Source of the DNA: an uncultured Pelagibacteraceae bacterium
GTDB taxonomy: Bacteria > Pseudomonadota > Alphaproteobacteria > Pelagibacterales > Pelagibacteraceae
Assembly: GCA_902551755.1 (NCBI GenBank)
Contig: CACDEB010000001.1
Coordinates: 371,803 to 435,802, forward strand
DNA: 64,000 bases
Direction: 5' to 3'
Shown here one piece after another: positions 1 through 64,000 of the stretch. The position numbers were made by a program, and so were the translations under genes. Under the pieces are notes generated by a model. The model was not told the origin of the DNA, ran no database searches, and saw nothing but the letters and a program-made list of their open reading frames with translations. Each line of letters opens with the position of its first letter. Within the stretch, counting starts at the first letter, position 1.

Positions 1-560
1 AAAAACTGATATCTCAGTATAAAGATAAAACATTAACGACTAGAAAAGATATTTTCTATTCTTTATGTAAAAGCATTATTGGCCAACAAATAAGTGTACA
101 AGCTGCTAATTCTGTCTTTAAAAAATTTGAAAAAGCATGTAACGGGAAGATAAATCCTAAAAAAATAAATAAACTACGGCCTGTTACGCTTAAAAGATGT
201 GGTTTAAGTAGACAAAAAGTAAAAGGTATTAAGGAATTAGCTATTAAATTTGAAAACAAATCTTTTGATCCAAATAAAATTAAGTTTATGACCGATGAAG
301 AGGCAATAATTTATTTATCATCGTTAAGACAAATTGGAAGATGGTCAGCAGAGATGATATTATTATTCACACTGAATAGACCAGACATCTGGCCAGTCCA
401 AGATATCGGGTTGTTAAGATCTATTTCTAACAATTATAAAAAAAAATATTTTCCCCCTAAAAAATTCATTGAATTTTTAAGAAAAAAATTTACACCATAT
501 TGCTCAGTTGCAACATGGTATTTGTGGAGATCTATAGATGATGAACCTATTCAGTATTAG
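1..560 (+). CDS. DNA-3-methyladenine glycosylase II (AlkA family), 5' end outside window
   Basis: Base-excision repair glycosylase that removes alkylated bases. The reading frame is open from the window edge, so the N-terminus is missing and about 185 residues are visible. Two hallmarks of the HhH-GPD superfamily are seen: SIIGQQISVQAA near position 90-120, and the helix-hairpin-helix plus catalytic segment QIGRWSAEMILLF followed by WPVQDIGL, whose Asp is the expected catalytic residue. An internal ATG at 288 would cut off the first motif and is not the start. It ends one base before the convergent GT17 gene. Family call is firm; exact substrate range is inferred. Confidence 0.88.
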   Translation, partial: KLISQYKDKTLTTRKDIFYSLCKSIIGQQISVQAANSVFKKFEKACNGKINPKKINKLRPVTLKRCGLSRQKVKGIKELAIKFENKSFDPNKIKFMTDEEAIIYLSSLRQIGRWSAEMILLFTLNRPDIWPVQDIGLLRSISNNYKKKYFPPKKFIEFLRKKFTPYCSVATWYLWRSIDDEPIQY

Positions 561-561
561 T

Positions 562-1455
562 TCAATCAAGCCAATCCTTAAATTTACTTTCATGATTCTG
601 AATGTAATGTGGTAATTTACCTTTAGGAAATAAACTTAGTTTTCTTTTTTTTTCAGTAAACTTATTATCTGTTTTGTCTGCATACATGTCATAAATAGTT
701 TCATTATTTCTCATTAATCTTGATATTTCTTTTAAATCAATATTTTCAACTTCAAAATCTCTGTGGTGCAAATAAGATTTTAATTTGATCTCAATATCAG
801 CTGGACTTTTCAAATTTGAAAAATGCCAACCCCCATCATTAATGAAAATTTTATTGATATATTTTGTCTCTGAAAAAATAGTATCCAGTCTCCAAAATCC
901 AAATTTTTTATTCTTAATGTTTCTAATCCATTGAGGTGATTTAAGATTTTTCTTTTTGCAAGCTTTTGTTCCATACCACTTAAAACCTTCAAGGTATCTA
1001 TTCAACTTATAATAAAAAATGTTTTGTTCAAAAATAACAATCTTATTTTGCACTTTTGCTACATTTAGATTTTTTAAATCTGGTATTTCATCTACATCAG
1101 ATATCATTATCAAATCATCTTCGTTAGCTTTATCTAGCCCTTTATGAATTCGATTTCTTTGAAAATTTTCTCTTTTGTGAGCATTAAAAATTAATTTATG
1201 AGATTTTAACGCTTCATCATCCTCTTTATTAACTTTTTCTAAATTTGGAGGTTCATCATCTTGTACAATGTAAATTATCTTATCTTTAAATTTGGGGTAC
1301 TTTTTAATATCAAATTTTAAATCCCTTTTTTTACCGTTGTGGTAGAATTTACTCTCAACGATGACGAAACAATCAACAGAATTTTTTAAAGAGTTCAGTC
1401 TTATGTCTAATACGGCCTCTTCATCATAAAACATAAAACAATCAAAGATTCGCAT
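562..1455 (-). CDS. Glycosyltransferase family 17 protein
   Basis: Resembles GT17, the family of eukaryotic beta-1,4-mannosyl-glycoprotein N-acetylglucosaminyltransferase, with many uncharacterised bacterial members. Visible features are the N-terminal MRIFDCFMFYDE, the segment DCFVIVESKFYHNG (residues 28-41), and the metal-binding type motif DVDEIP at residues 120-125. There is no signal peptide or membrane segment, so it is probably cytosolic, acting on a nucleotide-sugar donor for surface polysaccharide or LPS. The acceptor is unknown. It is convergent with the glycosylase gene and divergent from the phosphoribosyltransferase gene. Confidence 0.8.
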   Translation of the reverse strand: MRIFDCFMFYDEEAVLDIRLNSLKNSVDCFVIVESKFYHNGKKRDLKFDIKKYPKFKDKIIYIVQDDEPPNLEKVNKEDDEALKSHKLIFNAHKRENFQRNRIHKGLDKANEDDLIMISDVDEIPDLKNLNVAKVQNKIVIFEQNIFYYKLNRYLEGFKWYGTKACKKKNLKSPQWIRNIKNKKFGFWRLDTIFSETKYINKIFINDGGWHFSNLKSPADIEIKLKSYLHHRDFEVENIDLKEISRLMRNNETIYDMYADKTDNKFTEKKRKLSLFPKGKLPHYIQNHESKFKDWLD

Positions 1456-1512
1456 TAAATGATTTCTAACTTATATATCTTGATATATAAATCTAAAAAT
1501 AAAAAATTTTTT

Positions 1513-2052
1513 ATGTCTAAAAAACTTATTATTGACTGGAATGAATACAATAGATCAATAGACGAGCTCGCCGTTAAGATAAGCGAAAGTGGATTTAAAC
1601 CTTCTTTTATAATCTGCATTGCACGGGGTGGCTTGAGAGTAGGGGACATACTAAGTAGAATTTTTAAAGTAAAATGTGGTTACCTTGGAGTTGAAAGCTA
1701 TTCATCAGCTGGTGAGGGAAAAGTATCCGATGTTCAAAATGAACTTACATTTGCAAGAGACTTATCTACAACAAGTAAAATTTATGGGGAAAACATTTTA
1801 GTAACTGATGATCTTATTGATACTGGTGTGACACTTGAAAAGACTTTAGATTGGCTTAAAAGCTATAAAGATTTTGAAAATAAGAAAATTACTTTTAAAT
1901 CTGCTGTTCTTTACAAAAAAGAAAAATCTGAATTTAGATCAGATTATATTGTTCATAATCTAAAAGATAACCCTTGGATTGTTTTTCCTTACGAACTGCG
2001 AGAATTGATTTCAATAGAACAACTGAAAAAAGAACTGAAAAAAAAGGGCTAG
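1513..2052 (+). CDS. Purine-type phosphoribosyltransferase
   Basis: A 179-residue type I phosphoribosyltransferase. The PRPP-binding loop VTDDLIDTGVT lies at residues 97-107, and an upstream IARGG (residues 36-40) matches the PPi-binding loop. It resembles the xanthine/hypoxanthine phosphoribosyltransferase-like group (COG2236). The ATG at 1513 is chosen over the in-frame ATG at 1459 because the extra 18 residues are low-complexity and family proteins start just before the first strand. It faces a purine permease across a shared terminator, which favours purine-base salvage. The exact base is not determinable from sequence. Confidence 0.82.
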   Translation: MSKKLIIDWNEYNRSIDELAVKISESGFKPSFIICIARGGLRVGDILSRIFKVKCGYLGVESYSSAGEGKVSDVQNELTFARDLSTTSKIYGENILVTDDLIDTGVTLEKTLDWLKSYKDFENKKITFKSAVLYKKEKSEFRSDYIVHNLKDNPWIVFPYELRELISIEQLKKELKKKG

Positions 2053-2075
2053 GATTTTTTATCTAGCCCTTTTTT
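2038..2075. terminator. Bidirectional intrinsic terminator
   Basis: A perfect 7-bp inverted repeat, GGGCTAG (2046-2052) and CTAGCCC (2063-2069), is flanked by eight A on the left and six T on the right. It can therefore end transcription from both sides. The left arm contains the TAG stop codon of the phosphoribosyltransferase gene, and the hairpin lies 12 bases from the end of the convergent permease gene. Confidence 0.85.
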
Positions 2076-2087
2076 CATAACTTTAAA

Positions 2088-3398
2088 TTAAGCAACTACA
2101 AAACTTAAAACGCTTAAAATAGCAATAATCCATATTGCTGGTGAAGTGGTTGCAAATTTTCCTGTAAAAATTTTAATTAAAGCATACGCCACAAAAGCAA
2201 GTGCTATACCATTGCTAATACTGTACGTTAAAGGCATGGTAATCATCGCAACTATAGCAGGAGCAGACTCAGAAATATCATCCCAGGAAATATCCGTGAT
2301 ATTTCTCACGAATAAAACTGCCACATATAATAATGCTGCTCCATCAATTTCTTTAGGCAAACTTGTTGCTAAAGGAGAAAAAAATAAACATGACAAAAAT
2401 AATACACCAATAACTAACGATGTCATTCCTGTTCTTCCACCTGCTTTTACTCCAGCTCCAGACTCAACATAACTTGTTACAGTAGTTGTTCCCATTAAAG
2501 CACCAGCAACTGTGCCCACACTGTCAGACAACATCGCCTTGTTGATATCTTGAACTTTACCTTTGCTGTCTACCTTACCTGCAACATTTGCTACTGAAGT
2601 TAATGTTCCAGCTGTGTCAAAGAAATCAATAAATAGCAAAGTAAAAACTACTGTAGACATACTTGCAGTCAAAGCAGCTTTGAGATCAAAGTCAAACAAG
2701 TAAGTCATAGGAGGTGGTGTATCAACTATACCATTAAACTTTGCAAGACCTGTTGCCCATGCAATTATACTAAACGCAATTATTCCAATTATAATATTGC
2801 CTTTTACTTTAAGTTTTTCTAAAACAACCATGGCTACAAAAGCTAAACATCCTAAAAGTACCAACGGATTTTTAATATCACCTAAAGTAACTAAGGTAAC
2901 TGGATGATCTCCAACTACACCCATAATTTCAAGACCAATTATAGCTAAGAATAAACCTATCCCAGCACCAATCCCTAATTTCAAACTTCTTGGTATGGAA
3001 TTTATTAACCAAGCTCTTAAAGGAGTGAGTGAAATTATTAAAAATAGAACCCCCGCAACGAGCACCGCACCAAGAGCAGCTTGTGGAGAGTAACCCATTC
3101 CACCTACAACTCCGAAAGCAACAAATGCATTTATTCCCATTCCAGGCGCAAGACCTATTGGCCAAGTTTTTCCATAAAAAGCCATTATGAAACAAGCTAC
3201 GGCAGTTGCTAAAATTGTTGCGGTGAAAACTGCTCCAAAATCAAAAAAACCTTTTTCAGGACCAGCAAATTCTCCTGACAATATAAAAGGATTTAAAAAC
3301 ATAATATAAGCCATTGTTAGGAAAGTTGTTATCCCTGCAATAACCTCTGTTTTAAAACTAGTTTTATGTTTTTTATATTCAAAATATTTATCTAACAT
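2088..3398 (-). CDS. NCS2-family purine permease (AzgA/PbuG type)
   Basis: A 436-residue polytopic inner-membrane protein, predicted to import adenine, guanine or hypoxanthine with protons. Typical AzgA-family features are the start MLDKYFEYKKHKTSFKTE, then ITTFLTMAYIMFLNP (residues 24-38), the segment GLAPGMGINAFVAF, and FIDFFDTAGTL in the second half. Length is normal for COG2252. A clear GGAGG precedes the ATG at 3398. The convergent phosphoribosyltransferase gene supports a purine-salvage role. The 127 bases upstream (3399-3525) show no purine-riboswitch-like structure. Confidence 0.9.
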   Translation of the reverse strand: MLDKYFEYKKHKTSFKTEVIAGITTFLTMAYIMFLNPFILSGEFAGPEKGFFDFGAVFTATILATAVACFIMAFYGKTWPIGLAPGMGINAFVAFGVVGGMGYSPQAALGAVLVAGVLFLIISLTPLRAWLINSIPRSLKLGIGAGIGLFLAIIGLEIMGVVGDHPVTLVTLGDIKNPLVLLGCLAFVAMVVLEKLKVKGNIIIGIIAFSIIAWATGLAKFNGIVDTPPPMTYLFDFDLKAALTASMSTVVFTLLFIDFFDTAGTLTSVANVAGKVDSKGKVQDINKAMLSDSVGTVAGALMGTTTVTSYVESGAGVKAGGRTGMTSLVIGVLFLSCLFFSPLATSLPKEIDGAALLYVAVLFVRNITDISWDDISESAPAIVAMITMPLTYSISNGIALAFVAYALIKIFTGKFATTSPAIWIIAILSVLSFVVA

Positions 3399-3525
3399 GA
3401 GACCTCCAATTCAATAGATTGATTATCAGATTCTTTTTTTAATTACTTTAATTACTTGTTTTTTATTAACAAATTTCAACTTGAAGTTTATTTTTTAGGT
3501 AAAGTAATTATAATAAGTAATTTAA

Positions 3526-3831
3526 ATGATAAAAAAAATTCTAATTATAACTTTATTGATACCGTTGGTTTACGGATGTCAAACAGTCCAAGACAAAACA
3601 AACAATCTTGTTGAAAAAGAGGAAAAATATCTTGAAAAATTTATTCACAAAAGAATTGAGAGAGTTATTCAAGAATTCGGAGAACCAACACAATATTTAC
3701 CACCAGAACCCGATAATGGTGGAGGAAAATTAATATACAATACAAAAAAACTGGGAATTAAATGTGTGAGAACTTTCGAAGTTGATGAATCAGAGAGAAT
3801 CGTGGGGTTTTCATCAAAAGGATGTTTTTAA
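3526..3831 (+). CDS. Small lipoprotein of unknown function
   Basis: A 101-residue protein with a lipoprotein signal: basic MIKK, a hydrophobic stretch, then the lipobox LVYG before Cys18. The mature part contains RVIQEFGEPTQYLPPEPDN and two further cysteines near the end (KLGIKCVRTFEV and SKGCF). The pattern of a helix followed by GEPT and a strand is reminiscent of BamE/SmpA-like small outer-membrane lipoproteins, but I cannot assign it. It is a single-gene unit followed by a perfect hairpin. Confidence 0.75.
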   Translation: MIKKILIITLLIPLVYGCQTVQDKTNNLVEKEEKYLEKFIHKRIERVIQEFGEPTQYLPPEPDNGGGKLIYNTKKLGIKCVRTFEVDESERIVGFSSKGCF

Positions 3832-3853
3832 CTTGTGGGGAAAACCCCACAAG
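3832..3853. terminator. Perfect 9-bp hairpin between convergent genes
   Basis: CTTGTGGGG (3832-3840), an AAAA loop, then CCCCACAAG (3845-3853): a flawless and GC-rich stem in a very AT-rich genome, starting directly after the lipoprotein stop codon. Neither strand has a following T run, so it is not a standard intrinsic terminator. It may act as a 3' mRNA stabiliser or block read-through between the convergent lipoprotein and hsp20 genes. Confidence 0.6.
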
Positions 3854-3864
3854 CAAGGTTGAAC

Positions 3865-4311
3865 TTATTTAATTTCAATAAGCTTTTTTTTCTTATAATC
3901 AGGCATTACTCTTTCGCAAGCGATAGTTAGCAAACCATCTTTTAACTCAGCTCCATTTACTTTAACATCATCTGCTATAGTAAAAGATCTTGCAAATTGT
4001 CTTTGAGATATTCCTTTATGTAAAATCTCTCCATCCTGATCTTTGTTTTCTGATTTATCTGTCTGTTTTGTTCTAACAGTCAGCATATTATCTTCAAACT
4101 CCACCTCTACATCTTTTTTAGTAAAACCGGCTAAAGCAACTTCAATAGAATATTTATCTTTGCCTGTTTTTCTAATGTTGTAAGGCGGGTAATTTGATTG
4201 CAAACTCATTCCTCCATTACCCAACATGTTTTCAAATTGATCAAACATGTCGTCAAAACCAATTGAGAATGGTCTTAGAGAATTGAATATTGATAGATCC
4301 TTACTTGTCAT
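3865..4311 (-). CDS. Small heat-shock protein Hsp20 (IbpA family)
   Basis: ATP-independent holdase chaperone that binds unfolding proteins. The alpha-crystallin domain spans about residues 35-130. It begins with YPPYNIRKTGKDKYSIEVAL, includes the strand GFTKKDVEVEFEDNMLTVR, and ends with the conserved ADDVKVNGAELKDGLLTIA. The start at 4311 (MTSKDLSIF) is chosen because AAAGGAGG sits at the right distance; a longer frame from 4332 would run through that ribosome site. The leader carries a heat-shock promoter and a ROSE-like thermometer, described separately. Length (148 aa) is typical. Confidence 0.95.
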   Translation of the reverse strand: MTSKDLSIFNSLRPFSIGFDDMFDQFENMLGNGGMSLQSNYPPYNIRKTGKDKYSIEVALAGFTKKDVEVEFEDNMLTVRTKQTDKSENKDQDGEILHKGISQRQFARSFTIADDVKVNGAELKDGLLTIACERVMPDYKKKKLIEIK

Positions 4312-4314
4312 ATT

Positions 4315-4361
4315 ATCCTCCTTTGTTAGCAAGAATTATAAAGGTCCCATTAGGCAACCTT
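4315..4361 (-). promoter_or_regulatory. ROSE-like RNA thermometer in the hsp20 leader
   Basis: In the minus-strand RNA, AUUCUUGCU (4336-4328) can pair with AGGAGGAU (4322-4315), which holds the Shine-Dalgarno sequence. Eight base pairs form, with one bulged G (4330) and a 5-nt AACAA loop. The UUGCU segment with its bulged G opposite AGGA is the signature of ROSE thermometers known upstream of small heat-shock genes in rhizobia and enterics. A second hairpin, AAGGU/ACCUU (4361-4357 with 4345-4341), lies just upstream. The predicted transcript starts near 4360, so the two hairpins fill the whole leader. Folding was done by eye. Confidence 0.68.
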
Positions 4362-4366
4362 AGTAA

Positions 4367-4396
4367 ATATATGGTAATTATTTCTATTTTTTCAAG
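4367..4396 (-). promoter_or_regulatory. Probable RpoH (sigma-32) promoter of hsp20
   Basis: On the minus strand CTTGAA (4396-4391) is followed after 16 bases by CCATATAT (4374-4367). CTTG-type -35 elements with a -10 rich in CC/TAT are typical of alphaproteobacterial heat-shock promoters. The groES promoter in this window has CTTGAA and TTTATATG with the same 16-base spacing, which supports both calls. Confidence 0.6.
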
Positions 4397-4405
4397 ATGC
4401 TGAAA

Positions 4406-6481
4406 TTAAATTTTTTTTGCAATCTTACATATGAAAGCATAGTCAAAAGCTATCTCCTCAATAATTCCATCGCGACCAGATTTACCTCCATGACCTGCAT
4501 TCATTTCAGTTTTTAAAAGTAAAAGATTATTGTCAGTTTTGTTGTCTCTTAACTTTGCTGTAAATTTGAGAGGTTCATCAAATAAAACTCTATTGTCACT
4601 GAGGCTAGTAGTAATTAAAATGTTTGGATAATCCATTTTTTTTATATTGTTGTATGGCGCGTATGAGTAAATATAATCAAAGTGTTCCTTGTTGTCTTTT
4701 GCATTCCCAAACTCATCAAATTCTCCAATCGTCAAAGGTAAAGAATGATCAAGATTAGTTGTCAAACTATCAACAAAAGGAACAGCCATTATCATACCTA
4801 AAAATAAATCTGGTTTTTCATTAACTACCGCTCCCATTAGTAATCCACCGGCTGATCCTCCCATACCAATAATTTTTTTCTTTGAAGTATATTTTTTATC
4901 AATTAAAAATTTTGCACACGAAATATAGTCTTGAAAAGTATTCTTCTTGTTTAATAATTTCCCTTCTTTCCACCACTTCATGCCTCTTTCCATTCCTCCT
5001 CTAATATGAGCGGTTGCCCAAATAATATCCCTATTGATTAAGCTTAATCTGGTAGAGGAAAACGACGGCCACATTGAATTTCCATAGGAACCATATCCAT
5101 ATAAAAGTAAATTTGAATTTCCATCCAGTTTTGTAGTTTTTTTTCTTGTAATTGTGATTGGAATTATTCTTCCATCATGTCCTTCGCACTCAAGCCTTTC
5201 AACAATATAATCATTTGAATTATGACCTGATGGAATTATTTGTTCTTTGACAAGTTTTTTTTCTTTGGTTTTTAGGTTGTAAATAAAAGTTCTAGATGGA
5301 GTTTTTGGAGTAGAGTAGGAAATATATATATCATCTGTGTTACGATCTCTCTGCATAAGAGAAACAGATGAATCGTAAACTATTTCTTCAGTAAAGATTA
5401 TTTCTTCCTCCTCATTTGTTTCAAGATTTTTGACATAAATTTTATCAAGTGCATTTTTAAGTTCTGATCGGATTTGCCAATTTTTGAGGAATGTTAAATT
5501 TCCAATCATAGTTTCAGATTGGTTTGGAATATAAGTTTTCCATTCTTTAGACTCAATATTGTTTGAAACCAAAATTTTAAAATCTTCGGCATCCTCATTT
5601 GTGTGCATGTAAAAATTTCCACCCCATGAATTCACACTATAAATTATCCCCTTTTTTCTTTGTTGAATTAGTTTAGGCTCAGGTTTTTTTTCATCTGTCC
5701 CAAAGTAATATTTCTCTGATGTGTTGTGATCTGAGCTATTTATAAAATAATATTTTTCATCAGAACTTATACCTATGCTAACCGTAAATGCTTTTGTTTT
5801 TTCCTCAAATATAAGTAGATCTTCATTACTAGATGATCCAATTTGATGTCTAAATATTGATCTTGGTCTGTGATTTTCATCCAACTTTGAATAAAATATA
5901 TATAAGTCATCAAGACTAAAGTTTATTGAGCCAGATGTATTTTCAATTTTTTCAGTAACTAACTTGCCAGTTTTAATGTCTCTTATATAAATTGTGAAAT
6001 ATTCTGAACCTTTTAAGTCTAAAGAGTATGCAAGAAATTTATCATTATAACTTACTTCAAGATCGCCAACCCCAAAATACTCAGTCTTAAGTTTATTTTT
6101 TTCTTTATCGCCATTCCAAATTTCTTCAACTTCATCAGTTCCAATTTTCTTCCGGCATTTAATTGAGTAGTTTCCTTTTTTAGTTGTTTTCGTCCAATAC
6201 TCATAATTTTTATCTTTATAAGGAAGAGACTCATCATCTAACTTTATTCTTCCTTTGATTTCATTAAATAATATTTTTTGAAATTCTTTAGTATCTTGTA
6301 AGTGAAACTCAGTATACTTATTTTCCTCTTCTAAATACTTTCTTACCTCAGGTAAAAGCTTTGAACTATCTTTTAAAACTTCCAATATATTTTTTTGGTG
6401 AACCCAGCTATAATCGTCCGTCCAGGTGACGTTATGACAGGATTTTGTTTCTGATTTTTTTGAAAGTTGTGGTATTTTCAT
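4406..6481 (-). CDS. ptrB: Oligopeptidase B-like prolyl oligopeptidase (S9A)
   Basis: A 691-residue serine peptidase that cleaves short peptides, probably after basic residues, in the cytosol; no signal peptide is seen. The N-terminal half (about residues 1-410) is the propeller, beginning with DDYSWVHQKN. The C-terminal alpha/beta hydrolase has the full triad: Ser543 in GGSAGG, Asp629 in SLSDNRV, and His664 in AGHGGKSGR. The YGYGSYG and HIRGG motifs are also present. Length matches oligopeptidase B. Its start codon is 13 bases from the divergent J-protein gene. Confidence 0.92.
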   Translation of the reverse strand: MKIPQLSKKSETKSCHNVTWTDDYSWVHQKNILEVLKDSSKLLPEVRKYLEEENKYTEFHLQDTKEFQKILFNEIKGRIKLDDESLPYKDKNYEYWTKTTKKGNYSIKCRKKIGTDEVEEIWNGDKEKNKLKTEYFGVGDLEVSYNDKFLAYSLDLKGSEYFTIYIRDIKTGKLVTEKIENTSGSINFSLDDLYIFYSKLDENHRPRSIFRHQIGSSSNEDLLIFEEKTKAFTVSIGISSDEKYYFINSSDHNTSEKYYFGTDEKKPEPKLIQQRKKGIIYSVNSWGGNFYMHTNEDAEDFKILVSNNIESKEWKTYIPNQSETMIGNLTFLKNWQIRSELKNALDKIYVKNLETNEEEEIIFTEEIVYDSSVSLMQRDRNTDDIYISYSTPKTPSRTFIYNLKTKEKKLVKEQIIPSGHNSNDYIVERLECEGHDGRIIPITITRKKTTKLDGNSNLLLYGYGSYGNSMWPSFSSTRLSLINRDIIWATAHIRGGMERGMKWWKEGKLLNKKNTFQDYISCAKFLIDKKYTSKKKIIGMGGSAGGLLMGAVVNEKPDLFLGMIMAVPFVDSLTTNLDHSLPLTIGEFDEFGNAKDNKEHFDYIYSYAPYNNIKKMDYPNILITTSLSDNRVLFDEPLKFTAKLRDNKTDNNLLLLKTEMNAGHGGKSGRDGIIEEIAFDYAFICKIAKKI

Positions 6482-6494
6482 AATAACTATTTAC

Positions 6495-7001
6495 ATGAAT
6501 TTTTTTTTTATAACACTTGTTATTTTTGTCGTAATATATTTGATATTAAATTGGTTTGCTAAAACCTCGAGTAGAAAAATTTCAAAGTTTATTAGATCAT
6601 TTGTAATTATCTTATCTATTGTCCTTGCAATTGCCATGGTAGTTGCAGGTAGATATATATTTTCACTACCTTTTTTACTTATGGTGCTTCCTATATTAAA
6701 AACAAAAGCTGGTTTTACCCTTTTTCAATTATTTAGGTTCTGGGGCTTATTAAACGTTCTAAAAAATTCTGGAAGATTTAATTTCAATAATTTTAATAAA
6801 AATCTTAATACTAGCGAGATTACTCTGGATGAGGCGTACAAAATTCTTAATCTTGATCCAAAAAAAAAATACTCAAAAGATGAAATTTTAAATTCTTATA
6901 AAAAGATAATGAAAAAAATTCATCCAGACATAAGCCCTGAATTGACCAGATTAGCTTCAATTGTCAATGAGGCTAAGGACGTTGTTTTAAAAAACATTTG
7001 A
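6495..7001 (+). CDS. Membrane-anchored J-domain protein (Pam18/Tim14-like)
   Basis: A 168-residue co-chaperone expected to stimulate DnaK ATPase at the inner membrane. The N-terminus has a hydrophobic segment (residues 2-20) and a second one at about 35-65. A C-terminal J-like domain starts at TLDEAYKILNLDP, with the invariant HPD at residues 143-145 followed by a short helix ending EAKDVV. This layout is common in alphaproteobacteria and resembles mitochondrial Pam18. Its 3' end overlaps the convergent GT9 gene by 15 bases. Confidence 0.85.
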   Translation: MNFFFITLVIFVVIYLILNWFAKTSSRKISKFIRSFVIILSIVLAIAMVVAGRYIFSLPFLLMVLPILKTKAGFTLFQLFRFWGLLNVLKNSGRFNFNNFNKNLNTSEITLDEAYKILNLDPKKKYSKDEILNSYKKIMKKIHPDISPELTRLASIVNEAKDVVLKNI

Positions 7002-7955
7002 CAGAATTTCGTCTAGTTTTTTTTGAATTTCTGAGGGACTTATCTTATCCTTCCCCAAAGTATCATGGCTGACCGTGTTTGCTCCCTCAGGAAGTATAGG
7101 GTGCATTAGAGAACTGTAACTTCCGTAAACTAGAGGTGTATCAGCCATAAGCACAATTGTCGGAATATTTAAAGCAGCAGATAAATGGCTGAAACTTGAG
7201 TCATTACATATTGAGACATCACAATTTTTAATAATAGGAATTATTTTGCTAATATTTAAATTGTTTAATGGTATACAAAATTCTTTTAAATCTGATTTTA
7301 AAATCTGATCCAAAATTTCAATTTCCTCCTTTGCATTTCCTGTTGCAATAAAAAATTTACATTTCCCTCTTTTTAATGTGTTTTTCATCACTTCTAAAAA
7401 TATTCTCGAGGGAACTCTTTTTGTTTCACCTGATCCACCTGTTCCAAGAACAATGTTAGTTTCATCATTACTAATTGAGTAATTTTTCTTTTCTTGGGCA
7501 ACAGAGTCCGACCTAAGATTTATAGTAGGGTTTTCTTTGACATCAACTTTTAATGTATCTCTTATAAACTTTTTAGCTGTCTCAATAATATGCTGATTTT
7601 TTTTTCTAAGAAGCTTGTAAGAATTTATATTCTTAATTCCACCTATTTTAGCGGCCATATAAAATCTAAGCGAAGAATTAAAAATAAAAACTTTATCAAA
7701 TTTTTTTTCTTTAAAATCTTCTATAAGATTAAAGAACCCTTTAACACCGGCATGTTTTTTTTCACCCTCGCTTCTTTCGAGATAAATTATTTCTTTTATA
7801 TATTTTTCCTCATTTAAATATTCCGAGGCTTTAGTACTTTTTTTTACCATTAAAGAAACCTGTTCCCCATAATAATTTGAAATTGCTTTAATGAAAGGAA
7901 GAAACATGATCATATCCCCAATTCCCATTCGATTTTGAATAACAAGTATTTTCAT
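6987..7955 (-). CDS. Glycosyltransferase family 9 (heptosyltransferase-like)
   Basis: A 322-residue protein of the ADP-heptose:LPS heptosyltransferase family. The N-terminal nucleotide-fold start is MKILVIQNRMGIGDMIMFLP, and the second Rossmann half contains IVLGTGGSGETKRVP and the donor-site segment CNDSSFSHLSAALNIPTIVL. It probably adds a sugar to the LPS core on the cytosolic face of the inner membrane; the donor may not be heptose. It stands alone and overlaps the J-protein gene end to end. Confidence 0.86.
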   Translation of the reverse strand: MKILVIQNRMGIGDMIMFLPFIKAISNYYGEQVSLMVKKSTKASEYLNEEKYIKEIIYLERSEGEKKHAGVKGFFNLIEDFKEKKFDKVFIFNSSLRFYMAAKIGGIKNINSYKLLRKKNQHIIETAKKFIRDTLKVDVKENPTINLRSDSVAQEKKNYSISNDETNIVLGTGGSGETKRVPSRIFLEVMKNTLKRGKCKFFIATGNAKEEIEILDQILKSDLKEFCIPLNNLNISKIIPIIKNCDVSICNDSSFSHLSAALNIPTIVLMADTPLVYGSYSSLMHPILPEGANTVSHDTLGKDKISPSEIQKKLDEILSNVF

Positions 7956-8003
7956 AGATTCTTTGTATCTTTACTAAAAAAAAAATATTAGTTAAATTTA
8001 ATT

Positions 8004-8891
8004 ATGGGAGAAATAAAAGGCATTTATGCGGCGGCTGTTTCTATACTAAATGATGACTTATCATTAGATGTTAACAAAACAGTAAAACACTGTGAAAATA
8101 TAATAAATGATGGTTGTCATGGAGCGGTTTTATTTGGGAGCACTGGTCAATCACAGTTAATACCTCTTAATGAAAAAATTGAGATGATTAATTTTGTCTC
8201 AAAAAACGACAAAATTAAAGAAAAGTTGATCATTGGAACTGGACTAAATTCACTAGTAGAAAATATAAATTTCTTAAAATTATCTTTGAATATTGGTTTT
8301 AATAAATTTTTGATTATGCCTCCAGCTTACTATAATTACGGAGATAAAGAGGTAATAGAATATTATACAAAATTAATTAAATCTGTTCCAGATGCGAAAA
8401 TAATTCTTTATAACTTTGAAAAACTTTGTGGATATAAATTTTCTGTTGATTGTGTTGAAAATTTAGCAGCCAAATTTCCCAAAAATATAATTGGTGTAAA
8501 AGACAGCTCATACAATCTTATGGGAAACCTTAAAATCAGAAATTTTTCTATTTTACCTGGATCAGAATTGAAACTCCTAACTGGGCTTAAGAAAGATTGT
8601 TCTGGAATAATAACAGCCACATGTAATGTTACCGCCAAACTTGCGAGAAAAGTTTTTGATGACTTTGAACAAAATAAAGATCAAACTGTAAATGATAAAT
8701 TGTGTGAAGTTAGAAAAGCTTTTGATCAGTTTAATTTAATATCAGGCTTACATTCATTTCTTAGTTTAACTGATAAGCAGTTTTTAAATATATTACCTAC
8801 ATGTTCCCTACTTAGTAAACAGGATGAGAAAACACTCATAGATAAACTTAAAGATTTAGACTTTTTAGGAAAGGATTTTAAAGCTGCATAA
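8004..8891 (+). CDS. DapA/NanA-family class I aldolase
   Basis: A TIM-barrel lyase using a Schiff-base lysine. Tyr136 in LYNFEK and Lys166 in GVKDSS match Tyr133 and Lys161 of E. coli DapA. The GTTGE loop appears as GSTGQS (residues 45-50). The Glu-to-Gln change and the NFEK in place of NVPGR make a true dihydrodipicolinate synthase less certain; a sugar-acid aldolase or dehydratase is possible. It is the first gene of a rightward trio with the cfa gene one base downstream. Confidence 0.8.
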   Translation: MGEIKGIYAAAVSILNDDLSLDVNKTVKHCENIINDGCHGAVLFGSTGQSQLIPLNEKIEMINFVSKNDKIKEKLIIGTGLNSLVENINFLKLSLNIGFNKFLIMPPAYYNYGDKEVIEYYTKLIKSVPDAKIILYNFEKLCGYKFSVDCVENLAAKFPKNIIGVKDSSYNLMGNLKIRNFSILPGSELKLLTGLKKDCSGIITATCNVTAKLARKVFDDFEQNKDQTVNDKLCEVRKAFDQFNLISGLHSFLSLTDKQFLNILPTCSLLSKQDEKTLIDKLKDLDFLGKDFKAA

Positions 8892-8892
8892 A

Positions 8893-10083
8893 ATGAAACT
8901 AGTTAATTTTTTAAATGATCTATTCAAAGAAGATGGATTTAGATTAATTGATGCGAATAAAAGAGAATATTTAATTGGAAAACCCAAGAAAAAAAATCCT
9001 ATTATCTTGGAACTACTAGACTCATCTATGCATTACAAACTTTTGCTACTTCCTGAATTATACTTAGGAGAAGGTTATATGGATGGTAAAATTAAGATAC
9101 ACAATGGTACTATCACAGAATTTTTAGAAATTACTTTAAAAAATCTTGGAAAACGACATCCAAATAATTTAAGCAAGATGGTAAATAAAATATTAGGCAC
9201 ATATAAATATTTGACCAATTTTAATTTTGCAAAACAATCAAAAAAAAATGTAGCTCATCATTACGATATATCTGAAAAACTTTATGATCTATTTTTAGAT
9301 AAAAAAAGACAATATTCTTGTGCTTATTTTAAAAACGATAATGACACTTTGGAAGAAGCACAAAATAACAAAATTAATCATATAATAAAAAAATTAAATA
9401 TTAAGGATAATCAAACTGTTCTTGATATTGGTTCAGGATGGGGCGGAATGGCAATAGAAATTGCAAAAAAAACAAAAGCCAGAGTCCTTGGTATAACCTT
9501 ATCAGAAAACCAACTCAAGTATAGCAGACAAAAAGCAAAGGAAATGAATCTTGAAAACCAAGTAGAGTTCAATCTAATTGATTACAGAGAATTAAAATCA
9601 AAATTTGATAGAATTGTAAGTGTTGGTATGTTTGAACATGTTGGAAAAAAATTTTATAGAAAATACTTTAAATGTGTCCACGATCTTTTAAATGAAAATG
9701 GAGCTGCATTAATCCATACTATTGGTTCGATTGATAGGCCTAGAGACCCACAACCTTGGATTTCTAAATACATTTTTCCAGGTGGCTACACACCTAGCTT
9801 AAGCGAAATTGCAAGACCGATAGAGGACTCAAACTTAATTCTAAATGATTTAGAAGTTTTAAGATTGCATTACGCACACACTTTAAGAAATTGGAGAGAA
9901 AGATTTCTTAATAAAAAAGATAAAGTATTGGAAATGTTTGATGAAAGATTTTTAAGAATGTGGGAATTTTATTTAGCTGGTTGTGAGATGGCTTTTAAAT
10001 GGGGAGATCAGGTTGTATTTCAATTACAATTGAGCAAGAATAAAACCACAATACCACCTACAAGAGACTATATTTATCAATAA
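8893..10083 (+). CDS. cfa: Cyclopropane-fatty-acyl-phospholipid synthase
   Basis: A SAM-dependent enzyme that methylenates double bonds of membrane phospholipid acyl chains. The N-terminal lipid-binding part contains LYLGEGYMDGKIKIH (about residues 56-70). The methyltransferase domain begins at AHHYDISEKLYDLFLD, with the SAM loop VLDIGSGWGG at residues 176-185. SVGMFEHVGKKFYRKYF and the late segment HYAHTLRNWRERF are characteristic of Cfa. Length (396 aa) is normal. It is probably cotranscribed with the aldolase gene. Confidence 0.95.
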   Translation: MKLVNFLNDLFKEDGFRLIDANKREYLIGKPKKKNPIILELLDSSMHYKLLLLPELYLGEGYMDGKIKIHNGTITEFLEITLKNLGKRHPNNLSKMVNKILGTYKYLTNFNFAKQSKKNVAHHYDISEKLYDLFLDKKRQYSCAYFKNDNDTLEEAQNNKINHIIKKLNIKDNQTVLDIGSGWGGMAIEIAKKTKARVLGITLSENQLKYSRQKAKEMNLENQVEFNLIDYRELKSKFDRIVSVGMFEHVGKKFYRKYFKCVHDLLNENGAALIHTIGSIDRPRDPQPWISKYIFPGGYTPSLSEIARPIEDSNLILNDLEVLRLHYAHTLRNWRERFLNKKDKVLEMFDERFLRMWEFYLAGCEMAFKWGDQVVFQLQLSKNKTTIPPTRDYIYQ

Positions 10084-10109
10084 ATTACTGATAATTTTGA
10101 AATCTCCTG

Positions 10110-11264
10110 ATGAAAAAAAATAAAAAAAGAAAAAAAAAAATCATTAAGAAAAAAAAATCTCAGAAAAAAGCCAAAAGAAGTTTTAAGCGAGCCAAAATAA
10201 GAAAAAAGAGTAAAAAAAAAATAAAAAAAATCTCAAAAAAAAGGTCTCAAAAACAGACGGGTTTTTTAGCAAAATTCATTTTTTTACAAGAAAGTATAAA
10301 AAGTAAACTACGTTTCAAAATCAACCTTAATCCTGAAAAGAAAATTCAGGGTTTTTTTGATTTAATTGAAAAGAAAATTATTGATACTAGGAAGTTAATT
10401 ATTGAAGAAAAGCAGAAGTTTAAAATACGAGAGGTTGAGAGGGAAAGACAACAAAAAAGAGCGGAGGAAAAAGCTAAAATAGATTTATTAAAGAAACAGG
10501 TTGAGCTTAAAAAAACCGAGTTAAAAGAGGAAAAAAAGTTACAAATAGAGAGAGCTAGAGATCTTAAGAAATTTTTAAGACAAGAACAGGCAATTTTAAG
10601 AGAAGAGCAAGCTGAGGTTCAAAGGAAGTTTCTTGAAGAAATTAAGATAGAAAAACAAATTGAAAAATTCAGAATAAGAGAGGTAAAAGAGTTAGAAAAT
10701 CTAGAGCGAATTTCCTTAAAAGAAAAAAGAGACGACTATAGCGAAATCCAAGAGAGAATAGATAAGTTAAAAGAAAAATATAGGCTAATTAGAGATCAAA
10801 AAATTCGCGAGCGATTAGAAGCGTTAGGAATAAAAACTTTAGATGAAGATGATAGAGAAACTTTATTAAAAAAGGAAAAAAATTATATTGCTGCTAGACA
10901 ACTAGTAGAAACATCTTTAGAGAGCTTTTATAGAAGTGCCTCAAGTTTAGTTTTTCAATTAAACAAAAGACATCTTACAAGGGACATGTCTATATTCAGA
11001 TGTATTGATAGAAGGTTTGAAACAGGTGAGATATTTATAAAGTGGGATGAGTCCAATGATGATGAATGGCTTATACTGATTTATATTAAAGATAATTCAC
11101 CAGAGGGAAAAATAATTATTGAAGATAAATGCAATCATGAAAAATATTTTTCAGATGAATATCAGTCAAATGAAATATTTAAGGCATCAGATAAAATGGT
11201 AGACTCACTAACACAACTTTTATATCGTGAGCGAAGTAAGAATGTTAATCAATCACTTACGTAA
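10110..11264 (+). CDS. Lysine-rich coiled-coil protein of unknown function
   Basis: I do not recognise a family. Residues 1-50 are dominated by Lys and Arg, with long K runs and almost no acidic residues, like a histone H1-type tail. Residues about 75-260 are heptad-rich Glu/Lys/Arg and should form a long coiled coil. Residues about 265-384 look globular, with SASSLVFQLNKRHLTRDMS and EWLILIYIKDNSPEGK. No signal peptide or membrane segment is seen. The tail could bind nucleic acid or ribosomes. The 5' end contains A runs of 11 and 9 bases and no Shine-Dalgarno. The 3' end overlaps the convergent regulator gene by 16 bases. Confidence 0.75.
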   Translation: MKKNKKRKKKIIKKKKSQKKAKRSFKRAKIRKKSKKKIKKISKKRSQKQTGFLAKFIFLQESIKSKLRFKINLNPEKKIQGFFDLIEKKIIDTRKLIIEEKQKFKIREVERERQQKRAEEKAKIDLLKKQVELKKTELKEEKKLQIERARDLKKFLRQEQAILREEQAEVQRKFLEEIKIEKQIEKFRIREVKELENLERISLKEKRDDYSEIQERIDKLKEKYRLIRDQKIRERLEALGIKTLDEDDRETLLKKEKNYIAARQLVETSLESFYRSASSLVFQLNKRHLTRDMSIFRCIDRRFETGEIFIKWDESNDDEWLILIYIKDNSPEGKIIIEDKCNHEKYFSDEYQSNEIFKASDKMVDSLTQLLYRERSKNVNQSLT

Positions 11265-12673
11265 ACAGATACGCCTCTAGCATTCACATCAACATCAAAT
11301 TTTTTGTGAAGAGGAGGGAAGGCTCTTTGTGAACAATCAAGCCTATCACAAGTTCTGCAGGATACACCAATTGGAATTTCTGTTTTCTTATCACTTAAAC
11401 TTAAATTTTCAGTGTAAACGAAATCTTTGGCATACTTGGCTTCGCAACCAAGACCTATTGAAAGCATACTTTTTTTTTGTCCGTATCTTCCAACACCTTT
11501 TTCAACAGTTCTTGCAATACAAACATATTTTTCCCCGTTAGTCATTTTACTTACAGCAGCTTGTATTACGCCAGGTCTTGAAAATGCTGAATATACGTTC
11601 CATCTCGGACAAGCGCCCCCATATCTTGGAATTTCTATACCAGACAAAGAAAACCTTTTTGAGATATTTCCGGCAACATCTACCCTTAAAAAATGAAAGG
11701 GGATACCCGGTAACTTAGGATCCTGCAAGCTTGTTACTCTATGCGCAACTTGTTCAAACGAGGTTGCAAAAGTATTTTGAAGCAGTTCTAAGTCATATTT
11801 CAGTTTTTTACATTCAGAATGGAATAATTTGTAAGGCATCAAAATTGCTGCTCCACAATAATTCAATAACGCAATTTGGGTAAGTCTTTTGGACTCTTCT
11901 GTTGGAAATTTAAATTCAGACAAATAATTGTTTATTTTTTCCATGGCCCCTTCCTGAGCTATTTGGGCTGCTGCATGTAGTTTCTTAGTTTCTAATGAAT
12001 TATAATCGCTTAACAAAAGTTCTTTTTTATTTTTATCAAAAATTTTTGAGAAAGGTTTACCCTCGTCAGGAATTACATCTTTAACTGTGATTGAATACTC
12101 TGTTTTTAAAAACTCACATAATGCAACATATCTTGTACGATTATTCTTTTGAACTTTTTCAAAAACACTATTTGCAAATTCCTCTAATTTTGGAAAATAA
12201 TTTTTCTTTTCTTGTAAAAAATCAGAAATTACTTCACCAGGGAAAGCAGTTTTTCTGCTGTCAATAATTTTTCCTGATAAGTTTTCTACTTTGTTAATTA
12301 TTTCATGATCTTTTTGCTTAAAATTATCTCCTAACTTTATTAAAGCTTTTGCAATTTTAGGGTTTGTATTTACAAGATCTTTAACCTCTGGTCCCACAAT
12401 GTCTAAATCCTCAAATAACTTATCGTCTAGCAATTCTGATATGTCATTAACTAGGTTTAAGTCAGATTTATTCGTTAAATCTGAAAGTTCAATTTTTAAC
12501 TCTTCACAAACTTTTAATAATAAATCCCCGTCAATTTTTCTTTTTCCACTCTCAATTAAATTCAGATAGCTTGCAGAAATCCCTAGTTGTTCTGCTAATT
12601 TATTCGCCTGGATCCCTAATTGACGTCTAAAAGACTTGATTTTTGGTCCTATTTTAAGATCAACTTGACTCAT
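11249..12673 (-). CDS. ScfR/RamB-type XRE regulator of short-chain/C2 metabolism
   Basis: A 474-residue transcription factor. The N-terminal HTH_3 domain covers about residues 8-65 (KSFRRQLGIQANKLAEQLG, then YLNLIESGKR). The central region resembles the M78/IrrE peptidase fold, but the HExxH helix is degenerate (LHAAAQIAQE), as in ScfR relatives. The C-terminal DUF2083 region has cysteines at 439, 442 and 447 (CRTCDRLDC). Relatives such as RamB, PrpR and MccR control glyoxylate or methylcitrate genes. Here it is divergent from isocitrate lyase, so aceA is the obvious target. Confidence 0.88.
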   Translation of the reverse strand: MSQVDLKIGPKIKSFRRQLGIQANKLAEQLGISASYLNLIESGKRKIDGDLLLKVCEELKIELSDLTNKSDLNLVNDISELLDDKLFEDLDIVGPEVKDLVNTNPKIAKALIKLGDNFKQKDHEIINKVENLSGKIIDSRKTAFPGEVISDFLQEKKNYFPKLEEFANSVFEKVQKNNRTRYVALCEFLKTEYSITVKDVIPDEGKPFSKIFDKNKKELLLSDYNSLETKKLHAAAQIAQEGAMEKINNYLSEFKFPTEESKRLTQIALLNYCGAAILMPYKLFHSECKKLKYDLELLQNTFATSFEQVAHRVTSLQDPKLPGIPFHFLRVDVAGNISKRFSLSGIEIPRYGGACPRWNVYSAFSRPGVIQAAVSKMTNGEKYVCIARTVEKGVGRYGQKKSMLSIGLGCEAKYAKDFVYTENLSLSDKKTEIPIGVSCRTCDRLDCSQRAFPPLHKKFDVDVNARGVSVYVSD

Positions 12674-12681
12674 ATTTTCTA

Positions 12682-12698
12682 TTTGTAAACTTTGTAAA
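12682..12698. promoter_or_regulatory. Operator pair 1 (TTTGTAAA tandem) next to the regulator start
   Basis: TTTGTAAA occurs at 12682-12689 and again at 12691-12698, a 9-base period. It lies 9-25 bases upstream of the regulator start codon, where binding would block its own transcription or translation start. A weaker inverted copy (TTTACA) follows at 12705. Its near-identity to pair 2 beside the aceA promoter argues for one binding protein, presumably the ScfR-type regulator. Confidence 0.65.
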
Positions 12699-12749
12699 TT
12701 ATTATTTACAATAAATTTCTTTATTTTACAAGGGTTTTATTTAATTTAA

Positions 12750-12778
12750 TTGATTTTGTAAATTTTGTAAATTATAAG
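12750..12778 (+). promoter_or_regulatory. Promoter of the small ORF/aceA unit with embedded operator pair 2
   Basis: TTGATT (12750-12755), a 17-base spacer and TATAAG (12773-12778) make a plausible sigma-70 promoter. Two TTTGTAAA boxes (12755-12762 and 12764-12771), again with a 9-base period, fill the spacer. The expected start point is about 12785, the A of the small ORF start codon. A factor on these boxes would compete directly with RNA polymerase. Confidence 0.62.
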
Positions 12779-12784
12779 ATCCAT

Positions 12785-12946
12785 ATGGACAACAAAAACA
12801 AAAAAAACTACTTAAAAAACCACGAAAATACATCAGAGAATATGCCCTCTAACAGCAGCTCAGGTATTTATTTAAGAGATGATCACTGTGATTGGGGTTC
12901 TAGCGGGATGAACGAATTCACTCAAGAATTTGTTGAAAATAACTAA
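12785..12946 (+). CDS. 53-residue small protein, possibly leaderless, upstream of aceA
   Basis: An open frame of 53 codons from ATG 12785 to TAA 12944-12946. It is hydrophilic: an Asn/Lys-rich N-terminus (MDNKNKKNYL), then NSSSGIYLRDDHCDWGSSGM and an acidic end. No family is recognised. The predicted transcription start coincides with the ATG, so translation would be leaderless; no Shine-Dalgarno is present. It lies between the operator-bearing promoter and aceA, 39 bases before the aceA start. It could be a real small protein or a leader peptide; a chance ORF is not excluded. Confidence 0.5.
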   Translation: MDNKNKKNYLKNHENTSENMPSNSSSGIYLRDDHCDWGSSGMNEFTQEFVENN

Positions 12947-12985
12947 TTTCGCTTAAATCTGACAACATCAACAAAAGGCAATTTA

Positions 12986-14263
12986 ATGGGTGCTGAAAAA
13001 AAGGTTTCTTACGATTTAAAAAGATTTGCAGGTATAAAAAGAGATTACAATCAAGAAGACGTTGAAAGATTAAGAGGTTCAATAAAAATTGAATACTCAA
13101 TTTGCAAACAACAATCCACAAAATTGTGGAATTTATTAAATTCTGAGCCATACGTTAATACACTTGGTTCTTTATCAGGTAATCACGCAGTTCAACATGC
13201 AAAAGCAGGTTTAAAGGCAATCTACTTAAGTGGGTGGCAAGTTGCAGCTGACTCCAATAGTGCGGGGGAAATGTATCCTGATCAATCTCTTTATCCATAT
13301 GACAGTGCACCAAAATTAGTTGAGGCGATGAATAATGCTTTGCTGAGAGCTGACCAAATTCAGCATATGGAAATTAAAGATGGAGATCAAAAGAAAGAAA
13401 AGAGAATAGATTACATGCTTCCAATAATTGCTGATGGTGAAGCTGGTTTTGGAGGACCATTGAATGTTTTTGAATTAACTAAAAAATTTATAAAAGCCGG
13501 AGCAGCCGGAGTTCACTTTGAAGATCAATTAGCAAGTGAAAAAAAATGTGGTCATATGGGTGGTAAAGTTTTGATACCGACAAGCCAAGCAATAAAAAAT
13601 TTAAAAGCCGCTAGATTAGCAGCTGACATAGCTGAAGTTCCTTTAATTATTCTTGCTCGAACTGATGCAAATGCAGCAAAACTAATTACAAATGATCACG
13701 ATGAAAATGACAAACCTTTCCTAACAGGAGAAAGATCTCCAGAAGGATTTTATTACGTTAAATCTGGAATCGATCAAGCAATTTCAAGAGGTCTTGCTTA
13801 TGCACCATACTCAGATCTTATATGGTGCGAAACCGCAACACCAAATTTGGACGAAGCGAAAAAATTTGCTGATGCTATTCACAAAAAATATCCTGGAAAA
13901 TTGTTAGCTTATAATTGCTCACCATCCTTTAACTGGAAAAAACATCTATCTGAAAATGAAATTGCAACTTTTCAGAAAAAAATTAGTGAGATGGGCTATA
14001 AATTTCAATTTATCACTTTAGCAGGTTTCCATACTCAAAACATAGCAATATTTGAATTAGCAGAAAAATACAAAGCCGAAGGTATGACAGCTTATTCAAA
14101 AATTCAAGAACGTGAATTTGCTAGGGAAAAGGATGGCTACACTAGCGTTAAACATCAAAGAGAAGTAGGAACATCCTATTTCGATGCAGTTTCAAATACA
14201 ATAAGTTCTGGAAAAAGTTCAACAACAGCAATGGAAGGATCAACTGAGTCCGAACAGTTTTAA
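12986..14263 (+). CDS. aceA: Isocitrate lyase
   Basis: Cleaves isocitrate to glyoxylate and succinate in the glyoxylate shunt. The catalytic motif [14 protein letters not shown] has its Cys at residue 188, and upstream lie [17 protein letters not shown] and [14 protein letters not shown] and the substrate segment [11 protein letters not shown] are also in place. Length (425 aa) fits the bacterial enzyme. Only AAGG precedes the ATG at 12986. It is downstream of a promoter carrying the ScfR-type boxes and directly abuts a small membrane-protein gene. Malate synthase is not in this window. Confidence 0.97.
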
Positions 14264-14557
14264 ATGATTACAAGTGGATTAATTCTAATCGTTTTATATT
14301 TATTATTATTGTACGCTTTTGAATGTATAAAATATTTCAATAAGATAGATGAAAGATTTGGAAACTCTTTATGGAGATGGTCATATGATTACCCTGTAAA
14401 AGGAAAACAAGATATCTCCAACATAGATGATCCGGAATTTGTGGCGTTGAGAAGAAGAAGAAATACTGCCGTAACTTGCATGTATTGGATTTTTTTCATA
14501 GGTTTTTTTGTGCTAATGAATTTTATAAGCCAAGTATTATTAAAAATATTTATTTAA
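14264..14557 (+). CDS. Small two-helix membrane protein coupled to aceA
   Basis: A 97-residue protein whose ATG follows the aceA stop codon with no spacer, so translation is probably coupled. Two hydrophobic helices (about residues 3-20 and 72-95) flank a cytosolic or periplasmic loop with RFGNSLWRWSYDYPVKG and a basic LRRRRN. I do not recognise a domain. Cotranscription with isocitrate lyase is the only clue to function. Its 3' end overlaps the convergent gene by 4 bases. Confidence 0.75.
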   Translation: MITSGLILIVLYLLLLYAFECIKYFNKIDERFGNSLWRWSYDYPVKGKQDISNIDDPEFVALRRRRNTAVTCMYWIFFIGFFVLMNFISQVLLKIFI

Positions 14558-15243
14558 TTAAATTTTTCAATATTTTTAACAATATACTCCCAATTCCCAA
14601 ATTTAGAATAAGTTATTTTTAAAATAATCTTTGATTGATCGTCTAGCCAAATATTAAATTCCTCTTTTTTTTTATCATCAATATTTTTCTTTAACACAAT
14701 TTTAAATCGACTTGTGTCATAACGATTATTGTCTATTTTAATAATTTCTTTCGATAAAAAGTAGACTTCTTGATGTTTTAAACTCCCAGAAAGTGGACTT
14801 ATAATTATATCTGATTGAAATATATTATGATTCCACCAATTTCCGATTACAACGTTAGATGATGCAGTACCGGTAAAAGAAGAACCTTTTATTTTGTAAA
14901 TTTTATTTTTTTCATCAAAAAATAAATTATTGTATTTTTTTTTTTTATTTTGAGTGGTTCTAGACTTATATTTCACTAATTTTCCATTTTTATAAGTCTC
15001 AGTAGATGATCCATCAATACTCAATAAATTATAACCTATGACATTTGCTTCAAAATTTATCTCATTTTTTACGATAAAAAAATTATTTTCAGCAGTAAAG
15101 AAATATTTATTGTAACCTATTTTTTTGCCATTTCTTAGCACATCCATTTCAATAGATTTTATTTTATTATAATGATCCTCATGAGAATATAAAAACGAAG
15201 GGTATATTAGAAAAAAAAAAAGAAAAAATAATTTAAATTTCAT
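14554..15243 (-). CDS. Periplasmic DUF6134-like protein
   Basis: A 229-residue secreted protein: the signal peptide covers about residues 1-20 (MKFKLFFLFFFLIYPSFLYS). It then shows beta-rich repeats typical of DUF6134/DUF3108-like proteins: DVLRNGKKIGYNKYFF, STETYKNGKLVKYKS, and VVIGNWWNHN. Such proteins are beta-sheet periplasmic proteins of unknown role. The stop/start junction with the upstream mannosyltransferase-like gene shares one base (15243), so the pair is an operon and may act together on the envelope. Confidence 0.72.
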   Translation of the reverse strand: MKFKLFFLFFFLIYPSFLYSHEDHYNKIKSIEMDVLRNGKKIGYNKYFFTAENNFFIVKNEINFEANVIGYNLLSIDGSSTETYKNGKLVKYKSRTTQNKKKKYNNLFFDEKNKIYKIKGSSFTGTASSNVVIGNWWNHNIFQSDIIISPLSGSLKHQEVYFLSKEIIKIDNNRYDTSRFKIVLKKNIDDKKKEEFNIWLDDQSKIILKITYSKFGNWEYIVKNIEKFN

Positions 15244-16694
15244 TATTTATTTTCCCACAAACTCAATTTTATACCACCTTGTAAAATTCTTTCTCTTAAA
15301 ACTTTAATGTTAGTTGACGGTTTGAAACAATCATTAACTGGAAGCGTTAAACAAAGGTTCCAAACTTTCCCTCTATAATTTTCAAGATTTCTATTTACAA
15401 GATTAATTTCGTATCTTTTGTTCTTTATTATCGTGTGTACATAATTAGATAAAACTATACCACTATGATCTGGTTTTTTATCAAACTTTGCTTCTCTATA
15501 AAGGATAATTTTGTTTGTTTCAGATTTTTTTATTATTTCAAAAGCAGCATCAAAGTCTGGCTTGAATTTTCCTCTCTCATGAAAAAATTGTTTAAAAGTA
15601 CTTTCAGTTAAATGATTACCCAAATTTATAAATACAAAAAGAAAGATTAAAAATTTTTTCAAATTTTTATTTTCTAAATAAAAAATTAAAATAGAAATTA
15701 TCAAAATAATCGGAATTAAAACAAACATTATGTATCTCGGAAAAATAATTGGTTTTAAAAAATAACCATAAACTAAAGGAGTGAAATATGATAAAAACAA
15801 CATTATAAACAAAAAAATCATTTTTTTATTACTGATAATTCTTCTCCATAGGCAGAGAGATAATAAAATCAAAATAATTAAATGAATTAAACCTAATAAT
15901 CTTGATCCAAAAAATTTTGAAAAGTAAAAATTTGAATAGAATTTCAAATCTGGTTGTTTTATCCAATTAATCGTATCTGTAACTAAAGAGATGTACTGCA
16001 AGTAGTGAAATAAAAAAAACAAAGTTAAAATCGAAACTATTGTCAATGAGATGTTTATTTTTTGTTTTTTTTCTTTAAAAAAAAAATAGTTTACAAATGT
16101 AAAACCGACTAAAGAAGCTAAAATAATAATGCTAAAGGGATGACTAAAAATAGACATAGACATAAATAAAGAAAAAAAGAAAAAGTTTTTAGTTAAAACT
16201 TTAGATCCGATCTCATCATAAAGATTGAAAAAAAATATCAAAGCCAGTGAGATTAAAAAAAATGTTAAAGTATAAACCCTCATTTCTTGAGAGTAAGCAA
16301 TTAAGAATATATTTAAACTTGTTAAACAAAGTGAAAGTAGATAACTTTTATTATCTACAAATTTCTTACATAAAATACTTATTGTAAAAATACTTGAAAA
16401 ACCTAATACAGCAGAAAATATTCTTCCTACGATTGGATCATAACCAAAAATTGAATTACAAATTTTGATTAAGTAATAATACAAAAAAGGTATTGACTCA
16501 GTTGATTTTACTCTTGAGAAGGTTTCAGTATATGACAAATTAGGGTCTGTAACCCAAAAAGAAAAAATTTCATCAAGCCAAAGGTTTTCATAACCAATGT
16601 TATAAAATCTAAAAATTAATCCTAACAAAATTATTAATAAAACCGAAACGTATATAAAAATATTATTTTCTTGAAACTTTAAAATTTTGAACAT
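15243..16694 (-). CDS. Polytopic GT39/PMT-like glycosyltransferase
   Basis: A 483-residue integral membrane protein with about ten hydrophobic helices. The first periplasmic loop has NLWLDEIFSFWV (about residues 36-47), the acidic catalytic-type motif of the GT-C fold (PMT_2/ArnT-like). It probably transfers a sugar from a polyprenyl-phosphate donor to an envelope acceptor. The C-terminal 150 residues are soluble. It is the first gene of a leftward pair with the DUF6134-like gene. Confidence 0.78.
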   Translation of the reverse strand: MFKILKFQENNIFIYVSVLLIILLGLIFRFYNIGYENLWLDEIFSFWVTDPNLSYTETFSRVKSTESIPFLYYYLIKICNSIFGYDPIVGRIFSAVLGFSSIFTISILCKKFVDNKSYLLSLCLTSLNIFLIAYSQEMRVYTLTFFLISLALIFFFNLYDEIGSKVLTKNFFFFSLFMSMSIFSHPFSIIILASLVGFTFVNYFFFKEKKQKINISLTIVSILTLFFLFHYLQYISLVTDTINWIKQPDLKFYSNFYFSKFFGSRLLGLIHLIILILLSLCLWRRIISNKKMIFLFIMLFLSYFTPLVYGYFLKPIIFPRYIMFVLIPIILIISILIFYLENKNLKKFLIFLFVFINLGNHLTESTFKQFFHERGKFKPDFDAAFEIIKKSETNKIILYREAKFDKKPDHSGIVLSNYVHTIIKNKRYEINLVNRNLENYRGKVWNLCLTLPVNDCFKPSTNIKVLRERILQGGIKLSLWENK

Positions 16695-16757
16695 ATTTAA
16701 AAGTAAATAGTTTTCCGATTTTTAAAAAACTAAAATTATATTATATTGACTAAAAAT

Positions 16758-17405
16758 ATGTTTTTAACAATTAAAAAGATCCCTAAAAATTATTGGAGTT
16801 CAAAAAAGCCCCTAAATTTAAAACCTAAGTTGCTAACTGTTTTATATCTTACTTTGGGTCTAACAATTTTTGGTTTAGGTGAGGGATTGTTGATTGTATC
16901 TTACTCTGGTGCATCACCTTGGAGCGTTCTTGCACAAGGAATCTCATTAAATATTGATTTGTCAATTGGAGTGGTAACTTTTGTTGTAAGTGTCTGCACT
17001 TTAAGCTTGTGGTTTTTTTTGAAACAAAAACCGGGCATTGGAACAGTTTTTAATATCATTATTATTGCTGCAATGATTGATTTAACAATTTTTTATTTTG
17101 TAACACCAGAAACTTACTTTGGAAAATTATTAATGGCAGTATTTGCAGTTTTATTAGTAGGTTTAGGAAGTGGTTTTTATTTGATTGCAAATTTAGGTCC
17201 TGGGCCTAGAGATGGATTAATGACTGGAATTCAAAGAATAACAAAATTTCCAATAGCTGTAGTCAGAGCGGGAATAGAGATAACAGTTGTATCTATTGGC
17301 TGGTACTTAGGAGGCACAGTTGGCGTGGGAACTTTATTATTTGCCTTTGGAATTGGTCCAGCTGTGGCACTTGGTCTTTATTTAGTAGGGAAATTCTTTA
17401 ATTGA
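16758..17405 (+). CDS. YczE/YyaS-family membrane protein
   Basis: A 215-residue inner-membrane protein with about five helices. The hallmark LGPGPRDGLMTGIQR (about residues 149-163) and the earlier SYSGASPWSVLAQGIS place it in the YczE/YyaS family (COG2364), whose function is poorly known. ATG 16758 is chosen over the in-frame TTG at 16746, because the TTG lies in the likely -10 region (TTATATTATATTG). Two more membrane-protein genes follow in the same direction. Confidence 0.82.
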   Translation: MFLTIKKIPKNYWSSKKPLNLKPKLLTVLYLTLGLTIFGLGEGLLIVSYSGASPWSVLAQGISLNIDLSIGVVTFVVSVCTLSLWFFLKQKPGIGTVFNIIIIAAMIDLTIFYFVTPETYFGKLLMAVFAVLLVGLGSGFYLIANLGPGPRDGLMTGIQRITKFPIAVVRAGIEITVVSIGWYLGGTVGVGTLLFAFGIGPAVALGLYLVGKFFN

Positions 17406-17436
17406 TTTTTGTCTTAAAAAAAACTATTAATTTTTT

Positions 17437-17895
17437 ATGTCATTAAAAAATTTTATGATCGAGTCAGCAAACATTTTGTTTGATGATAGTAAAAACGATT
17501 TAAGAGCTTTACCTAAAACTGTAAGACTTCAAATTTTGCTAGTTTTGAGTTTCATTTGGTCAGTGGTATTTAGTTTATACATTTTTACGTACACAACATT
17601 TATCTTTGGTTGGGCGGGAGTATTTCTTGCTCATTTAGGTCTTATTTTTGCAGTCTATCATACTTTTAAGCAATTTCATAAAGCTGAGGAAAAGTCAGCA
17701 AGCGTTTTTGAGACTAAAAATTTTAACCCCTTTAAAATAATGGCAATTGTTTTTGTGATAGTTTTTATATTTGTTTTCTCAAAGGGAATTGAGGTTCTAA
17801 CAAATACAAATTCGTATAAAATTCCTTATGGAGGACCAGATAAGTCTGCAATAGAAAAATGGTTACCATTTACTCAAAAAAAATCAGAAGATTAA
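17437..17895 (+). CDS. Three-helix membrane protein of unknown function
   Basis: A 152-residue protein. It has an amphipathic N-terminus (about residues 1-30), hydrophobic helices at about 32-55, 57-75 and 102-122, and a soluble tail with KIPYGGPDKSAIEKWLPF. No family is recognised. It sits between a YczE-family and a PsiE-family gene, 31 and 39 bases away, and may be cotranscribed with them. Confidence 0.7.
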   Translation: MSLKNFMIESANILFDDSKNDLRALPKTVRLQILLVLSFIWSVVFSLYIFTYTTFIFGWAGVFLAHLGLIFAVYHTFKQFHKAEEKSASVFETKNFNPFKIMAIVFVIVFIFVFSKGIEVLTNTNSYKIPYGGPDKSAIEKWLPFTQKKSED

Positions 17896-17934
17896 ACATA
17901 TATTTTAAGTTTAGAATCAGCTATATTTAAACCA

Positions 17935-18318
17935 ATGAAAAATCTTGTCAAAAATTTGCAGCTTCTTTTATTAGGAATAATTTTACTTAGTACAATTATC
18001 GCGGTGGTCCTAGAAATAAGAACGATGTTCTTAAATCAAACTGTTACGTTAGCTGATTTATTATTAATGTTTCTATACTTAGAGGTTATGGCAATGGTAA
18101 GAGTATTTTGGGAAGAGCAATCGATAAGTATCTCTTTGCCTTTGTTGATTGCAATTACTGCATTAAGTAGATTTATTATTTTGCAAGGTAAACAGATGGA
18201 TGCTTCTCAGCTTCTTTATGAGTCAATCGCAATAGTTCTGATCGCTCTCGCAATAGTAGTATTAAGACTAAGGCACAGTGATAAATTAGGCTTATCTAAA
18301 AAGAAAAAAAGAAAATAA
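17935..18318 (+). CDS. psiE: PsiE-family phosphate-starvation membrane protein
   Basis: A 127-residue protein with four hydrophobic helices. The segment TVTLADLLLMFLYLEVMAMV and the following ALSRFIIL match the PsiE family, first seen as phosphate-starvation inducible in E. coli, with no defined biochemical role. The C-terminus is a short basic tail (KKKKRK). The gene ends in a strong bidirectional terminator shared with groEL. Confidence 0.82.
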   Translation: MKNLVKNLQLLLLGIILLSTIIAVVLEIRTMFLNQTVTLADLLLMFLYLEVMAMVRVFWEEQSISISLPLLIAITALSRFIILQGKQMDASQLLYESIAIVLIALAIVVLRLRHSDKLGLSKKKKRK

Positions 18319-18442
18319 ATATTTAATACAACCTAATCAATTGTTATAATTTGTTTATGTGGTTTATCAGAATCAGGCTACATAAATTTGTAAGATTAAC
18401 ATTTCATCCACCATGAATTAAATAAAGTTTAAAAATTTAGAC

Positions 18443-18473
18443 AAAAAAAAACCCTCTTTTGAGGGTTTTTTTT
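18443..18473. terminator. Bidirectional intrinsic terminator between psiE and groEL
   Basis: CCCTC (18452-18456), a TTTT loop and GAGGG (18461-18465) are flanked by nine A and eight T, giving a stem that extends through A-T pairs and a T run on both strands. It can end the rightward psiE transcript and the leftward groES-groEL transcript. The rest of the 175-base gap shows nothing convincing. Confidence 0.88.
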
Positions 18474-18493
18474 AAATCTTTTTAAGTGGAATT

Positions 18494-20167
<1,674 letters not shown>

Positions 20168-20461
20168 TTATTTTGCTGTTGATATTCCCATTATGTCAGA
20201 CTCTTTCATTATGCTGTATTCTTTCCCACCAATTTTAACCTCAGTGCCTGACCATTTGCCAAATAAAACTTTGTCACCAACTTTTACATCCATTGGAATA
20301 ATTTTACCATCTTCAGTTTTAGCTCCACCACCAACTGCAACGACTTTTCCTTCCTGAGGTTTTTCTTGTGCAGTATCTGGTATTATAATTCCGCCAGCAG
20401 TTTTCTCACTGCTATCCAAAACTTCTATCAAAACTCTGTCATGTAACGGTTTAAACTTCAT
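20168..20461 (-). CDS. groS: Co-chaperonin GroES (10 kDa)
   Basis: The lid of the GroEL chamber. The start at 20461 ([13 protein letters not shown]) follows AAAGGAG; an upstream in-frame ATG at 20488 would pass through the ribosome site and is rejected. The mobile loop [18 protein letters not shown] and the dome segment [16 protein letters not shown] are typical, and length (97 aa) is normal. A CTTGAA-type heat-shock promoter lies upstream; no CIRCE repeat is present. Confidence 0.98.
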
Positions 20462-20485
20462 AAAAACTCCTTTAAATATGAAGAT

Positions 20486-20515
20486 CATATAAAGACCAAA
20501 AGATAATTTTTCAAG
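20486..20515 (-). promoter_or_regulatory. Probable RpoH (sigma-32) promoter of groES-groEL
   Basis: Minus strand CTTGAA (20515-20510), 16 bases, then TTTATATG (20493-20486). The -35 element and the spacing equal those of the hsp20 promoter at 4367-4396. The expected leader is short (about 20 nt) and does not contain a thermometer-like hairpin, so groE would be controlled by the sigma factor alone. Confidence 0.55.
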
Positions 20516-20584
20516 ACAAAGGATAAAATATATATTTTAAAAAAAACCAAGAAATATGCATATTTTTGAGTTATATCATAAAAA

Positions 20585-21400
20585 ATGACTTCAAATTTAG
20601 ATGAAAAAGGACTTAGATCAATCGTTGGGGAATACGATGTGTTTTTTATAGATATCTGGGGAGTTTTACACAACGGTTTAAATATATTTAAAAATTCGGT
20701 TGAAGTTCTTGAAAAGTTAGAAAAAAATAAAAAACAATATGTGTTGCTAACAAATGCACCAAGACCAAATCTAACTGTAATTGAATATTTAAAAAAAATG
20801 GGTTTAGATGAAAAAAAAGCTCAACAAGTTTATACTTCTGGACAAGCTGCTTTAGATCAACTCAAAAATATGAATTCCAAAAGTTTTTTTCATATAGGTC
20901 CACCGAGAGATTTTGATTTATTCAAAACATTTGAAAATCAAAAAGTTGAAAAGATAGACAGCTGCGATTTTTTGTTATGCACAGGATTGTTTGATGATCA
21001 CCAATCAGAATTAATTTTTTATGAAAAATTACTTCTAGACCATATTGAAAAAAAAATGATTTGCACCAATCCAGATCTTGTTGTTGATCGAGGTGAAGAA
21101 AGAGAATTTTGCGCAGGGACAATAGCAAAAATTTTTGAAAATTTAGGTGGTGAAGTTAAGTACTTTGGTAAACCTTATCCGGAAGTTTACGAAAAAGCAT
21201 TTAAAAATTTACAAGGAAAAAAAGTAATTTGTATAGGTGATAATTTAAATACAGATATCAAAGGTGCGAATATGCAAAATTTTGACTCTCTTCTAATAAA
21301 TAACGGAATTCATAAAAATGAAATAAGTAACGGTATTAAAGAATTAACAAAAAAGTATAATGTTAATGTAAATTATACTCAAACAGAGCTTAAATGGTAA
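20585..21400 (+). CDS. HAD class IIA phosphatase (NagD-like, TIGR01459 type)
   Basis: A 271-residue HAD hydrolase. Motif I is DIWGVLHNG, with the nucleophile Asp23 and an Asp/Trp variation (D-I-W) typical of this subgroup. Motif II is LTNAPRP. The C2A cap follows, then GKPYPEVYEKA and the motif IV IGDNLNTDIKGAN. The substrate is unknown; NagD relatives act on sugar phosphates and nucleotides. It opens a rightward operon and overlaps ribF by 7 bases. Confidence 0.85.
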   Translation: MTSNLDEKGLRSIVGEYDVFFIDIWGVLHNGLNIFKNSVEVLEKLEKNKKQYVLLTNAPRPNLTVIEYLKKMGLDEKKAQQVYTSGQAALDQLKNMNSKSFFHIGPPRDFDLFKTFENQKVEKIDSCDFLLCTGLFDDHQSELIFYEKLLLDHIEKKMICTNPDLVVDRGEEREFCAGTIAKIFENLGGEVKYFGKPYPEVYEKAFKNLQGKKVICIGDNLNTDIKGANMQNFDSLLINNGIHKNEISNGIKELTKKYNVNVNYTQTELKW

Positions 21401-22329
21401 ATAATTTTAGAATTTATAAAAATTTCAACTTGTCCAAAAAGGATAAAGAGGCAATTATTCTGATCGGAAACTTTGATGGTCTTCATAGAGGTCATCAAAA
21501 ACTTTTTAACAAAGCAAAAAGTTTCAAAAAAAAATTTAAGTTAAGAATAGGAGTAATTACTTTTGACCCAATTCCAAAGATGTTTTTTAAAAAACTTTAT
21601 AATTATAGGCTCTCAAACTTTGACCAAAAAATTCAACTTTTCAAAAAAAATTATGTGGATTTTATTGTAAATCAAAAATTCGATAAAAAATTTTCAAAAA
21701 TTAGTTGTTTTGATTTTATAAAAAAAAATTTATTTAATAAAATAAAACCGAAATATATTTTTGTTTCGGACAATTTTAGATTTGGCTATAAGCGCGCTGG
21801 AGACATAAAACTTTTAAAGTCATTAGAGAAAGATTATGACTACAAAATCATTAATCCATCTCCTCTTAAGAGTAAAAAATTTGTGATCTCATCGACCTTG
21901 ATAAGAAAAAATCTTGAAATGGGAAATTTGAAAAAAGTAAAAAAATTTTTGGGTAGAAATTGGTGCATAGAGGGCAAAGTTGAGAAAGGGAGACAGCTTG
22001 GTAAAAAAATCGGATTTCCAACATGTAACATTGATATTAAAAACTATAAAATTCCAAAAATTGGTGTTTATGCAGTAAAAGTTTCTTCTATAAACAAAAG
22101 GAAATTAAAAGGGATTGCAAATATTGGATACAGACCAACATTTAATCAAAAAAAATTAATTTTAGAAGTAAATATATTTAATTTTTCTGGAAATCTTTAT
22201 AATAAAAATTTATCAATAGAATTTATAGAATTTATAAGGGGTGAGAAAAAATTTAATGGGGTACTTAACTTGAAAAAACAAATTAAAATAGATTGTAAAA
22301 AAGCAAGGGCAATATTATCAAATGAGTAA
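21394..22329 (+). CDS. ribF: Bifunctional riboflavin kinase/FAD synthetase
   Basis: Makes FMN and FAD from riboflavin. The N-terminal FAD synthetase half has GNFDGLHRGHQKLF (about residues 26-39), SDNFRFGYKRAGD and SSTLIRKNLEMG. The C-terminal kinase half has GRQLGKKIGFPTCNI and GIANIGYRPTF. Length (311 aa) is standard. The gene is unusually Lys- and Ile-rich, as expected in this base composition. It overlaps both neighbours, and its position before ileS-lspA is common in bacteria. Confidence 0.96.
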   Translation: MVNNFRIYKNFNLSKKDKEAIILIGNFDGLHRGHQKLFNKAKSFKKKFKLRIGVITFDPIPKMFFKKLYNYRLSNFDQKIQLFKKNYVDFIVNQKFDKKFSKISCFDFIKKNLFNKIKPKYIFVSDNFRFGYKRAGDIKLLKSLEKDYDYKIINPSPLKSKKFVISSTLIRKNLEMGNLKKVKKFLGRNWCIEGKVEKGRQLGKKIGFPTCNIDIKNYKIPKIGVYAVKVSSINKRKLKGIANIGYRPTFNQKKLILEVNIFNFSGNLYNKNLSIEFIEFIRGEKKFNGVLNLKKQIKIDCKKARAILSNE

Positions 22330-25072
22330 AAGTTCTGTAAATCTTCCGAAAACATCATTTTCAATGAGAGCAAATCTTCCTTTAAAGGAACCCGATCTAA
22401 TTGATTATTGGAACAAAATATCACTTTATGAAAAGCTTCGAGCAAACAGTAAAGGAAATGAAAAATTTGTTTTACATGATGGTCCACCTTATGCAAATGG
22501 AAATATTCATATGGGAACTGCTTTAAATAAAATTTTAAAAGATATTGTTACAAAGTTCCATCAAATGAATGGAAAAGACTCTGTATATGTTCCAGGATGG
22601 GATTGTCATGGCTTACCGATTGAATGGAAAATTGAAGAACAATATAAAAAGAATAAAAAAAATAAGAATGATGTGCCAATAGTTGAATTTAGAAAAGAAT
22701 GCAGAGATTTTGCAAATAAATGGATCGATGTTCATAAAAAACAATTTCAAAGGTTAGGTGTCATTGGAGATTGGAAAGATTATTATTCGACTATGAGTTT
22801 CAAAGCTGAAGCTCAAATTGTTAGGGAGTTAGCGAAATTTTTAAAAGAGGGTAGCTTATACAAAGGTTATAAACCTGTCTTATGGTCTACTGTTGAAAAA
22901 ACTGCCCTTGCAGATGCTGAGGTAGAGTATATGGATCATATTTCTGATACTATTTACACTTCATTTCCAATAAAGAAAACTTCAATCAAAAGTCTAGAGG
23001 GTTGCGAAATTATTATTTGGACCACAACTCCTTGGACTATACCAGCCAATAAGGCGCTAGCTTATAATAAAGATATTAGCTACCAAATAATTAAGATTGA
23101 AGATGACGGTGATTTCAAAAATAAAAAAATTATTATAGCTCATGATTTACTAGAGACAGTTTTGAAGGAATGTGAGATTAAAAAATTCGAGAAACTCGAC
23201 AAGTTATCTGGCAAAGAATTTAAAAATATAATCTGTAGCCACCCTTTAGAAAAAGAAGGTTACACTCACGATATTCCAATGTTAGAGGCGAACTTTGTTA
23301 CAACAGAGCAAGGTTCCGGAATAGTTCATTGTGCACCAAGTCATGGACCTGACGATTTTAACTTATGTATTAATAATGGAATTCAGGCAGTTGAAACAGT
23401 AGATAATGATGGAAAATATACTAAGAATATTCTGAATTATGAGGGAATACATGTTTTTAAGGCAAATCCAATTATTATTGAAAGTTTAAAAAAAAATAGC
23501 AGATTACTTTCTAATGGAAAATTAAACCATACTTATCCTCACTCTTGGAGATCAAAGGCGCCATTAATTCACAGAGCAACTCCTCAGTGGTTTATATCTA
23601 TGGAAAGTCATGGACTTAGAGAAAAAGCGTTAGTTGCAATTGAAAAAACTGAATTTTATCCTAACAAAGGCAAGGACAGACTTAAATCAATGATAGAAAC
23701 TAGACCAGATTGGTGTGTCTCTAGACAGAGAGTTTGGGGAGTTCCTCTTCCTATATTTATCTCTAAAAAGGATGAGAAAGTTTTAGTTGATGAGGAAGTC
23801 TTTAATAACATTGCCAATATTTTTGAGAAAGAAGGTTCGGATTGTTGGTTTGAAGATAATAAACAAAAGTTTCTTGGAAAGAAATATAATGAAAATGATT
23901 TTTACCAGACCACTGACATAGTAGAGGTTTGGTTTGACAGTGGTTCTACCCATTCTTTTGTTTTAGAACAAAGAGATGATTTAAAATGGCCAGCGTCTCT
24001 TTATCTCGAAGGCTCTGATCAGCATAGGGGTTGGTTTCATTCATCTCTTTTAGAGTCTTGTGGTACAAGGGGTGAGGCACCTTTTGAAGCTATTCTATCA
24101 CATGGTTTTGTTGTCGATGGAAAAGGTTTAAAAATGTCAAAGTCATTAGGTAACGTCATTTCGCCAGAGGAAATATTAAAAAAATATGGTGCCGATATTC
24201 TTAGGATATGGGTTGCTGCATCAAATTACGCTGAAGATTTAAGGATAGATCATAAAATTTTGGAGCAACATGCAGATGCTTACAGAAAACTAAGAAATAC
24301 ATTTAGATATTTATTAGGTAATTTGAACGATGAATTAAAAGAAATCGATTTTAATAAAATTAAAGTAAATACATTACCAGAACTTGAGCAACTTATGCTC
24401 CACAAATTACATAATTTGAATGAAAGCTTCATGAAACATTTCAATTCTTATAATATTCACCTTATTTATAAAGAATTACTAAATTTTTGCACTGTTGATC
24501 TCTCGTCTTTTTATTTTGATATAAGAAAAGATACTTTGTACTGTGATGAAAAAAATTCAAAAAAAAGAAAAGATTGCAAGTTACTACTCAACATAATACT
24601 AGATAGTTTACTTAAATGGTTTGCTCCCATATTATCTTTCACTACTGAAGAAATATTTAAGTTAGTAAATAAAAATGATAGAGAAAAGAGTATTCATTTG
24701 AAAAAATTAAATGTATTTCCTCAATCATGGCATAATACGAAGCTAGAGCAAAACTGGCAGAGAATAATTGACATTAGAAATGAAGTTAACTCAAGTATTG
24801 AGACTATGCGAGCTGAAAAAATTATAGGATCGAGTTTAGAGGCGAATATTGAAATAGTGTTAGATGATGAAAATTATAATCTGGGAAAAAACTATGATTT
24901 TTCAGAAATTTGCATTACCTCATCAGCAAAAATAACTAAAGCAAAAGAAAAGGAAAATCCAATTAAAGTAAATACTGTTAAAGCAGAAGGACAAAAATGC
25001 CCGATTTGTTGGAAAATTAATAAAAATGGATGTGAAAGACATTCATGTTCTAATAAAAATCAAGGTGAATAA
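22322..25072 (+). CDS. ileS: Isoleucyl-tRNA synthetase
   Basis: Charges tRNA-Ile. The class I HIGH-type motif lies in PPYANGNIHMGTALNKIL (about residues 55-72), the editing domain contains WTTTPWTIPANKAL, and the KMSKS loop is KMSKSLGNVI (about residues 605-614). The C-terminal zinc finger CPICWKINKNGCERHSC is intact. Length (916 aa) is typical. It overlaps ribF by 8 bases and the lspA start by 8 bases. Confidence 0.98.
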   Translation: MSKSSVNLPKTSFSMRANLPLKEPDLIDYWNKISLYEKLRANSKGNEKFVLHDGPPYANGNIHMGTALNKILKDIVTKFHQMNGKDSVYVPGWDCHGLPIEWKIEEQYKKNKKNKNDVPIVEFRKECRDFANKWIDVHKKQFQRLGVIGDWKDYYSTMSFKAEAQIVRELAKFLKEGSLYKGYKPVLWSTVEKTALADAEVEYMDHISDTIYTSFPIKKTSIKSLEGCEIIIWTTTPWTIPANKALAYNKDISYQIIKIEDDGDFKNKKIIIAHDLLETVLKECEIKKFEKLDKLSGKEFKNIICSHPLEKEGYTHDIPMLEANFVTTEQGSGIVHCAPSHGPDDFNLCINNGIQAVETVDNDGKYTKNILNYEGIHVFKANPIIIESLKKNSRLLSNGKLNHTYPHSWRSKAPLIHRATPQWFISMESHGLREKALVAIEKTEFYPNKGKDRLKSMIETRPDWCVSRQRVWGVPLPIFISKKDEKVLVDEEVFNNIANIFEKEGSDCWFEDNKQKFLGKKYNENDFYQTTDIVEVWFDSGSTHSFVLEQRDDLKWPASLYLEGSDQHRGWFHSSLLESCGTRGEAPFEAILSHGFVVDGKGLKMSKSLGNVISPEEILKKYGADILRIWVAASNYAEDLRIDHKILEQHADAYRKLRNTFRYLLGNLNDELKEIDFNKIKVNTLPELEQLMLHKLHNLNESFMKHFNSYNIHLIYKELLNFCTVDLSSFYFDIRKDTLYCDEKNSKKRKDCKLLLNIILDSLLKWFAPILSFTTEEIFKLVNKNDREKSIHLKKLNVFPQSWHNTKLEQNWQRIIDIRNEVNSSIETMRAEKIIGSSLEANIEIVLDDENYNLGKNYDFSEICITSSAKITKAKEKENPIKVNTVKAEGQKCPICWKINKNGCERHSCSNKNQGE

Positions 25073-25541
25073 ATTTTTACTTAACTCAACATTTGTTCTT
25101 ATTCTTTTTTTAATAGATAGATTTTCCAAAGTTTACGTCATTGAGCTTGTAGAAAAAACTGAGATTTCAGAAATATATATTACTTCTTTTTTAAACTCAT
25201 ATTTAGTTTGGAATACCGGAATAGCTTTTGGATTATTTTCATTTTCAAATGAATTTACTTATAATTTATTTACTACACTTATCATTTTAGTAAATTTAAT
25301 AATTATTTATTTAGCAACTGTCACCAAAGACTTTAGAAGATATTTTTTTTTATTAATTTTGGGCGGGTCTTTTGGAAATCTATTTGATAGGCTATATTAT
25401 GGATCAGTGCCAGATTTCATTGATTTTCATATAGGTAATTTTCACTGGTTTATATTTAATATTGCTGATATCTTTATAACTGTGGGTATAATTTGCCTTA
25501 TTTTAGCTGAACTATTATATAAAAAAGCAAATGATGAATAA
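25065..25541 (+). CDS. lspA: Lipoprotein signal peptidase
   Basis: Aspartyl peptidase that cleaves prolipoprotein signal peptides in the inner membrane. The two catalytic aspartates lie in GSVPDFIDFHIGNFHW and FNIADIFITVG; NLFDRL and WNTGIAFGL are also family marks. Four helices are visible. GTG 25065 is chosen as start because it gives a normal length (158 aa) and a short N-terminus before helix 1; an ATG at 25026 would add 13 residues inside ileS. Targets in this window include the lipoproteins at 3526 and 25531. Confidence 0.92.
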   Translation: MNKFLLNSTFVLILFLIDRFSKVYVIELVEKTEISEIYITSFLNSYLVWNTGIAFGLFSFSNEFTYNLFTTLIILVNLIIIYLATVTKDFRRYFFLLILGGSFGNLFDRLYYGSVPDFIDFHIGNFHWFIFNIADIFITVGIICLILAELLYKKANDE

Positions 25542-25842
25542 AAAATATTTTTTGATATTTTTATTACTTTTTCTCAGTTCGTGTCAAAATGTTAAAGATG
25601 CTTTGAGTGGAAAAAAATATGAAAATAGCGATGAGTTTCTGGTTATAAAAAAAAATCCTTTAATTTTACCACCAAATTTTAATGAATTGCCAACACCTAA
25701 AGACGTTATTGATGTTACCCAAATTGAAGGTATCGAAAATGAGATTGAAGATCTTTTGAGCTCTATTAAAGAAAATGATGAGGTTTCGGAGTCTTCCTCT
25801 GGCGATACTGAGAGTTTTGTTTTAGAAAAAATCAAAGATTGA
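25531..25842 (+). CDS. bamF: DUF3035 lipoprotein (BamF-like)
   Basis: A 103-residue lipoprotein with lipobox FLSSC at residues 15-19 after a hydrophobic signal. The mature part has SDEFLVIKKNPLILPPNF, the DUF3035 signature. In Caulobacter this family (BamF) is a subunit of the alphaproteobacterial beta-barrel assembly machine. ATG codons at 25531 and 25534 are both possible. It overlaps lspA by 11 bases and shares TGATG with the next gene. Confidence 0.78.
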   Translation: MMNKKYFLIFLLLFLSSCQNVKDALSGKKYENSDEFLVIKKNPLILPPNFNELPTPKDVIDVTQIEGIENEIEDLLSSIKENDEVSESSSGDTESFVLEKIKD

Positions 25843-27002
25843 TGTTTTCTAAAAAAATAAAGATTAGTTGTTTTAATTTAAAAAAAAAAAAAGATAAAAA
25901 AATAAAAAATATTTTTTACAAAATTTTACAAAAAAACGACCCTGATTATAAAGTAATTGATACTTTTTCGAATAACTATAATTATTCTTTTAATAGAAAA
26001 AAAATCACTAAATACAAAAAGTATAAAGTATTAAGTATATTTGGATTAGGTGGTTCATCTTTGTGTATTAAAGCTATTTATGATTTTTTAAAATTTAAAA
26101 TAAAAAAAAAGGTGTACTTTTATGACAACCTCGGTGTTACAGTTCCAAAGATAGCTCAAAAAAAAAATTTAGACATAGTGATCTCAAAGTCAGGCTCAAC
26201 TCTCGAGACAATTGTAAATCAAAATATCTTCTCCAAGAGTAAAAAATTATTTATAACTGAGTACAAAAAAAGTTACTTGACGGATTTAGCTTCAAAATTA
26301 AAATCTGAAGTTTTTGAACATAAAAATTTTGTTGGGGGTAGATACTCAGCTTTATCTGAAGTTGGGATGTTGCCAGCTGAACTTTTGGGGTTAAAAAGTG
26401 AGAAATTTAAAAAGTTTGATAATCTCATAAAAAATAAAAAATTCACTAACACATTGATCAATAATGTCGACATGATGTATAAATTTTATTTATCGGGAAA
26501 AACTAATTCTGTAATACTTAATTTTGATTATAGCTTAACCAGCTTGTTAGAATGGTATCAGCAATTATTATCAGAAAGTTTGGGCAAAAAAGGTAAAGGT
26601 TTTTTTCCAATCATTTCAAATTTACCTAAAGATAATCATAGCTTAATGCAGCTATATTTAGATGGGAATAAAAATAATTTTTTTACTATCTTTGATACTG
26701 TTGATCACAATACACCAAAAATAAAGAATAAAAATTTGTTATCAGGTTATAACTTTTTAAAAAACAAAAGTATAAAATCAATAATGATTGCACAAAGGTG
26801 TGCAGTAGAAAGAGTTTTTAAAAAGCAAGGCTTAAAGTTTAGAAACTTTGAAATATTGAATAAAGACGAGGAAAGTTTGGGAATAATTTTTACTTATTTT
26901 ATGCTTGAAACAATATTGTTAGGAAAATTAATGAAATTAAATCCATTCGATCAGCCGGCAGTTGAGTCGATTAAAAAAGAAACAAAAAGAATACTTAGTT
27001 AG
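25842..27002 (+). CDS. pgi: Glucose-6-phosphate isomerase (short form)
   Basis: Interconverts glucose-6-phosphate and fructose-6-phosphate. Visible active-site segments are SKSGSTLETIVNQN, GGRYSALSEVGM, the catalytic-Glu loop QLLSESLGKKGKGFFP, DNHSLMQLYLDG with the ring-opening His, and the terminal FDQPAVESIKK. At 386 residues it is much shorter than the usual 540-560, with the N-terminal part reduced. ATG 25842 overlaps the bamF stop (TGATG). Its 3' end overlaps rsmD by 8 bases. Confidence 0.85.
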   Translation: MFSKKIKISCFNLKKKKDKKIKNIFYKILQKNDPDYKVIDTFSNNYNYSFNRKKITKYKKYKVLSIFGLGGSSLCIKAIYDFLKFKIKKKVYFYDNLGVTVPKIAQKKNLDIVISKSGSTLETIVNQNIFSKSKKLFITEYKKSYLTDLASKLKSEVFEHKNFVGGRYSALSEVGMLPAELLGLKSEKFKKFDNLIKNKKFTNTLINNVDMMYKFYLSGKTNSVILNFDYSLTSLLEWYQQLLSESLGKKGKGFFPIISNLPKDNHSLMQLYLDGNKNNFFTIFDTVDHNTPKIKNKNLLSGYNFLKNKSIKSIMIAQRCAVERVFKKQGLKFRNFEILNKDEESLGIIFTYFMLETILLGKLMKLNPFDQPAVESIKKETKRILS

Positions 27003-27561
27003 ATTTTCCAAAAATAAAAGTTGATAAACCATAAGTCTTTTTGTCAATTACCTCAAATTTATTTGGAAAAGTGTCTAAATCACCTTTTTTTCTGTGAATA
27101 ATTATTATTCCATTTTTCTCTAAGATATCCATTTCAATAATGTTTTCTATCAATAATTCTATTTTTTTTTCTTTGTAAGGCGGATCACAAAAAATCATTT
27201 GAAATTTTTGATCTTTTTCAAATGTATTATTATTTATTTTAAATGCATCAATATCTATTACTTTCGACTTGTTCTCATATTTAAGATTTGAAATATTTAT
27301 TTTTAAGATTTCTAAAACCGGAGGATAATTTTCAAGAAAAAATACAAATTTTGAACCCCTTGAAATACACTCTAATCCAAACGAGCCAATTCCCGAAAAT
27401 AAATCTAGAACTTTGCTATCTTTAAGACAAAAATTAATATATTTGGCATGTGTCAAAATATTAAAAACAGACTCTTTTGCCATATCTTTTAGAGGTCTAG
27501 TTGTTTTATCATTAGGCATAATTAATTTTTTTCCTTTATTTGAACCTGAAATAATTCTCAT
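26995..27561 (-). CDS. rsmD: 16S rRNA (guanine966-N2)-methyltransferase
   Basis: Methylates G966 of 16S rRNA. The RsmD start MRIISGSNKGKKLIMP and TRPLKDMAKESVFNIL are followed by the SAM motif VLDLFSGIGSFGLECISRG and the catalytic CDPPYKEK. Length (188 aa) is standard. It overlaps purD by 4 bases, so the two are cotranscribed, and is convergent with pgi. Confidence 0.95.
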   Translation of the reverse strand: MRIISGSNKGKKLIMPNDKTTRPLKDMAKESVFNILTHAKYINFCLKDSKVLDLFSGIGSFGLECISRGSKFVFFLENYPPVLEILKINISNLKYENKSKVIDIDAFKINNNTFEKDQKFQMIFCDPPYKEKKIELLIENIIEMDILEKNGIIIIHRKKGDLDTFPNKFEVIDKKTYGLSTFIFGKSN

Positions 27562-28823
27562 GTTTTAATTACTTTATGACCAATATCTCTTCTAAAGTAG
27601 CCGTACTTCCAATTTAATTTTTTAATCAAATTAATTGCCTCATCTCTACATTTCAAAAAATCATCTGAAGTTGAAACAAAGTTTAATACTCTTCCACCAT
27701 TAGAAACTAAACCATTCACCGTTTTTAATGTGCCAGCATGAAAAATATTTTGATTTTTAAGTAGTTTAATTTGTTCTAAATCTTTAATTTCAATATTATT
27801 CTCAAATTTTTCTGGGTAGCCTTTTGAACATAAAACAATACAAATACTTTTTGACTCAGAAAAATCTATACTTGTTTGATTTAATGTACCATCACAACAT
27901 GAAATTAAAACATCAAACAAATCTGTATTAAGAGTAGGTAAAATTGTTTGACATTCTGGGTCTCCCATTCTCACATTAAATTCTATTAAAAAGGGATCGT
28001 TATTTTTAATCATAAGTCCGACATATAAAAAACCTTTATAGACCCCACCTTGCTCATTTATTGCATTTAAAGTTGGTTCAATTATTTTTTTTTTAATTTT
28101 CAATTCTAAATCCTTATTGAGAAGTCTTGACGGAGAGTAACAACCCATACCTCCTGTATTTTTACCTTTATCACCTTCACCAACTCTTTTGTGATCTTGA
28201 GCTGAACCAAAAAATTTATAATTTTTACCGTCTGTAACTATAAAGTAACTCATCTCCTCACCTTCTAGAAATTCTTCCACTAAAATTTGTTTAGCTGATC
28301 CAAACTTCCCGTTAAAAATTTCTTCCGAAGCCTCTTTTGCATCATTTAAATTTTTACAGATATAAACCCCCTTTCCTGAAGCCAAACCATCAGCTTTAAT
28401 AACGATTGGAAAATTTACACTCTTTAAGTAATCTATTGTTTCTTTCAAACTTTCAAATATTTTGAACTTTGATGTAGGAATATTATTTTTTTGACAAATT
28501 TTTTTAGTAAAAATTTTTGAACCTTCGAGCTTAGAAGATATTTCGTCAGGACCAAACACTTTAATTGATTTTCTTTTAAAAAAATTTACTATTCCATTCA
28601 CTAAAGGTTTTTCTGGACCGACAACTAACAACTCAATTTCTTTTTTTATGCAATATTCCTCTATTTCAAAAAAATTATCAGGATCAAGATTGATATTCTT
28701 AGCAATTAAACTTGTGCCCGCATTACCTGGAAAACAAAAAATTTTGGAAACTTTTTTTGATTTATTGAGCATATAACAAATTGCATGCTCTCTACCACCA
28801 CTTCCAATAATTCCTACATTCAT
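27558..28823 (-). CDS. purD: Phosphoribosylamine-glycine ligase
   Basis: Second step of de novo purine synthesis. It is an ATP-grasp enzyme. The N-terminal IGSGGREHAICYML, then FGPDEISSKLEGSKIFTK, VIKADGLASGKGVYIC, and the late EFNVRMGDPECQTILP are all diagnostic. Length (421 aa) is normal. It is upstream of rsmD and 25 bases from the divergent DUF2093 gene. Confidence 0.97.
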   Translation of the reverse strand: MNVGIIGSGGREHAICYMLNKSKKVSKIFCFPGNAGTSLIAKNINLDPDNFFEIEEYCIKKEIELLVVGPEKPLVNGIVNFFKRKSIKVFGPDEISSKLEGSKIFTKKICQKNNIPTSKFKIFESLKETIDYLKSVNFPIVIKADGLASGKGVYICKNLNDAKEASEEIFNGKFGSAKQILVEEFLEGEEMSYFIVTDGKNYKFFGSAQDHKRVGEGDKGKNTGGMGCYSPSRLLNKDLELKIKKKIIEPTLNAINEQGGVYKGFLYVGLMIKNNDPFLIEFNVRMGDPECQTILPTLNTDLFDVLISCCDGTLNQTSIDFSESKSICIVLCSKGYPEKFENNIEIKDLEQIKLLKNQNIFHAGTLKTVNGLVSNGGRVLNFVSTSDDFLKCRDEAINLIKKLNWKYGYFRRDIGHKVIKT

Positions 28824-28848
28824 TTATAATGATCTTACAACTTAAAAA

Positions 28849-29043
28849 ATGAAAAATAAATTAGCTAAATTAAAATACTTACCGAATAAATTTGAAATAA
28901 TCGAACCAGGGGACCACGTAATTTGCGCGGTATCTAAGCAGAAAATATATCTTCAAAATCTCAATTATTGGAATGTTAAACTTCAAGAACCATATTTCTC
29001 GTACAAAGAAGCGCAATTAAAAAGAGAAACAGAAAAAAAATGA
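28849..29043 (+). CDS. DUF2093 protein
   Basis: A 64-residue protein of the alphaproteobacterial DUF2093 family. It shows the pattern KFEIIEPGDHVICAVSKQKI followed by LNYWNVKLQEPY, which matches the family consensus of a short beta-rich domain. Function is unknown. It is a single-gene unit wedged between purD (divergent) and lpxL (convergent), with 4 bases between its stop and the lpxL end. Confidence 0.82.
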   Translation: MKNKLAKLKYLPNKFEIIEPGDHVICAVSKQKIYLQNLNYWNVKLQEPYFSYKEAQLKRETEKK

Positions 29044-29047
29044 AAAA

Positions 29048-29905
29048 TCATTTCCATCTATTATGTGACCATATCCATTGAGAAGGATTTTTTCTAATTT
29101 TTTTCTCCAACCATTGATTTAGTTTAATACTGATCAAAGTTTCATCTGCATTTTCCTCAATAAATATTTGCTCATCGAAAGTAATTTTAAAATGAATTTT
29201 GTTATGTCTTTCAATATGTACTGGTTGAATTTTACATCCGAATTTTTTTACAAATTGTGCTGGGATAGTTGTTGTAAGTGCTGGATGATTAAAAAAATTT
29301 ATTTTTTCTCCCTCACTTACTCGCTGATCAATCATAATTGCAATACTTGTACCTTGTTTAAAAAATTTCAAAGACTCTCTAACTCCGTTTATCCCTTTTT
29401 TAATTTGATTTTTACAAATGTATTTTTTACGAATAGGTTCCATTATTGAATTGACCATTTTATTATTTAAGGGTCTATAGATCGCAGACAAATTTACTCC
29501 TGCTTTTTCGATAATCATAGCCATTAACTCAAAATTATTGAAGTGACCTGAAATAAAAATGACTGGTTGACCCTTTTTAATTTCTTCTAATTTTTCTATA
29601 TTTTCAATTTTAATATATTTATCTAAATCACCTTTTCTGAATTTAGAAATATATGGATATTCAGACAATATTCTTCCATAATTACCCCACATCTCAGATG
29701 TAATTTTTTTTATTTTTTCAGAACTCAAGGAATTATCAAATTTAATTAAATTATTTTTAATTATTTTTTTTGATCTAAAAAACTGACCAAATGTCTTTCC
29801 AAGTAGATACCCAACTTCGGATGAAATTTTGTATCCCAATAATTTAAATAGCCCAAAAAGAATAACAATCGAAATATACTCAAATAAATATCTTATAATC
29901 TTCAT
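29048..29905 (-). CDS. lpxL: Lipid A acyltransferase (LpxL/HtrB family)
   Basis: Adds a secondary acyl chain to the Kdo-lipid A precursor. One N-terminal membrane helix is followed by the acyltransferase motif FISGHFNNFELM (His-X4-Glu, about residues 118-129), then AIYRPLNN and the late IMIDQRVSEG. Length (285 aa) is standard. It is the last gene of the ubiA-msbA-waaA-lpxK-lpxL run and overlaps lpxK by 4 bases. Confidence 0.9.
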   Translation of the reverse strand: MKIIRYLFEYISIVILFGLFKLLGYKISSEVGYLLGKTFGQFFRSKKIIKNNLIKFDNSLSSEKIKKITSEMWGNYGRILSEYPYISKFRKGDLDKYIKIENIEKLEEIKKGQPVIFISGHFNNFELMAMIIEKAGVNLSAIYRPLNNKMVNSIMEPIRKKYICKNQIKKGINGVRESLKFFKQGTSIAIMIDQRVSEGEKINFFNHPALTTTIPAQFVKKFGCKIQPVHIERHNKIHFKITFDEQIFIEENADETLISIKLNQWLEKKIRKNPSQWIWSHNRWK

Positions 29906-30837
29906 AACTTACCACTTAAATATTTAAAGAATTCTTTTTCATATTCGATTGATAATTCAACTTTTAAAAAATTTATATTTTTTATATAAGATTTTTTAAT
30001 TCTAAAATAATCTTTCTCTGTTGTTAACAATTCACAGCCTTTTTGTTTTGCTAGTTGCTTTAATTTTTGTAAATCTGAGTCTTTATAATTATAATGGTCA
30101 GGAAATACTTCATGCTTTATAAATTTTATTTTCATATCTTTAAGTGTGTCAGTGAAAGTGTGTGGATTGCCTATACCACTAAATGCTATAAATTTTTTTT
30201 TCTTAAGTTTAAAATAATTTTTTGGAACATATTTTCCTGAAAAAACTTTGATATTTGGATTTATATTTTTAATTTTATTTATAAAATTTTTAGTTCCTTT
30301 ATTGATATTTCCATTAATTAAAGCGACATCATAATTTTTTATGCTATTTAGTCTTTCTCGCAATGGACCAGCTGGAATTACAAATCCATTTCCGTCTAAT
30401 TTTAGTGAATTAAAACATACTATTTTTATATCGTAATTTATTGTTTTTTCTTGCAACCCGTCATCAAAAATTACTATCTTTGCTTTTTCTTGTTCAGCTT
30501 TAAACAAAGAAAGTTCTCTAGTTTTTTCAAAAAAAACTTTGTGATTTAACTCTAAAAGCCTTTTTTCGTCTTGATGAGAAGTATAATTCTTTTTAATTAT
30601 GAAAGTTTTAAATTTCTTTTTAAAATGATTTGCCAAATTATTTACGAGAGGTGTTTTACCAGTTCCACCGATATAAATATTTCCAACACAAATTGTTCTA
30701 AAATTATAATAATTCTTTTTAATTTTACTATTTTCATAATAGTTTTTTATAATGATAATTAATGATAACGGCAGTAGCAATAATGATATTAGATTGAAGT
30801 TTTTTTTATCCCAAAATTTTGGCTTATAAAATTTCAT
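29902..30837 (-). CDS. lpxK: Tetraacyldisaccharide 4'-kinase
   Basis: Phosphorylates lipid A disaccharide at the 4' position. The membrane-associated N-terminus is followed by the Walker A NIYIGGTGKTPLVNNL (about residues 52-67). The Walker B-like IVIFDDGLQEKTI and PAGPLRERLNS are also present. Length (311 aa) is normal. Overlaps of 4 bases with waaA and lpxL indicate translational coupling. Confidence 0.95.
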   Translation of the reverse strand: MKFYKPKFWDKKNFNLISLLLLPLSLIIIIKNYYENSKIKKNYYNFRTICVGNIYIGGTGKTPLVNNLANHFKKKFKTFIIKKNYTSHQDEKRLLELNHKVFFEKTRELSLFKAEQEKAKIVIFDDGLQEKTINYDIKIVCFNSLKLDGNGFVIPAGPLRERLNSIKNYDVALINGNINKGTKNFINKIKNINPNIKVFSGKYVPKNYFKLKKKKFIAFSGIGNPHTFTDTLKDMKIKFIKHEVFPDHYNYKDSDLQKLKQLAKQKGCELLTTEKDYFRIKKSYIKNINFLKVELSIEYEKEFFKYLSGKL

Positions 30838-32072
30838 AAAACAATCCTTTTTAGTTCACTTAAATTTTTTTTTAAAATCAAATTTCCAATTTTATTGAGC
30901 TTTTTAATCTTGTTAGAATTATTTCTTTTTTTGAATAAGGCAAAAGCCTTCCTTTCCAAGTCCTTGCTTCCTGACACTTTAAGAGAAAGCTTTTCTTTTT
31001 CTAACATTTTATAAACATCCTTAAAATTATAAGTGTAATTTCCGTGCATTATATTGCAACCGAATCTCAAAGCCTCTAATGGATTCTGTCCACCTTTTGA
31101 AACCAAAGATCCACCTAAAAAAACAACATTACTTATTTTATAAAATGACTTACTTTCACCATAACTATCGACTATATAAATATCACAATCTTTTAAGTCT
31201 CTTTTATTTTCACTGTATTTCATAAATTTCAATTTTTTTTTATCCAACATTCGTGTAATTTCATCTGTTCTCTCTATATGTCTTGGAATAATGATCGTTA
31301 TTAAATTTGAAATTTTTTTTTTATACTTAATATGTAAATTTGCAAAAATTTCTTCCTCATTATAGTGAGTGCTCGCTGAACATAAAATTATTTTATTTTT
31401 AAAATATTGATTTTTCACTTTTATCTTCTCATCATTTTTAGAGCCGATAAACTTAAGATTTCCTAAAAATTTAAGTTTTTTAACACCAAGTTTTTTGAAG
31501 TATTGAAAAGTCTCTTTATTTTGAGGGAATATGTAATCAAATTTCTCTAATATACCTTTCCCAAAGCCTCTAAGATACGACCATCTTCTAAATGATTTCT
31601 CGCTCATTCTGGCATTAATTAGAACAACTTTAATTCCTCTTTCTTTTAATTCTGAGATCATTATGGGCCAAATTTCAGACTCTACAAAAAAAACATATGA
31701 CGGTTTCCAGTAATTTAAGAAATTTTTGATTATGTAATTATTATCTAAAGGATAAAATTGGTGTAAGGTTTTTTTAAACCTAAATTTCTCAAAAATTTTT
31801 GAAGAGCTTAGTGTTGAAGTTGTAATAAGAATTTGTTTGATACTTTTCATTTTTTCAAACTCTTGAATTAAAGGCACGATACTTAAAAATTCGCCTACAC
31901 TTGAACAATGGAACCAAACAAGTTTACCCTTGCTTCTTTTTTTTTTGTTTATTGAGAACTTTTCAAAGAATCTTTTAGGATTTTCTTTTCCTTTTAATAT
32001 TCTGTAAAAGATAATAATAGGTGATAAAATAATAACTATGTGTACTAAAAAACTATAGATTATCCTCATCAA
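30834..32072 (-). CDS. waaA: 3-deoxy-D-manno-octulosonic acid (Kdo) transferase
   Basis: Transfers Kdo to lipid IVA. An N-terminal membrane anchor is followed by WFHCSSVGEFLSIVPLI (GT30 acceptor region), SEIWPIMI, and the donor site GGSLVSKGGQNPLEALRFG. Length (412 aa) fits WaaA. It sits between msbA and lpxK, overlapping each by 4 bases. Whether it adds one or two Kdo units cannot be read from the sequence. Confidence 0.95.
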   Translation of the reverse strand: MMRIIYSFLVHIVIILSPIIIFYRILKGKENPKRFFEKFSINKKKRSKGKLVWFHCSSVGEFLSIVPLIQEFEKMKSIKQILITTSTLSSSKIFEKFRFKKTLHQFYPLDNNYIIKNFLNYWKPSYVFFVESEIWPIMISELKERGIKVVLINARMSEKSFRRWSYLRGFGKGILEKFDYIFPQNKETFQYFKKLGVKKLKFLGNLKFIGSKNDEKIKVKNQYFKNKIILCSASTHYNEEEIFANLHIKYKKKISNLITIIIPRHIERTDEITRMLDKKKLKFMKYSENKRDLKDCDIYIVDSYGESKSFYKISNVVFLGGSLVSKGGQNPLEALRFGCNIMHGNYTYNFKDVYKMLEKEKLSLKVSGSKDLERKAFALFKKRNNSNKIKKLNKIGNLILKKNLSELKRIVL

Positions 32073-33808
32073 TTTTTTTGAATTTGTTTTTCGTAAAAAT
32101 TTTTGTAAATTTTGGAATTTTTAATTAATTCATCATGTTTACCATCTCCTATAACCTTCCCGTTATCAATAACGTAAATTTTATCTGAATTTAAAATAGT
32201 TGATAATCTATGTGCAATAACCAAAGTAGTTCTTCCTCTAGTTAAAAAATTAATAGCATCCTGTATTTTTTGCTCTGTTTCAGCATCTAAAGAGGATGTT
32301 GCTTCATCTAAAAGAATAATTTTGCTCTTTTTTAAAATTGCTCGAGCTATTGAAATTCTCTGTTTTTCACCTCCAGATAACCTTACCCCATTTTCACCAA
32401 TTAAAGTGTTATATTTTTTAGGAAGTGTGTCAATGAACTCTGATGAGTGAGATAACTTTGCTGCCTCTCGAACTTGCTCATCTGTTGCATCTAAGTTTGC
32501 ATATTTTATATTATTTAACACCGTATCATCAAACAAGGTAGTTTCCTGGCTTACTAGAGAAATATTATTTCTTAGTGAAGATAATCTTTTTGAATAAATA
32601 GACTGATCGTCAATTTTTATGTCACCAGATTGGGGGTCATAAAATCGAGGAATTAAATTAAGTATTGTAGATTTACCTGCGCCACTGTGACCAACAAGAG
32701 ATGTCATTTTTCCACCAGCAATTAATAAATTTATATCATTTAGAACCACTCTTTCCTCTTTATCGTAAGTAAAATTTACATTTTTAAATTCAATGTTTCC
32801 ACTATTCAAATTAATTTTCTCCAAACTATCATCTTCAGAAATTTTTTCTTTTAAATCAAGGATTGGCAGTATTCTTTTTGCACCAGCTAATCCTTGATTG
32901 ATAGTTATATTGAGCGTAGCAAGTGATCTAACTGGTTGATACGCTAGCATCATTGCAGCTAAAAATGAAAAAAAGTTTCCAATACCTAATTCATCATTAA
33001 TTATGAGATTACCTGAATAAAAAATAAGTATTGCAATCATAATTCCCGTTAAAGCTTCCATTATTGGAGAGGATCTTGCGTAAATTATATTTAGTTTCTT
33101 TGCTCTGCTCATAAGCTCCTTTAAAACATTATCAGCCCGAGCTATCTCATATGATTCTTTTTGAAAAATTTTAATCAGTTTATGATTTTTAAAAATTTCT
33201 AGTAAATAGGTATTAACCAAACCAGCTTTGTCCATTGCTTGTGTAGTGATTTTTGTAATTCGCCTACCTAAAAAATTTGCAAAAAAACTTGCTAGTGGAA
33301 TCATTATTATTGCAACAAGAGACAGTTTCCAGTTCTGGTAAAACATAACAGACAATAAACCAATTAGGGTTAAACTATCTTTAAACAAATTTAATATAGC
33401 CACACTTACCAGTCCCGTCATAAAATTTACATCATTCATAATATTTGTTATTATTTTTCCTGAATGTTTTTTTTCTATAAAATTTGTATCGGCCTTTATA
33501 AGCGACTTCATCATATCAATCTGTAAGGTTTTTCTTACTTCTTCTGAAATTTTTATCATGATAACTTTTGCTCCATAAAGTGACGCTCCCTTTGAAGCAA
33601 AAGCCACTACTATCAAGAAAGGAATTAAATAAATTAAAGTTTCATCTTTATTTAAAAAGATTTTTTCAATTGCTGGGTCTAACAGGTAAGCAATAGAAGA
33701 GGTACTTCCAGCGAGTACTAATGACAGAATGAAAGCAATAATTATTTTGAATAAATATTTTCTTGTATAGTCTTTATACAATCTTTTTAGTATATCACTA
33801 TTTTTCAT
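32069..33808 (-). CDS. msbA: Lipid A/LPS ABC exporter MsbA
   Basis: Flips the lipid A core across the inner membrane. It is a fused half-transporter: six helices in residues 1-310, then the nucleotide-binding domain. That domain has Walker A GHSGAGKST (about residue 370), the signature RLSGGEKQRIS, Walker B IILLDEATSSLD and the H-loop VIAHRLS. Length (579 aa) is standard. The genomic setting with waaA, lpxK and lpxL makes MsbA far more likely than a multidrug pump. Confidence 0.93.
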   Translation of the reverse strand: MKNSDILKRLYKDYTRKYLFKIIIAFILSLVLAGSTSSIAYLLDPAIEKIFLNKDETLIYLIPFLIVVAFASKGASLYGAKVIMIKISEEVRKTLQIDMMKSLIKADTNFIEKKHSGKIITNIMNDVNFMTGLVSVAILNLFKDSLTLIGLLSVMFYQNWKLSLVAIIMIPLASFFANFLGRRITKITTQAMDKAGLVNTYLLEIFKNHKLIKIFQKESYEIARADNVLKELMSRAKKLNIIYARSSPIMEALTGIMIAILIFYSGNLIINDELGIGNFFSFLAAMMLAYQPVRSLATLNITINQGLAGAKRILPILDLKEKISEDDSLEKINLNSGNIEFKNVNFTYDKEERVVLNDINLLIAGGKMTSLVGHSGAGKSTILNLIPRFYDPQSGDIKIDDQSIYSKRLSSLRNNISLVSQETTLFDDTVLNNIKYANLDATDEQVREAAKLSHSSEFIDTLPKKYNTLIGENGVRLSGGEKQRISIARAILKKSKIILLDEATSSLDAETEQKIQDAINFLTRGRTTLVIAHRLSTILNSDKIYVIDNGKVIGDGKHDELIKNSKIYKNFYEKQIQKN

Positions 33809-34674
33809 TAAAGATATCCGCCTATCAAAATATTTAAAAAAACTAAAAATCCTAAAAAATTATTACTTTTAAATTTTTTTAAACATTTTTCTGGTTTTGA
33901 AATATTCAAAGGCTTAATTTGGAACATCATCAATTGTAAAAAAACAATTATGGAAAAGATAAAATAAAATACACTATAAGACATTATTACTCCTGTTAGA
34001 AAAAGAGACATATAAAAAATTAAATAACATAAAAATAAAAATAATTTTGGATTTTTTTTAAATATAATTGATGTTGATTTTACTCCTATAATTTCATCAT
34101 CTTTAATATCTTGAAATCCATATATTGTGTCGTAACCTAGTGTCCAAAATATGGCTCCAAAATATAATATTAGAGGATAAATACTAAACTCATTTGTTAA
34201 TGAAACCCAGGCCATTACCAAACCATAATTAAATGTAACGCCTAAAAAAAGTTGAGGCCAATAAGTAAATCTTTTCATCATGGGGTATGAAAATGCAAAA
34301 GGCATTGAGGCTAAGCCTAAAATAATTGTATTTAAATTAAACTGAATTAAAATTAAAAATGCAATAGAGCATAACAAAAAAACATAGATAAGACTTTTTT
34401 TCACAGAAATTTTTCCAGATGCAATAGGTCTATTTTTTGTTCTTTCAACCATTACATCAATGTTTCTATCCAAAATATCATTAACAATACATCCTGCGGA
34501 CCTCATCAAGACTGCTCCAAAAAAAAACAAAAAACAATACTTTAAAAAAATCAAGTGATCATTTGAAAATTGAAGAGCAAGTGTTAGACCCCAAAGACAT
34601 GGCCAAAACAATAGCATAAAACCAATAGGCTTTTTAAGTCTTGTTAATTCTAAAAATAATTCAAAATTTTTCAT
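33808..34674 (-). CDS. ubiA: 4-hydroxybenzoate polyprenyltransferase
   Basis: Membrane enzyme that prenylates 4-hydroxybenzoate in ubiquinone synthesis. The first Asp-rich motif is NDILDRNIDVMVERTKNRP (about residues 62-80), and the second is YGFQDIKDDEIIGVKST. About eight helices are present. Start 34674 (MKNFELFLELTRLKKPIG) matches family N-termini; an in-frame ATG at 34716 would add 14 unlikely residues. Its stop overlaps the msbA start by one base, so it heads the lipid A run. Confidence 0.94.
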   Translation of the reverse strand: MKNFELFLELTRLKKPIGFMLLFWPCLWGLTLALQFSNDHLIFLKYCFLFFFGAVLMRSAGCIVNDILDRNIDVMVERTKNRPIASGKISVKKSLIYVFLLCSIAFLILIQFNLNTIILGLASMPFAFSYPMMKRFTYWPQLFLGVTFNYGLVMAWVSLTNEFSIYPLILYFGAIFWTLGYDTIYGFQDIKDDEIIGVKSTSIIFKKNPKLFLFLCYLIFYMSLFLTGVIMSYSVFYFIFSIIVFLQLMMFQIKPLNISKPEKCLKKFKSNNFLGFLVFLNILIGGYL

Positions 34675-34727
34675 GATAATTTTCTTGTAAATAACAAAGC
34701 ATCGTTTCATAATCAAATTGATTCGTT

Positions 34728-35135
34728 ATGGATATTGATTACACAGTCACAGCTCTGATGTTTCCTGCAATTCCATTAATAATGGGTGTTTACAGCAACA
34801 GGTTTCATACCTTAAGTAATTTAATAAGAAAAATTCACGACGAACATGTATTTGAAAAACACACCCCACCTGAGTGGAAGAATCAATTAATTAATTTAAA
34901 TGATAGGATAGGAGTTTTAAAACTTACAATCATGTTTTCAGCATTTGGATTCTTATTTAATATGTTAACAGTGTTTGCGCTATATTTAGATAAAATACTA
35001 GTTGCAAGAATTATATTTGGATCTTGTTGCCTCTCTATGATGGTGTCTATAGTTTTTTTTATAAGAGAAATTCAAATTTCAACAAAAGCTCTAAAATTGC
35101 ACATTTCAGATATGGATGTACAGTTTAAGGAGTAA
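34728..35135 (+). CDS. DUF2721 membrane protein
   Basis: A 135-residue protein with an N-terminal hydrophobic segment (TALMFPAIPLIMGVYSNRF) and a pair of C-terminal helices at about residues 63-115. The ending FIREIQISTKALKLHISD is the DUF2721 signature. Function is unknown. It is a single-gene unit divergent from ubiA; its 3' end overlaps the convergent quinone reductase gene by 11 bases. Confidence 0.8.
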   Translation: MDIDYTVTALMFPAIPLIMGVYSNRFHTLSNLIRKIHDEHVFEKHTPPEWKNQLINLNDRIGVLKLTIMFSAFGFLFNMLTVFALYLDKILVARIIFGSCCLSMMVSIVFFIREIQISTKALKLHISDMDVQFKE

Positions 35136-36096
35136 TAATAGCAGGTCCTAAAATTTTTCTTCCCTCTAAATCCTGATGTGCAATTGATGCATCTTTCAAA
35201 AAGTATTTCTTATATATTTCAACTTTTACTGCCCCTGATTTAACCATTTCAAAAAGTTTATTTGACGCTTCATCTAATTCTTCTCTTGTAGATGTGTAGT
35301 GAGCGATGCTTGGTCTTGTAAGATATAATCCTTTTGGTGCAATAAGTTTTCCAACATCAACAGGATCTAATTTTCCAGATGCGTTTCCAAATGAAACCAT
35401 TGTTCCTCGCATTTTTAAACATCCTAATGAATTTTCTAAAGTATTTTTTCCAACCCCATCATATACCACTGGTAAACCCTCATTATTGGTTAATTCTAAA
35501 ACCTTATCTTTAAAATTTTCTTTATTATAATTTATTACTTCATCACATCCGTATTTTTTTGCTAACTTAATTTTTTCGTCTGATCCAACTGTTCCTATTA
35601 CTTTGCAACCTAAACTTTTAGCCCATTGACAAAAAATTTGACCAACCCCACCAGCTGCAGCGTGGAATAAAACTGTTTGACCTTTTTTAACTGGATATGT
35701 TTTGTGTAAAAGATAGAAAGTTGTTAAACCTTTGGTCATTAAACAAGCCACAATCTCAAGGTCTATTCCATCTGGCACTTTAACTAAATTTTTTGTTGGA
35801 TAAATTCTATGTGTTGAATATGAACCAAGAGGTGCAGCTGCGTAAGCCACTTTATCACCTTCTTTAAAATTTTTAACACCTGGCCCAACTTTTTCTATAA
35901 TCCCCGCACCCTCAAGTCCGATTCCTGATGGAAGAGGAACAGGATATAGTCCCGATCTATGATATGTATCTATAAAGTTTAAACCTATGGCTGAATGCTT
36001 TATTAATACTTCACTCTCTTTAGGATCTGAGATAGAAAGCTTTTCATATTTTAAAACCTCAGGACCACCAGTTTTTGAAAAATTTACAGAATACAT
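35125..36096 (-). CDS. qor: NADPH:quinone reductase-like MDR protein
   Basis: A zinc-independent medium-chain dehydrogenase/reductase (323 aa). The segment GIGLEGAGIIEKVGPGVK, the nucleotide-binding FHAAAGGVGQIFCQWAKSLG and YNKENFKDKV fit quinone oxidoreductase. No zinc-ligand cysteines are visible. Its start directly abuts the pirin gene end (36096/36097), forming an operon with the pirin and dehalogenase-like genes. Physiological substrate unknown. Confidence 0.9.
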   Translation of the reverse strand: MYSVNFSKTGGPEVLKYEKLSISDPKESEVLIKHSAIGLNFIDTYHRSGLYPVPLPSGIGLEGAGIIEKVGPGVKNFKEGDKVAYAAAPLGSYSTHRIYPTKNLVKVPDGIDLEIVACLMTKGLTTFYLLHKTYPVKKGQTVLFHAAAGGVGQIFCQWAKSLGCKVIGTVGSDEKIKLAKKYGCDEVINYNKENFKDKVLELTNNEGLPVVYDGVGKNTLENSLGCLKMRGTMVSFGNASGKLDPVDVGKLIAPKGLYLTRPSIAHYTSTREELDEASNKLFEMVKSGAVKVEIYKKYFLKDASIAHQDLEGRKILGPAIITP

Positions 36097-36939
36097 TTAA
36101 TATTTTGCGAAAGTACCATTTTGATAATCGTTTATTGCTTCAATAATTTCAGCTTTAGTATTCATAACAAATGGACCCCCTCTAGCTATTGGTTCGCCAA
36201 TTGGTTTACCTGCGATAAATAAAAATTCGCTATCTTTTTCAGCTTTGACTTGAAGGTTCTTGCCTTGTTTTAACAATATCAAATTTGAGTCATTTGTTTT
36301 TTCATGATTTGTTGCGCCAACTTTAATTTGACCCTTTAACAAATAAATAAATGAATTGTGTCCTTCTGGAACCTCGCAAGAGAATTCCTTCCCATTTTTT
36401 AATACAATGTGGAAATAGATTGGTTCAACATTATGGTTTTTTTCGGGACCTTCAACATCTTTGTACTTTCCAGCAATAACTTTAACTACTTTTTCATCAT
36501 CACTATAAGTTCCAAGCTCCTTGTTTTTAATATAAATATATTCGGGTTTATTTTTTTTTAATTTTGCGGGCATGTTAATCCACAATTGAAACCCAAGTAA
36601 TTGACCATCAGACATGGCAGGCATTTCAGAATGTATTATTCCTCTTCCAGTTTTCATCCATTGTACATCTCCAGATGACATTATTCCTTTAGCACCAGTG
36701 CTATCCTCATGCTCAAATTTTCCTTTAAGCATATAAGTGACTGTTTCAATACCTCTGTGAGGATGAGGCGGAAAACCTGCAACATAATCATCTTTATTTT
36801 CTGAACCAAATTCATCCAACATTAAAAAAGGATCAATATAATCTGCCTCTGGTGTTCCTATACTTCTTTTTAGTTTTACACCCGCACCATCTGATGTTTC
36901 AATAGATTTAACAATTTTTTTGATTTCAATATTTGACAT
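36097..36939 (-). CDS. Pirin family protein
   Basis: A 280-residue bicupin. The N-terminal cupin has the metal-ligand motif FPPHPHRGIETVTYML (about residues 56-71), then GDVQWMKTGRGIIHSEMP. The C-terminal domain has the pirin marker GEPIARGGPFVMNTKAEI. Bacterial pirins may be quercetinases or redox-sensing regulators; the role here is unknown. It lies between a quinone reductase and a HAD hydrolase gene on the same strand, 20 bases from the latter. Confidence 0.92.
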   Translation of the reverse strand: MSNIEIKKIVKSIETSDGAGVKLKRSIGTPEADYIDPFLMLDEFGSENKDDYVAGFPPHPHRGIETVTYMLKGKFEHEDSTGAKGIMSSGDVQWMKTGRGIIHSEMPAMSDGQLLGFQLWINMPAKLKKNKPEYIYIKNKELGTYSDDEKVVKVIAGKYKDVEGPEKNHNVEPIYFHIVLKNGKEFSCEVPEGHNSFIYLLKGQIKVGATNHEKTNDSNLILLKQGKNLQVKAEKDSEFLFIAGKPIGEPIARGGPFVMNTKAEIIEAINDYQNGTFAKY

Positions 36940-36959
36940 GGCTTTAGTTTAATTATGTT

Positions 36960-37619
36960 TCAAACTATTTCAAGTAGTCCTTTTAAATTTTTAATTTCTT
37001 TTTTTGGTTTATAATCAAGATTATCAAAATGAGAGTTGTTACGATTTACCCAGACAGCGTTGTAACCAAAATTACCACCACCTGATACATCCCAAGTATT
37101 TGCACTCAAAAAAACAACTTCTTTGGGTTGAATTTTATATTTATTAACCGGAAGATCGTATACCCTTGAGTCAGGCTTGTAAATTTTCACTTCCTCAATT
37201 GAAAAAAGATCATCAAAAGTAGTGTCTAATTTATTGGTATTTACTAATTCATTAATCAAATCCGGAGTGCCATTTGAAAGTATCGCGAGCTTAAGATTTT
37301 TCTCTTTTAAGTCTGTTAAAACCTCTTTTACCTCTGGGTAGGGGGATAAAACTTTATAAAGGTTAAGTAATTCATTTTTCATGCTTGTATCTATGTTAAA
37401 AACATTAATAGATTTATCCAAACTATCTTCAGTTATTTGCCAAAAGTCTTTATGTCTTTTCATTAAACTTCTCAACCAAGTATATTCAAGTTGTGTAGTT
37501 CGCCAAAAATTTGCAAAGGCTTCCCATCTATCTCCTATTTTATGTTTACATTTCTCTGCCGCTGAATTTACGTCAAATAATGTTCCATAAGCATCAAATA
37601 CTATTGCTTTAAAATCCAT
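36960..37619 (-). CDS. Haloacid dehalogenase type II-like HAD hydrolase
   Basis: A 219-residue HAD protein with the L-2-haloacid dehalogenase arrangement: nucleophile Asp9 in VFDAYGTLFDV, Arg in TTQLEYTWLRSLM, LAILSNGTPDLI, and the end motif SANTWDVSGGGNFGYNAVWV, which matches dehalogenases more closely than phosphatases. It could remove halogen from 2-haloacids, but many marine homologues have other substrates. It is the first gene of the HAD-pirin-qor operon. Confidence 0.87.
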   Translation of the reverse strand: MDFKAIVFDAYGTLFDVNSAAEKCKHKIGDRWEAFANFWRTTQLEYTWLRSLMKRHKDFWQITEDSLDKSINVFNIDTSMKNELLNLYKVLSPYPEVKEVLTDLKEKNLKLAILSNGTPDLINELVNTNKLDTTFDDLFSIEEVKIYKPDSRVYDLPVNKYKIQPKEVVFLSANTWDVSGGGNFGYNAVWVNRNNSHFDNLDYKPKKEIKNLKGLLEIV

Positions 37620-37654
37620 ACTTAAATTTAATTTTTTATATTATACTATATTTT

Positions 37655-38365
37655 ATGAATATTAGATTATATCACCCAAACAGTATAGTCGAAAATACAA
37701 TTAAGTTACTTTCAAAGGAACATGGTCATTATGTAGCAAACGTGATGAGACTTAAAATAGGTTCATGTATAAATTTTTTTAATAAAGATGGGGAGTGGGA
37801 AAGTGAAATAACTTTAATTCAAAAAGATAAGGTTGAAGTAAAATTTACAAAAAAAATAAAACAAGCAAGCAATGAATCTAAAATTGAACTTGCAATTTGT
37901 TTAGTCAAAAAAACTCCAATGGAAACAATTTTACAAAAATCTACTGAACTAGGTGTGAGCAAAATAATCCCAATTGTTTCTGAGAGAACAGAAGTAAAAG
38001 ACTTAAATTATGAAAGAGCAAGAAAAATAGTTATTGAAGCTACAGAACAATCCAATCAATTAAATCCTCCAGAAATTTCAGAAGTCAAAAAACTTAAAGA
38101 CTTTCTAAAAAACTTAGATAGTTCCACTAAACTATTATTTGCCGATGTGAATTCCCAAACTGTTTTAAAAAATGATAATATCAAAAAAGGAGAAGCTTTA
38201 AGTATTTTGATAGGACCCGAAGGTGATTTTTCACCAGCTGAACGCGAGTCTATTTTGAAAGTTCCTGATGTGAAATCTTTTACTATATCAAAGAATATTT
38301 TAAGGTCAGATACTGCCGTTATAACCGCTATTTCATTAGTGAATTTCATCTATTTCAATTCGTAA
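37655..38365 (+). CDS. rsmE: 16S rRNA (uracil1498-N3)-methyltransferase
   Basis: A SPOUT-fold methyltransferase (236 aa). It has the N-terminal PUA-like region HYVANVMRLKIGSCINFFN, then KTPMETILQKSTELGVSKI and the knot motif LIGPEGDFSPAERE with the late ILRSDTAVITAISLVN. Length is normal. It is divergent from the HAD operon and precedes the oxidase operon, from which it is separated by 58 bases holding a promoter. Confidence 0.95.
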   Translation: MNIRLYHPNSIVENTIKLLSKEHGHYVANVMRLKIGSCINFFNKDGEWESEITLIQKDKVEVKFTKKIKQASNESKIELAICLVKKTPMETILQKSTELGVSKIIPIVSERTEVKDLNYERARKIVIEATEQSNQLNPPEISEVKKLKDFLKNLDSSTKLLFADVNSQTVLKNDNIKKGEALSILIGPEGDFSPAERESILKVPDVKSFTISKNILRSDTAVITAISLVNFIYFNS

Positions 38366-38383
38366 TTGTCGCATTAATTGAAT

Positions 38384-38411
38384 TTGTTAATTGAATTAAA
38401 AACTGTATAAA
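38384..38411 (+). promoter_or_regulatory. Probable sigma-70 promoter of the cytochrome oxidase operon
   Basis: TTGTTA (38384-38389), a 16-base spacer and TATAAA (38406-38411) precede coxB. The expected start point near 38418 leaves about 6 bases before the ATG at 38424, too short for a Shine-Dalgarno. This is a pattern match only. Confidence 0.42.
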
Positions 38412-38423
38412 AACGAGATAAAA

Positions 38424-40875
<2,452 letters not shown>

Positions 40876-40888
40876 TTATTGGCATTAG

Positions 40889-41800
40889 ATGACAACTTAT
40901 AATTCTAGAGCAAAAAGTATTTCACTATTTGATGTATCCATTTTCTTAGAATTGCTAAGACTGATGAAACCTAGAGTAATGTCATTGGTGATATTTACCT
41001 GCGCGGTTGGTTTATTAACTGCTCCGGGTGAAATCAGTTTTGTTAAATCAATAACAAACATTTTCTTTGTGACACTTGGTGCTGGAGCAGCAGGGGCTCT
41101 TAATATGTGGTATGAGGCAGATTTAGATAAACTAATGAGCAGAACATGTTTAAGGCCTCTTCCAACAGGAAAACTAAAAAAAAAACATGCACTTGTTTTT
41201 GGAATAGTCCTTTCGCTAGTTTCAGTTATAGGACTTTACTATTTTTCAAACCTGCTGTCTGCTTTAGTATTACTCTTTACAATTAGTTTTTATTTATTTG
41301 TTTATACAATTTGGCTTAAAAGAAGAACACCACAAAACATAGTAATTGGTGGAGCATCTGGTGCGTTGCCCCCTGTAATTGGATGGACAATTGTTACTAA
41401 TTCTTTAAGTTTGGAAGCGCTATCATTTTTCTTAATAATATTTTTTTGGACACCTTCACATTTTTGGGCTTTAAGCTTGTATAAAGTAAGTGACTACAAA
41501 AGAGCTAAAATTCCAATGTTACCAGTTACAAATGGTATAGAAAATACAAAAAAAAATATTTTTGTATACTCACTTTTAATGCTTCCGACATTGGCGCTAC
41601 CTTACATAATAGGTTTTGTTGGAGAATTATTTCTGATTAGCACCTTTGGCCTTACAATTTATTATATTTTATTGTGTTTTGCTTTATTAAGAACAAAAAA
41701 GGACTCTTTTGATTTACAAAAAGCCAAAAGAGTTTTTGGGTATTCAATCTTTTACTTGTTTTTTATATTTGTATTATTTTTAATTGATAAATTATTCTAA
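40889..41800 (+). CDS. ctaB: Protoheme IX farnesyltransferase (heme O synthase)
   Basis: UbiA-superfamily membrane enzyme that farnesylates heme B for the oxidase. It has the Asp-rich motif NMWYEADLDKLMSRT (about residues 71-85), then RPLPTG, WLKRRTPQNIVIGGASGALP, and the second motif FFWTPSHFWALSLYKVSDY. About nine helices are seen. It lies within the oxidase operon; its stop codon overlaps the next small gene by one base. Confidence 0.97.
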   Translation: MTTYNSRAKSISLFDVSIFLELLRLMKPRVMSLVIFTCAVGLLTAPGEISFVKSITNIFFVTLGAGAAGALNMWYEADLDKLMSRTCLRPLPTGKLKKKHALVFGIVLSLVSVIGLYYFSNLLSALVLLFTISFYLFVYTIWLKRRTPQNIVIGGASGALPPVIGWTIVTNSLSLEALSFFLIIFFWTPSHFWALSLYKVSDYKRAKIPMLPVTNGIENTKKNIFVYSLLMLPTLALPYIIGFVGELFLISTFGLTIYYILLCFALLRTKKDSFDLQKAKRVFGYSIFYLFFIFVLFLIDKLF

Positions 41801-41922
41801 TGGAAGTTGATAAAAAAATTAAAAAGAAAAATATATTTACTGCTATTGGACTTATAGTATTTATCTTATTACTTTTTATATTTACACTTTACAATGTTGG
41901 AGTTTTTGAAAGAGCCATATGA
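41800..41922 (+). CDS. CoxF-like 40-residue single-helix protein
   Basis: A 40-codon ORF: charged N-terminus MEVDKKIKKKN, one hydrophobic helix (about residues 12-31), then NVGVFERAI. It overlaps the ctaB stop by one base and the ctaG start by 4 bases (ATGA), so it is translated within the operon. Alphaproteobacterial oxidase operons often hold a tiny single-helix protein (CoxF) at this position, between ctaB and ctaG. Identity is inferred from position and topology. Confidence 0.78.
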   Translation: MEVDKKIKKKNIFTAIGLIVFILLLFIFTLYNVGVFERAI

Positions 41923-42464
41923 TTAGTAAAAAAAACCTAACGCCATTAATTTTATCTTTAATATTCTTTCTAATGCTGGGATTATCATTTGCCGCTGTTC
42001 CACTCTATGATTTATTCTGCCGTGTCACAGGATTTGGGGGCACTACTCAAATCTCAAAAGAAGCTCCAAAAATAGTAATTGATGAACCTGTTAGAGTAAG
42101 ATTTGACACAAATGTTCAAACAGACTTGGCTTGGAATTTTAAAGCTAATAAATCTTTATACGATATAAAACCAGGCAAGGTTTATAAAGTTGAGTTTGAA
42201 GTAGAAAACTTTGGAAAAGAACCATCAAGTGGAGTTGCAAGTTACAACGTATCCCCATCAACCTTTGGACAATATTTTAATAAACTAGGATGTTTTTGTT
42301 TTGAAAAGCAAACACTTAAAAGTGGAGAAAAAATGAGTTATATTTTAACTTTCTATTTAGATCCTGAAATGGTAAATGATCCAAAAACTAAAAACATTGA
42401 TGATATTACAATGTCATATACATTTTTTTCTTCTGACTATTATAAACAATCAAAGGTTAATTAA
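41919..42464 (+). CDS. ctaG: Cytochrome c oxidase assembly protein CtaG/Cox11
   Basis: Delivers copper to CuB of subunit I. It has one N-terminal helix (about residues 8-28), VPLYDLFCRVTGFGGTTQ as the family signature, then a beta-sandwich domain ending in the copper motif LGCFCFEKQTL and FYLDPEM. Length (181 aa) is standard. It lies between the CoxF-like gene and coxC. Confidence 0.96.
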   Translation: MISKKNLTPLILSLIFFLMLGLSFAAVPLYDLFCRVTGFGGTTQISKEAPKIVIDEPVRVRFDTNVQTDLAWNFKANKSLYDIKPGKVYKVEFEVENFGKEPSSGVASYNVSPSTFGQYFNKLGCFCFEKQTLKSGEKMSYILTFYLDPEMVNDPKTKNIDDITMSYTFFSSDYYKQSKVN

Positions 42465-42466
42465 AT

Positions 42467-43258
42467 ATGAGCTCTAAAGATCAAAAACATGATTACCACT
42501 TGGTTGATCCAAGTCCGTGGCCAATCTATACATCTTTTGCTACCTTAATTACTGCTGTGGGATCAGTTTATTATTTTCACTCAAAAGTCATGTGGGCTAT
42601 GTTACTTGGTTTCGCTCTTTTAATTTATGGGGCATACATGTGGTTCAGAGATGTTGTTAATGAAGCTGAACATCAAGGTCACCATACACCAGTTGTTCAG
42701 ATACATCATCGTTATGGAATGACATTGTTTATAGCATCTGAAGTAATGTTTTTTGTTGCCTGGTTTTGGGCTTACTTTGATGCCAGTTTGTATCCAAGCG
42801 CTTTTGTTGGTGGAGTTTGGCCGCCAAAAGATATTGAAGTTTTTAACCCGTGGGACATTCCATTAATCAATACTCTAGTTTTATTATTATCTGGAACAAC
42901 TGTCACATGGGCTCACCACTCTTTGTTAGAAGATGATAGAAAAGGTTTTATTCAAGGCTTATGGGCAACAGTTCTACTAGGTTTCTTTTTTACTCTTCTT
43001 CAAATATATGAGTATCAACATGCGAGTTTTGATTTTTCAGGGCACATTTACGGTGCAACATTTTACATGGCCACAGGCTTTCATGGCTTTCACGTGGTAA
43101 TTGGAACTATCTTTTTAGCTGTTTGTTTGTGGAGAGGAAAACTTGGTCATTTTAATAAGGATCATCATTTTGGATTTGAAGCTGCAGCATGGTATTGGCA
43201 TTTTGTTGATGTAGTTTGGTTGTTTTTATTTGCAGCAATCTACGTTTGGGGAAGCTAA
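42467..43258 (+). CDS. coxC: Cytochrome c oxidase subunit III
   Basis: Seven-helix subunit that stabilises the oxidase. The start DYHLVDPSPWPI, then MFFVAWFWAYFDASLYPS, TVTWAHHSLLEDDRKGF, and ATGFHGFHVVIG are diagnostic, as is the terminal HFVDVVWLFLFAAIYVWG. Length (263 aa) is normal. It is in the usual alphaproteobacterial place between ctaG and the SURF1 gene. Confidence 0.97.
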   Translation: MSSKDQKHDYHLVDPSPWPIYTSFATLITAVGSVYYFHSKVMWAMLLGFALLIYGAYMWFRDVVNEAEHQGHHTPVVQIHHRYGMTLFIASEVMFFVAWFWAYFDASLYPSAFVGGVWPPKDIEVFNPWDIPLINTLVLLLSGTTVTWAHHSLLEDDRKGFIQGLWATVLLGFFFTLLQIYEYQHASFDFSGHIYGATFYMATGFHGFHVVIGTIFLAVCLWRGKLGHFNKDHHFGFEAAAWYWHFVDVVWLFLFAAIYVWGS

Positions 43259-43263
43259 TTTCA

Positions 43264-43920
43264 TTGAGATATAAGTTTCTTTTCACAATATTTGTTTCTT
43301 TTTTTATTACCCTTTTTCTTGCTCTTGGATTTTGGCAATTGTACAGACTTAATTGGAAAAACAATCTAATTGAAGAAATTAATTCTTCTCTCATAAACAA
43401 TCCAGTAAAATTTGAGGCTCAGAAAATTAAAAATTTTCAAAAAATTAAATTCAAAGGAAAAATCGATAATAAGAATTTAATTTATTTATATGGACTCAGT
43501 GATAATGGGGAACCAGGTTTTAATATAATTAAAGAAGTTGATATTGAAGGAGAAAACTTTTTAATTAACCAAGGATGGATACCAAGAGATTTGAAAGGCA
43601 ATTCATTTGATCTAAAACAATCAGAATACTTTGGTATTACAAAGTTAAAATCAAGTAAAAATTATTTCAAACCTAATAATGATTTAACAAAAAATTATTG
43701 GTTTAAACTTGATGATATAGATTTAAAAAAACATACTGGCAAAACATTTTCTCCTTTTATAATTTTTATTCAAAATGGAGAACAAACAAACTCTTTTCCA
43801 ATACCAAAAAAAATTTCATCAGATCTGCCTAATAATCACCTTAAATACTCCTTAACATGGTTTTCAATAGCGATATCAATTCTTTTGATATATCTATATT
43901 TTAGAAAAAAAAATTATTAA
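43264..43920 (+). CDS. SURF1 family oxidase assembly protein
   Basis: Helps insert heme a into subunit I. It has a first helix (YKFLFTIFVSFFITLFLALG) followed by the SURF1 motif FWQLYRLNWKNNLIEEI. A periplasmic domain with LINQGWIPRD comes next, and a last helix precedes the basic end. No ATG fits; TTG 43264, 9 bases after GGGGAAG, is preferred, with TTG 43246 as an alternative. Its stop overlaps thrC by one base. Confidence 0.9.
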   Translation: MRYKFLFTIFVSFFITLFLALGFWQLYRLNWKNNLIEEINSSLINNPVKFEAQKIKNFQKIKFKGKIDNKNLIYLYGLSDNGEPGFNIIKEVDIEGENFLINQGWIPRDLKGNSFDLKQSEYFGITKLKSSKNYFKPNNDLTKNYWFKLDDIDLKKHTGKTFSPFIIFIQNGEQTNSFPIPKKISSDLPNNHLKYSLTWFSIAISILLIYLYFRKKNY

Positions 43921-45287
43921 TGGAATATATAAGTACAAGGGGTGATAATAAGAAATTTTCCTTTAGCGAGGTATTTCTCAAAGGTCTTGCTGATGACGGA
44001 GGCCTTTTTATACCTTTGAATATCAAAAAATTTGATGAGAGCAAAATGAACTCTCTAAAAAAATTAAATTATATAGATCTAGCTACCGAAATTATCTATT
44101 TATACACTGGTGATTTCTTAAGTAAAAAAGAATTAAATGAAATTGTTAAAAAATCTTATTCTAACTTTAGAGAAAAAGATGTTGTCAAAATAGTTGATTT
44201 AAATCAATTAAAAATCTTGGAATTGTTTCATGGACCCACTTTAGCTTTTAAAGATATTGCGATGCAATTAATTGGAAATATGTATGAGCATTTCTTAAAA
44301 TCAAATAACAAAACAATAAATATAGTTGTCGCAACTTCAGGGGACACCGGTGCAGCAGCTATTGATGCGATTAAAGGAAAATCTAATTTAAATATATTTG
44401 TTTTACATCCAAATAATAGGATTTCCTCTGTTCAAAGAAAAATTATGACTACTGTGGAAGAAAAAAATGTTTTTAATATCGCAATTGACGGAAACTTTGA
44501 TGATTGTCAAAATATTGTAAAACAAATGTTTTCTGATCTTGAGTTTTCAAAATCTATAAATATGTCAGGAGTAAACTCAATAAATTGGGCGAGAATAATT
44601 GCTCAAGCGGTATATTATTTTTATGCATATTTTAAATTAGAAAAAGACAATATCTCTTTTTCAGTTCCAACAGGAAACTTTGGTGATGTCTTTGCAGGAT
44701 TTCTCGCAAAAAAAATGGGATTGCCAATTAATAAATTAATTGTTGCAACAAATGAAAATGATATTTTGCATAGAGCCATTACAAAAGGAAACTATATTTC
44801 AAAAGAAGTTAGAGAAACTTTATCACCAAGTATGGATATTCAATTAGCCAGTAACTTTGAGAGATTAATTTATTACGTGAATAATTCTAACTGTGAAAAA
44901 ACGGCAGAAATTATGAAAAAAGTTAAGCAGAATTCTTACAAAATTGAAAAGTCAGATTTAGACATAATTCAAAAAGATTTTTTATCAGAAAGTTGTAATG
45001 AAAAAGAAACTCTAGAGATTATTAAAAAAAATTATGAGGAAAATGATATGGTTTTAGATCCGCATACAGCCATTGGAGTAGGTGCTGCACAAAAACTATC
45101 TTTGAATGATTGTATAGTTTTATCAACTGCACACCCATGTAAATTTCCAGATGCCACAAATAACGCGATTAATAAACATGAAAAATTACCAAAAGAACTT
45201 CAGCATGTGCTGGACAAACAGGAAAGTTTTCACTTATTAAAAAAAAATACCGAAGAGGTAAAAAGCTTTATTAAAAGCAAAATTTAA
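43920..45287 (+). CDS. thrC: Threonine synthase
   Basis: PLP enzyme converting O-phosphohomoserine to threonine. The start MEYISTRGDNKKFSFSEV, the PLP-lysine motif HGPTLAFKDIAMQ (Lys111), ATSGDTGAAAIDAIKG and the late LSTAHPCKFPDA are typical of the long bacterial form (455 aa). It is coupled to the SURF1 gene by a one-base overlap, a common alphaproteobacterial arrangement. Homoserine kinase lies 0.9 kb away on the other strand. Confidence 0.96.
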   Translation: MEYISTRGDNKKFSFSEVFLKGLADDGGLFIPLNIKKFDESKMNSLKKLNYIDLATEIIYLYTGDFLSKKELNEIVKKSYSNFREKDVVKIVDLNQLKILELFHGPTLAFKDIAMQLIGNMYEHFLKSNNKTINIVVATSGDTGAAAIDAIKGKSNLNIFVLHPNNRISSVQRKIMTTVEEKNVFNIAIDGNFDDCQNIVKQMFSDLEFSKSINMSGVNSINWARIIAQAVYYFYAYFKLEKDNISFSVPTGNFGDVFAGFLAKKMGLPINKLIVATNENDILHRAITKGNYISKEVRETLSPSMDIQLASNFERLIYYVNNSNCEKTAEIMKKVKQNSYKIEKSDLDIIQKDFLSESCNEKETLEIIKKNYEENDMVLDPHTAIGVGAAQKLSLNDCIVLSTAHPCKFPDATNNAINKHEKLPKELQHVLDKQESFHLLKKNTEEVKSFIKSKI

Positions 45288-45304
45288 TGCTTATTAAGTA
45301 ATCT

Positions 45305-45331
45305 TTGACTATTGCTAAAAATGTCTATAAT
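45305..45331 (+). promoter_or_regulatory. Probable sigma-70 promoter of the DUF805 gene
   Basis: TTGACT (45305-45310), 15 bases, and a perfect TATAAT (45326-45331). The expected start point (about 45338) is 2 bases before the ATG at 45340, again suggesting a leaderless message. The spacer is short, so the call is tentative. Confidence 0.45.
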
Positions 45332-45339
45332 TATCATTT

Positions 45340-45747
45340 ATGGGTTTTCAAGAAGCATTAAGAACTTGTTTTTCAAAATACGCTAAAGCAGATGGCAGGG
45401 CATCTAGATCTGAATTTTGGTATTTTCATTTAGCAATTTTCCTTTATATGTTTGTTGCTGGGTTTGGACTAGGTATCGTCGGTGCCTCAGATGCTCAAAT
45501 GGACTTAGCTATTTTGTTTTTGCTTGTTCCAGTTTTCGCACCATCTGTTTGTGTCACAGCTAGAAGATTACACGATTTAAATTATTCTGGTTGGATGCAG
45601 TTAATTTTCTATCCAGGCTTCCTTGCTGATGAACTTTTAGGAACGGGTTATGTAATTTATTTAGTTACGCTTGCGGTTTGGGCTTTTTGGTATTCTCAAC
45701 CAGGTAAAAGAGCAAAAAATAAATATGGAGCTCAACCTAAAAAATAA
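45340..45747 (+). CDS. DUF805 membrane protein
   Basis: A 135-residue inner-membrane protein. The start FQEALRTCFSKYAKADGRASRSEFWYF and the later TARRLHDLNYSGW are the DUF805 signature (YhaH/YhaI-like). About four helices follow, with a basic end GKRAKNKYG. Function is unknown. It is a single-gene unit, with 5 bases between its stop and the convergent rnhA end. Confidence 0.88.
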   Translation: MGFQEALRTCFSKYAKADGRASRSEFWYFHLAIFLYMFVAGFGLGIVGASDAQMDLAILFLLVPVFAPSVCVTARRLHDLNYSGWMQLIFYPGFLADELLGTGYVIYLVTLAVWAFWYSQPGKRAKNKYGAQPKK

Positions 45748-45752
45748 TTAAA

Positions 45753-46175
45753 TTAAACTTTGGCAGCTTCTCTTGCAATAAAATCAACTTCATTGTTTAA
45801 CTCGTCATTAGAGTGTGCTTTTACCCAATTCCAACTTATTTCAAATTCATTAGCTAAAATATCCAGCTCTGTCCAAAGATCTTTATTTTTAACTTCTTGC
45901 TTGTTTGCGGTTTTCCATCCATTTTTTTTCCAGTTATAAATCCATTCTGTTATTCCTGATTTAACATATTTAGAGTCTGTAAAAATTTGAACTTTACTTC
46001 CTTTGGGAATTTTTTTTAATGCTTCAATAGGGGCGAGTAACTCCATTTGATTATTTGTAGTATTCTTTTTACTTCCTTTAATCTTAGTTTTTTGTCCATT
46101 GTTTATAATTATTGCTGCCCACCCACCATTGCCAGGATTTTCTAAACAGGATCCATCAGTATAAATTTTAATCAT
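45753..46175 (-). CDS. rnhA: Ribonuclease HI
   Basis: Cuts RNA in RNA-DNA hybrids. The start IKIYTDGSCLENPGNGGWA carries the first catalytic Asp. The Glu is in NNQMELLAPIEALK, the next Asp in IFTDSKYVKSGI, and the last segment VKAHSNDELNNEVDFIAREA is intact. Start 46175 is chosen because GAGGA lies 7-8 bases upstream; a longer frame from 46190 is possible. It overlaps thrB by 8 bases and ends the long leftward run. Confidence 0.96.
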   Translation of the reverse strand: MIKIYTDGSCLENPGNGGWAAIIINNGQKTKIKGSKKNTTNNQMELLAPIEALKKIPKGSKVQIFTDSKYVKSGITEWIYNWKKNGWKTANKQEVKNKDLWTELDILANEFEISWNWVKAHSNDELNNEVDFIAREAAKV

Positions 46176-47139
46176 TAAGGTATTCCTCAAATTTTTCTAT
46201 AGAGTCATGAAACCTAAGTTTTTGTATATATTCTGATGGATCCTTTTTTTTTATTAAAATATTTTTAGGAGTATTTACGTAATCATACGCTCTTGTAGCC
46301 AGATATCTTAAGGCAGATCCTTTACAAAGAATTTTCATACTCCTTTTTTCCTCTGGTTCAAGTTTTCTTATACTTTCATAACCCTTGAAAAGCTTAGAAG
46401 CTTTTTTCTTATTAAAATTAAATTTATTTTTTGTTTTATTAAAACAAAGAGAATTTATACAAATAGCAAGTTCATAAGCTTGAAAATCATAAGCTGAAAA
46501 ATAAAAATCAATAAACCCCCCGAATTTTCCCTTGTGAAAAAAAATATTGTCAATGAACAAGTCACCATGAATCACACTACTTGGTATTCCTTTTGGCCAT
46601 TTTTTGCTGATATCACGAAAACTTTCCTTCATTTCTTCTTTAAGATTCTTAGGTAACTTCGAATTTCTTAATTTAATTTTATTTATAAGACTATTTATTT
46701 TGAGGGGTGAAAAGCTATTTTTTCTTTTAAGTTTTATCTTTGTTAATTTTTTATGCATTAAACCAATTTTTTTTCCAATGACTAATAAATCTTTTTCCAA
46801 AAGCTTTTTTTTATCGTTACCCTCTAAGAAGGAAACTAGACAAGCTTTTTTTCTTTTTAAATTAAATATGTATTTTCCAAATTTATTTTTGATTGGAGAT
46901 GGGCATTTAATACCTTTTTTCGAAAGTGCATCCATCAACTTCATAAAGTAAGGCAAATCCTTATTATTAACTCTACTTTCAAAAATCGTTAAGACGTATT
47001 TTTTATTTTTTGTGGCAACAGTATAATTTGTATTCTCTATTCCTTTTTTAATACCCTTAAAGCTTGTGATTTTTTTAAATCCAAAAATATTTTGGACATT
47101 ATAAATGTCAGCTTGATTTAACTTTGTAAATACAGCCAT
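46168..47139 (-). CDS. thrB: Homoserine kinase (aminoglycoside phosphotransferase fold)
   Basis: Phosphorylates homoserine for threonine synthesis. The 323-residue protein has the ThrB type II start MAVFTKLNQADIYN and IKKGIENTNYTV. The catalytic loop is SVIHGDLFIDNIFFHKGK, followed by the metal-binding GGFIDFYFSAYDF. Its start codon overlaps the ispH stop by one base (47139), tying it to the carotenoid/ispH transcript. Confidence 0.93.
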   Translation of the reverse strand: MAVFTKLNQADIYNVQNIFGFKKITSFKGIKKGIENTNYTVATKNKKYVLTIFESRVNNKDLPYFMKLMDALSKKGIKCPSPIKNKFGKYIFNLKRKKACLVSFLEGNDKKKLLEKDLLVIGKKIGLMHKKLTKIKLKRKNSFSPLKINSLINKIKLRNSKLPKNLKEEMKESFRDISKKWPKGIPSSVIHGDLFIDNIFFHKGKFGGFIDFYFSAYDFQAYELAICINSLCFNKTKNKFNFNKKKASKLFKGYESIRKLEPEEKRSMKILCKGSALRYLATRAYDYVNTPKNILIKKKDPSEYIQKLRFHDSIEKFEEYLND

Positions 47140-48083
47140 TAATTGAGTTTTCCTGGAACTTTAAAAGTTACGTTTTCTTTTACTATTTCGACTTCTTGAA
47201 TTTCGACATTAAATTTTTCTTTAATTTTTTCTATAAAATTCTGAACTAAAATTTCAGGTGCTGATGCACCTGATGAAATACCTATACTATTACACTTAGA
47301 AATTTTTTCTAAAGGAACTGAACTTTCAGAATGTATTAACTCTGAGTAATCACATCCTGCTTTATTTGCTACCTCAACAAGCCTTTTTGAATTAGAAGAA
47401 TTCCTACTTCCAATCACAAAGAACATATCACACTTTGATGCAATCTGTTTAACGGCTGCTTGTCTATTAGTCGTGGCATAACAGATGTCTTCTTTATTTG
47501 GCTCTTTAATTTGTGGAAATTTTTTTTTTAAAGCATCAATAATATCTTTTGTATCATCAACAGAAAGAGTTGTTTGAGTTACAAAAGCTAATTTTTTGCT
47601 TGATGGAATATTTAGATTTTTAACATCATCAATCGTTTCAACTAATTCTATCGATCCTTCTGGTATTTGACCCATAGTGCCAACTACTTCAGGATGATTT
47701 TTGTGACCAATTAAAAAAATATGGAAACCCGCTTTATTTAAATTTTCAGCTTCTCTATGTACTTTAGAAACCAAAGGACAAGTAGCATCTACATATTCCA
47801 TTTTTAAGTCTTGAGCTTCTTTTGGAACTTTTTTTGGCACTCCATGAGCTGAAAAAATTACTGGTCTAGTTTTGTCTTTAATTTCACTTAGTTCTTCTAC
47901 AAATATTGCCCCAATTTTTTTTAAATTTTCTACTACATGTTTATTATGCACTATCTCATGTCGTACATAAACTGGCGACCCAAATTTATTTATACTTTTT
48001 TTAACAATTTCTATTGCTCTATCAACTCCAGCACAAAATCCTCTAGGAGCAGCTAAATATATTTTTAAATCTTTATTTTTCAT
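47139..48083 (-). CDS. ispH: 4-hydroxy-3-methylbut-2-enyl diphosphate reductase
   Basis: Last enzyme of the MEP pathway, an iron-sulfur reductase giving IPP and DMAPP. The three cluster cysteines are in RGFCAGVDRAI (Cys17), DATCPLVSKVH and ICYATTNRQ, and VHNKHVV and TQTTLS are also present. Length (314 aa) is normal. It overlaps the blh gene by 11 bases, so the isoprenoid precursor supply is coupled to retinal synthesis in one operon. Confidence 0.97.
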   Translation of the reverse strand: MKNKDLKIYLAAPRGFCAGVDRAIEIVKKSINKFGSPVYVRHEIVHNKHVVENLKKIGAIFVEELSEIKDKTRPVIFSAHGVPKKVPKEAQDLKMEYVDATCPLVSKVHREAENLNKAGFHIFLIGHKNHPEVVGTMGQIPEGSIELVETIDDVKNLNIPSSKKLAFVTQTTLSVDDTKDIIDALKKKFPQIKEPNKEDICYATTNRQAAVKQIASKCDMFFVIGSRNSSNSKRLVEVANKAGCDYSELIHSESSVPLEKISKCNSIGISSGASAPEILVQNFIEKIKEKFNVEIQEVEIVKENVTFKVPGKLN

Positions 48084-48987
48084 TTTTTTCTATAAGGTAC
48101 TCTAATAATATATGCGGAAAGGTTAAAGACGCCAAACCTATAAATATTACTTTTAAAATTGCGTTATCAAAAGCATAATAATTAGCTAAAAAATAAAGAC
48201 TTATTATAAATAGTAATAAAGTCATTAATGTAAGTGGTAATGCTTTTCTTATAAACTTATAAAAACCAACTTTAAAATTATTACTATCAATTTCATATAT
48301 TAGAGAAAGAGAATGTCTTACAGAGTGTAAAAAACAAAAATAAATTGTGAAGGCAATTAATGGAGAAAGAAACACATTAAGCAATATAATATTTGTCCAA
48401 TCTGCAATTAAGAATCCACCATTGTTCGATTGGACTGTTATAATAATGTTTGCGATAAAACTTATAAATATCATTAATATTAAAAATTTACTGCTTAAAA
48501 AACCTAAGTCTAAGTTTAAGATTTGGAAAATTTCATTGGTTTTTTCATTATGAAATAGAAGGGGTGCAAAAATGATTACACTTCCTTTAAATAAATATAG
48601 AAAATCGTAAACTAAACTTTTTGTGTTTTGCTCTACGCAACTGTCCTCTTTACCAAAATGATATGAAGCAACCATTAAAAAAATTATTAAAACAATTTCT
48701 GGAACTATCATCCAAGTAAAAATTACTATCAACGAGACAGCTATATAAGCTAAGTAAAAGTATGACTTATTTTCCACTTTATAGATTTTCATTAATTTAT
48801 AACCTTTTAGGTGATCAAGAGCTCCGTGAGAAACACCTATGATAGATATTAAAAAGAAACAGATGATAGTTTGATATTGAAATTCTATTTGTTTATTTTC
48901 AAAATATTTTGAAATTGAAATTAAAAAAATGATATTGAATAGAAGTAAAAAAAACGAATATTTTTTATTTATTTTATATAAATCCAT
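48073..48987 (-). CDS. blh: Blh/Brp-type beta-carotene 15,15'-dioxygenase
   Basis: Membrane enzyme that splits beta-carotene into two retinals, the cofactor of proteorhodopsin. Histidine motifs of the family are visible: GVSHGALDHLKG, ASYHFGKED, and CFLHSVRHSLSL. About eight helices span 304 residues. Start 48987 overlaps the crtY stop by one base; an upstream ATG at 49017 inside crtY is less likely. It lies between crtY and ispH. Confidence 0.92.
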   Translation of the reverse strand: MDLYKINKKYSFFLLLFNIIFLISISKYFENKQIEFQYQTIICFFLISIIGVSHGALDHLKGYKLMKIYKVENKSYFYLAYIAVSLIVIFTWMIVPEIVLIIFLMVASYHFGKEDSCVEQNTKSLVYDFLYLFKGSVIIFAPLLFHNEKTNEIFQILNLDLGFLSSKFLILMIFISFIANIIITVQSNNGGFLIADWTNIILLNVFLSPLIAFTIYFCFLHSVRHSLSLIYEIDSNNFKVGFYKFIRKALPLTLMTLLLFIISLYFLANYYAFDNAILKVIFIGLASLTFPHILLEYLIEKNEK

Positions 48988-50045
48988 TAATTGAATAAAG
49001 CCTTTATAAAAGGCCACTTTGGCATTTTCGATATTATTGATAAGTCTTGAAAAATATTACTTTTATTTGAGAGAAATTTTATACTTGTTTCCGAGCTAGA
49101 ATTAAAGATTTCAAAAAAAATATTTGGCATTCTTTGAGCATTCTTTTTCAATACTTTTAAAAATATTTTATCAAGAATTTCATATTTTTTTCCGATATTA
49201 TAAGTTTTTAAACTATCTAAATTTTTAACAATATATTTGCAATGTTCTTGAATATTCAAAAAAGTATATCCAGTACTTAACCTTGTCATTTTACCTGCTG
49301 TTCCGATATTAATTTTTTTTTCACCGTTTAAATTTGTTGGATAAAATAATGGAATCTGTCCTTTTTCTTTATAAATAATTTTGTAATTTTTAATCTTAAG
49401 AATATTTTCAATATATTCCTTAATCTGAAAATCATAGTCTTTTTCTGAAGGATCTTTCATATTTGATAACCAAGTTGTTTCAATTAAAGCTTTATTTTTT
49501 GAAAACGGAAGAGTGTAAAAAAAATGAACGCTATTTTTTTGGTCACAATCAAAATCCATTAAATTAATTATAGAATCATCAAATATATTCTTATCCGTTT
49601 CAATTTCATAACCTCCAAAATGTTGCCAAAGATCATTTTCATTTGAATTTATTTTAGGAACACTATTAAACACGTACGAATTTTCTGTATTCACATCCTC
49701 CTTATTTCTGAAGAAATGAATATTTTTATTTGCTTTAAGTCTGTTTAAAGTTTTTTTGTAAAATAGACCACTGTCAACAGATTGATACGGTAGACTTTCA
49801 CACTCAACCTGCTTTGATTTATTGGGAATATTAATTGAAAAAGAATCCCAACTTTTAATCACACAATCTTCAAAATTATGTGGAAATGTTTTCCAAAAAG
49901 ACCATGTTTTATCTCGTTGGTATTCAGTCCTAGGCTCAATAATAGCTAAGGTTTTATCACTTAACTTGTTATTGATTTCAAGCTCGTAAGCTAAGGAGAG
50001 GCCAGCGCAACCACCACCAATTATTGTATAATCAAATTCTTTCAT
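48987..50045 (-). CDS. crtY: Lycopene beta-cyclase (CrtY type)
   Basis: Flavoprotein that cyclises lycopene ends to beta-carotene. It has the N-terminal dinucleotide motif DYTIIGGGCAGLSLAYELE (residues 4-22), then RDKTWSFWKTFPH, which is typical of bacterial CrtY, and the later TAGKMTRLSTGYTF. Length (352 aa) is somewhat short but normal for marine bacterial CrtY. It overlaps crtB by 14 bases and blh by one. Confidence 0.93.
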   Translation of the reverse strand: MKEFDYTIIGGGCAGLSLAYELEINNKLSDKTLAIIEPRTEYQRDKTWSFWKTFPHNFEDCVIKSWDSFSINIPNKSKQVECESLPYQSVDSGLFYKKTLNRLKANKNIHFFRNKEDVNTENSYVFNSVPKINSNENDLWQHFGGYEIETDKNIFDDSIINLMDFDCDQKNSVHFFYTLPFSKNKALIETTWLSNMKDPSEKDYDFQIKEYIENILKIKNYKIIYKEKGQIPLFYPTNLNGEKKINIGTAGKMTRLSTGYTFLNIQEHCKYIVKNLDSLKTYNIGKKYEILDKIFLKVLKKNAQRMPNIFFEIFNSSSETSIKFLSNKSNIFQDLSIISKMPKWPFIKALFN

Positions 50046-50880
50046 CTATATTAATTTCTAAACCAATCTCATTATGCTCTTCATTTCTGTAATAATTATC
50101 TGATTGAATAAATAATAATCTAAAAAAATCAAAAATACTTAAAATAGTTTGAACGATTTTGCCAGATTTAGTAACATAAATTTTTCCAGATTGATTATAT
50201 TCCTCAATGTCTCTTTTTTTAATGATTTTATAACCAATCTCTCTATAAACTCTGCGAGCGACTAATATAGCGAAACGGCACCTAATTGGAATTTCTCTGA
50301 TTGAATTAAAACAACTATTATAAAACAAATCTGCAGTAGTAATTGTATTTTTTATATTTGAAATATCATGCTTAATATATTCTCTATTTTTCTCTCTATC
50401 TTCTATTACATCTCTAGAGATATTTGTAAGCTGCATCGCTATCCCTAAATCAATTGCAGATTTCAGAGCTGTTTTAGATTTTACTCTAAGAATTTTCGCC
50501 ATCATCAAACCTACCGTTCCAGCCACTCTATAAGAATATACTAGCAGCTCTCTTTTAGATTTAAATTCTATTTTTTCTTTTAGATCAGACTCAATGCCAT
50601 CAAAAAGATCGAGAACAATTTTTTCTGATACATCGAAGTTTTTAATAATGCGATGTATCTTTTTGATACTATCGTTTTCGAAGTTGTGGTTAATAAAGTC
50701 ATTTTTATAGTTAAGGAATTTCTTCTTTTTAATCTCTAAAGATATTTCTTCATCAGCAATATCGTCTAATATTCTACAAAAATCATACAGGTCAGATCCA
50801 TTTTTATAAACATCGTTAGGCAAGAAAAATCCAGCCCAGCTAAAAGACTTTGCATGAATTGATAAAAGATTATTTACCAT
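50032..50880 (-). CDS. crtB: Phytoene synthase
   Basis: Condenses two geranylgeranyl diphosphates to phytoene. The two Asp-rich motifs are visible: FCRILDDIADEE (about residues 33-44) and MQLTNISRDVIEDREKNREY (about residues 145-164), with the middle VAGTVGLMMAKIL. Length (282 aa) is normal. It shares one base with the crtI stop. The substrate-making crtE is not in this window. Confidence 0.95.
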   Translation of the reverse strand: MVNNLLSIHAKSFSWAGFFLPNDVYKNGSDLYDFCRILDDIADEEISLEIKKKKFLNYKNDFINHNFENDSIKKIHRIIKNFDVSEKIVLDLFDGIESDLKEKIEFKSKRELLVYSYRVAGTVGLMMAKILRVKSKTALKSAIDLGIAMQLTNISRDVIEDREKNREYIKHDISNIKNTITTADLFYNSCFNSIREIPIRCRFAILVARRVYREIGYKIIKKRDIEEYNQSGKIYVTKSGKIVQTILSIFDFFRLLFIQSDNYYRNEEHNEIGLEINIDERI

Positions 50881-52337
50881 TAAAGAATTTTATCTAAAAC
50901 TTTTGCCGATGATAAAACTCCAGGCACACCAGCACCAGGATGTGTTCCAGCACCAACAAAATATAATCCATCATAAATTTCAGACTTATTGTGAAATCTA
51001 AAATAAGCAGATTGCGTAAATTTTGGTTGAATTGAAAAGCCTGATCCAAATTTTGTGTTAAGATCTTTTTCAAAGTAGTCGGGCGTTAAGTAGAAATCCT
51101 CTACTATGTTTTCTCTTAAATTTGGAAGCAAATCCTTTTCCATTTTATCAATTACTAAATTTTTAATTTTTTCACCGCTCACCGACCAATTTATATTTGA
51201 TTGATTATTAGGGACTGGGACTAGAACATAAAAACAATCACATCCATCTGGAGCCATTGAATTATCTGTTGCTGTAGGTCGATGCAGATAATAGCTAATA
51301 TCATCGTTAAGTTTCTTTTTATCAAAAATATCATCCAAATGTTCTTTATATTTGTCACCAAACTTAATTGTGTGGTGAGCGACATCCTTATAAATTTTTT
51401 TAGTTCCAAAGTAATAAACAAATAAACCCATTGAATAATCCATTCTTTTTCTCTTAAAGTTGAAAAAAAAATTCAGGTCTTTTTTATCTAATAATCTCTC
51501 ATAGACATCGGGTGGATCAGCATTACAAACCACATTATTTGCAGAAATTTCGTCACCGTTTTCCAATCGAATACCTTTAATTGTTTTTCCATTTGAAATA
51601 ATTTTGTTTACCTCAAAGCCTTTTTTTATTTTTATATTTTCCTCATTCATTAATGTTTCAAGACTTTCAATTATATTTCCAGTTCCCCCCATCGAGTAAT
51701 GAATTCCCCATTTCTTTTCTAAATATAGAATTAAGCCATAAATCGAAGTTGTTGTGAAAGGATTACCACCCACAAGTAGAGGATGCATGCTAAGAATTCT
51801 TCTTAGTTTTTCGTGTTTAACATATGAGGACACAAGAGAATAAACAGATTTATAACTTTTTAACTTTAATAAAGATGGAATTTGTTTCATCATGAAAAAA
51901 GGTTTCGTAAAAGGAACATCTGAAAGTTCTAAATACCCCTTTTCAAAAATTTTTTTGGTGAAATTTACTAATTTAATATAACCTTTCAAATCATCTGGAG
52001 AAATTGCAGATATTTGCTTTTCCATTTCTTCTTCATTTCCTGAGTAATTGAATTTTGTGCCATCTTCAAAAACGAATTGATACCAAATATCTAAAGGTTT
52101 TATGTTTAAATAGTCTTTTGGATCTTTTCCAAATAGTTCGAACAACTCATATATCAAATAAGGTGCGGTAATTACTGTCGGTCCAGCATCAAATGAAAAC
52201 CCATTCTTTCTAAAAATTCTTGCTCTACCACCTAAATCATTTTGTTTTTCAATTAAGGTCACCTCGTGGCCTTTTGCTCTCAGCCTAAGGGCTGCAGATA
52301 TACCACCAAAACCTGAACCTATGACTATGGATTTCAT
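50880..52337 (-). CDS. crtI: Phytoene desaturase
   Basis: FAD enzyme that turns phytoene into lycopene in four desaturations. It begins MKSIVIGSGFGGISAALRL with the FAD fold, then IEKQNDLGGRARIF and SFDAGPTVITAPYL. The C-terminal flavin motif is YFVGAGTHPGAGVPGVLSSA. Length (485 aa) is typical. It heads the crtI-crtB-crtY-blh-ispH-thrB-rnhA run and lies 43 bases downstream of atpF, with no terminator seen between. Confidence 0.96.
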   Translation of the reverse strand: MKSIVIGSGFGGISAALRLRAKGHEVTLIEKQNDLGGRARIFRKNGFSFDAGPTVITAPYLIYELFELFGKDPKDYLNIKPLDIWYQFVFEDGTKFNYSGNEEEMEKQISAISPDDLKGYIKLVNFTKKIFEKGYLELSDVPFTKPFFMMKQIPSLLKLKSYKSVYSLVSSYVKHEKLRRILSMHPLLVGGNPFTTTSIYGLILYLEKKWGIHYSMGGTGNIIESLETLMNEENIKIKKGFEVNKIISNGKTIKGIRLENGDEISANNVVCNADPPDVYERLLDKKDLNFFFNFKRKRMDYSMGLFVYYFGTKKIYKDVAHHTIKFGDKYKEHLDDIFDKKKLNDDISYYLHRPTATDNSMAPDGCDCFYVLVPVPNNQSNINWSVSGEKIKNLVIDKMEKDLLPNLRENIVEDFYLTPDYFEKDLNTKFGSGFSIQPKFTQSAYFRFHNKSEIYDGLYFVGAGTHPGAGVPGVLSSAKVLDKIL

Positions 52338-52380
52338 AACAATAATTTATATTTTTTTTCTAAAAATGTAAGAATTTATT

Positions 52381-52881
52381 TTAATTTGAGCTAGTTTTTT
52401 TCAAAGCATCTTTAGCATCTTCTAAATTTTTTTGAAATAAATTGTCGAGCTTCGATTTTTCAATTGAATTTTTAATAAAATTTTCTGAGGCAGAGAATGC
52501 AACATCAACTGAAGTATTTTTAATTTCTCTAACAGCTTCATCCCTCATTTGTTTAATTTTGCTTAAAGATAGTTCTTTTTTAATTTTAGCCGAGTTCTCA
52601 AACTTAAGTTCTAATTCACTCACCATTTTTTCAGAGTCATTTTTTGCTTGATCTATAATTTTTTTGCTTTCCTTCACGGCTGAGCTTAATTTTGATTGAG
52701 AGTCTTCTAATAATTTTTTTGTTTCTATTCTTAACTTTTCACTTTCATCTAATTCATTTTTTATCTCAGAGATCTTTGTGTCTAAAGCCTCATTTATTTT
52801 TCTTGGGATTTTAAAATAAATTAGAACTCCGAAAAAAATTACAAAAGATACAGCTACCCAAAAAGTTGAATCAAATTCCAT
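52381..52881 (-). CDS. atpF: F0F1 ATP synthase subunit b
   Basis: Peripheral stalk subunit. One N-terminal helix (residues 8-24) precedes a long charged coiled coil to the end, with IPRKINEALDTKISEIKNEL at the start of the stalk. A good AGGAGC ribosome site lies within the upstream gene, which overlaps by 11 bases. Length (166 aa) is typical. It is the last ATP synthase gene before the carotenoid cluster. Confidence 0.92.
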   Translation of the reverse strand: MEFDSTFWVAVSFVIFFGVLIYFKIPRKINEALDTKISEIKNELDESEKLRIETKKLLEDSQSKLSSAVKESKKIIDQAKNDSEKMVSELELKFENSAKIKKELSLSKIKQMRDEAVREIKNTSVDVAFSASENFIKNSIEKSKLDNLFQKNLEDAKDALKKTSSN

Positions 52882-53458
52882 TTTTGCTCCTGCTCAATTT
52901 TTTAAGTTCATCTTCAACTAAAGCAGAAACACTGCTTTCATTTACATCAGTTCCAATTAACCTTTTTATGACTTCGTTGGTTATATTAGAAGCTATTGAA
53001 TTTATTTTTTTTGGTGAAGATAATTTTAACTCGATTATTTCTTTTTCAACATTTTGAATTTCTGAATTTAAGTCTTCATCGAGTTTCGTTTTTTTTCTTG
53101 TTATTTCAGAGACAATCTTCTCTCTTGCGGCTAACATTACTTCTTTAGCTTTGTTTTTACTTTTCAAAATTATCTCTTCAAATTCTTTGAGATTTTTTTC
53201 ACTTTGTTCTCTTTGCTTTTCAGCTGTCTCAATATTTTCTAAAATTTGTAATCTTCTCTGCTCTAGGTTTTTACTTATTTTAGGCAAGATAAATTTAGAA
53301 AGGACTAAAAAAAGGGTACCGAAAGTTATGGTCAACCAAAAAATTTGCGATACCCAAAATTCAGGATCCAATTGAGGCATTCCCCCTTTTTCTGCACTTT
53401 TAACTGCCACAGTACAGAATGAGAGATAAAAAATATTAAGTAAAATAATTTTTTTCAC
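52871..53458 (-). CDS. atpF': F0F1 ATP synthase subunit b'
   Basis: Second, diverged stalk subunit, as in alphaproteobacteria, cyanobacteria and plastids. A signal-like first segment (residues 1-20) is followed by GGMPQLDPEFWVSQIFWL, a typical b' start, one helix, FILPKISKNLEQRR and a coiled coil to residue 195. The paired b and b' genes imply a heterodimeric stalk. It lies 6 bases after atpE. Confidence 0.92.
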   Translation of the reverse strand: MKKIILLNIFYLSFCTVAVKSAEKGGMPQLDPEFWVSQIFWLTITFGTLFLVLSKFILPKISKNLEQRRLQILENIETAEKQREQSEKNLKEFEEIILKSKNKAKEVMLAAREKIVSEITRKKTKLDEDLNSEIQNVEKEIIELKLSSPKKINSIASNITNEVIKRLIGTDVNESSVSALVEDELKKLSRSKNGI

Positions 53459-53464
53459 AATTAT

Positions 53465-53692
53465 TTAAAAAGCAAATAAAATTATTAAAGCTACAACAAG
53501 TCCAAACAACCCAGTGGCCTCAGCTAATGCGAAACCTAAAAGTAAATTTGGAAATTGTTTTTGAGCTGCAGATGGATTTCTCATAGCGCCAGATAGATAG
53601 TTACCAAAAATAATACCTATTCCAACTCCTGCTCCTGCTAGAGCAATCGCCGCTAATCCTGCTCCAATCATTTTTGCTGCTTCTAACTCCAT
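53465..53692 (-). CDS. atpE: F0F1 ATP synthase subunit c
   Basis: Proteolipid of the rotor ring, 75 residues with two helices and the loop GAMRNPSAAQKQFPNL. The proton-carrying acid is Glu58 in FALAEATGLFGL. The context lacks the extra polar residues of sodium-type rings, so proton coupling is expected. The ribosome site AAGGAGGATAAT directly before the ATG is among the strongest in the window and fits its high copy number. Confidence 0.97.
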   Translation of the reverse strand: MELEAAKMIGAGLAAIALAGAGVGIGIIFGNYLSGAMRNPSAAQKQFPNLLLGFALAEATGLFGLVVALIILFAF

Positions 53693-53708
53693 ATTATCCT
53701 CCTTATGA

Positions 53709-54443
53709 TTAATGGTGTAAATTTAATGCATCATTTAAATAAATGCATGTTAAAATTGCAAAAACATAAGCTTGAAGAAAAGCAACTAATATCTCCAAAC
53801 CTGTTAATGCAACTGAAAAACTCAGTGGAAGCCATCCACCGACAATTCCAAGACTTACTACAAAGCCTCCGAATACTTTCATCATTGTATGTCCCGCCAT
53901 CATATTTGCAAATAATCTTACAGATAAACTGATGGGCCTACTTAAATAAGAAATAATTTCTATAACTACTATTAGTGGTAACAAGACAGCTGGCACTCCG
54001 CTGGGTACAAAAAGTTTTAAATAGCCAAATCCATGTTTAATAAATCCAATAATTGTCACTCCAATGAAAATAAATGCTGCTAAAACAAATGTTACGATTA
54101 TGTGGCTTGTTACTGTAAAAGAATAGGGGATCATACCGAACATGTTACAAAAAAGAACAAACATAAAAAGTGAAAATATAAATGAAAAATATGGTTTTGC
54201 TTTCGAACCAGCTGTATCACTTATCATCTTAGACACAAATGTATAGCTAAGTTCTGAGAGCAATTGTATTTTATCAGGAATTATATTTTTCTTTTGTGCA
54301 CCTAAATTAAAAATTATCAATATTGCTAATGAGCTTATGACCATAAATAAACTAGCATTAGTAAAGGATAAATCTATTTCCCCTATTTTAATTTCTGGAC
54401 CAATTCTATAAACATTAAATTGGTACATCGGATTTGCTGCCAT
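53709..54443 (-). CDS. atpB: F0F1 ATP synthase subunit a
   Basis: Forms the proton half-channels beside the c ring. The essential Arg lies in LSVRLFANMMAGHTMMKVF, and MFVLFCNMFGMIPYSF and the late LEILVAFLQAYVFAILTCIY are conserved. About six helices are visible and length (244 aa) is normal. It follows atpI after 4 bases. Confidence 0.97.
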   Translation of the reverse strand: MAANPMYQFNVYRIGPEIKIGEIDLSFTNASLFMVISSLAILIIFNLGAQKKNIIPDKIQLLSELSYTFVSKMISDTAGSKAKPYFSFIFSLFMFVLFCNMFGMIPYSFTVTSHIIVTFVLAAFIFIGVTIIGFIKHGFGYLKLFVPSGVPAVLLPLIVVIEIISYLSRPISLSVRLFANMMAGHTMMKVFGGFVVSLGIVGGWLPLSFSVALTGLEILVAFLQAYVFAILTCIYLNDALNLHH

Positions 54444-54447
54444 AAAA

Positions 54448-54714
54448 TCAATTCTGTAGTCTTTTTGCTGACCTGATTACATTTAATATACCCGCAACTA
54501 CACCAACAAAAAAAAATATTATTATTAACCATGGTTTAGTATCAAACCAATTATCTAAAATAAACCCTATAATTGTCCCTACTAATACAGCCGCTACTAA
54601 TTCAGTGCTCAATTTGAAAGCTTGTCCAATATTAGATGTTTGGGGATTTTCTTTTTCTACTTTTAACTTTTTACGTGCATTTTTTAGGCGATCTTTTAGC
54701 CGTTCTTTACCCAT
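54448..54714 (-). CDS. atpI: ATP synthase assembly protein AtpI
   Basis: An 88-residue protein with a basic, helical N-terminus (MGKERLKDRLKNARKKLKVE) and two helices around GTIIGFILDNWFDTKPWL, the AtpI/AtpZ signature. It helps assemble the c ring or modulates ion flux. It abuts the smc stop exactly (54714/54715), so the F0 genes are probably cotranscribed with smc. Confidence 0.88.
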   Translation of the reverse strand: MGKERLKDRLKNARKKLKVEKENPQTSNIGQAFKLSTELVAAVLVGTIIGFILDNWFDTKPWLIIIFFFVGVVAGILNVIRSAKRLQN

Positions 54715-57111
54715 CTAGGCAACCATGCTCTCAGCTTTTTCAAGGTCAACTGAAACTAGCTGGCTTATGCCTTTCTCTGGCATGGTTACACCATAAAGTC
54801 TATTCATTTTTGACATCGTAAGGGCGTGATGGGTAACAATAATAAATTTTGTTTTAGTAATTTTTATGAGTTCATCCAAGAGATTACAAAAACGAGTGAC
54901 GTTTGCGTCATCTAAAGGTGCATCTACTTCATCAAGAACACATATTGGTGAAGGGTTAGTTAAGAAAACTGCAAAGACTAAAGATAAAGCAGTGAGTGCT
55001 TGCTCTCCACCTGAAAGAAGAGTAATTGACTGAAGTCTTTTTCCTGGAGGACTTACCAACATTTCTAAACCTGCATCAAGCGGATCATCAGAGTCAACTA
55101 ATTCCAGTTTCGCGCTTCCACCGTTAAATAATTTTGTGTAAACTTCATTAAACTTTCTATTAACCTTTTCAAAGGCCTCAAGGAGTCTTTCTCGACCTTT
55201 TTGATTAAGTTCATTAATACTTTCTTTAAGTTTGACAATAGCTGTCACTAAGTCTGATCGATCTTTTTCCATTTTTTTAATTTCAATTTCGTATTTACTT
55301 GTTTCTTCATCTGCTCTTAGATTTACTGATCCTAGTTTATCTCTCTCTCTTTTCTTTTCATCAAGCAATTCTTCTTGTGTGAGTGCGTCCGGGAGATCAC
55401 TTTGATCTTTCAAGTTTGAGAATTCAAAAACATCTTTTTCTGCAAGATTTAATTCATTTTCAATTCTCTCTAACAAATCAATTCTTCTTTTTGACAGGCC
55501 ATCAATTGTTGCTGTTGAACTCGCTTTTCTTTCTCTGATTTCTATAGAATTTTCTCTGATCTCTGAAAGCTCAAGATTTAGGGCGTTAGATTTTTTATCT
55601 GATATTTCAATTAATTTTTCATTCTCCTCTTTCTCAATTTCAGAAAGTCTTAAATTTTCAGTTAATTGCCCTTTTTTTTCTGCTTGGGTGTTTGGTTTAT
55701 TTTCTAATAGATTTAATTGACTAGATGATTTTTGTCTTCTTTCATTTAGTTGTTTTATTGATTTGTCGGAGTTTTCAAGTAGGTTTTTCCAACTTTCAAT
55801 TTCAGTATCAATAATTTTTATTCTTTCTTTTCTTTTAATAGAATCGTTTTTTATGTTTTGATTTTTACTGTAGCTTTCAGCATATTCTTCAATTATGTTT
55901 TTACATTCTTCAATAGCTTTTATAGCATCATCATTTTGGTTCTGACTGATTAAAGTCTTTACGTTTTCAAGATTGTTTTTAAGTTTATCTTTTACGGAAA
56001 AAAGATCGTCATTAGATTTTTTTTCAGTATCGTAGTATTTTGTATCAATATCGATTAAATCATTTTTTTCTTCTTTTAATCTTTTTTCATTTGAATTAGC
56101 ATCGATCGTAATACTTTTTTCTCTATCTAAATCATTATCGATTTCAACAAGGCTATTTTTAAAATTTTCGATCTCTTTTTGTATTCTATCATTTTCCTCA
56201 TCCAAACTTTTAAGTTCCAAGTTTAATCTTTGGATTTTAGAAAGTATTTCAAAATTTTTCTCTTTGATTGGATTATTTGTTGCATTTTCACTTTCTATAT
56301 TTTTTTCAATTTCATTTATTTTATTTGAAATATTCTCAAATTCCTGATCAGAGTCTTTATTAATTTCTTTTTCTAAAGTAATTTCTTTATCTATCTCCTG
56401 CAATTTGAGAAAATATAATCCAGCCTCAATTTTTTTAATCTCTTCTGAGATCACCTTATATTTCCCGGCTTCTTCTGCTTGTTTTTGTAAATTTGCTAGT
56501 TGTTTCTCTTGTTGTCTCCTTAATTCATCTGCTCTTTTTAAATTATTTTCTGCAGCATTTAATCTTACTTCAGCCTCATGTCTTCTAGCATGTAAACCAG
56601 AAATTCCCGCAGCCTCCTCAAGAATTGCCCGTCTATCACTCGGTTTTGCTGTTACTAACGATCCAATTCTACCTTGGCTTATTAATGATGGAGAGTGAGC
56701 CCCAGTTGAAAGGTCAGCAAAAAACATTTGAGCATCTTTTGCCCTTACTTCTTTTCCATTTATATGAAACTTTGATCCCTTATCTTTTTCAATCTTTCTT
56801 CTAATTTCTATTTCGGGAATGTGTTTATAATTGTGTGATCCTAAACTTCCATCATTCGATAGGTTTACAATTACCTCAGCTATATTTTTGGAAGGTTTGT
56901 TTGAAGTACCGGAAAAAATTACATCTTCCATACCTGAGCCTCTCATACTTTTTGCTGATGTTTCACCCATGCACCATCTTAAAGACTCAACGATATTTGA
57001 TTTACCACAACCGTTTGGACCAACTATTCCAGTTAGACCGTCCTCAATAAGTAAACTTGTTTTATCTGCGAAAGATTTAAAACCGTTTAGTTGAATTTTT
57101 TTAAATTCCAT
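54715..57111 (-). CDS. smc: SMC chromosome-segregation ATPase, shortened and apparently hingeless
   Basis: Condensin ATPase. Both head halves are intact: Walker A GPNGCGKS (residues 31-38), the Q-loop LISQGRIGSL, EEAAGISGLHARRHEAE, the signature SGGEQ (residues 700-704) and Walker B VLDEVDAPLDD. The region between (about residues 165-640) is continuous Glu/Lys/Asn-rich coiled coil. I see no glycine-rich globular hinge such as normally splits the two arms, and the total length is 798 instead of about 1150. It follows a DsbA-like gene by 7 bases. Confidence 0.9.
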   Translation of the reverse strand: MEFKKIQLNGFKSFADKTSLLIEDGLTGIVGPNGCGKSNIVESLRWCMGETSAKSMRGSGMEDVIFSGTSNKPSKNIAEVIVNLSNDGSLGSHNYKHIPEIEIRRKIEKDKGSKFHINGKEVRAKDAQMFFADLSTGAHSPSLISQGRIGSLVTAKPSDRRAILEEAAGISGLHARRHEAEVRLNAAENNLKRADELRRQQEKQLANLQKQAEEAGKYKVISEEIKKIEAGLYFLKLQEIDKEITLEKEINKDSDQEFENISNKINEIEKNIESENATNNPIKEKNFEILSKIQRLNLELKSLDEENDRIQKEIENFKNSLVEIDNDLDREKSITIDANSNEKRLKEEKNDLIDIDTKYYDTEKKSNDDLFSVKDKLKNNLENVKTLISQNQNDDAIKAIEECKNIIEEYAESYSKNQNIKNDSIKRKERIKIIDTEIESWKNLLENSDKSIKQLNERRQKSSSQLNLLENKPNTQAEKKGQLTENLRLSEIEKEENEKLIEISDKKSNALNLELSEIRENSIEIRERKASSTATIDGLSKRRIDLLERIENELNLAEKDVFEFSNLKDQSDLPDALTQEELLDEKKRERDKLGSVNLRADEETSKYEIEIKKMEKDRSDLVTAIVKLKESINELNQKGRERLLEAFEKVNRKFNEVYTKLFNGGSAKLELVDSDDPLDAGLEMLVSPPGKRLQSITLLSGGEQALTALSLVFAVFLTNPSPICVLDEVDAPLDDANVTRFCNLLDELIKITKTKFIIVTHHALTMSKMNRLYGVTMPEKGISQLVSVDLEKAESMVA

Positions 57112-57118
57112 TAAGGAA

Positions 57119-57697
57119 TTATAACAGTTTTTCTATGGCTTTTTTTAAATTTTTAAACGATAGCGTCTTTTCAAACTTTTGGTCGTTTAAAATAAGTGTA
57201 GGGGTTGAATTTATATCAAATTCTTTTACACCCTCGATTCGTTCGTTTAAGATAAAGGCCTCTAACTCAGTGTTAGAAAAACACTTTTCTTCATCTAGAG
57301 GTTTTCCAAATAATTTTATAACTGAAGACAAATTTGAATTAAGTTCTTCAATTGTTGATCCTTTAGCCCACTTTTTTTGGTTAGAATATAAAAAATGCAG
57401 TAAGTCTGATTTGCCATCATTGTTACAATGAGCCAGTTTAGATGCATTTAATGCTGCCATGTCTAATGGGAAATTTCTAAATTCAATATTTATAATACCA
57501 GTATCAATAAATTCTTTTTTTAATTCAGGGTAAACTTTATTATGAAAATCTGCACAGAATGAACAAGTAAGAGACTCGTAAATTATTAGTTTAATTTTTG
57601 CATCTTCTCTTCCTTCAATTATTGGTTTGAAGGAAGATGCGTTAATATTTGTCTGAAATAGAACGAAAATTATTAGTACAAAAATTTTCTTAATCAT
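57119..57697 (-). CDS. DsbA-family thioredoxin-fold oxidoreductase
   Basis: A secreted thiol-disulfide protein: signal peptide about residues 1-20, then the active site ESLTCSFCADFHNK (Cys45, Cys48), and the cis-Pro loop INSTPTLILN. The CSFC centre and PEVYPELK-like segment resemble the Com1/DsbA group in alphaproteobacteria. Start 57697 is chosen because the upstream in-frame ATG (57721) lacks a signal-peptide-like start. It overlaps dciA by 8 bases. Confidence 0.88.
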   Translation of the reverse strand: MIKKIFVLIIFVLFQTNINASSFKPIIEGREDAKIKLIIYESLTCSFCADFHNKVYPELKKEFIDTGIINIEFRNFPLDMAALNASKLAHCNNDGKSDLLHFLYSNQKKWAKGSTIEELNSNLSSVIKLFGKPLDEEKCFSNTELEAFILNERIEGVKEFDINSTPTLILNDQKFEKTLSFKNLKKAIEKLL

Positions 57698-58157
57698 TTT
57701 TTTCTCTATACACTTTAGCAAATTCTTTTAAAGAATTTTCAATTTTTTTATTTTTAATTTCCCCTAAATTATATTTGGAATTACTTTTTTTAACACTTTT
57801 TATTTTTTCATCTTTCCTGTCAAAGGTATACACTTTTAATGTTGAAATTAAATCATATCCAAAAAAAGAATTGATCTTATCTATTATATTTTTTTTCGAA
57901 TACTCTAACTCGACTTCGTGACCTCTCTTAACCATTACTTCCAATACGGATTTTCTAAACTTATTAGAACTCAAATATTTTTTTGGATAACTTAAAGAAA
58001 ATAGCTCATCACCAACAAACATTCTCCAATTTTCTATAAGTTCAGAATAAACCTCTCCTTTTTGTTTCAATAACTTTTTTACCTTTGTGGGCAAAGTGTC
58101 TTTAAAAGATCTTAATCCTTGAATGACTTTAAATCTCTGATTAGAATTAAATTTCAT
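57690..58157 (-). CDS. dciA: DUF721/DciA-type helicase-associated protein
   Basis: A 155-residue protein with the DUF721 core: LPTKVKKLLKQKGEVYSELI, ENWRMFVGDELF, then VLEVMVKRGHEVELEY and a fold ending in NSFFGYDLISTLKV. DciA proteins load or assist the replicative helicase DnaB in bacteria without DnaC. The C-terminal 45 residues are Lys-rich and less conserved. Its start codon overlaps that of mutY in a CATG (58155-58158). Confidence 0.82.
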   Translation of the reverse strand: MKFNSNQRFKVIQGLRSFKDTLPTKVKKLLKQKGEVYSELIENWRMFVGDELFSLSYPKKYLSSNKFRKSVLEVMVKRGHEVELEYSKKNIIDKINSFFGYDLISTLKVYTFDRKDEKIKSVKKSNSKYNLGEIKNKKIENSLKEFAKVYREKND

Positions 58158-59145
58158 GACTAAATCAATTATATCAAAAAAAATTTTATTTTGGTACGAT
58201 AATAATAAGAGAATTCTCCCATGGAGAAAAAATAATTCTAACGAACAAAAACTTTATTTCACGTTGGTTAGTGAGTTTATGTTGCAACAAACTCAAGTTA
58301 CAACTGTAATTCCTTATTTCAAAAGATTTGTGCAAAAAATTCCAAACTTTAAAAAGTTGTCTAAAGCAAATGACCAAACACTAATGAAGTTGTGGGAAGG
58401 ACTGGGTTACTACTCTAGAGCTAGAAATCTAAAAAAATCTGCTATAATGATCAATGGTAAATTTGGTGGAACTTTACCATCCAATATTGAAGATTTAAAA
58501 TCTTTACCCGGAGTTGGTGACTATACGTCTACTGCAATAATGGCTATTGCTTTCAATCAAAAATTTATTCCTTTGGATGGAAATGTTGAAAGAATTCTTA
58601 AAAGAGTTCTATATCTTAGAAGCGAAAAAGCTATATCAAAAGAAAATATGCAAATTTCAAAAAAATTTTTCGGTTTATCAGAAAGAGCAAGTGATTATGC
58701 TCAAGCTATAATGGAATTAGGTGCTTTAGTATGCAGGCCCACCTCTCCATTATGCGACAAGTGTCCAATAAGAATTAATTGTATTTCATATAAACGAAAA
58801 GATTTTTCTTTAATAAAAAAAACAAAAAAAAATAAGATCAAATATTTTGAGGCAAATATTTATATGAATGAAAATAAAATGTTATTAGTTAGAAATAATA
58901 AATTTAACTTTCTTAAAAATTTATTAATCTTTCCGATGAACGAAATAGATAAGTCAAAATTTAACTCTTCACCAAAAGTAAAAACAAAAATTAAGATATC
59001 TAATATAGATATGAATATTGTAATTAATAAAAATAAAATTAAATCAACAAATAAAGGCTTAATTTTAAACCGAAAAAAAATAGTAAGTGAAGTAATACCA
59101 TCTTTTACAAAAAAATTATTTAGAGTAGCTTCAAGTAATGTATGA
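58156..59145 (+). CDS. mutY: A/G-specific adenine glycosylase
   Basis: Removes adenine mispaired with 8-oxoguanine. The catalytic Glu40 is in SEFMLQQTQV, the Asp in LPGVGDYTSTAIMAIAF, and the iron-sulfur cysteines are 193, 200, 203 and 209 (CRPTSPLCDKCPIRINC). The C-terminal recognition domain is shorter and Lys/Asn-rich. The start matches family N-termini (ILFWYDNNKRILPW). It is rightward, overlapping the monooxygenase gene by 4 bases. Confidence 0.96.
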   Translation: MTKSIISKKILFWYDNNKRILPWRKNNSNEQKLYFTLVSEFMLQQTQVTTVIPYFKRFVQKIPNFKKLSKANDQTLMKLWEGLGYYSRARNLKKSAIMINGKFGGTLPSNIEDLKSLPGVGDYTSTAIMAIAFNQKFIPLDGNVERILKRVLYLRSEKAISKENMQISKKFFGLSERASDYAQAIMELGALVCRPTSPLCDKCPIRINCISYKRKDFSLIKKTKKNKIKYFEANIYMNENKMLLVRNNKFNFLKNLLIFPMNEIDKSKFNSSPKVKTKIKISNIDMNIVINKNKIKSTNKGLILNRKKIVSEVIPSFTKKLFRVASSNV

Positions 59146-60284
59146 AAAAAATTGGAATTATCGGAGCAGGGATATCAGGATTATACATAGCTAATCTTTT
59201 TAAAAAAAACCCTAAATATCAAGTATCAATTTTTGATAAAAAAAACTCTCTTAATCTAGATGAGGGGTACGGCGTACAATTATCTACAAATAGTGTCAAA
59301 CTTTTAAATGAAATTGGATTTAACAAAATAGAAAAAAACGAAAAATTTAATCCAGAAAAAATAAATTTTTATTCAAAAAAAGATGAAGATAAAATATGTG
59401 AACTAGATATATCTAAATTTAATTCAAATAATTGTAAATATACTACTTTGAAAAGATCTACTTTGATCAATTTTCTTAAAAAAGATTTAAAGGATTTGAT
59501 CAAAACAAATTATAGTGTATCGAAAATTGATCAAGAGCAAGAAAAAATAAAGCTTAGTTTTCAAAATAAAGAAACTTACGAATGTGATTATTTAATTATT
59601 TCTGATGGAGTTTTTTCAAAAAGTAGACATCTTGTTTCAAATAATCAAATTCACCCAAAATTTAACAATACTTTAGCCATAAGAGGTATGATACCCGCAA
59701 AATCTAATATCATTGATAAAAAAAATATTTTGCTATTTTTAGGCTCTGATTTTCATCATGTAATTTATCCTGTTTCTCCAAGTGGAGATTTAAATTTTAT
59801 AGCCATAATGAAATATAAACTTTTAGCAGAAGAGCAGAAAAATTACTCATTGTTCAGTGATAAATCTTTTATACAAAAAATTTTAAAAAATATTCCTCAA
59901 GAAAACAAAGATTTTTTTAATAATCTTAAAGAAGTAAAAATCTTTCCTGTGTTTGTCAGTGATAGTTTTTTTGAAGTAAAAAATAAGAACATTCATTTAA
60001 TAGGGGATGCTTTTTTTGCTTTTCCACCATCATTTGCTCAAGGCGCGTCTCAGTCTATAGAGGGGGCACATGAACTATTTGCGAGTATAGAAAATAATTC
60101 TAATGCTAACTTTTTTGAAAATAGGGTTAATAAAACAAAAATGGTCAATAATAGATCAAAATTAAATCAGTTAGCCTTTCATTTATCTAATCCTTTAACT
60201 GTATATCTTAGAAATATTTTTTTAAAAAGATTAGTAAAAAATCAAAGGTTTTTAGAAAGTTATTTAGGAAAAATTTATAGATAA
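59142..60284 (+). CDS. FAD-dependent monooxygenase (UbiH/salicylate hydroxylase type)
   Basis: A 380-residue group A flavoprotein. It has the dinucleotide fold KKIGIIGAGISGLYIANLF (residues 2-20), an Asp-Gly region CDYLIISDGVFSKSR, and the FAD-ribityl motif HLIGDAFFAFPPSFAQGASQ. It could hydroxylate an aromatic substrate, for example in ubiquinone synthesis, but the sequence alone does not choose. It overlaps mutY by 4 bases and the convergent ccrM by 10. Confidence 0.83.
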   Translation: MKKIGIIGAGISGLYIANLFKKNPKYQVSIFDKKNSLNLDEGYGVQLSTNSVKLLNEIGFNKIEKNEKFNPEKINFYSKKDEDKICELDISKFNSNNCKYTTLKRSTLINFLKKDLKDLIKTNYSVSKIDQEQEKIKLSFQNKETYECDYLIISDGVFSKSRHLVSNNQIHPKFNNTLAIRGMIPAKSNIIDKKNILLFLGSDFHHVIYPVSPSGDLNFIAIMKYKLLAEEQKNYSLFSDKSFIQKILKNIPQENKDFFNNLKEVKIFPVFVSDSFFEVKNKNIHLIGDAFFAFPPSFAQGASQSIEGAHELFASIENNSNANFFENRVNKTKMVNNRSKLNQLAFHLSNPLTVYLRNIFLKRLVKNQRFLESYLGKIYR

Positions 60285-61354
60285 CTTTTTGACAAGAATT
60301 TTTGTCTTAAATTATCTATTGGCACGAAAGTATTTCCTAATTCACAATGCCAATAAGTCCATCCATTACAACTTTCAGCTCCTAAAATTGTAGCTGCAAC
60401 CTTATGAATTGAACCTTCAGTTTGAGCATGTTTGATACTCCCATCAACCATAATTTTTGCACTGATTTTCTTTTTATTATCAAAAATAATAGTACCAGGC
60501 TTAATTATTCCCAATTCAACCAATGAACCAAAAGGTACTCTTGGTTTGGATTTATTGTTTTTAAGCGTGTCTAAATAATGATCTTCTATTGGTTTTGTAT
60601 TCTTTAATCTTTGTTCGGCAGCTTTGAAATAGGATTTTTCTTTTTCTATACCGTAATAATTTCTACTCAATTTTTTTGCAACCGTTGCAGTTGTGCCTGA
60701 TCCCAAAAACGGATCAAGAATTAAATCATCTTTATTTGAAGTTGCTAATAAAATTCTATGAAGTAAAGCTTCTGGTTTTTGTGTAGAATGAACCTTCTTT
60801 CCATTTTTTTTTAAACGTTCTGTTCCATTGCAAATGGGTAAATCCCAATTAGATCTCATTTGTAAATCATCGTTCAAACATTTTAATGATTGATAATTAA
60901 AAGTATATTTTGAATTCTCTGATTTTGAAGCCCAAATTAAAGTCTCATGAGCGTTAGTAAACCTTGTTCCCCTAAAATTTGGCATTGGATTTTTTTTGTT
61001 CCAAATTACATCATTTAATATCCAAAAACCTAAATTTTGAATGGCTGTACCAACTCTAAATATATTATGATAACTTCCTATAACCCAAATTGCTCCATTC
61101 TTTTTTAAAATTCTCTTGCACTCTCTTAACCACGCATATGTGAAATCATCATATTTCTTAAAACTTTCAAATTGATCCCATTTATCATTTACTGCATTAA
61201 CTTTTGATCTATCTGGTCTAATAAGTTTATTTTTTAGTTGAAGGTTGTAAGGGGGATCTGCAAAAACTAAATCGAAAGTCTCATCTGGAATTTTTTTTAA
61301 TTCTTTAAGACTGTCTCCGTTAATAATTTTGTTTTTTAATTCTAACTCTCTCAT
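60275..61354 (-). CDS. ccrM: Cell-cycle DNA adenine methyltransferase CcrM (GANTC)
   Basis: Beta-class N6-adenine methyltransferase of 359 residues. Catalytic DPPY is at residues 33-36 and the SAM motif DPFLGSGTTATVAKK lies near 215. The C-terminal extension (GSLVELGIIKPGTIIFDNKK, then GAESCNGWTYWHCE) is the CcrM-specific domain, found in alphaproteobacterial solitary methyltransferases that methylate GANTC after replication. No restriction gene is nearby. Its own promoter holds two GANTC sites, listed separately. Confidence 0.95.
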   Translation of the reverse strand: MRELELKNKIINGDSLKELKKIPDETFDLVFADPPYNLQLKNKLIRPDRSKVNAVNDKWDQFESFKKYDDFTYAWLRECKRILKKNGAIWVIGSYHNIFRVGTAIQNLGFWILNDVIWNKKNPMPNFRGTRFTNAHETLIWASKSENSKYTFNYQSLKCLNDDLQMRSNWDLPICNGTERLKKNGKKVHSTQKPEALLHRILLATSNKDDLILDPFLGSGTTATVAKKLSRNYYGIEKEKSYFKAAEQRLKNTKPIEDHYLDTLKNNKSKPRVPFGSLVELGIIKPGTIIFDNKKKISAKIMVDGSIKHAQTEGSIHKVAATILGAESCNGWTYWHCELGNTFVPIDNLRQKFLSKSYL

Positions 61355-61367
61355 TTTAAAAGAGACA

Positions 61368-61396
61368 ATTAGACTCTAGGTCGGAGTCCAGGTCAA
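61368..61396 (-). promoter_or_regulatory. ccrM promoter with two embedded GANTC sites
   Basis: On the minus strand TTGACC (61396-61391), a 17-base spacer and TCTAAT (61373-61368). One GANTC site (61384-61388) lies in the spacer and a second (61372-61376) overlaps the -10 edge; a third GANTC is at 61443-61447. The two also form a 5-bp inverted repeat. The predicted leader is only about 7 nt. CcrM methylation could thus feed back on its own promoter. Confidence 0.6.
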
Positions 61397-61434
61397 CTTA
61401 TGATTGAATTATTTTTGATTAATTGTGCCTTCGA

Positions 61435-62019
61435 TTATTTGGGACTCAATATATTGTGTATTGGTTTAAATGTTTTTCTATGATGTTTTGTAATTCCGAA
61501 TTTTTTAATTGCTGAAAGATGATCTCTGGTTCCATAGCCAACATTTTTATCCCACAAATAAGCTTTAAATTTTTTTGACATTTTTTTTATCAATCGGTCT
61601 CTTGAGACTTTTGCTAAAATAGATGCTGCAGAAATTTCCGGAATTTTCTGGTCACCTCTAACAACTGATTTTATATTTAGGTTATTAATATTAGGTTTTT
61701 TATTTCCATCAACTTTTACTATTTTAGGTTTGAATTTTAATTTTAAAATTGATCTTTTCATTGCCAAAAGAGATGCGTTTAAAATATTAATTTTTTCAAT
61801 TTCTTTCTTTGAAGCAGTCCCAATAGCCCAATAAGAATTTTTTTTTATGTAATTTTCCAAAAATTCTCTTTTCTTAGGAGATAATTTTTTTGAGTCTTTT
61901 ACTCTCTTTTTATCGAAACCTTTTTTAAAAACTACTGCCGCCGCATATACAGGCCCAATAAGACTACCTCTACCGACCTCATCTACCCCAGCTACACTTT
62001 TTTGAGATTTATATTCCAA
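61435..62019 (-). CDS. rnhB: Ribonuclease HII
   Basis: Removes misincorporated ribonucleotides and RNA primers. The start AGVDEVGRGSLIGPVYAAAVV holds the first Asp-Glu pair, KVDGNKKP carries the next Asp, and ISAASILAKVSRDRLI and the late YGTRDHLSAIKKFGITKHHR are conserved. Length (194 aa) is normal. It overlaps the uracil-DNA glycosylase gene by 11 bases. Confidence 0.96.
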   Translation of the reverse strand: MEYKSQKSVAGVDEVGRGSLIGPVYAAAVVFKKGFDKKRVKDSKKLSPKKREFLENYIKKNSYWAIGTASKKEIEKINILNASLLAMKRSILKLKFKPKIVKVDGNKKPNINNLNIKSVVRGDQKIPEISAASILAKVSRDRLIKKMSKKFKAYLWDKNVGYGTRDHLSAIKKFGITKHHRKTFKPIHNILSPK

Positions 62020-62665
62020 TTTTCAGTTGTTCAATCTTATTTTTTATTTCTTTTAAATCTGCCCAAGAAAATTTTTTTTGATCAGGCTGTCTTAACAAAT
62101 AAGCAGGGTGGAAGGTAACCATAGTCAAATAAGTTTTATTATTAACAATTAATTCTTTCCAAACTCCTCTTGATTTGGAAATTTTCTCCTTATTTCCGAA
62201 AAAAGCCTCCATAGCAGTGCTTCCCAATAATATTATTAACTTGGGGTTTATAATTGAAATATGTTTTTTTATAAAAGGAGCATAAGTATTTATCTCAACT
62301 TCATTAGGTTTTCTATTTTCAGGTGGTCTGTAATTTACTATATTTGTTACATAAACTTTATTTCGTTTAATATTAATTGCCGCTAACATTTTATTCAAAA
62401 GTAAGCCTGCGTCGCCTACAAATGGTTTTCCCTGTTCATCTTCTTTTTGACCGGGGCCTTCACCTATCAGCATAATGCTGCTGTCATGATTACCATCAGC
62501 AAAAACCAGATTGTTTGAATTATTTTTTAGAGTGCAATTTTCAATATTAGAGATTTCATCCTTAAGTTTTTTAAGCAAATCCTCCTTTTTTTCGATTTTA
62601 ACAAATCTTTTTATAGGAGCATTTGAGAAGTTAAAAGTAGATTTGATAAAGTCGTATTTTTGCAT
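62009..62665 (-). CDS. Family 4-type uracil-DNA glycosylase
   Basis: Removes uracil from DNA. Motif 1 is GEGPGQKEDEQGKPFVGDAG, motif 2 is the late TFHPAYLLRQPDQKKFSW, and NYRPPENRKPNEVEINTY is the middle family segment. Thermophilic family 4 enzymes hold a 4Fe-4S cluster with four cysteines; here only one (NCTLKN) remains, so the cluster has probably been lost. Length is 218 aa. It is first of a udg-rnhB pair. Confidence 0.88.
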   Translation of the reverse strand: MQKYDFIKSTFNFSNAPIKRFVKIEKKEDLLKKLKDEISNIENCTLKNNSNNLVFADGNHDSSIMLIGEGPGQKEDEQGKPFVGDAGLLLNKMLAAINIKRNKVYVTNIVNYRPPENRKPNEVEINTYAPFIKKHISIINPKLIILLGSTAMEAFFGNKEKISKSRGVWKELIVNNKTYLTMVTFHPAYLLRQPDQKKFSWADLKEIKNKIEQLKIGI

Positions 62666-62707
62666 TTTATTCCTTTTATTTAAAAAAAAAAATCATATTC
62701 TTAAAAT

Positions 62708-64000
62708 ATGAAAAAAATTTGTTTTTTTTTAATAATTTTTTTATATCAAACTTTTTCCTACGCTAAAACAACTGAAAATATTGAATTCAACCACAAGTAT
62801 TTATCAAATTATTTTTCAGCAATAATATCTATCAATAATCAAGACGATAAAGATTCGTTAAAATATTTAAATAACACGAAGAGTCTTGTTAAAACTCATG
62901 AGAGTTACTTGGAAAATTATCTTATCTCGTTAGTTTTAAACAATAAAATTAATATCGCTTTTAATAAAGCTATTCAATCAAAGGTCAACGAAACAAATTT
63001 TTTTGAAGCAAAAGTACTGTTAGCTCTAAATTCGATAAATAAGAAAGATTTCTCAAAAGCGATGTTAACCTTGGAGCAAATGGACGAAGTTCCGCTTGAT
63101 ACTCTTGAGCTTATCATTAAAGAGACATTAAAAGATTATCTAGATACAATCATATTTAAAAAGATGGACAAAAACGAAGATGTCCAGTTCGGTGAAATAG
63201 ATAAAATAAAAAAGATTTTTCAGTCTTGTTACTTAGGCAAAGAGAACACAGATCTTTTATTTGAAGAGCTTGTAATTAAAGATACTAAAGATTTTTCAAG
63301 GTATATTTTTTTCTACATTAATTATTTAGCTCAAATCAAAGATTTTAATAAAATAAACGACTTACAAAATAAGATTGATTATACAAATAGCAGCATTTTA
63401 ATTGCTCAAGCAAAACAGTGGATTGAAAATAAAAGATATGAAAAAATTACTTCAACGTTTTCATGTAAAAATGAAAATCACATTATATCTGAATTCTTGT
63501 TTTTGATTTCTAACTTATATTCTTCACAAGAACTTTATAAAAAGTCAAATTTCTATATTCATTTATCAAATTATCTAAATCCTGAATTTAATTTTAATAA
63601 TAGTTTATTAGCTGAAAATTATATAAGTAATAAAAAATTCGATTTAGCTTTAAATTCGTTGAATTTAATTTCAGAGGAAGATCTTATTTTTAGTTGGTAT
63701 AAAAATAAAAAAAAATCTTCAATTATCAAAAAACAGGAAAATGAAAAAATAGCACTCGATTTTTTAGAAAAAAAATTTGATGGATTAAAAACTAATAATA
63801 TAAAAATTTTGTATGACATGGCTGGAATTTATAAAAGTTTTGAAAAATATGATGAGGCGATAAAAATCTACTCTAAATTACTAGACTTGTTAGACAACAG
63901 ATCAAAAGCTTATGCTGATATTTTATACAGGCGGGGAGGCAGCTTTGAAAGGATTGGAGATTACGAAACTGCTGACAAAGATTTGTTAGAGTCTTTAAAT
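62708..64000 (+). CDS. Secreted TPR-repeat protein, 3' end outside window
   Basis: The frame is open from ATG 62708 to the window end (431 codons, no stop). A signal peptide (MKKICFFLIIFLYQTFSYA) is followed by a long helical protein. Canonical tetratricopeptide repeats become clear near the end: KILYDMAGIYKSFEKYDEAI and DILYRRGGSFERIGDYETA. The overall plan matches periplasmic TPR proteins common in alphaproteobacteria, with unknown role. It is divergent from the uracil-DNA glycosylase gene, 42 bases away. Confidence 0.82.
   Translation, partial: MKKICFFLIIFLYQTFSYAKTTENIEFNHKYLSNYFSAIISINNQDDKDSLKYLNNTKSLVKTHESYLENYLISLVLNNKINIAFNKAIQSKVNETNFFEAKVLLALNSINKKDFSKAMLTLEQMDEVPLDTLELIIKETLKDYLDTIIFKKMDKNEDVQFGEIDKIKKIFQSCYLGKENTDLLFEELVIKDTKDFSRYIFFYINYLAQIKDFNKINDLQNKIDYTNSSILIAQAKQWIENKRYEKITSTFSCKNENHIISEFLFLISNLYSSQELYKKSNFYIHLSNYLNPEFNFNNSLLAENYISNKKFDLALNSLNLISEEDLIFSWYKNKKKSSIIKKQENEKIALDFLEKKFDGLKTNNIKILYDMAGIYKSFEKYDEAIKIYSKLLDLLDNRSKAYADILYRRGGSFERIGDYETADKDLLESLN

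Follow-up and report, generated by a model that had tools for sequence, protein, structure and literature searches.

A probable short ROSE-like RNA thermometer with two hairpins in the hsp20 leader of SAR11 bacteria

The DNA analysed here, referred to below as the window, is a stretch of 64,000 nucleotides from an uncultured Pelagibacteraceae bacterium (GenBank assembly GCA_902551755.1, contig CACDEB010000001.1, positions 371,803 to 435,802 of the forward strand). Its minus strand carries a small heat shock gene of the hsp20 or ibpA-like kind (Table 1), whose product has IbpA and IbpB as its top NCBIfam models, neither of which reaches its cut-off. The gene is the single HSP20 match in the source genome (1.07 Mb, 92% complete) and the protein is 98% identical to its counterpart in a Candidatus Pelagibacter ubique record (L031). 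An S9 peptidase gene lies upstream; 94 nt separate its end, at 4406, from the hsp20 AUG. At a distant site of the window, a bablM RNA (Rfam RF01784, 43.8 bits for a cut-off of 38) was observed at 61351-61421 on the minus strand, directly upstream of a CcrM-like DNA methyltransferase gene (60275-61354) and overlapping its first bases. CcrM is the best NCBIfam model for this methyltransferase, below cut-off.

The hsp20 gene is preceded by CTTGAAA and CCATAT, a combination which we take to be a sigma-32 pattern. When up to three mismatches over its 13 positions were allowed, the pattern was present in 175 of 175 distinct upstream regions of relatives and in 31 of 191 shuffled regions. The spacer measures 15 nt in 159 of the 175, and the distance from the end of the -10 element to the foot of the first hairpin of the leader is exactly 7 nt in 137 and between 5 and 9 nt in 171. 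The messenger is therefore predicted to start at the foot of this hairpin, at about 4362. A preliminary description of this DNA had proposed a small hairpin ahead of the Shine-Dalgarno (SD) hairpin with the transcript starting at its foot, and the promoter position agrees with that proposal in the same 137 of 175 regions. The genome also encodes rpoH (TIGR02392, 358 bits, over cut-off). With a sigma-32-like promoter and rpoH in place, a thermometer would probably not be the sole heat input to hsp20.

Table 1. Features of the hsp20 locus in the window
Feature	Position	Strand	Details and basis
hsp20 / ibpA-like small heat shock gene	3865..4311	-	148 aa; ATG 4311-4309; Pfam HSP20 E 1.8e-18
-35 of sigma-32-like promoter, CTTGAAA	4390..4396	-	sequence pattern
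-10 of sigma-32-like promoter, CCATAT	4369..4374	-	sequence pattern; 15-nt spacer to -35
Hairpin 1, AAGGUUGCCUAAUGGGACCUU	4341..4361	-	8 bp, bulged G4355, loop UAAU; covariation
Anti-SD arm, AUUCUUGCU	4328..4336	-	ROSE motif UUGCU at 4332-4328, bulged G4330
SD AGGAGG (4322-4317) and flank, 3' side of hairpin 2, AGGAGGAU	4315..4322	-	pairing counts
Codons 3-5, AGU AAG GAU	4297..4305	-	complementary to whole arm (9 bp); putative SD competitor

Read along the minus strand, the two promoter elements are followed by hairpin 1 (AAGGUUGCCUAAUGGGACCUU), the linker UAUA, the arm AUUCUUGCU, the loop AACAA, the SD side AGGAGGAU, the trinucleotide AAU and the start codon. The arm and the SD side can form eight pairs (four A-U, two C-G and two U-G) around a bulged G, and a reading of the sequence confirms the eight-base-pair pairing with one bulged G inside UUGCU that had been claimed. 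The second bulged G, in hairpin 1, was absent from the earlier account. A fourU thermometer is defined by four consecutive U facing the AGGA of the SD; in the window the arm opposite AGGA is AUUCUUGCU, and no such run of four U was found in it. The element is confined to hsp20 within its own genome: the two covariance models used here, R1 and R2, give 68.6 and 60.0 bits at the window site, against 15.9 bits at the next-best place and 17.9 bits elsewhere in the genome, respectively.

In order to sample relatives independently of the motif, 194 hsp20 loci, the window's included, were gathered through the Hsp20 protein. They comprise the best 80 of 565 protein matches, two further sets of 30 and 24, and 60 loci picked mostly for divergence. 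L081, whose leader is cut off, and L134, missed by the start pattern, were left out, giving 192 leaders, 173 of them distinct over 85 nt and representing at least four Pelagibacteraceae genera (g2-g5) besides that of the window. The motif U(U/C)GCU stands ahead of the SD in 173 of the 173 distinct leaders (171 UUGCU and 2 UCGCU, the latter from genus g3), and the longer form CU(U/C)GCU in 192 of 192 (190 CUUGCU, 2 CUCGCU); L134, outside this set, carries the motif as well. The only change seen in it, U to C, falls on the one position that varies among ROSE motifs. The distance from the foot of hairpin 1 to the AUG is 50-59 nt in 192 of 192 leaders. The loss of UUGCU and of the pairing from relatives that keep their SD, an outcome that would have counted against the thermometer, was not observed, the motif being present in all 173 and at least six pairs around the bulge being possible in 166 of 168 parsed leaders.

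The RNA model was built from 17 leaders of one class with a hand-written structure, toward which the later counts lean. Pair counts were not taken from an initial MAFFT alignment of 36 diverse leaders, in which UUGCU lay one column apart in different leader classes. At E 0.05, R2 matched 98 of 147 genomes of the family, 47 of the 54 of good quality and 12 of 14 genera; at least two of the 98 matched genomes (G912, G922) are false matches. Among 40 stretches found by the model, 36 precede an Hsp20-like start and carry the motif, the other four being false matches, and all 40, having been found through the RNA model, lend no independent support to the motif. One genome of the family (G896, contamination 8%) displays two hsp20-like genes (L259 and L281), each with a leader of the two-hairpin type.

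Hairpin 1 was examined by motif-anchored parsing of 168 leaders, from which L200, missed by the pattern, was dropped. Its five outer pairs are formed in 165, 163, 158, 159 and 152 of these leaders, using up to six standard pair types. Standard pairs occupy 797 of 840 cells; a tree-aware null averages 671 (sd 39) and peaks at 760, none of its 500 simulations reaching the observed count. In 100 model-aligned leaders, 97% of the hairpin 1 cells are paired and seven of nine pairs have changed on both sides. RNAalifold predicts the hairpin unaided, both in the 17-leader and in the 100-leader alignment. A per-pair covariation test with a tree-based null is more sparing: x3-y3 alone among the proposed pairs is significant (E 0.005), the pairs x5, x4 and x2 rank 4th, 5th and 7th of 820 column pairs (E 0.9-2.4), and the 2nd and 3rd ranks are held by column pairs that are not base pairs of the model (o2-i1, E 0.015; o4-s2, E 0.06). 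Of the 173 distinct leaders, 172 have the pattern U(U/C)GC(C/U)...(A/G)GG(A/G); L200 has UUGCC...GGAA instead, which can still pair, and the bulged G is present in all 173 (judged by eye for L200). With a motif strand, a bulged G and a G-rich strand, hairpin 1 therefore repeats the layout of the ROSE core. At the level of the compared sequences, the anatomy of the leader, the position of the promoter, the conservation and the pairing of hairpin 1 can be regarded as established. A sixth outer pair, formed in 106 of 168 leaders and in 102 in shuffles, is not supported. An upstream reading frame starting in the hairpin 1 loop was rejected: an AUG occurs there in 145 of 168 leaders and is missing from 23, with varying frame and length.

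Hairpin 2 displays a different kind of conservation. Over the six columns of CUUGCU the parsimony changes amount to 0, 0, 1, 0, 0 and 0, compared with 4-6 in each of the three preceding columns; the two loop-end columns beside the arm and the SD are also near-constant (1 and 0 changes). Variation is scant in five of the six pairs, and 43 of 95 sequences have the sixth unpaired. Among 52 leaders devoid of the inner U-A pair, 50 gain an extra outer pair; the inner column has changed only once on the tree, and this exchange of pairs therefore represents few independent events. As a general expectation, ROSE hairpins would vary little, since the SD is fixed. The case for the putative hairpin 2 rests on invariance and complementarity, not on covariation. 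The compensatory changes that had been suggested as a check are accordingly found for one half of the leader: hairpin 1 covaries beyond the tree-aware null, and hairpin 2 covaries little. RNAalifold predicted no hairpin 2 in the 100-leader alignment, and in the 17-leader alignment placed it in another register, CCUU against AAGG.

The isolated 30-nt hairpin of the window leader reaches a folding z of -2.19, with 7 of 200 shuffles as good, and longer pieces of the leader only -0.9 to -1.4. At 5-20 C the RNAfold optimum of the 64-nt leader is a shifted, bulge-free UUCUU/AAGGA register; from 25 to 50 C it is one in which a G faces a G. A 55-nt version stays in the shifted register at 25 C, the boundary between registers moving with the 5' end. 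The pairing of eight base pairs with a single bulge is thus possible as it was described, as one among several registers. Across relatives, 61 of the 171 distinct leaders were folded with no coding sequence beyond the AUG, and their SD pairing is 0.83 at 5 C and 0.76 at 35 C. In the same 61 leaders, replacement of UUGCU by AAAAA in silico lowers it to 0.29 and 0.11 at these temperatures, and shuffling of the upstream part gives 0.68 and 0.59. When 18 nt of the gene are included, the arm leaves the SD for the gene, and the SD pairing at 5 C is 0.29 (150 leaders) against 0.55 in shuffled leaders. Elsewhere in the window, nine GGAG starts have an SD pairing of 0.70-1.00, a rough comparison since only the one at 3398 was checked as a gene. 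In nearest-neighbour terms, the melting of hairpin 2 is shallow, and the energy models as applied do not favour simple melting. The check by folding across temperatures proposed in the preliminary description gave rival pairings in the energy model and no steep melting.

The closest architectural parallel is found in the ibpA leaders of Pseudomonas (Rfam ROSE_3, RF02523). As described in PMC3669281, these are sigma-32-driven leaders of 61-62 nt with two hairpins and U(U/C)GCU in hairpin II; they are proven to be regulated by temperature, hairpin II melting and hairpin I not, and deletion of G39 in the P. aeruginosa element repressed expression. The SAR11 leaders share with them a small heat shock gene, a predicted sigma-32 promoter, a two-hairpin layout and a length of about 60 nt, as well as U(U/C)GCU facing the SD in what would be hairpin 2 (PMC3669281). 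The structure line of the Rfam model also shows a bulged G at the same place in the first hairpin; above this bulge ROSE_3 has 3 bp, and the SAR11 leaders have 2 bp closed by a UAAU-type loop. This bulged-G core, common to hairpin 1 and to the ROSE_3 model, points to some role for the first hairpin. In further contrast with the Pseudomonas type, the SAR11 leaders are A+T-rich, belong to Alphaproteobacteria and have, in some lineages, a second partner for the arm inside the gene. With the classical ROSE elements of Bradyrhizobium hspA and enteric ibpA they have in common the kind of gene, the U(U/C)GCU motif and the location of the 3'-most hairpin at the SD; they differ by having two hairpins, in a leader delimited by the predicted start, instead of three to four (PMC3669281). 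The leader had earlier been called smaller than classical ROSE leaders; its two hairpins bear this out, and such a small size was already known from the 61-62 nt of Pseudomonas (PMC3669281). A likeness to ROSE-G, a motif G facing an SD G, appears in one predicted register of the window leader, but ROSE-G elements have CUGCU at ABC transporter genes (PMC12857270), unlike the UUGCU or UCGCU (173 of 173 distinct leaders) at hsp20 here.

At E 10, classical ROSE (RF00435) matches nothing in the genome or in the window; the bulge and the motif speak for the ROSE identity put forward earlier, and the classical model does not recover it. ROSE_3 finds only some relatives, below threshold: none of 23 Pelagibacteraceae hsp20 regions (the window and 22 loci) reaches its cut-off of 43 bits and three match at E 10. 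Its alignments with the leaders of L139 (23 bits), L154 (26.4 bits) and L153 (19.6 bits) span the full length, and in the one with L139 model and leader both show a bulged G in the first hairpin. None of 58 genomes of the order exceeds the cut-off and the source genome has no match. At genome scale an E of 10 is uninformative, 27 of 58 genomes of the order matching against 12 of 14 controls, and one place compared (G205) is not hsp20. In a sample of the phylum, 14 of 299 genomes match ROSE_3 at E 0.01, six of them over cut-off. In the reverse direction R2, built on 100 SAR11 leaders, matches 3 of 12 ROSE_3 loci at E 10 (15.3-26.5 bits) and R1 matches 1 of 12. R2 also scores 13.7-27.9 bits on 8 of 8 loci of another family of the same order (f2, L155-L174), where the one alignment shown is misplaced, on the upstream hairpin. 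The cross-matches between the SAR11 and ROSE_3 models are weak and of low specificity.

The f2 family resembles Pelagibacteraceae in placing UCGCU with a bulged G against AGGAGGAU, and 19 of 19 intact leaders have UCGCU opposite the SD. Its leaders are longer (86-97 nt for the folded pieces), with an additional hairpin in the middle and a longer SD stem. Their SD hairpin, UUAAUCGCUUAAGGAGGAUUAA, has a longer stem than that of Pelagibacter, and three hairpins were seen in 7 of 7 folded among the 20 leaders. Across the class, 33 of 289 genomes match the RNA model at E 0.1, three of them Pelagibacteraceae. Among 17 loci outside this family, 15 were inspected, L238 and L253 (under 3000 bases) being skipped, and six precede HSP20 genes according to Pfam (L237, L239, L240, L241, L245 and L251). 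Four of these, L239, L240, L241 and L251, from two other alphaproteobacterial families, have two-hairpin ROSE-like leaders before their HSP20 genes (match at about 1501-1563) and score 36.7-41.6 bits with R2, a clearer result than the cross-matches with ROSE_3. In L245, positions 1501-1590 hold an hsp20 leader with a SAR11-like hairpin 1 (UUGCC UAAU GGAA) followed by another hairpin-like stretch; ACGCU replaces U(U/C)GCU ahead of its SD. The match in L242 is a terminator-like hairpin, and that in L246 sits before a groES-like gene and resembles a CIRCE motif. The seven further loci outside the family showed no Hsp20-like start. Judged by its architecture, the candidate element is placed with the short ROSE-like type, outside the membership of Rfam ROSE and ROSE_3. 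We would call the SAR11 leaders a new lineage of the short ROSE-like type already known from Pseudomonas.

The SAR11 hsp20 leader, some 50 nt long, is thus likely to be an RNA thermometer of the short ROSE-like type, made of two hairpins and transcribed from a sigma-32 promoter. Its operation may be envisioned as follows. Heat or misfolded protein would raise hsp20 transcription via RpoH. The messenger would start at the foot of hairpin 1, the stable hairpin 1 covering the 5' end while hairpin 2 folds independently. In the cold, the CUUGCU arm would pair loosely with the SD, the pairing being weakened by the bulged or G-opposed G and by a U-G pair, and warming would open hairpin 2 and permit ribosome binding. 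The masking of the SD in the cell, its opening with temperature and the control of translation are inferred.

A leader conserved for reasons other than heat sensing is a much less probable reading. Hairpin 1 would then stabilise the 5' end of the messenger, the CUUGCU/SD pairing would tune translation or be read by a protein or a small RNA, and heat control would be left to RpoH alone. Such a leader agrees with covariation limited to hairpin 1, with a hairpin 2 that escapes the large RNAalifold prediction and melts shallowly in the models, and with the existence of a sigma-32-like promoter and of rpoH. The IbpA protein of Pelagibacter, furthermore, rises under sulphur limitation, a stress other than heat (PMC5069961). 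In that source, P. ubique IbpA (SAR11_0181) increases 3.74- and 7.63-fold at the protein level in two conditions of sulphur limitation and 3.69-fold at the mRNA level in one. SAR11_0181 is presumably the same gene as the window hsp20, and the protein and mRNA figures are compatible with post-transcriptional control without proving it. Against a leader indifferent to heat stands the invariant arm, which is exactly the ROSE motif and occupies the same place before the same kind of gene as in thermometers tested experimentally (PMC3669281).

A second alternative, compatible with the thermometer and about as unlikely as the first, concerns the way in which the arm is released. Over 9 bp the arm AUUCUUGCU can also pair with AGUAAGGAU, the sequence of codons 3-5. 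In the cold, a bistable leader would pair the arm with the SD and form a downstream hairpin; in warmth, the arm would turn to codons 3-5 (AGUAAGG) and leave the SD and the AUG in an open loop. Codons were counted at 189 loci, corresponding to 167 distinct leader-plus-start sequences (g1, g5 and an unlabelled set) whose starts were located with tblastn. All 167 have AGT as codon 3, and codon 4 is AAG in 158, AAA in 3 and an Arg codon in 6, so that AAG accounts for 158 of the 161 Lys codons at this position; in the rest of the same genes AGT makes up about 12% of Ser codons and AAG 20% of Lys codons. Codons 2-4 (ACA AGT AAG, window 4300-4308, minus strand) scarcely vary in nucleotide sequence, even though AGT and AAG are minority choices for their amino acids. 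In 26 distinct MTSKD-type combinations of arm and start, the arm-codon duplex is worth -7.4 kcal/mol against -1.8 kcal/mol for versions recoded with synonymous codons, of which 2.5% (median) match the stability of the real duplex.

Arm-SD and arm-codon pairing were further expressed as an index, the summed pair probabilities divided by six. For the window leader with 30 nt of gene, warming from 5 to 35 C lowers the arm-SD index from 0.77 to 0.25 and raises the arm-codon index from 0.04 to 0.81. Synonymous recodings of the window gene reach the real arm-codon index in 3 of 200 cases at 25 C and 4 of 200 at 35 C with 30 nt, and in 8 and 3 of 200 with 60 nt. The outcome nevertheless depends on the length of gene folded: with 24 nt the arm-codon index of the window leader is 0.81 or higher at every temperature, with 36 or 45 nt it never exceeds 0.08, with 60 or 90 nt it rises to 0.29 and with 120 nt to 0.56. 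Over 41 leaders the mean change with temperature is small, from 0.39 to 0.59 with 30 nt and from 0.22 to 0.25 with 90 nt. The codon sequences are moreover related, close to a single event, and a codon partner is missing from the lineages with MNK, MKEL, MSKLN and MSNAL starts while MTSRD and MSKNA types have one; the second partner is therefore a feature of only part of Pelagibacteraceae. That the ROSE arm of Pelagibacter and of other genera with an MTSKD start might be a two-way switch, holding either the SD or the AGU AAG G of codons 3-5, whose codon choice would be fixed for this purpose, is put forward as a doubtful extension of the thermometer. If true, the SD would be freed by the arm changing partners and not by plain melting, and the response could be sharper within the small span of temperatures that the ocean offers. 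No literature on such a coding-region partner of a thermometer arm was apparent by title among the papers listed.

Chance, finally, is very improbable: an A-rich leader with an SD might bear a random UUGCU, and UUGCU-N(3-10)-AGGAG, found twice in the window for 0.7 expected (19 of 100 shuffles have at least two), is unremarkable in a lone sequence, but this explanation is refuted by the motif's presence in every one of the 173 distinct leaders, which span at least five genera, and by the covarying hairpin 1.

No description of such an hsp20 leader element in SAR11 or Pelagibacter was found among the open-licence papers searched. A term search of the available text of a survey of structured RNAs in P. 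ubique returned no mention of hsp20, heat shock, ibpA or thermometer (PMC2704228). ROSE-like motifs have been noted before two small heat shock genes of a marine Roseobacter (PMC3230580), and the idea is therefore not new for marine alphaproteobacteria at large. Should the thermometer reading of the SAR11 leader hold, the short ROSE type would extend from Pseudomonas to an alphaproteobacterial lineage missed by the Rfam models. As a conserved thermometer, the leader would tie the temperature of the sea directly to chaperone output.
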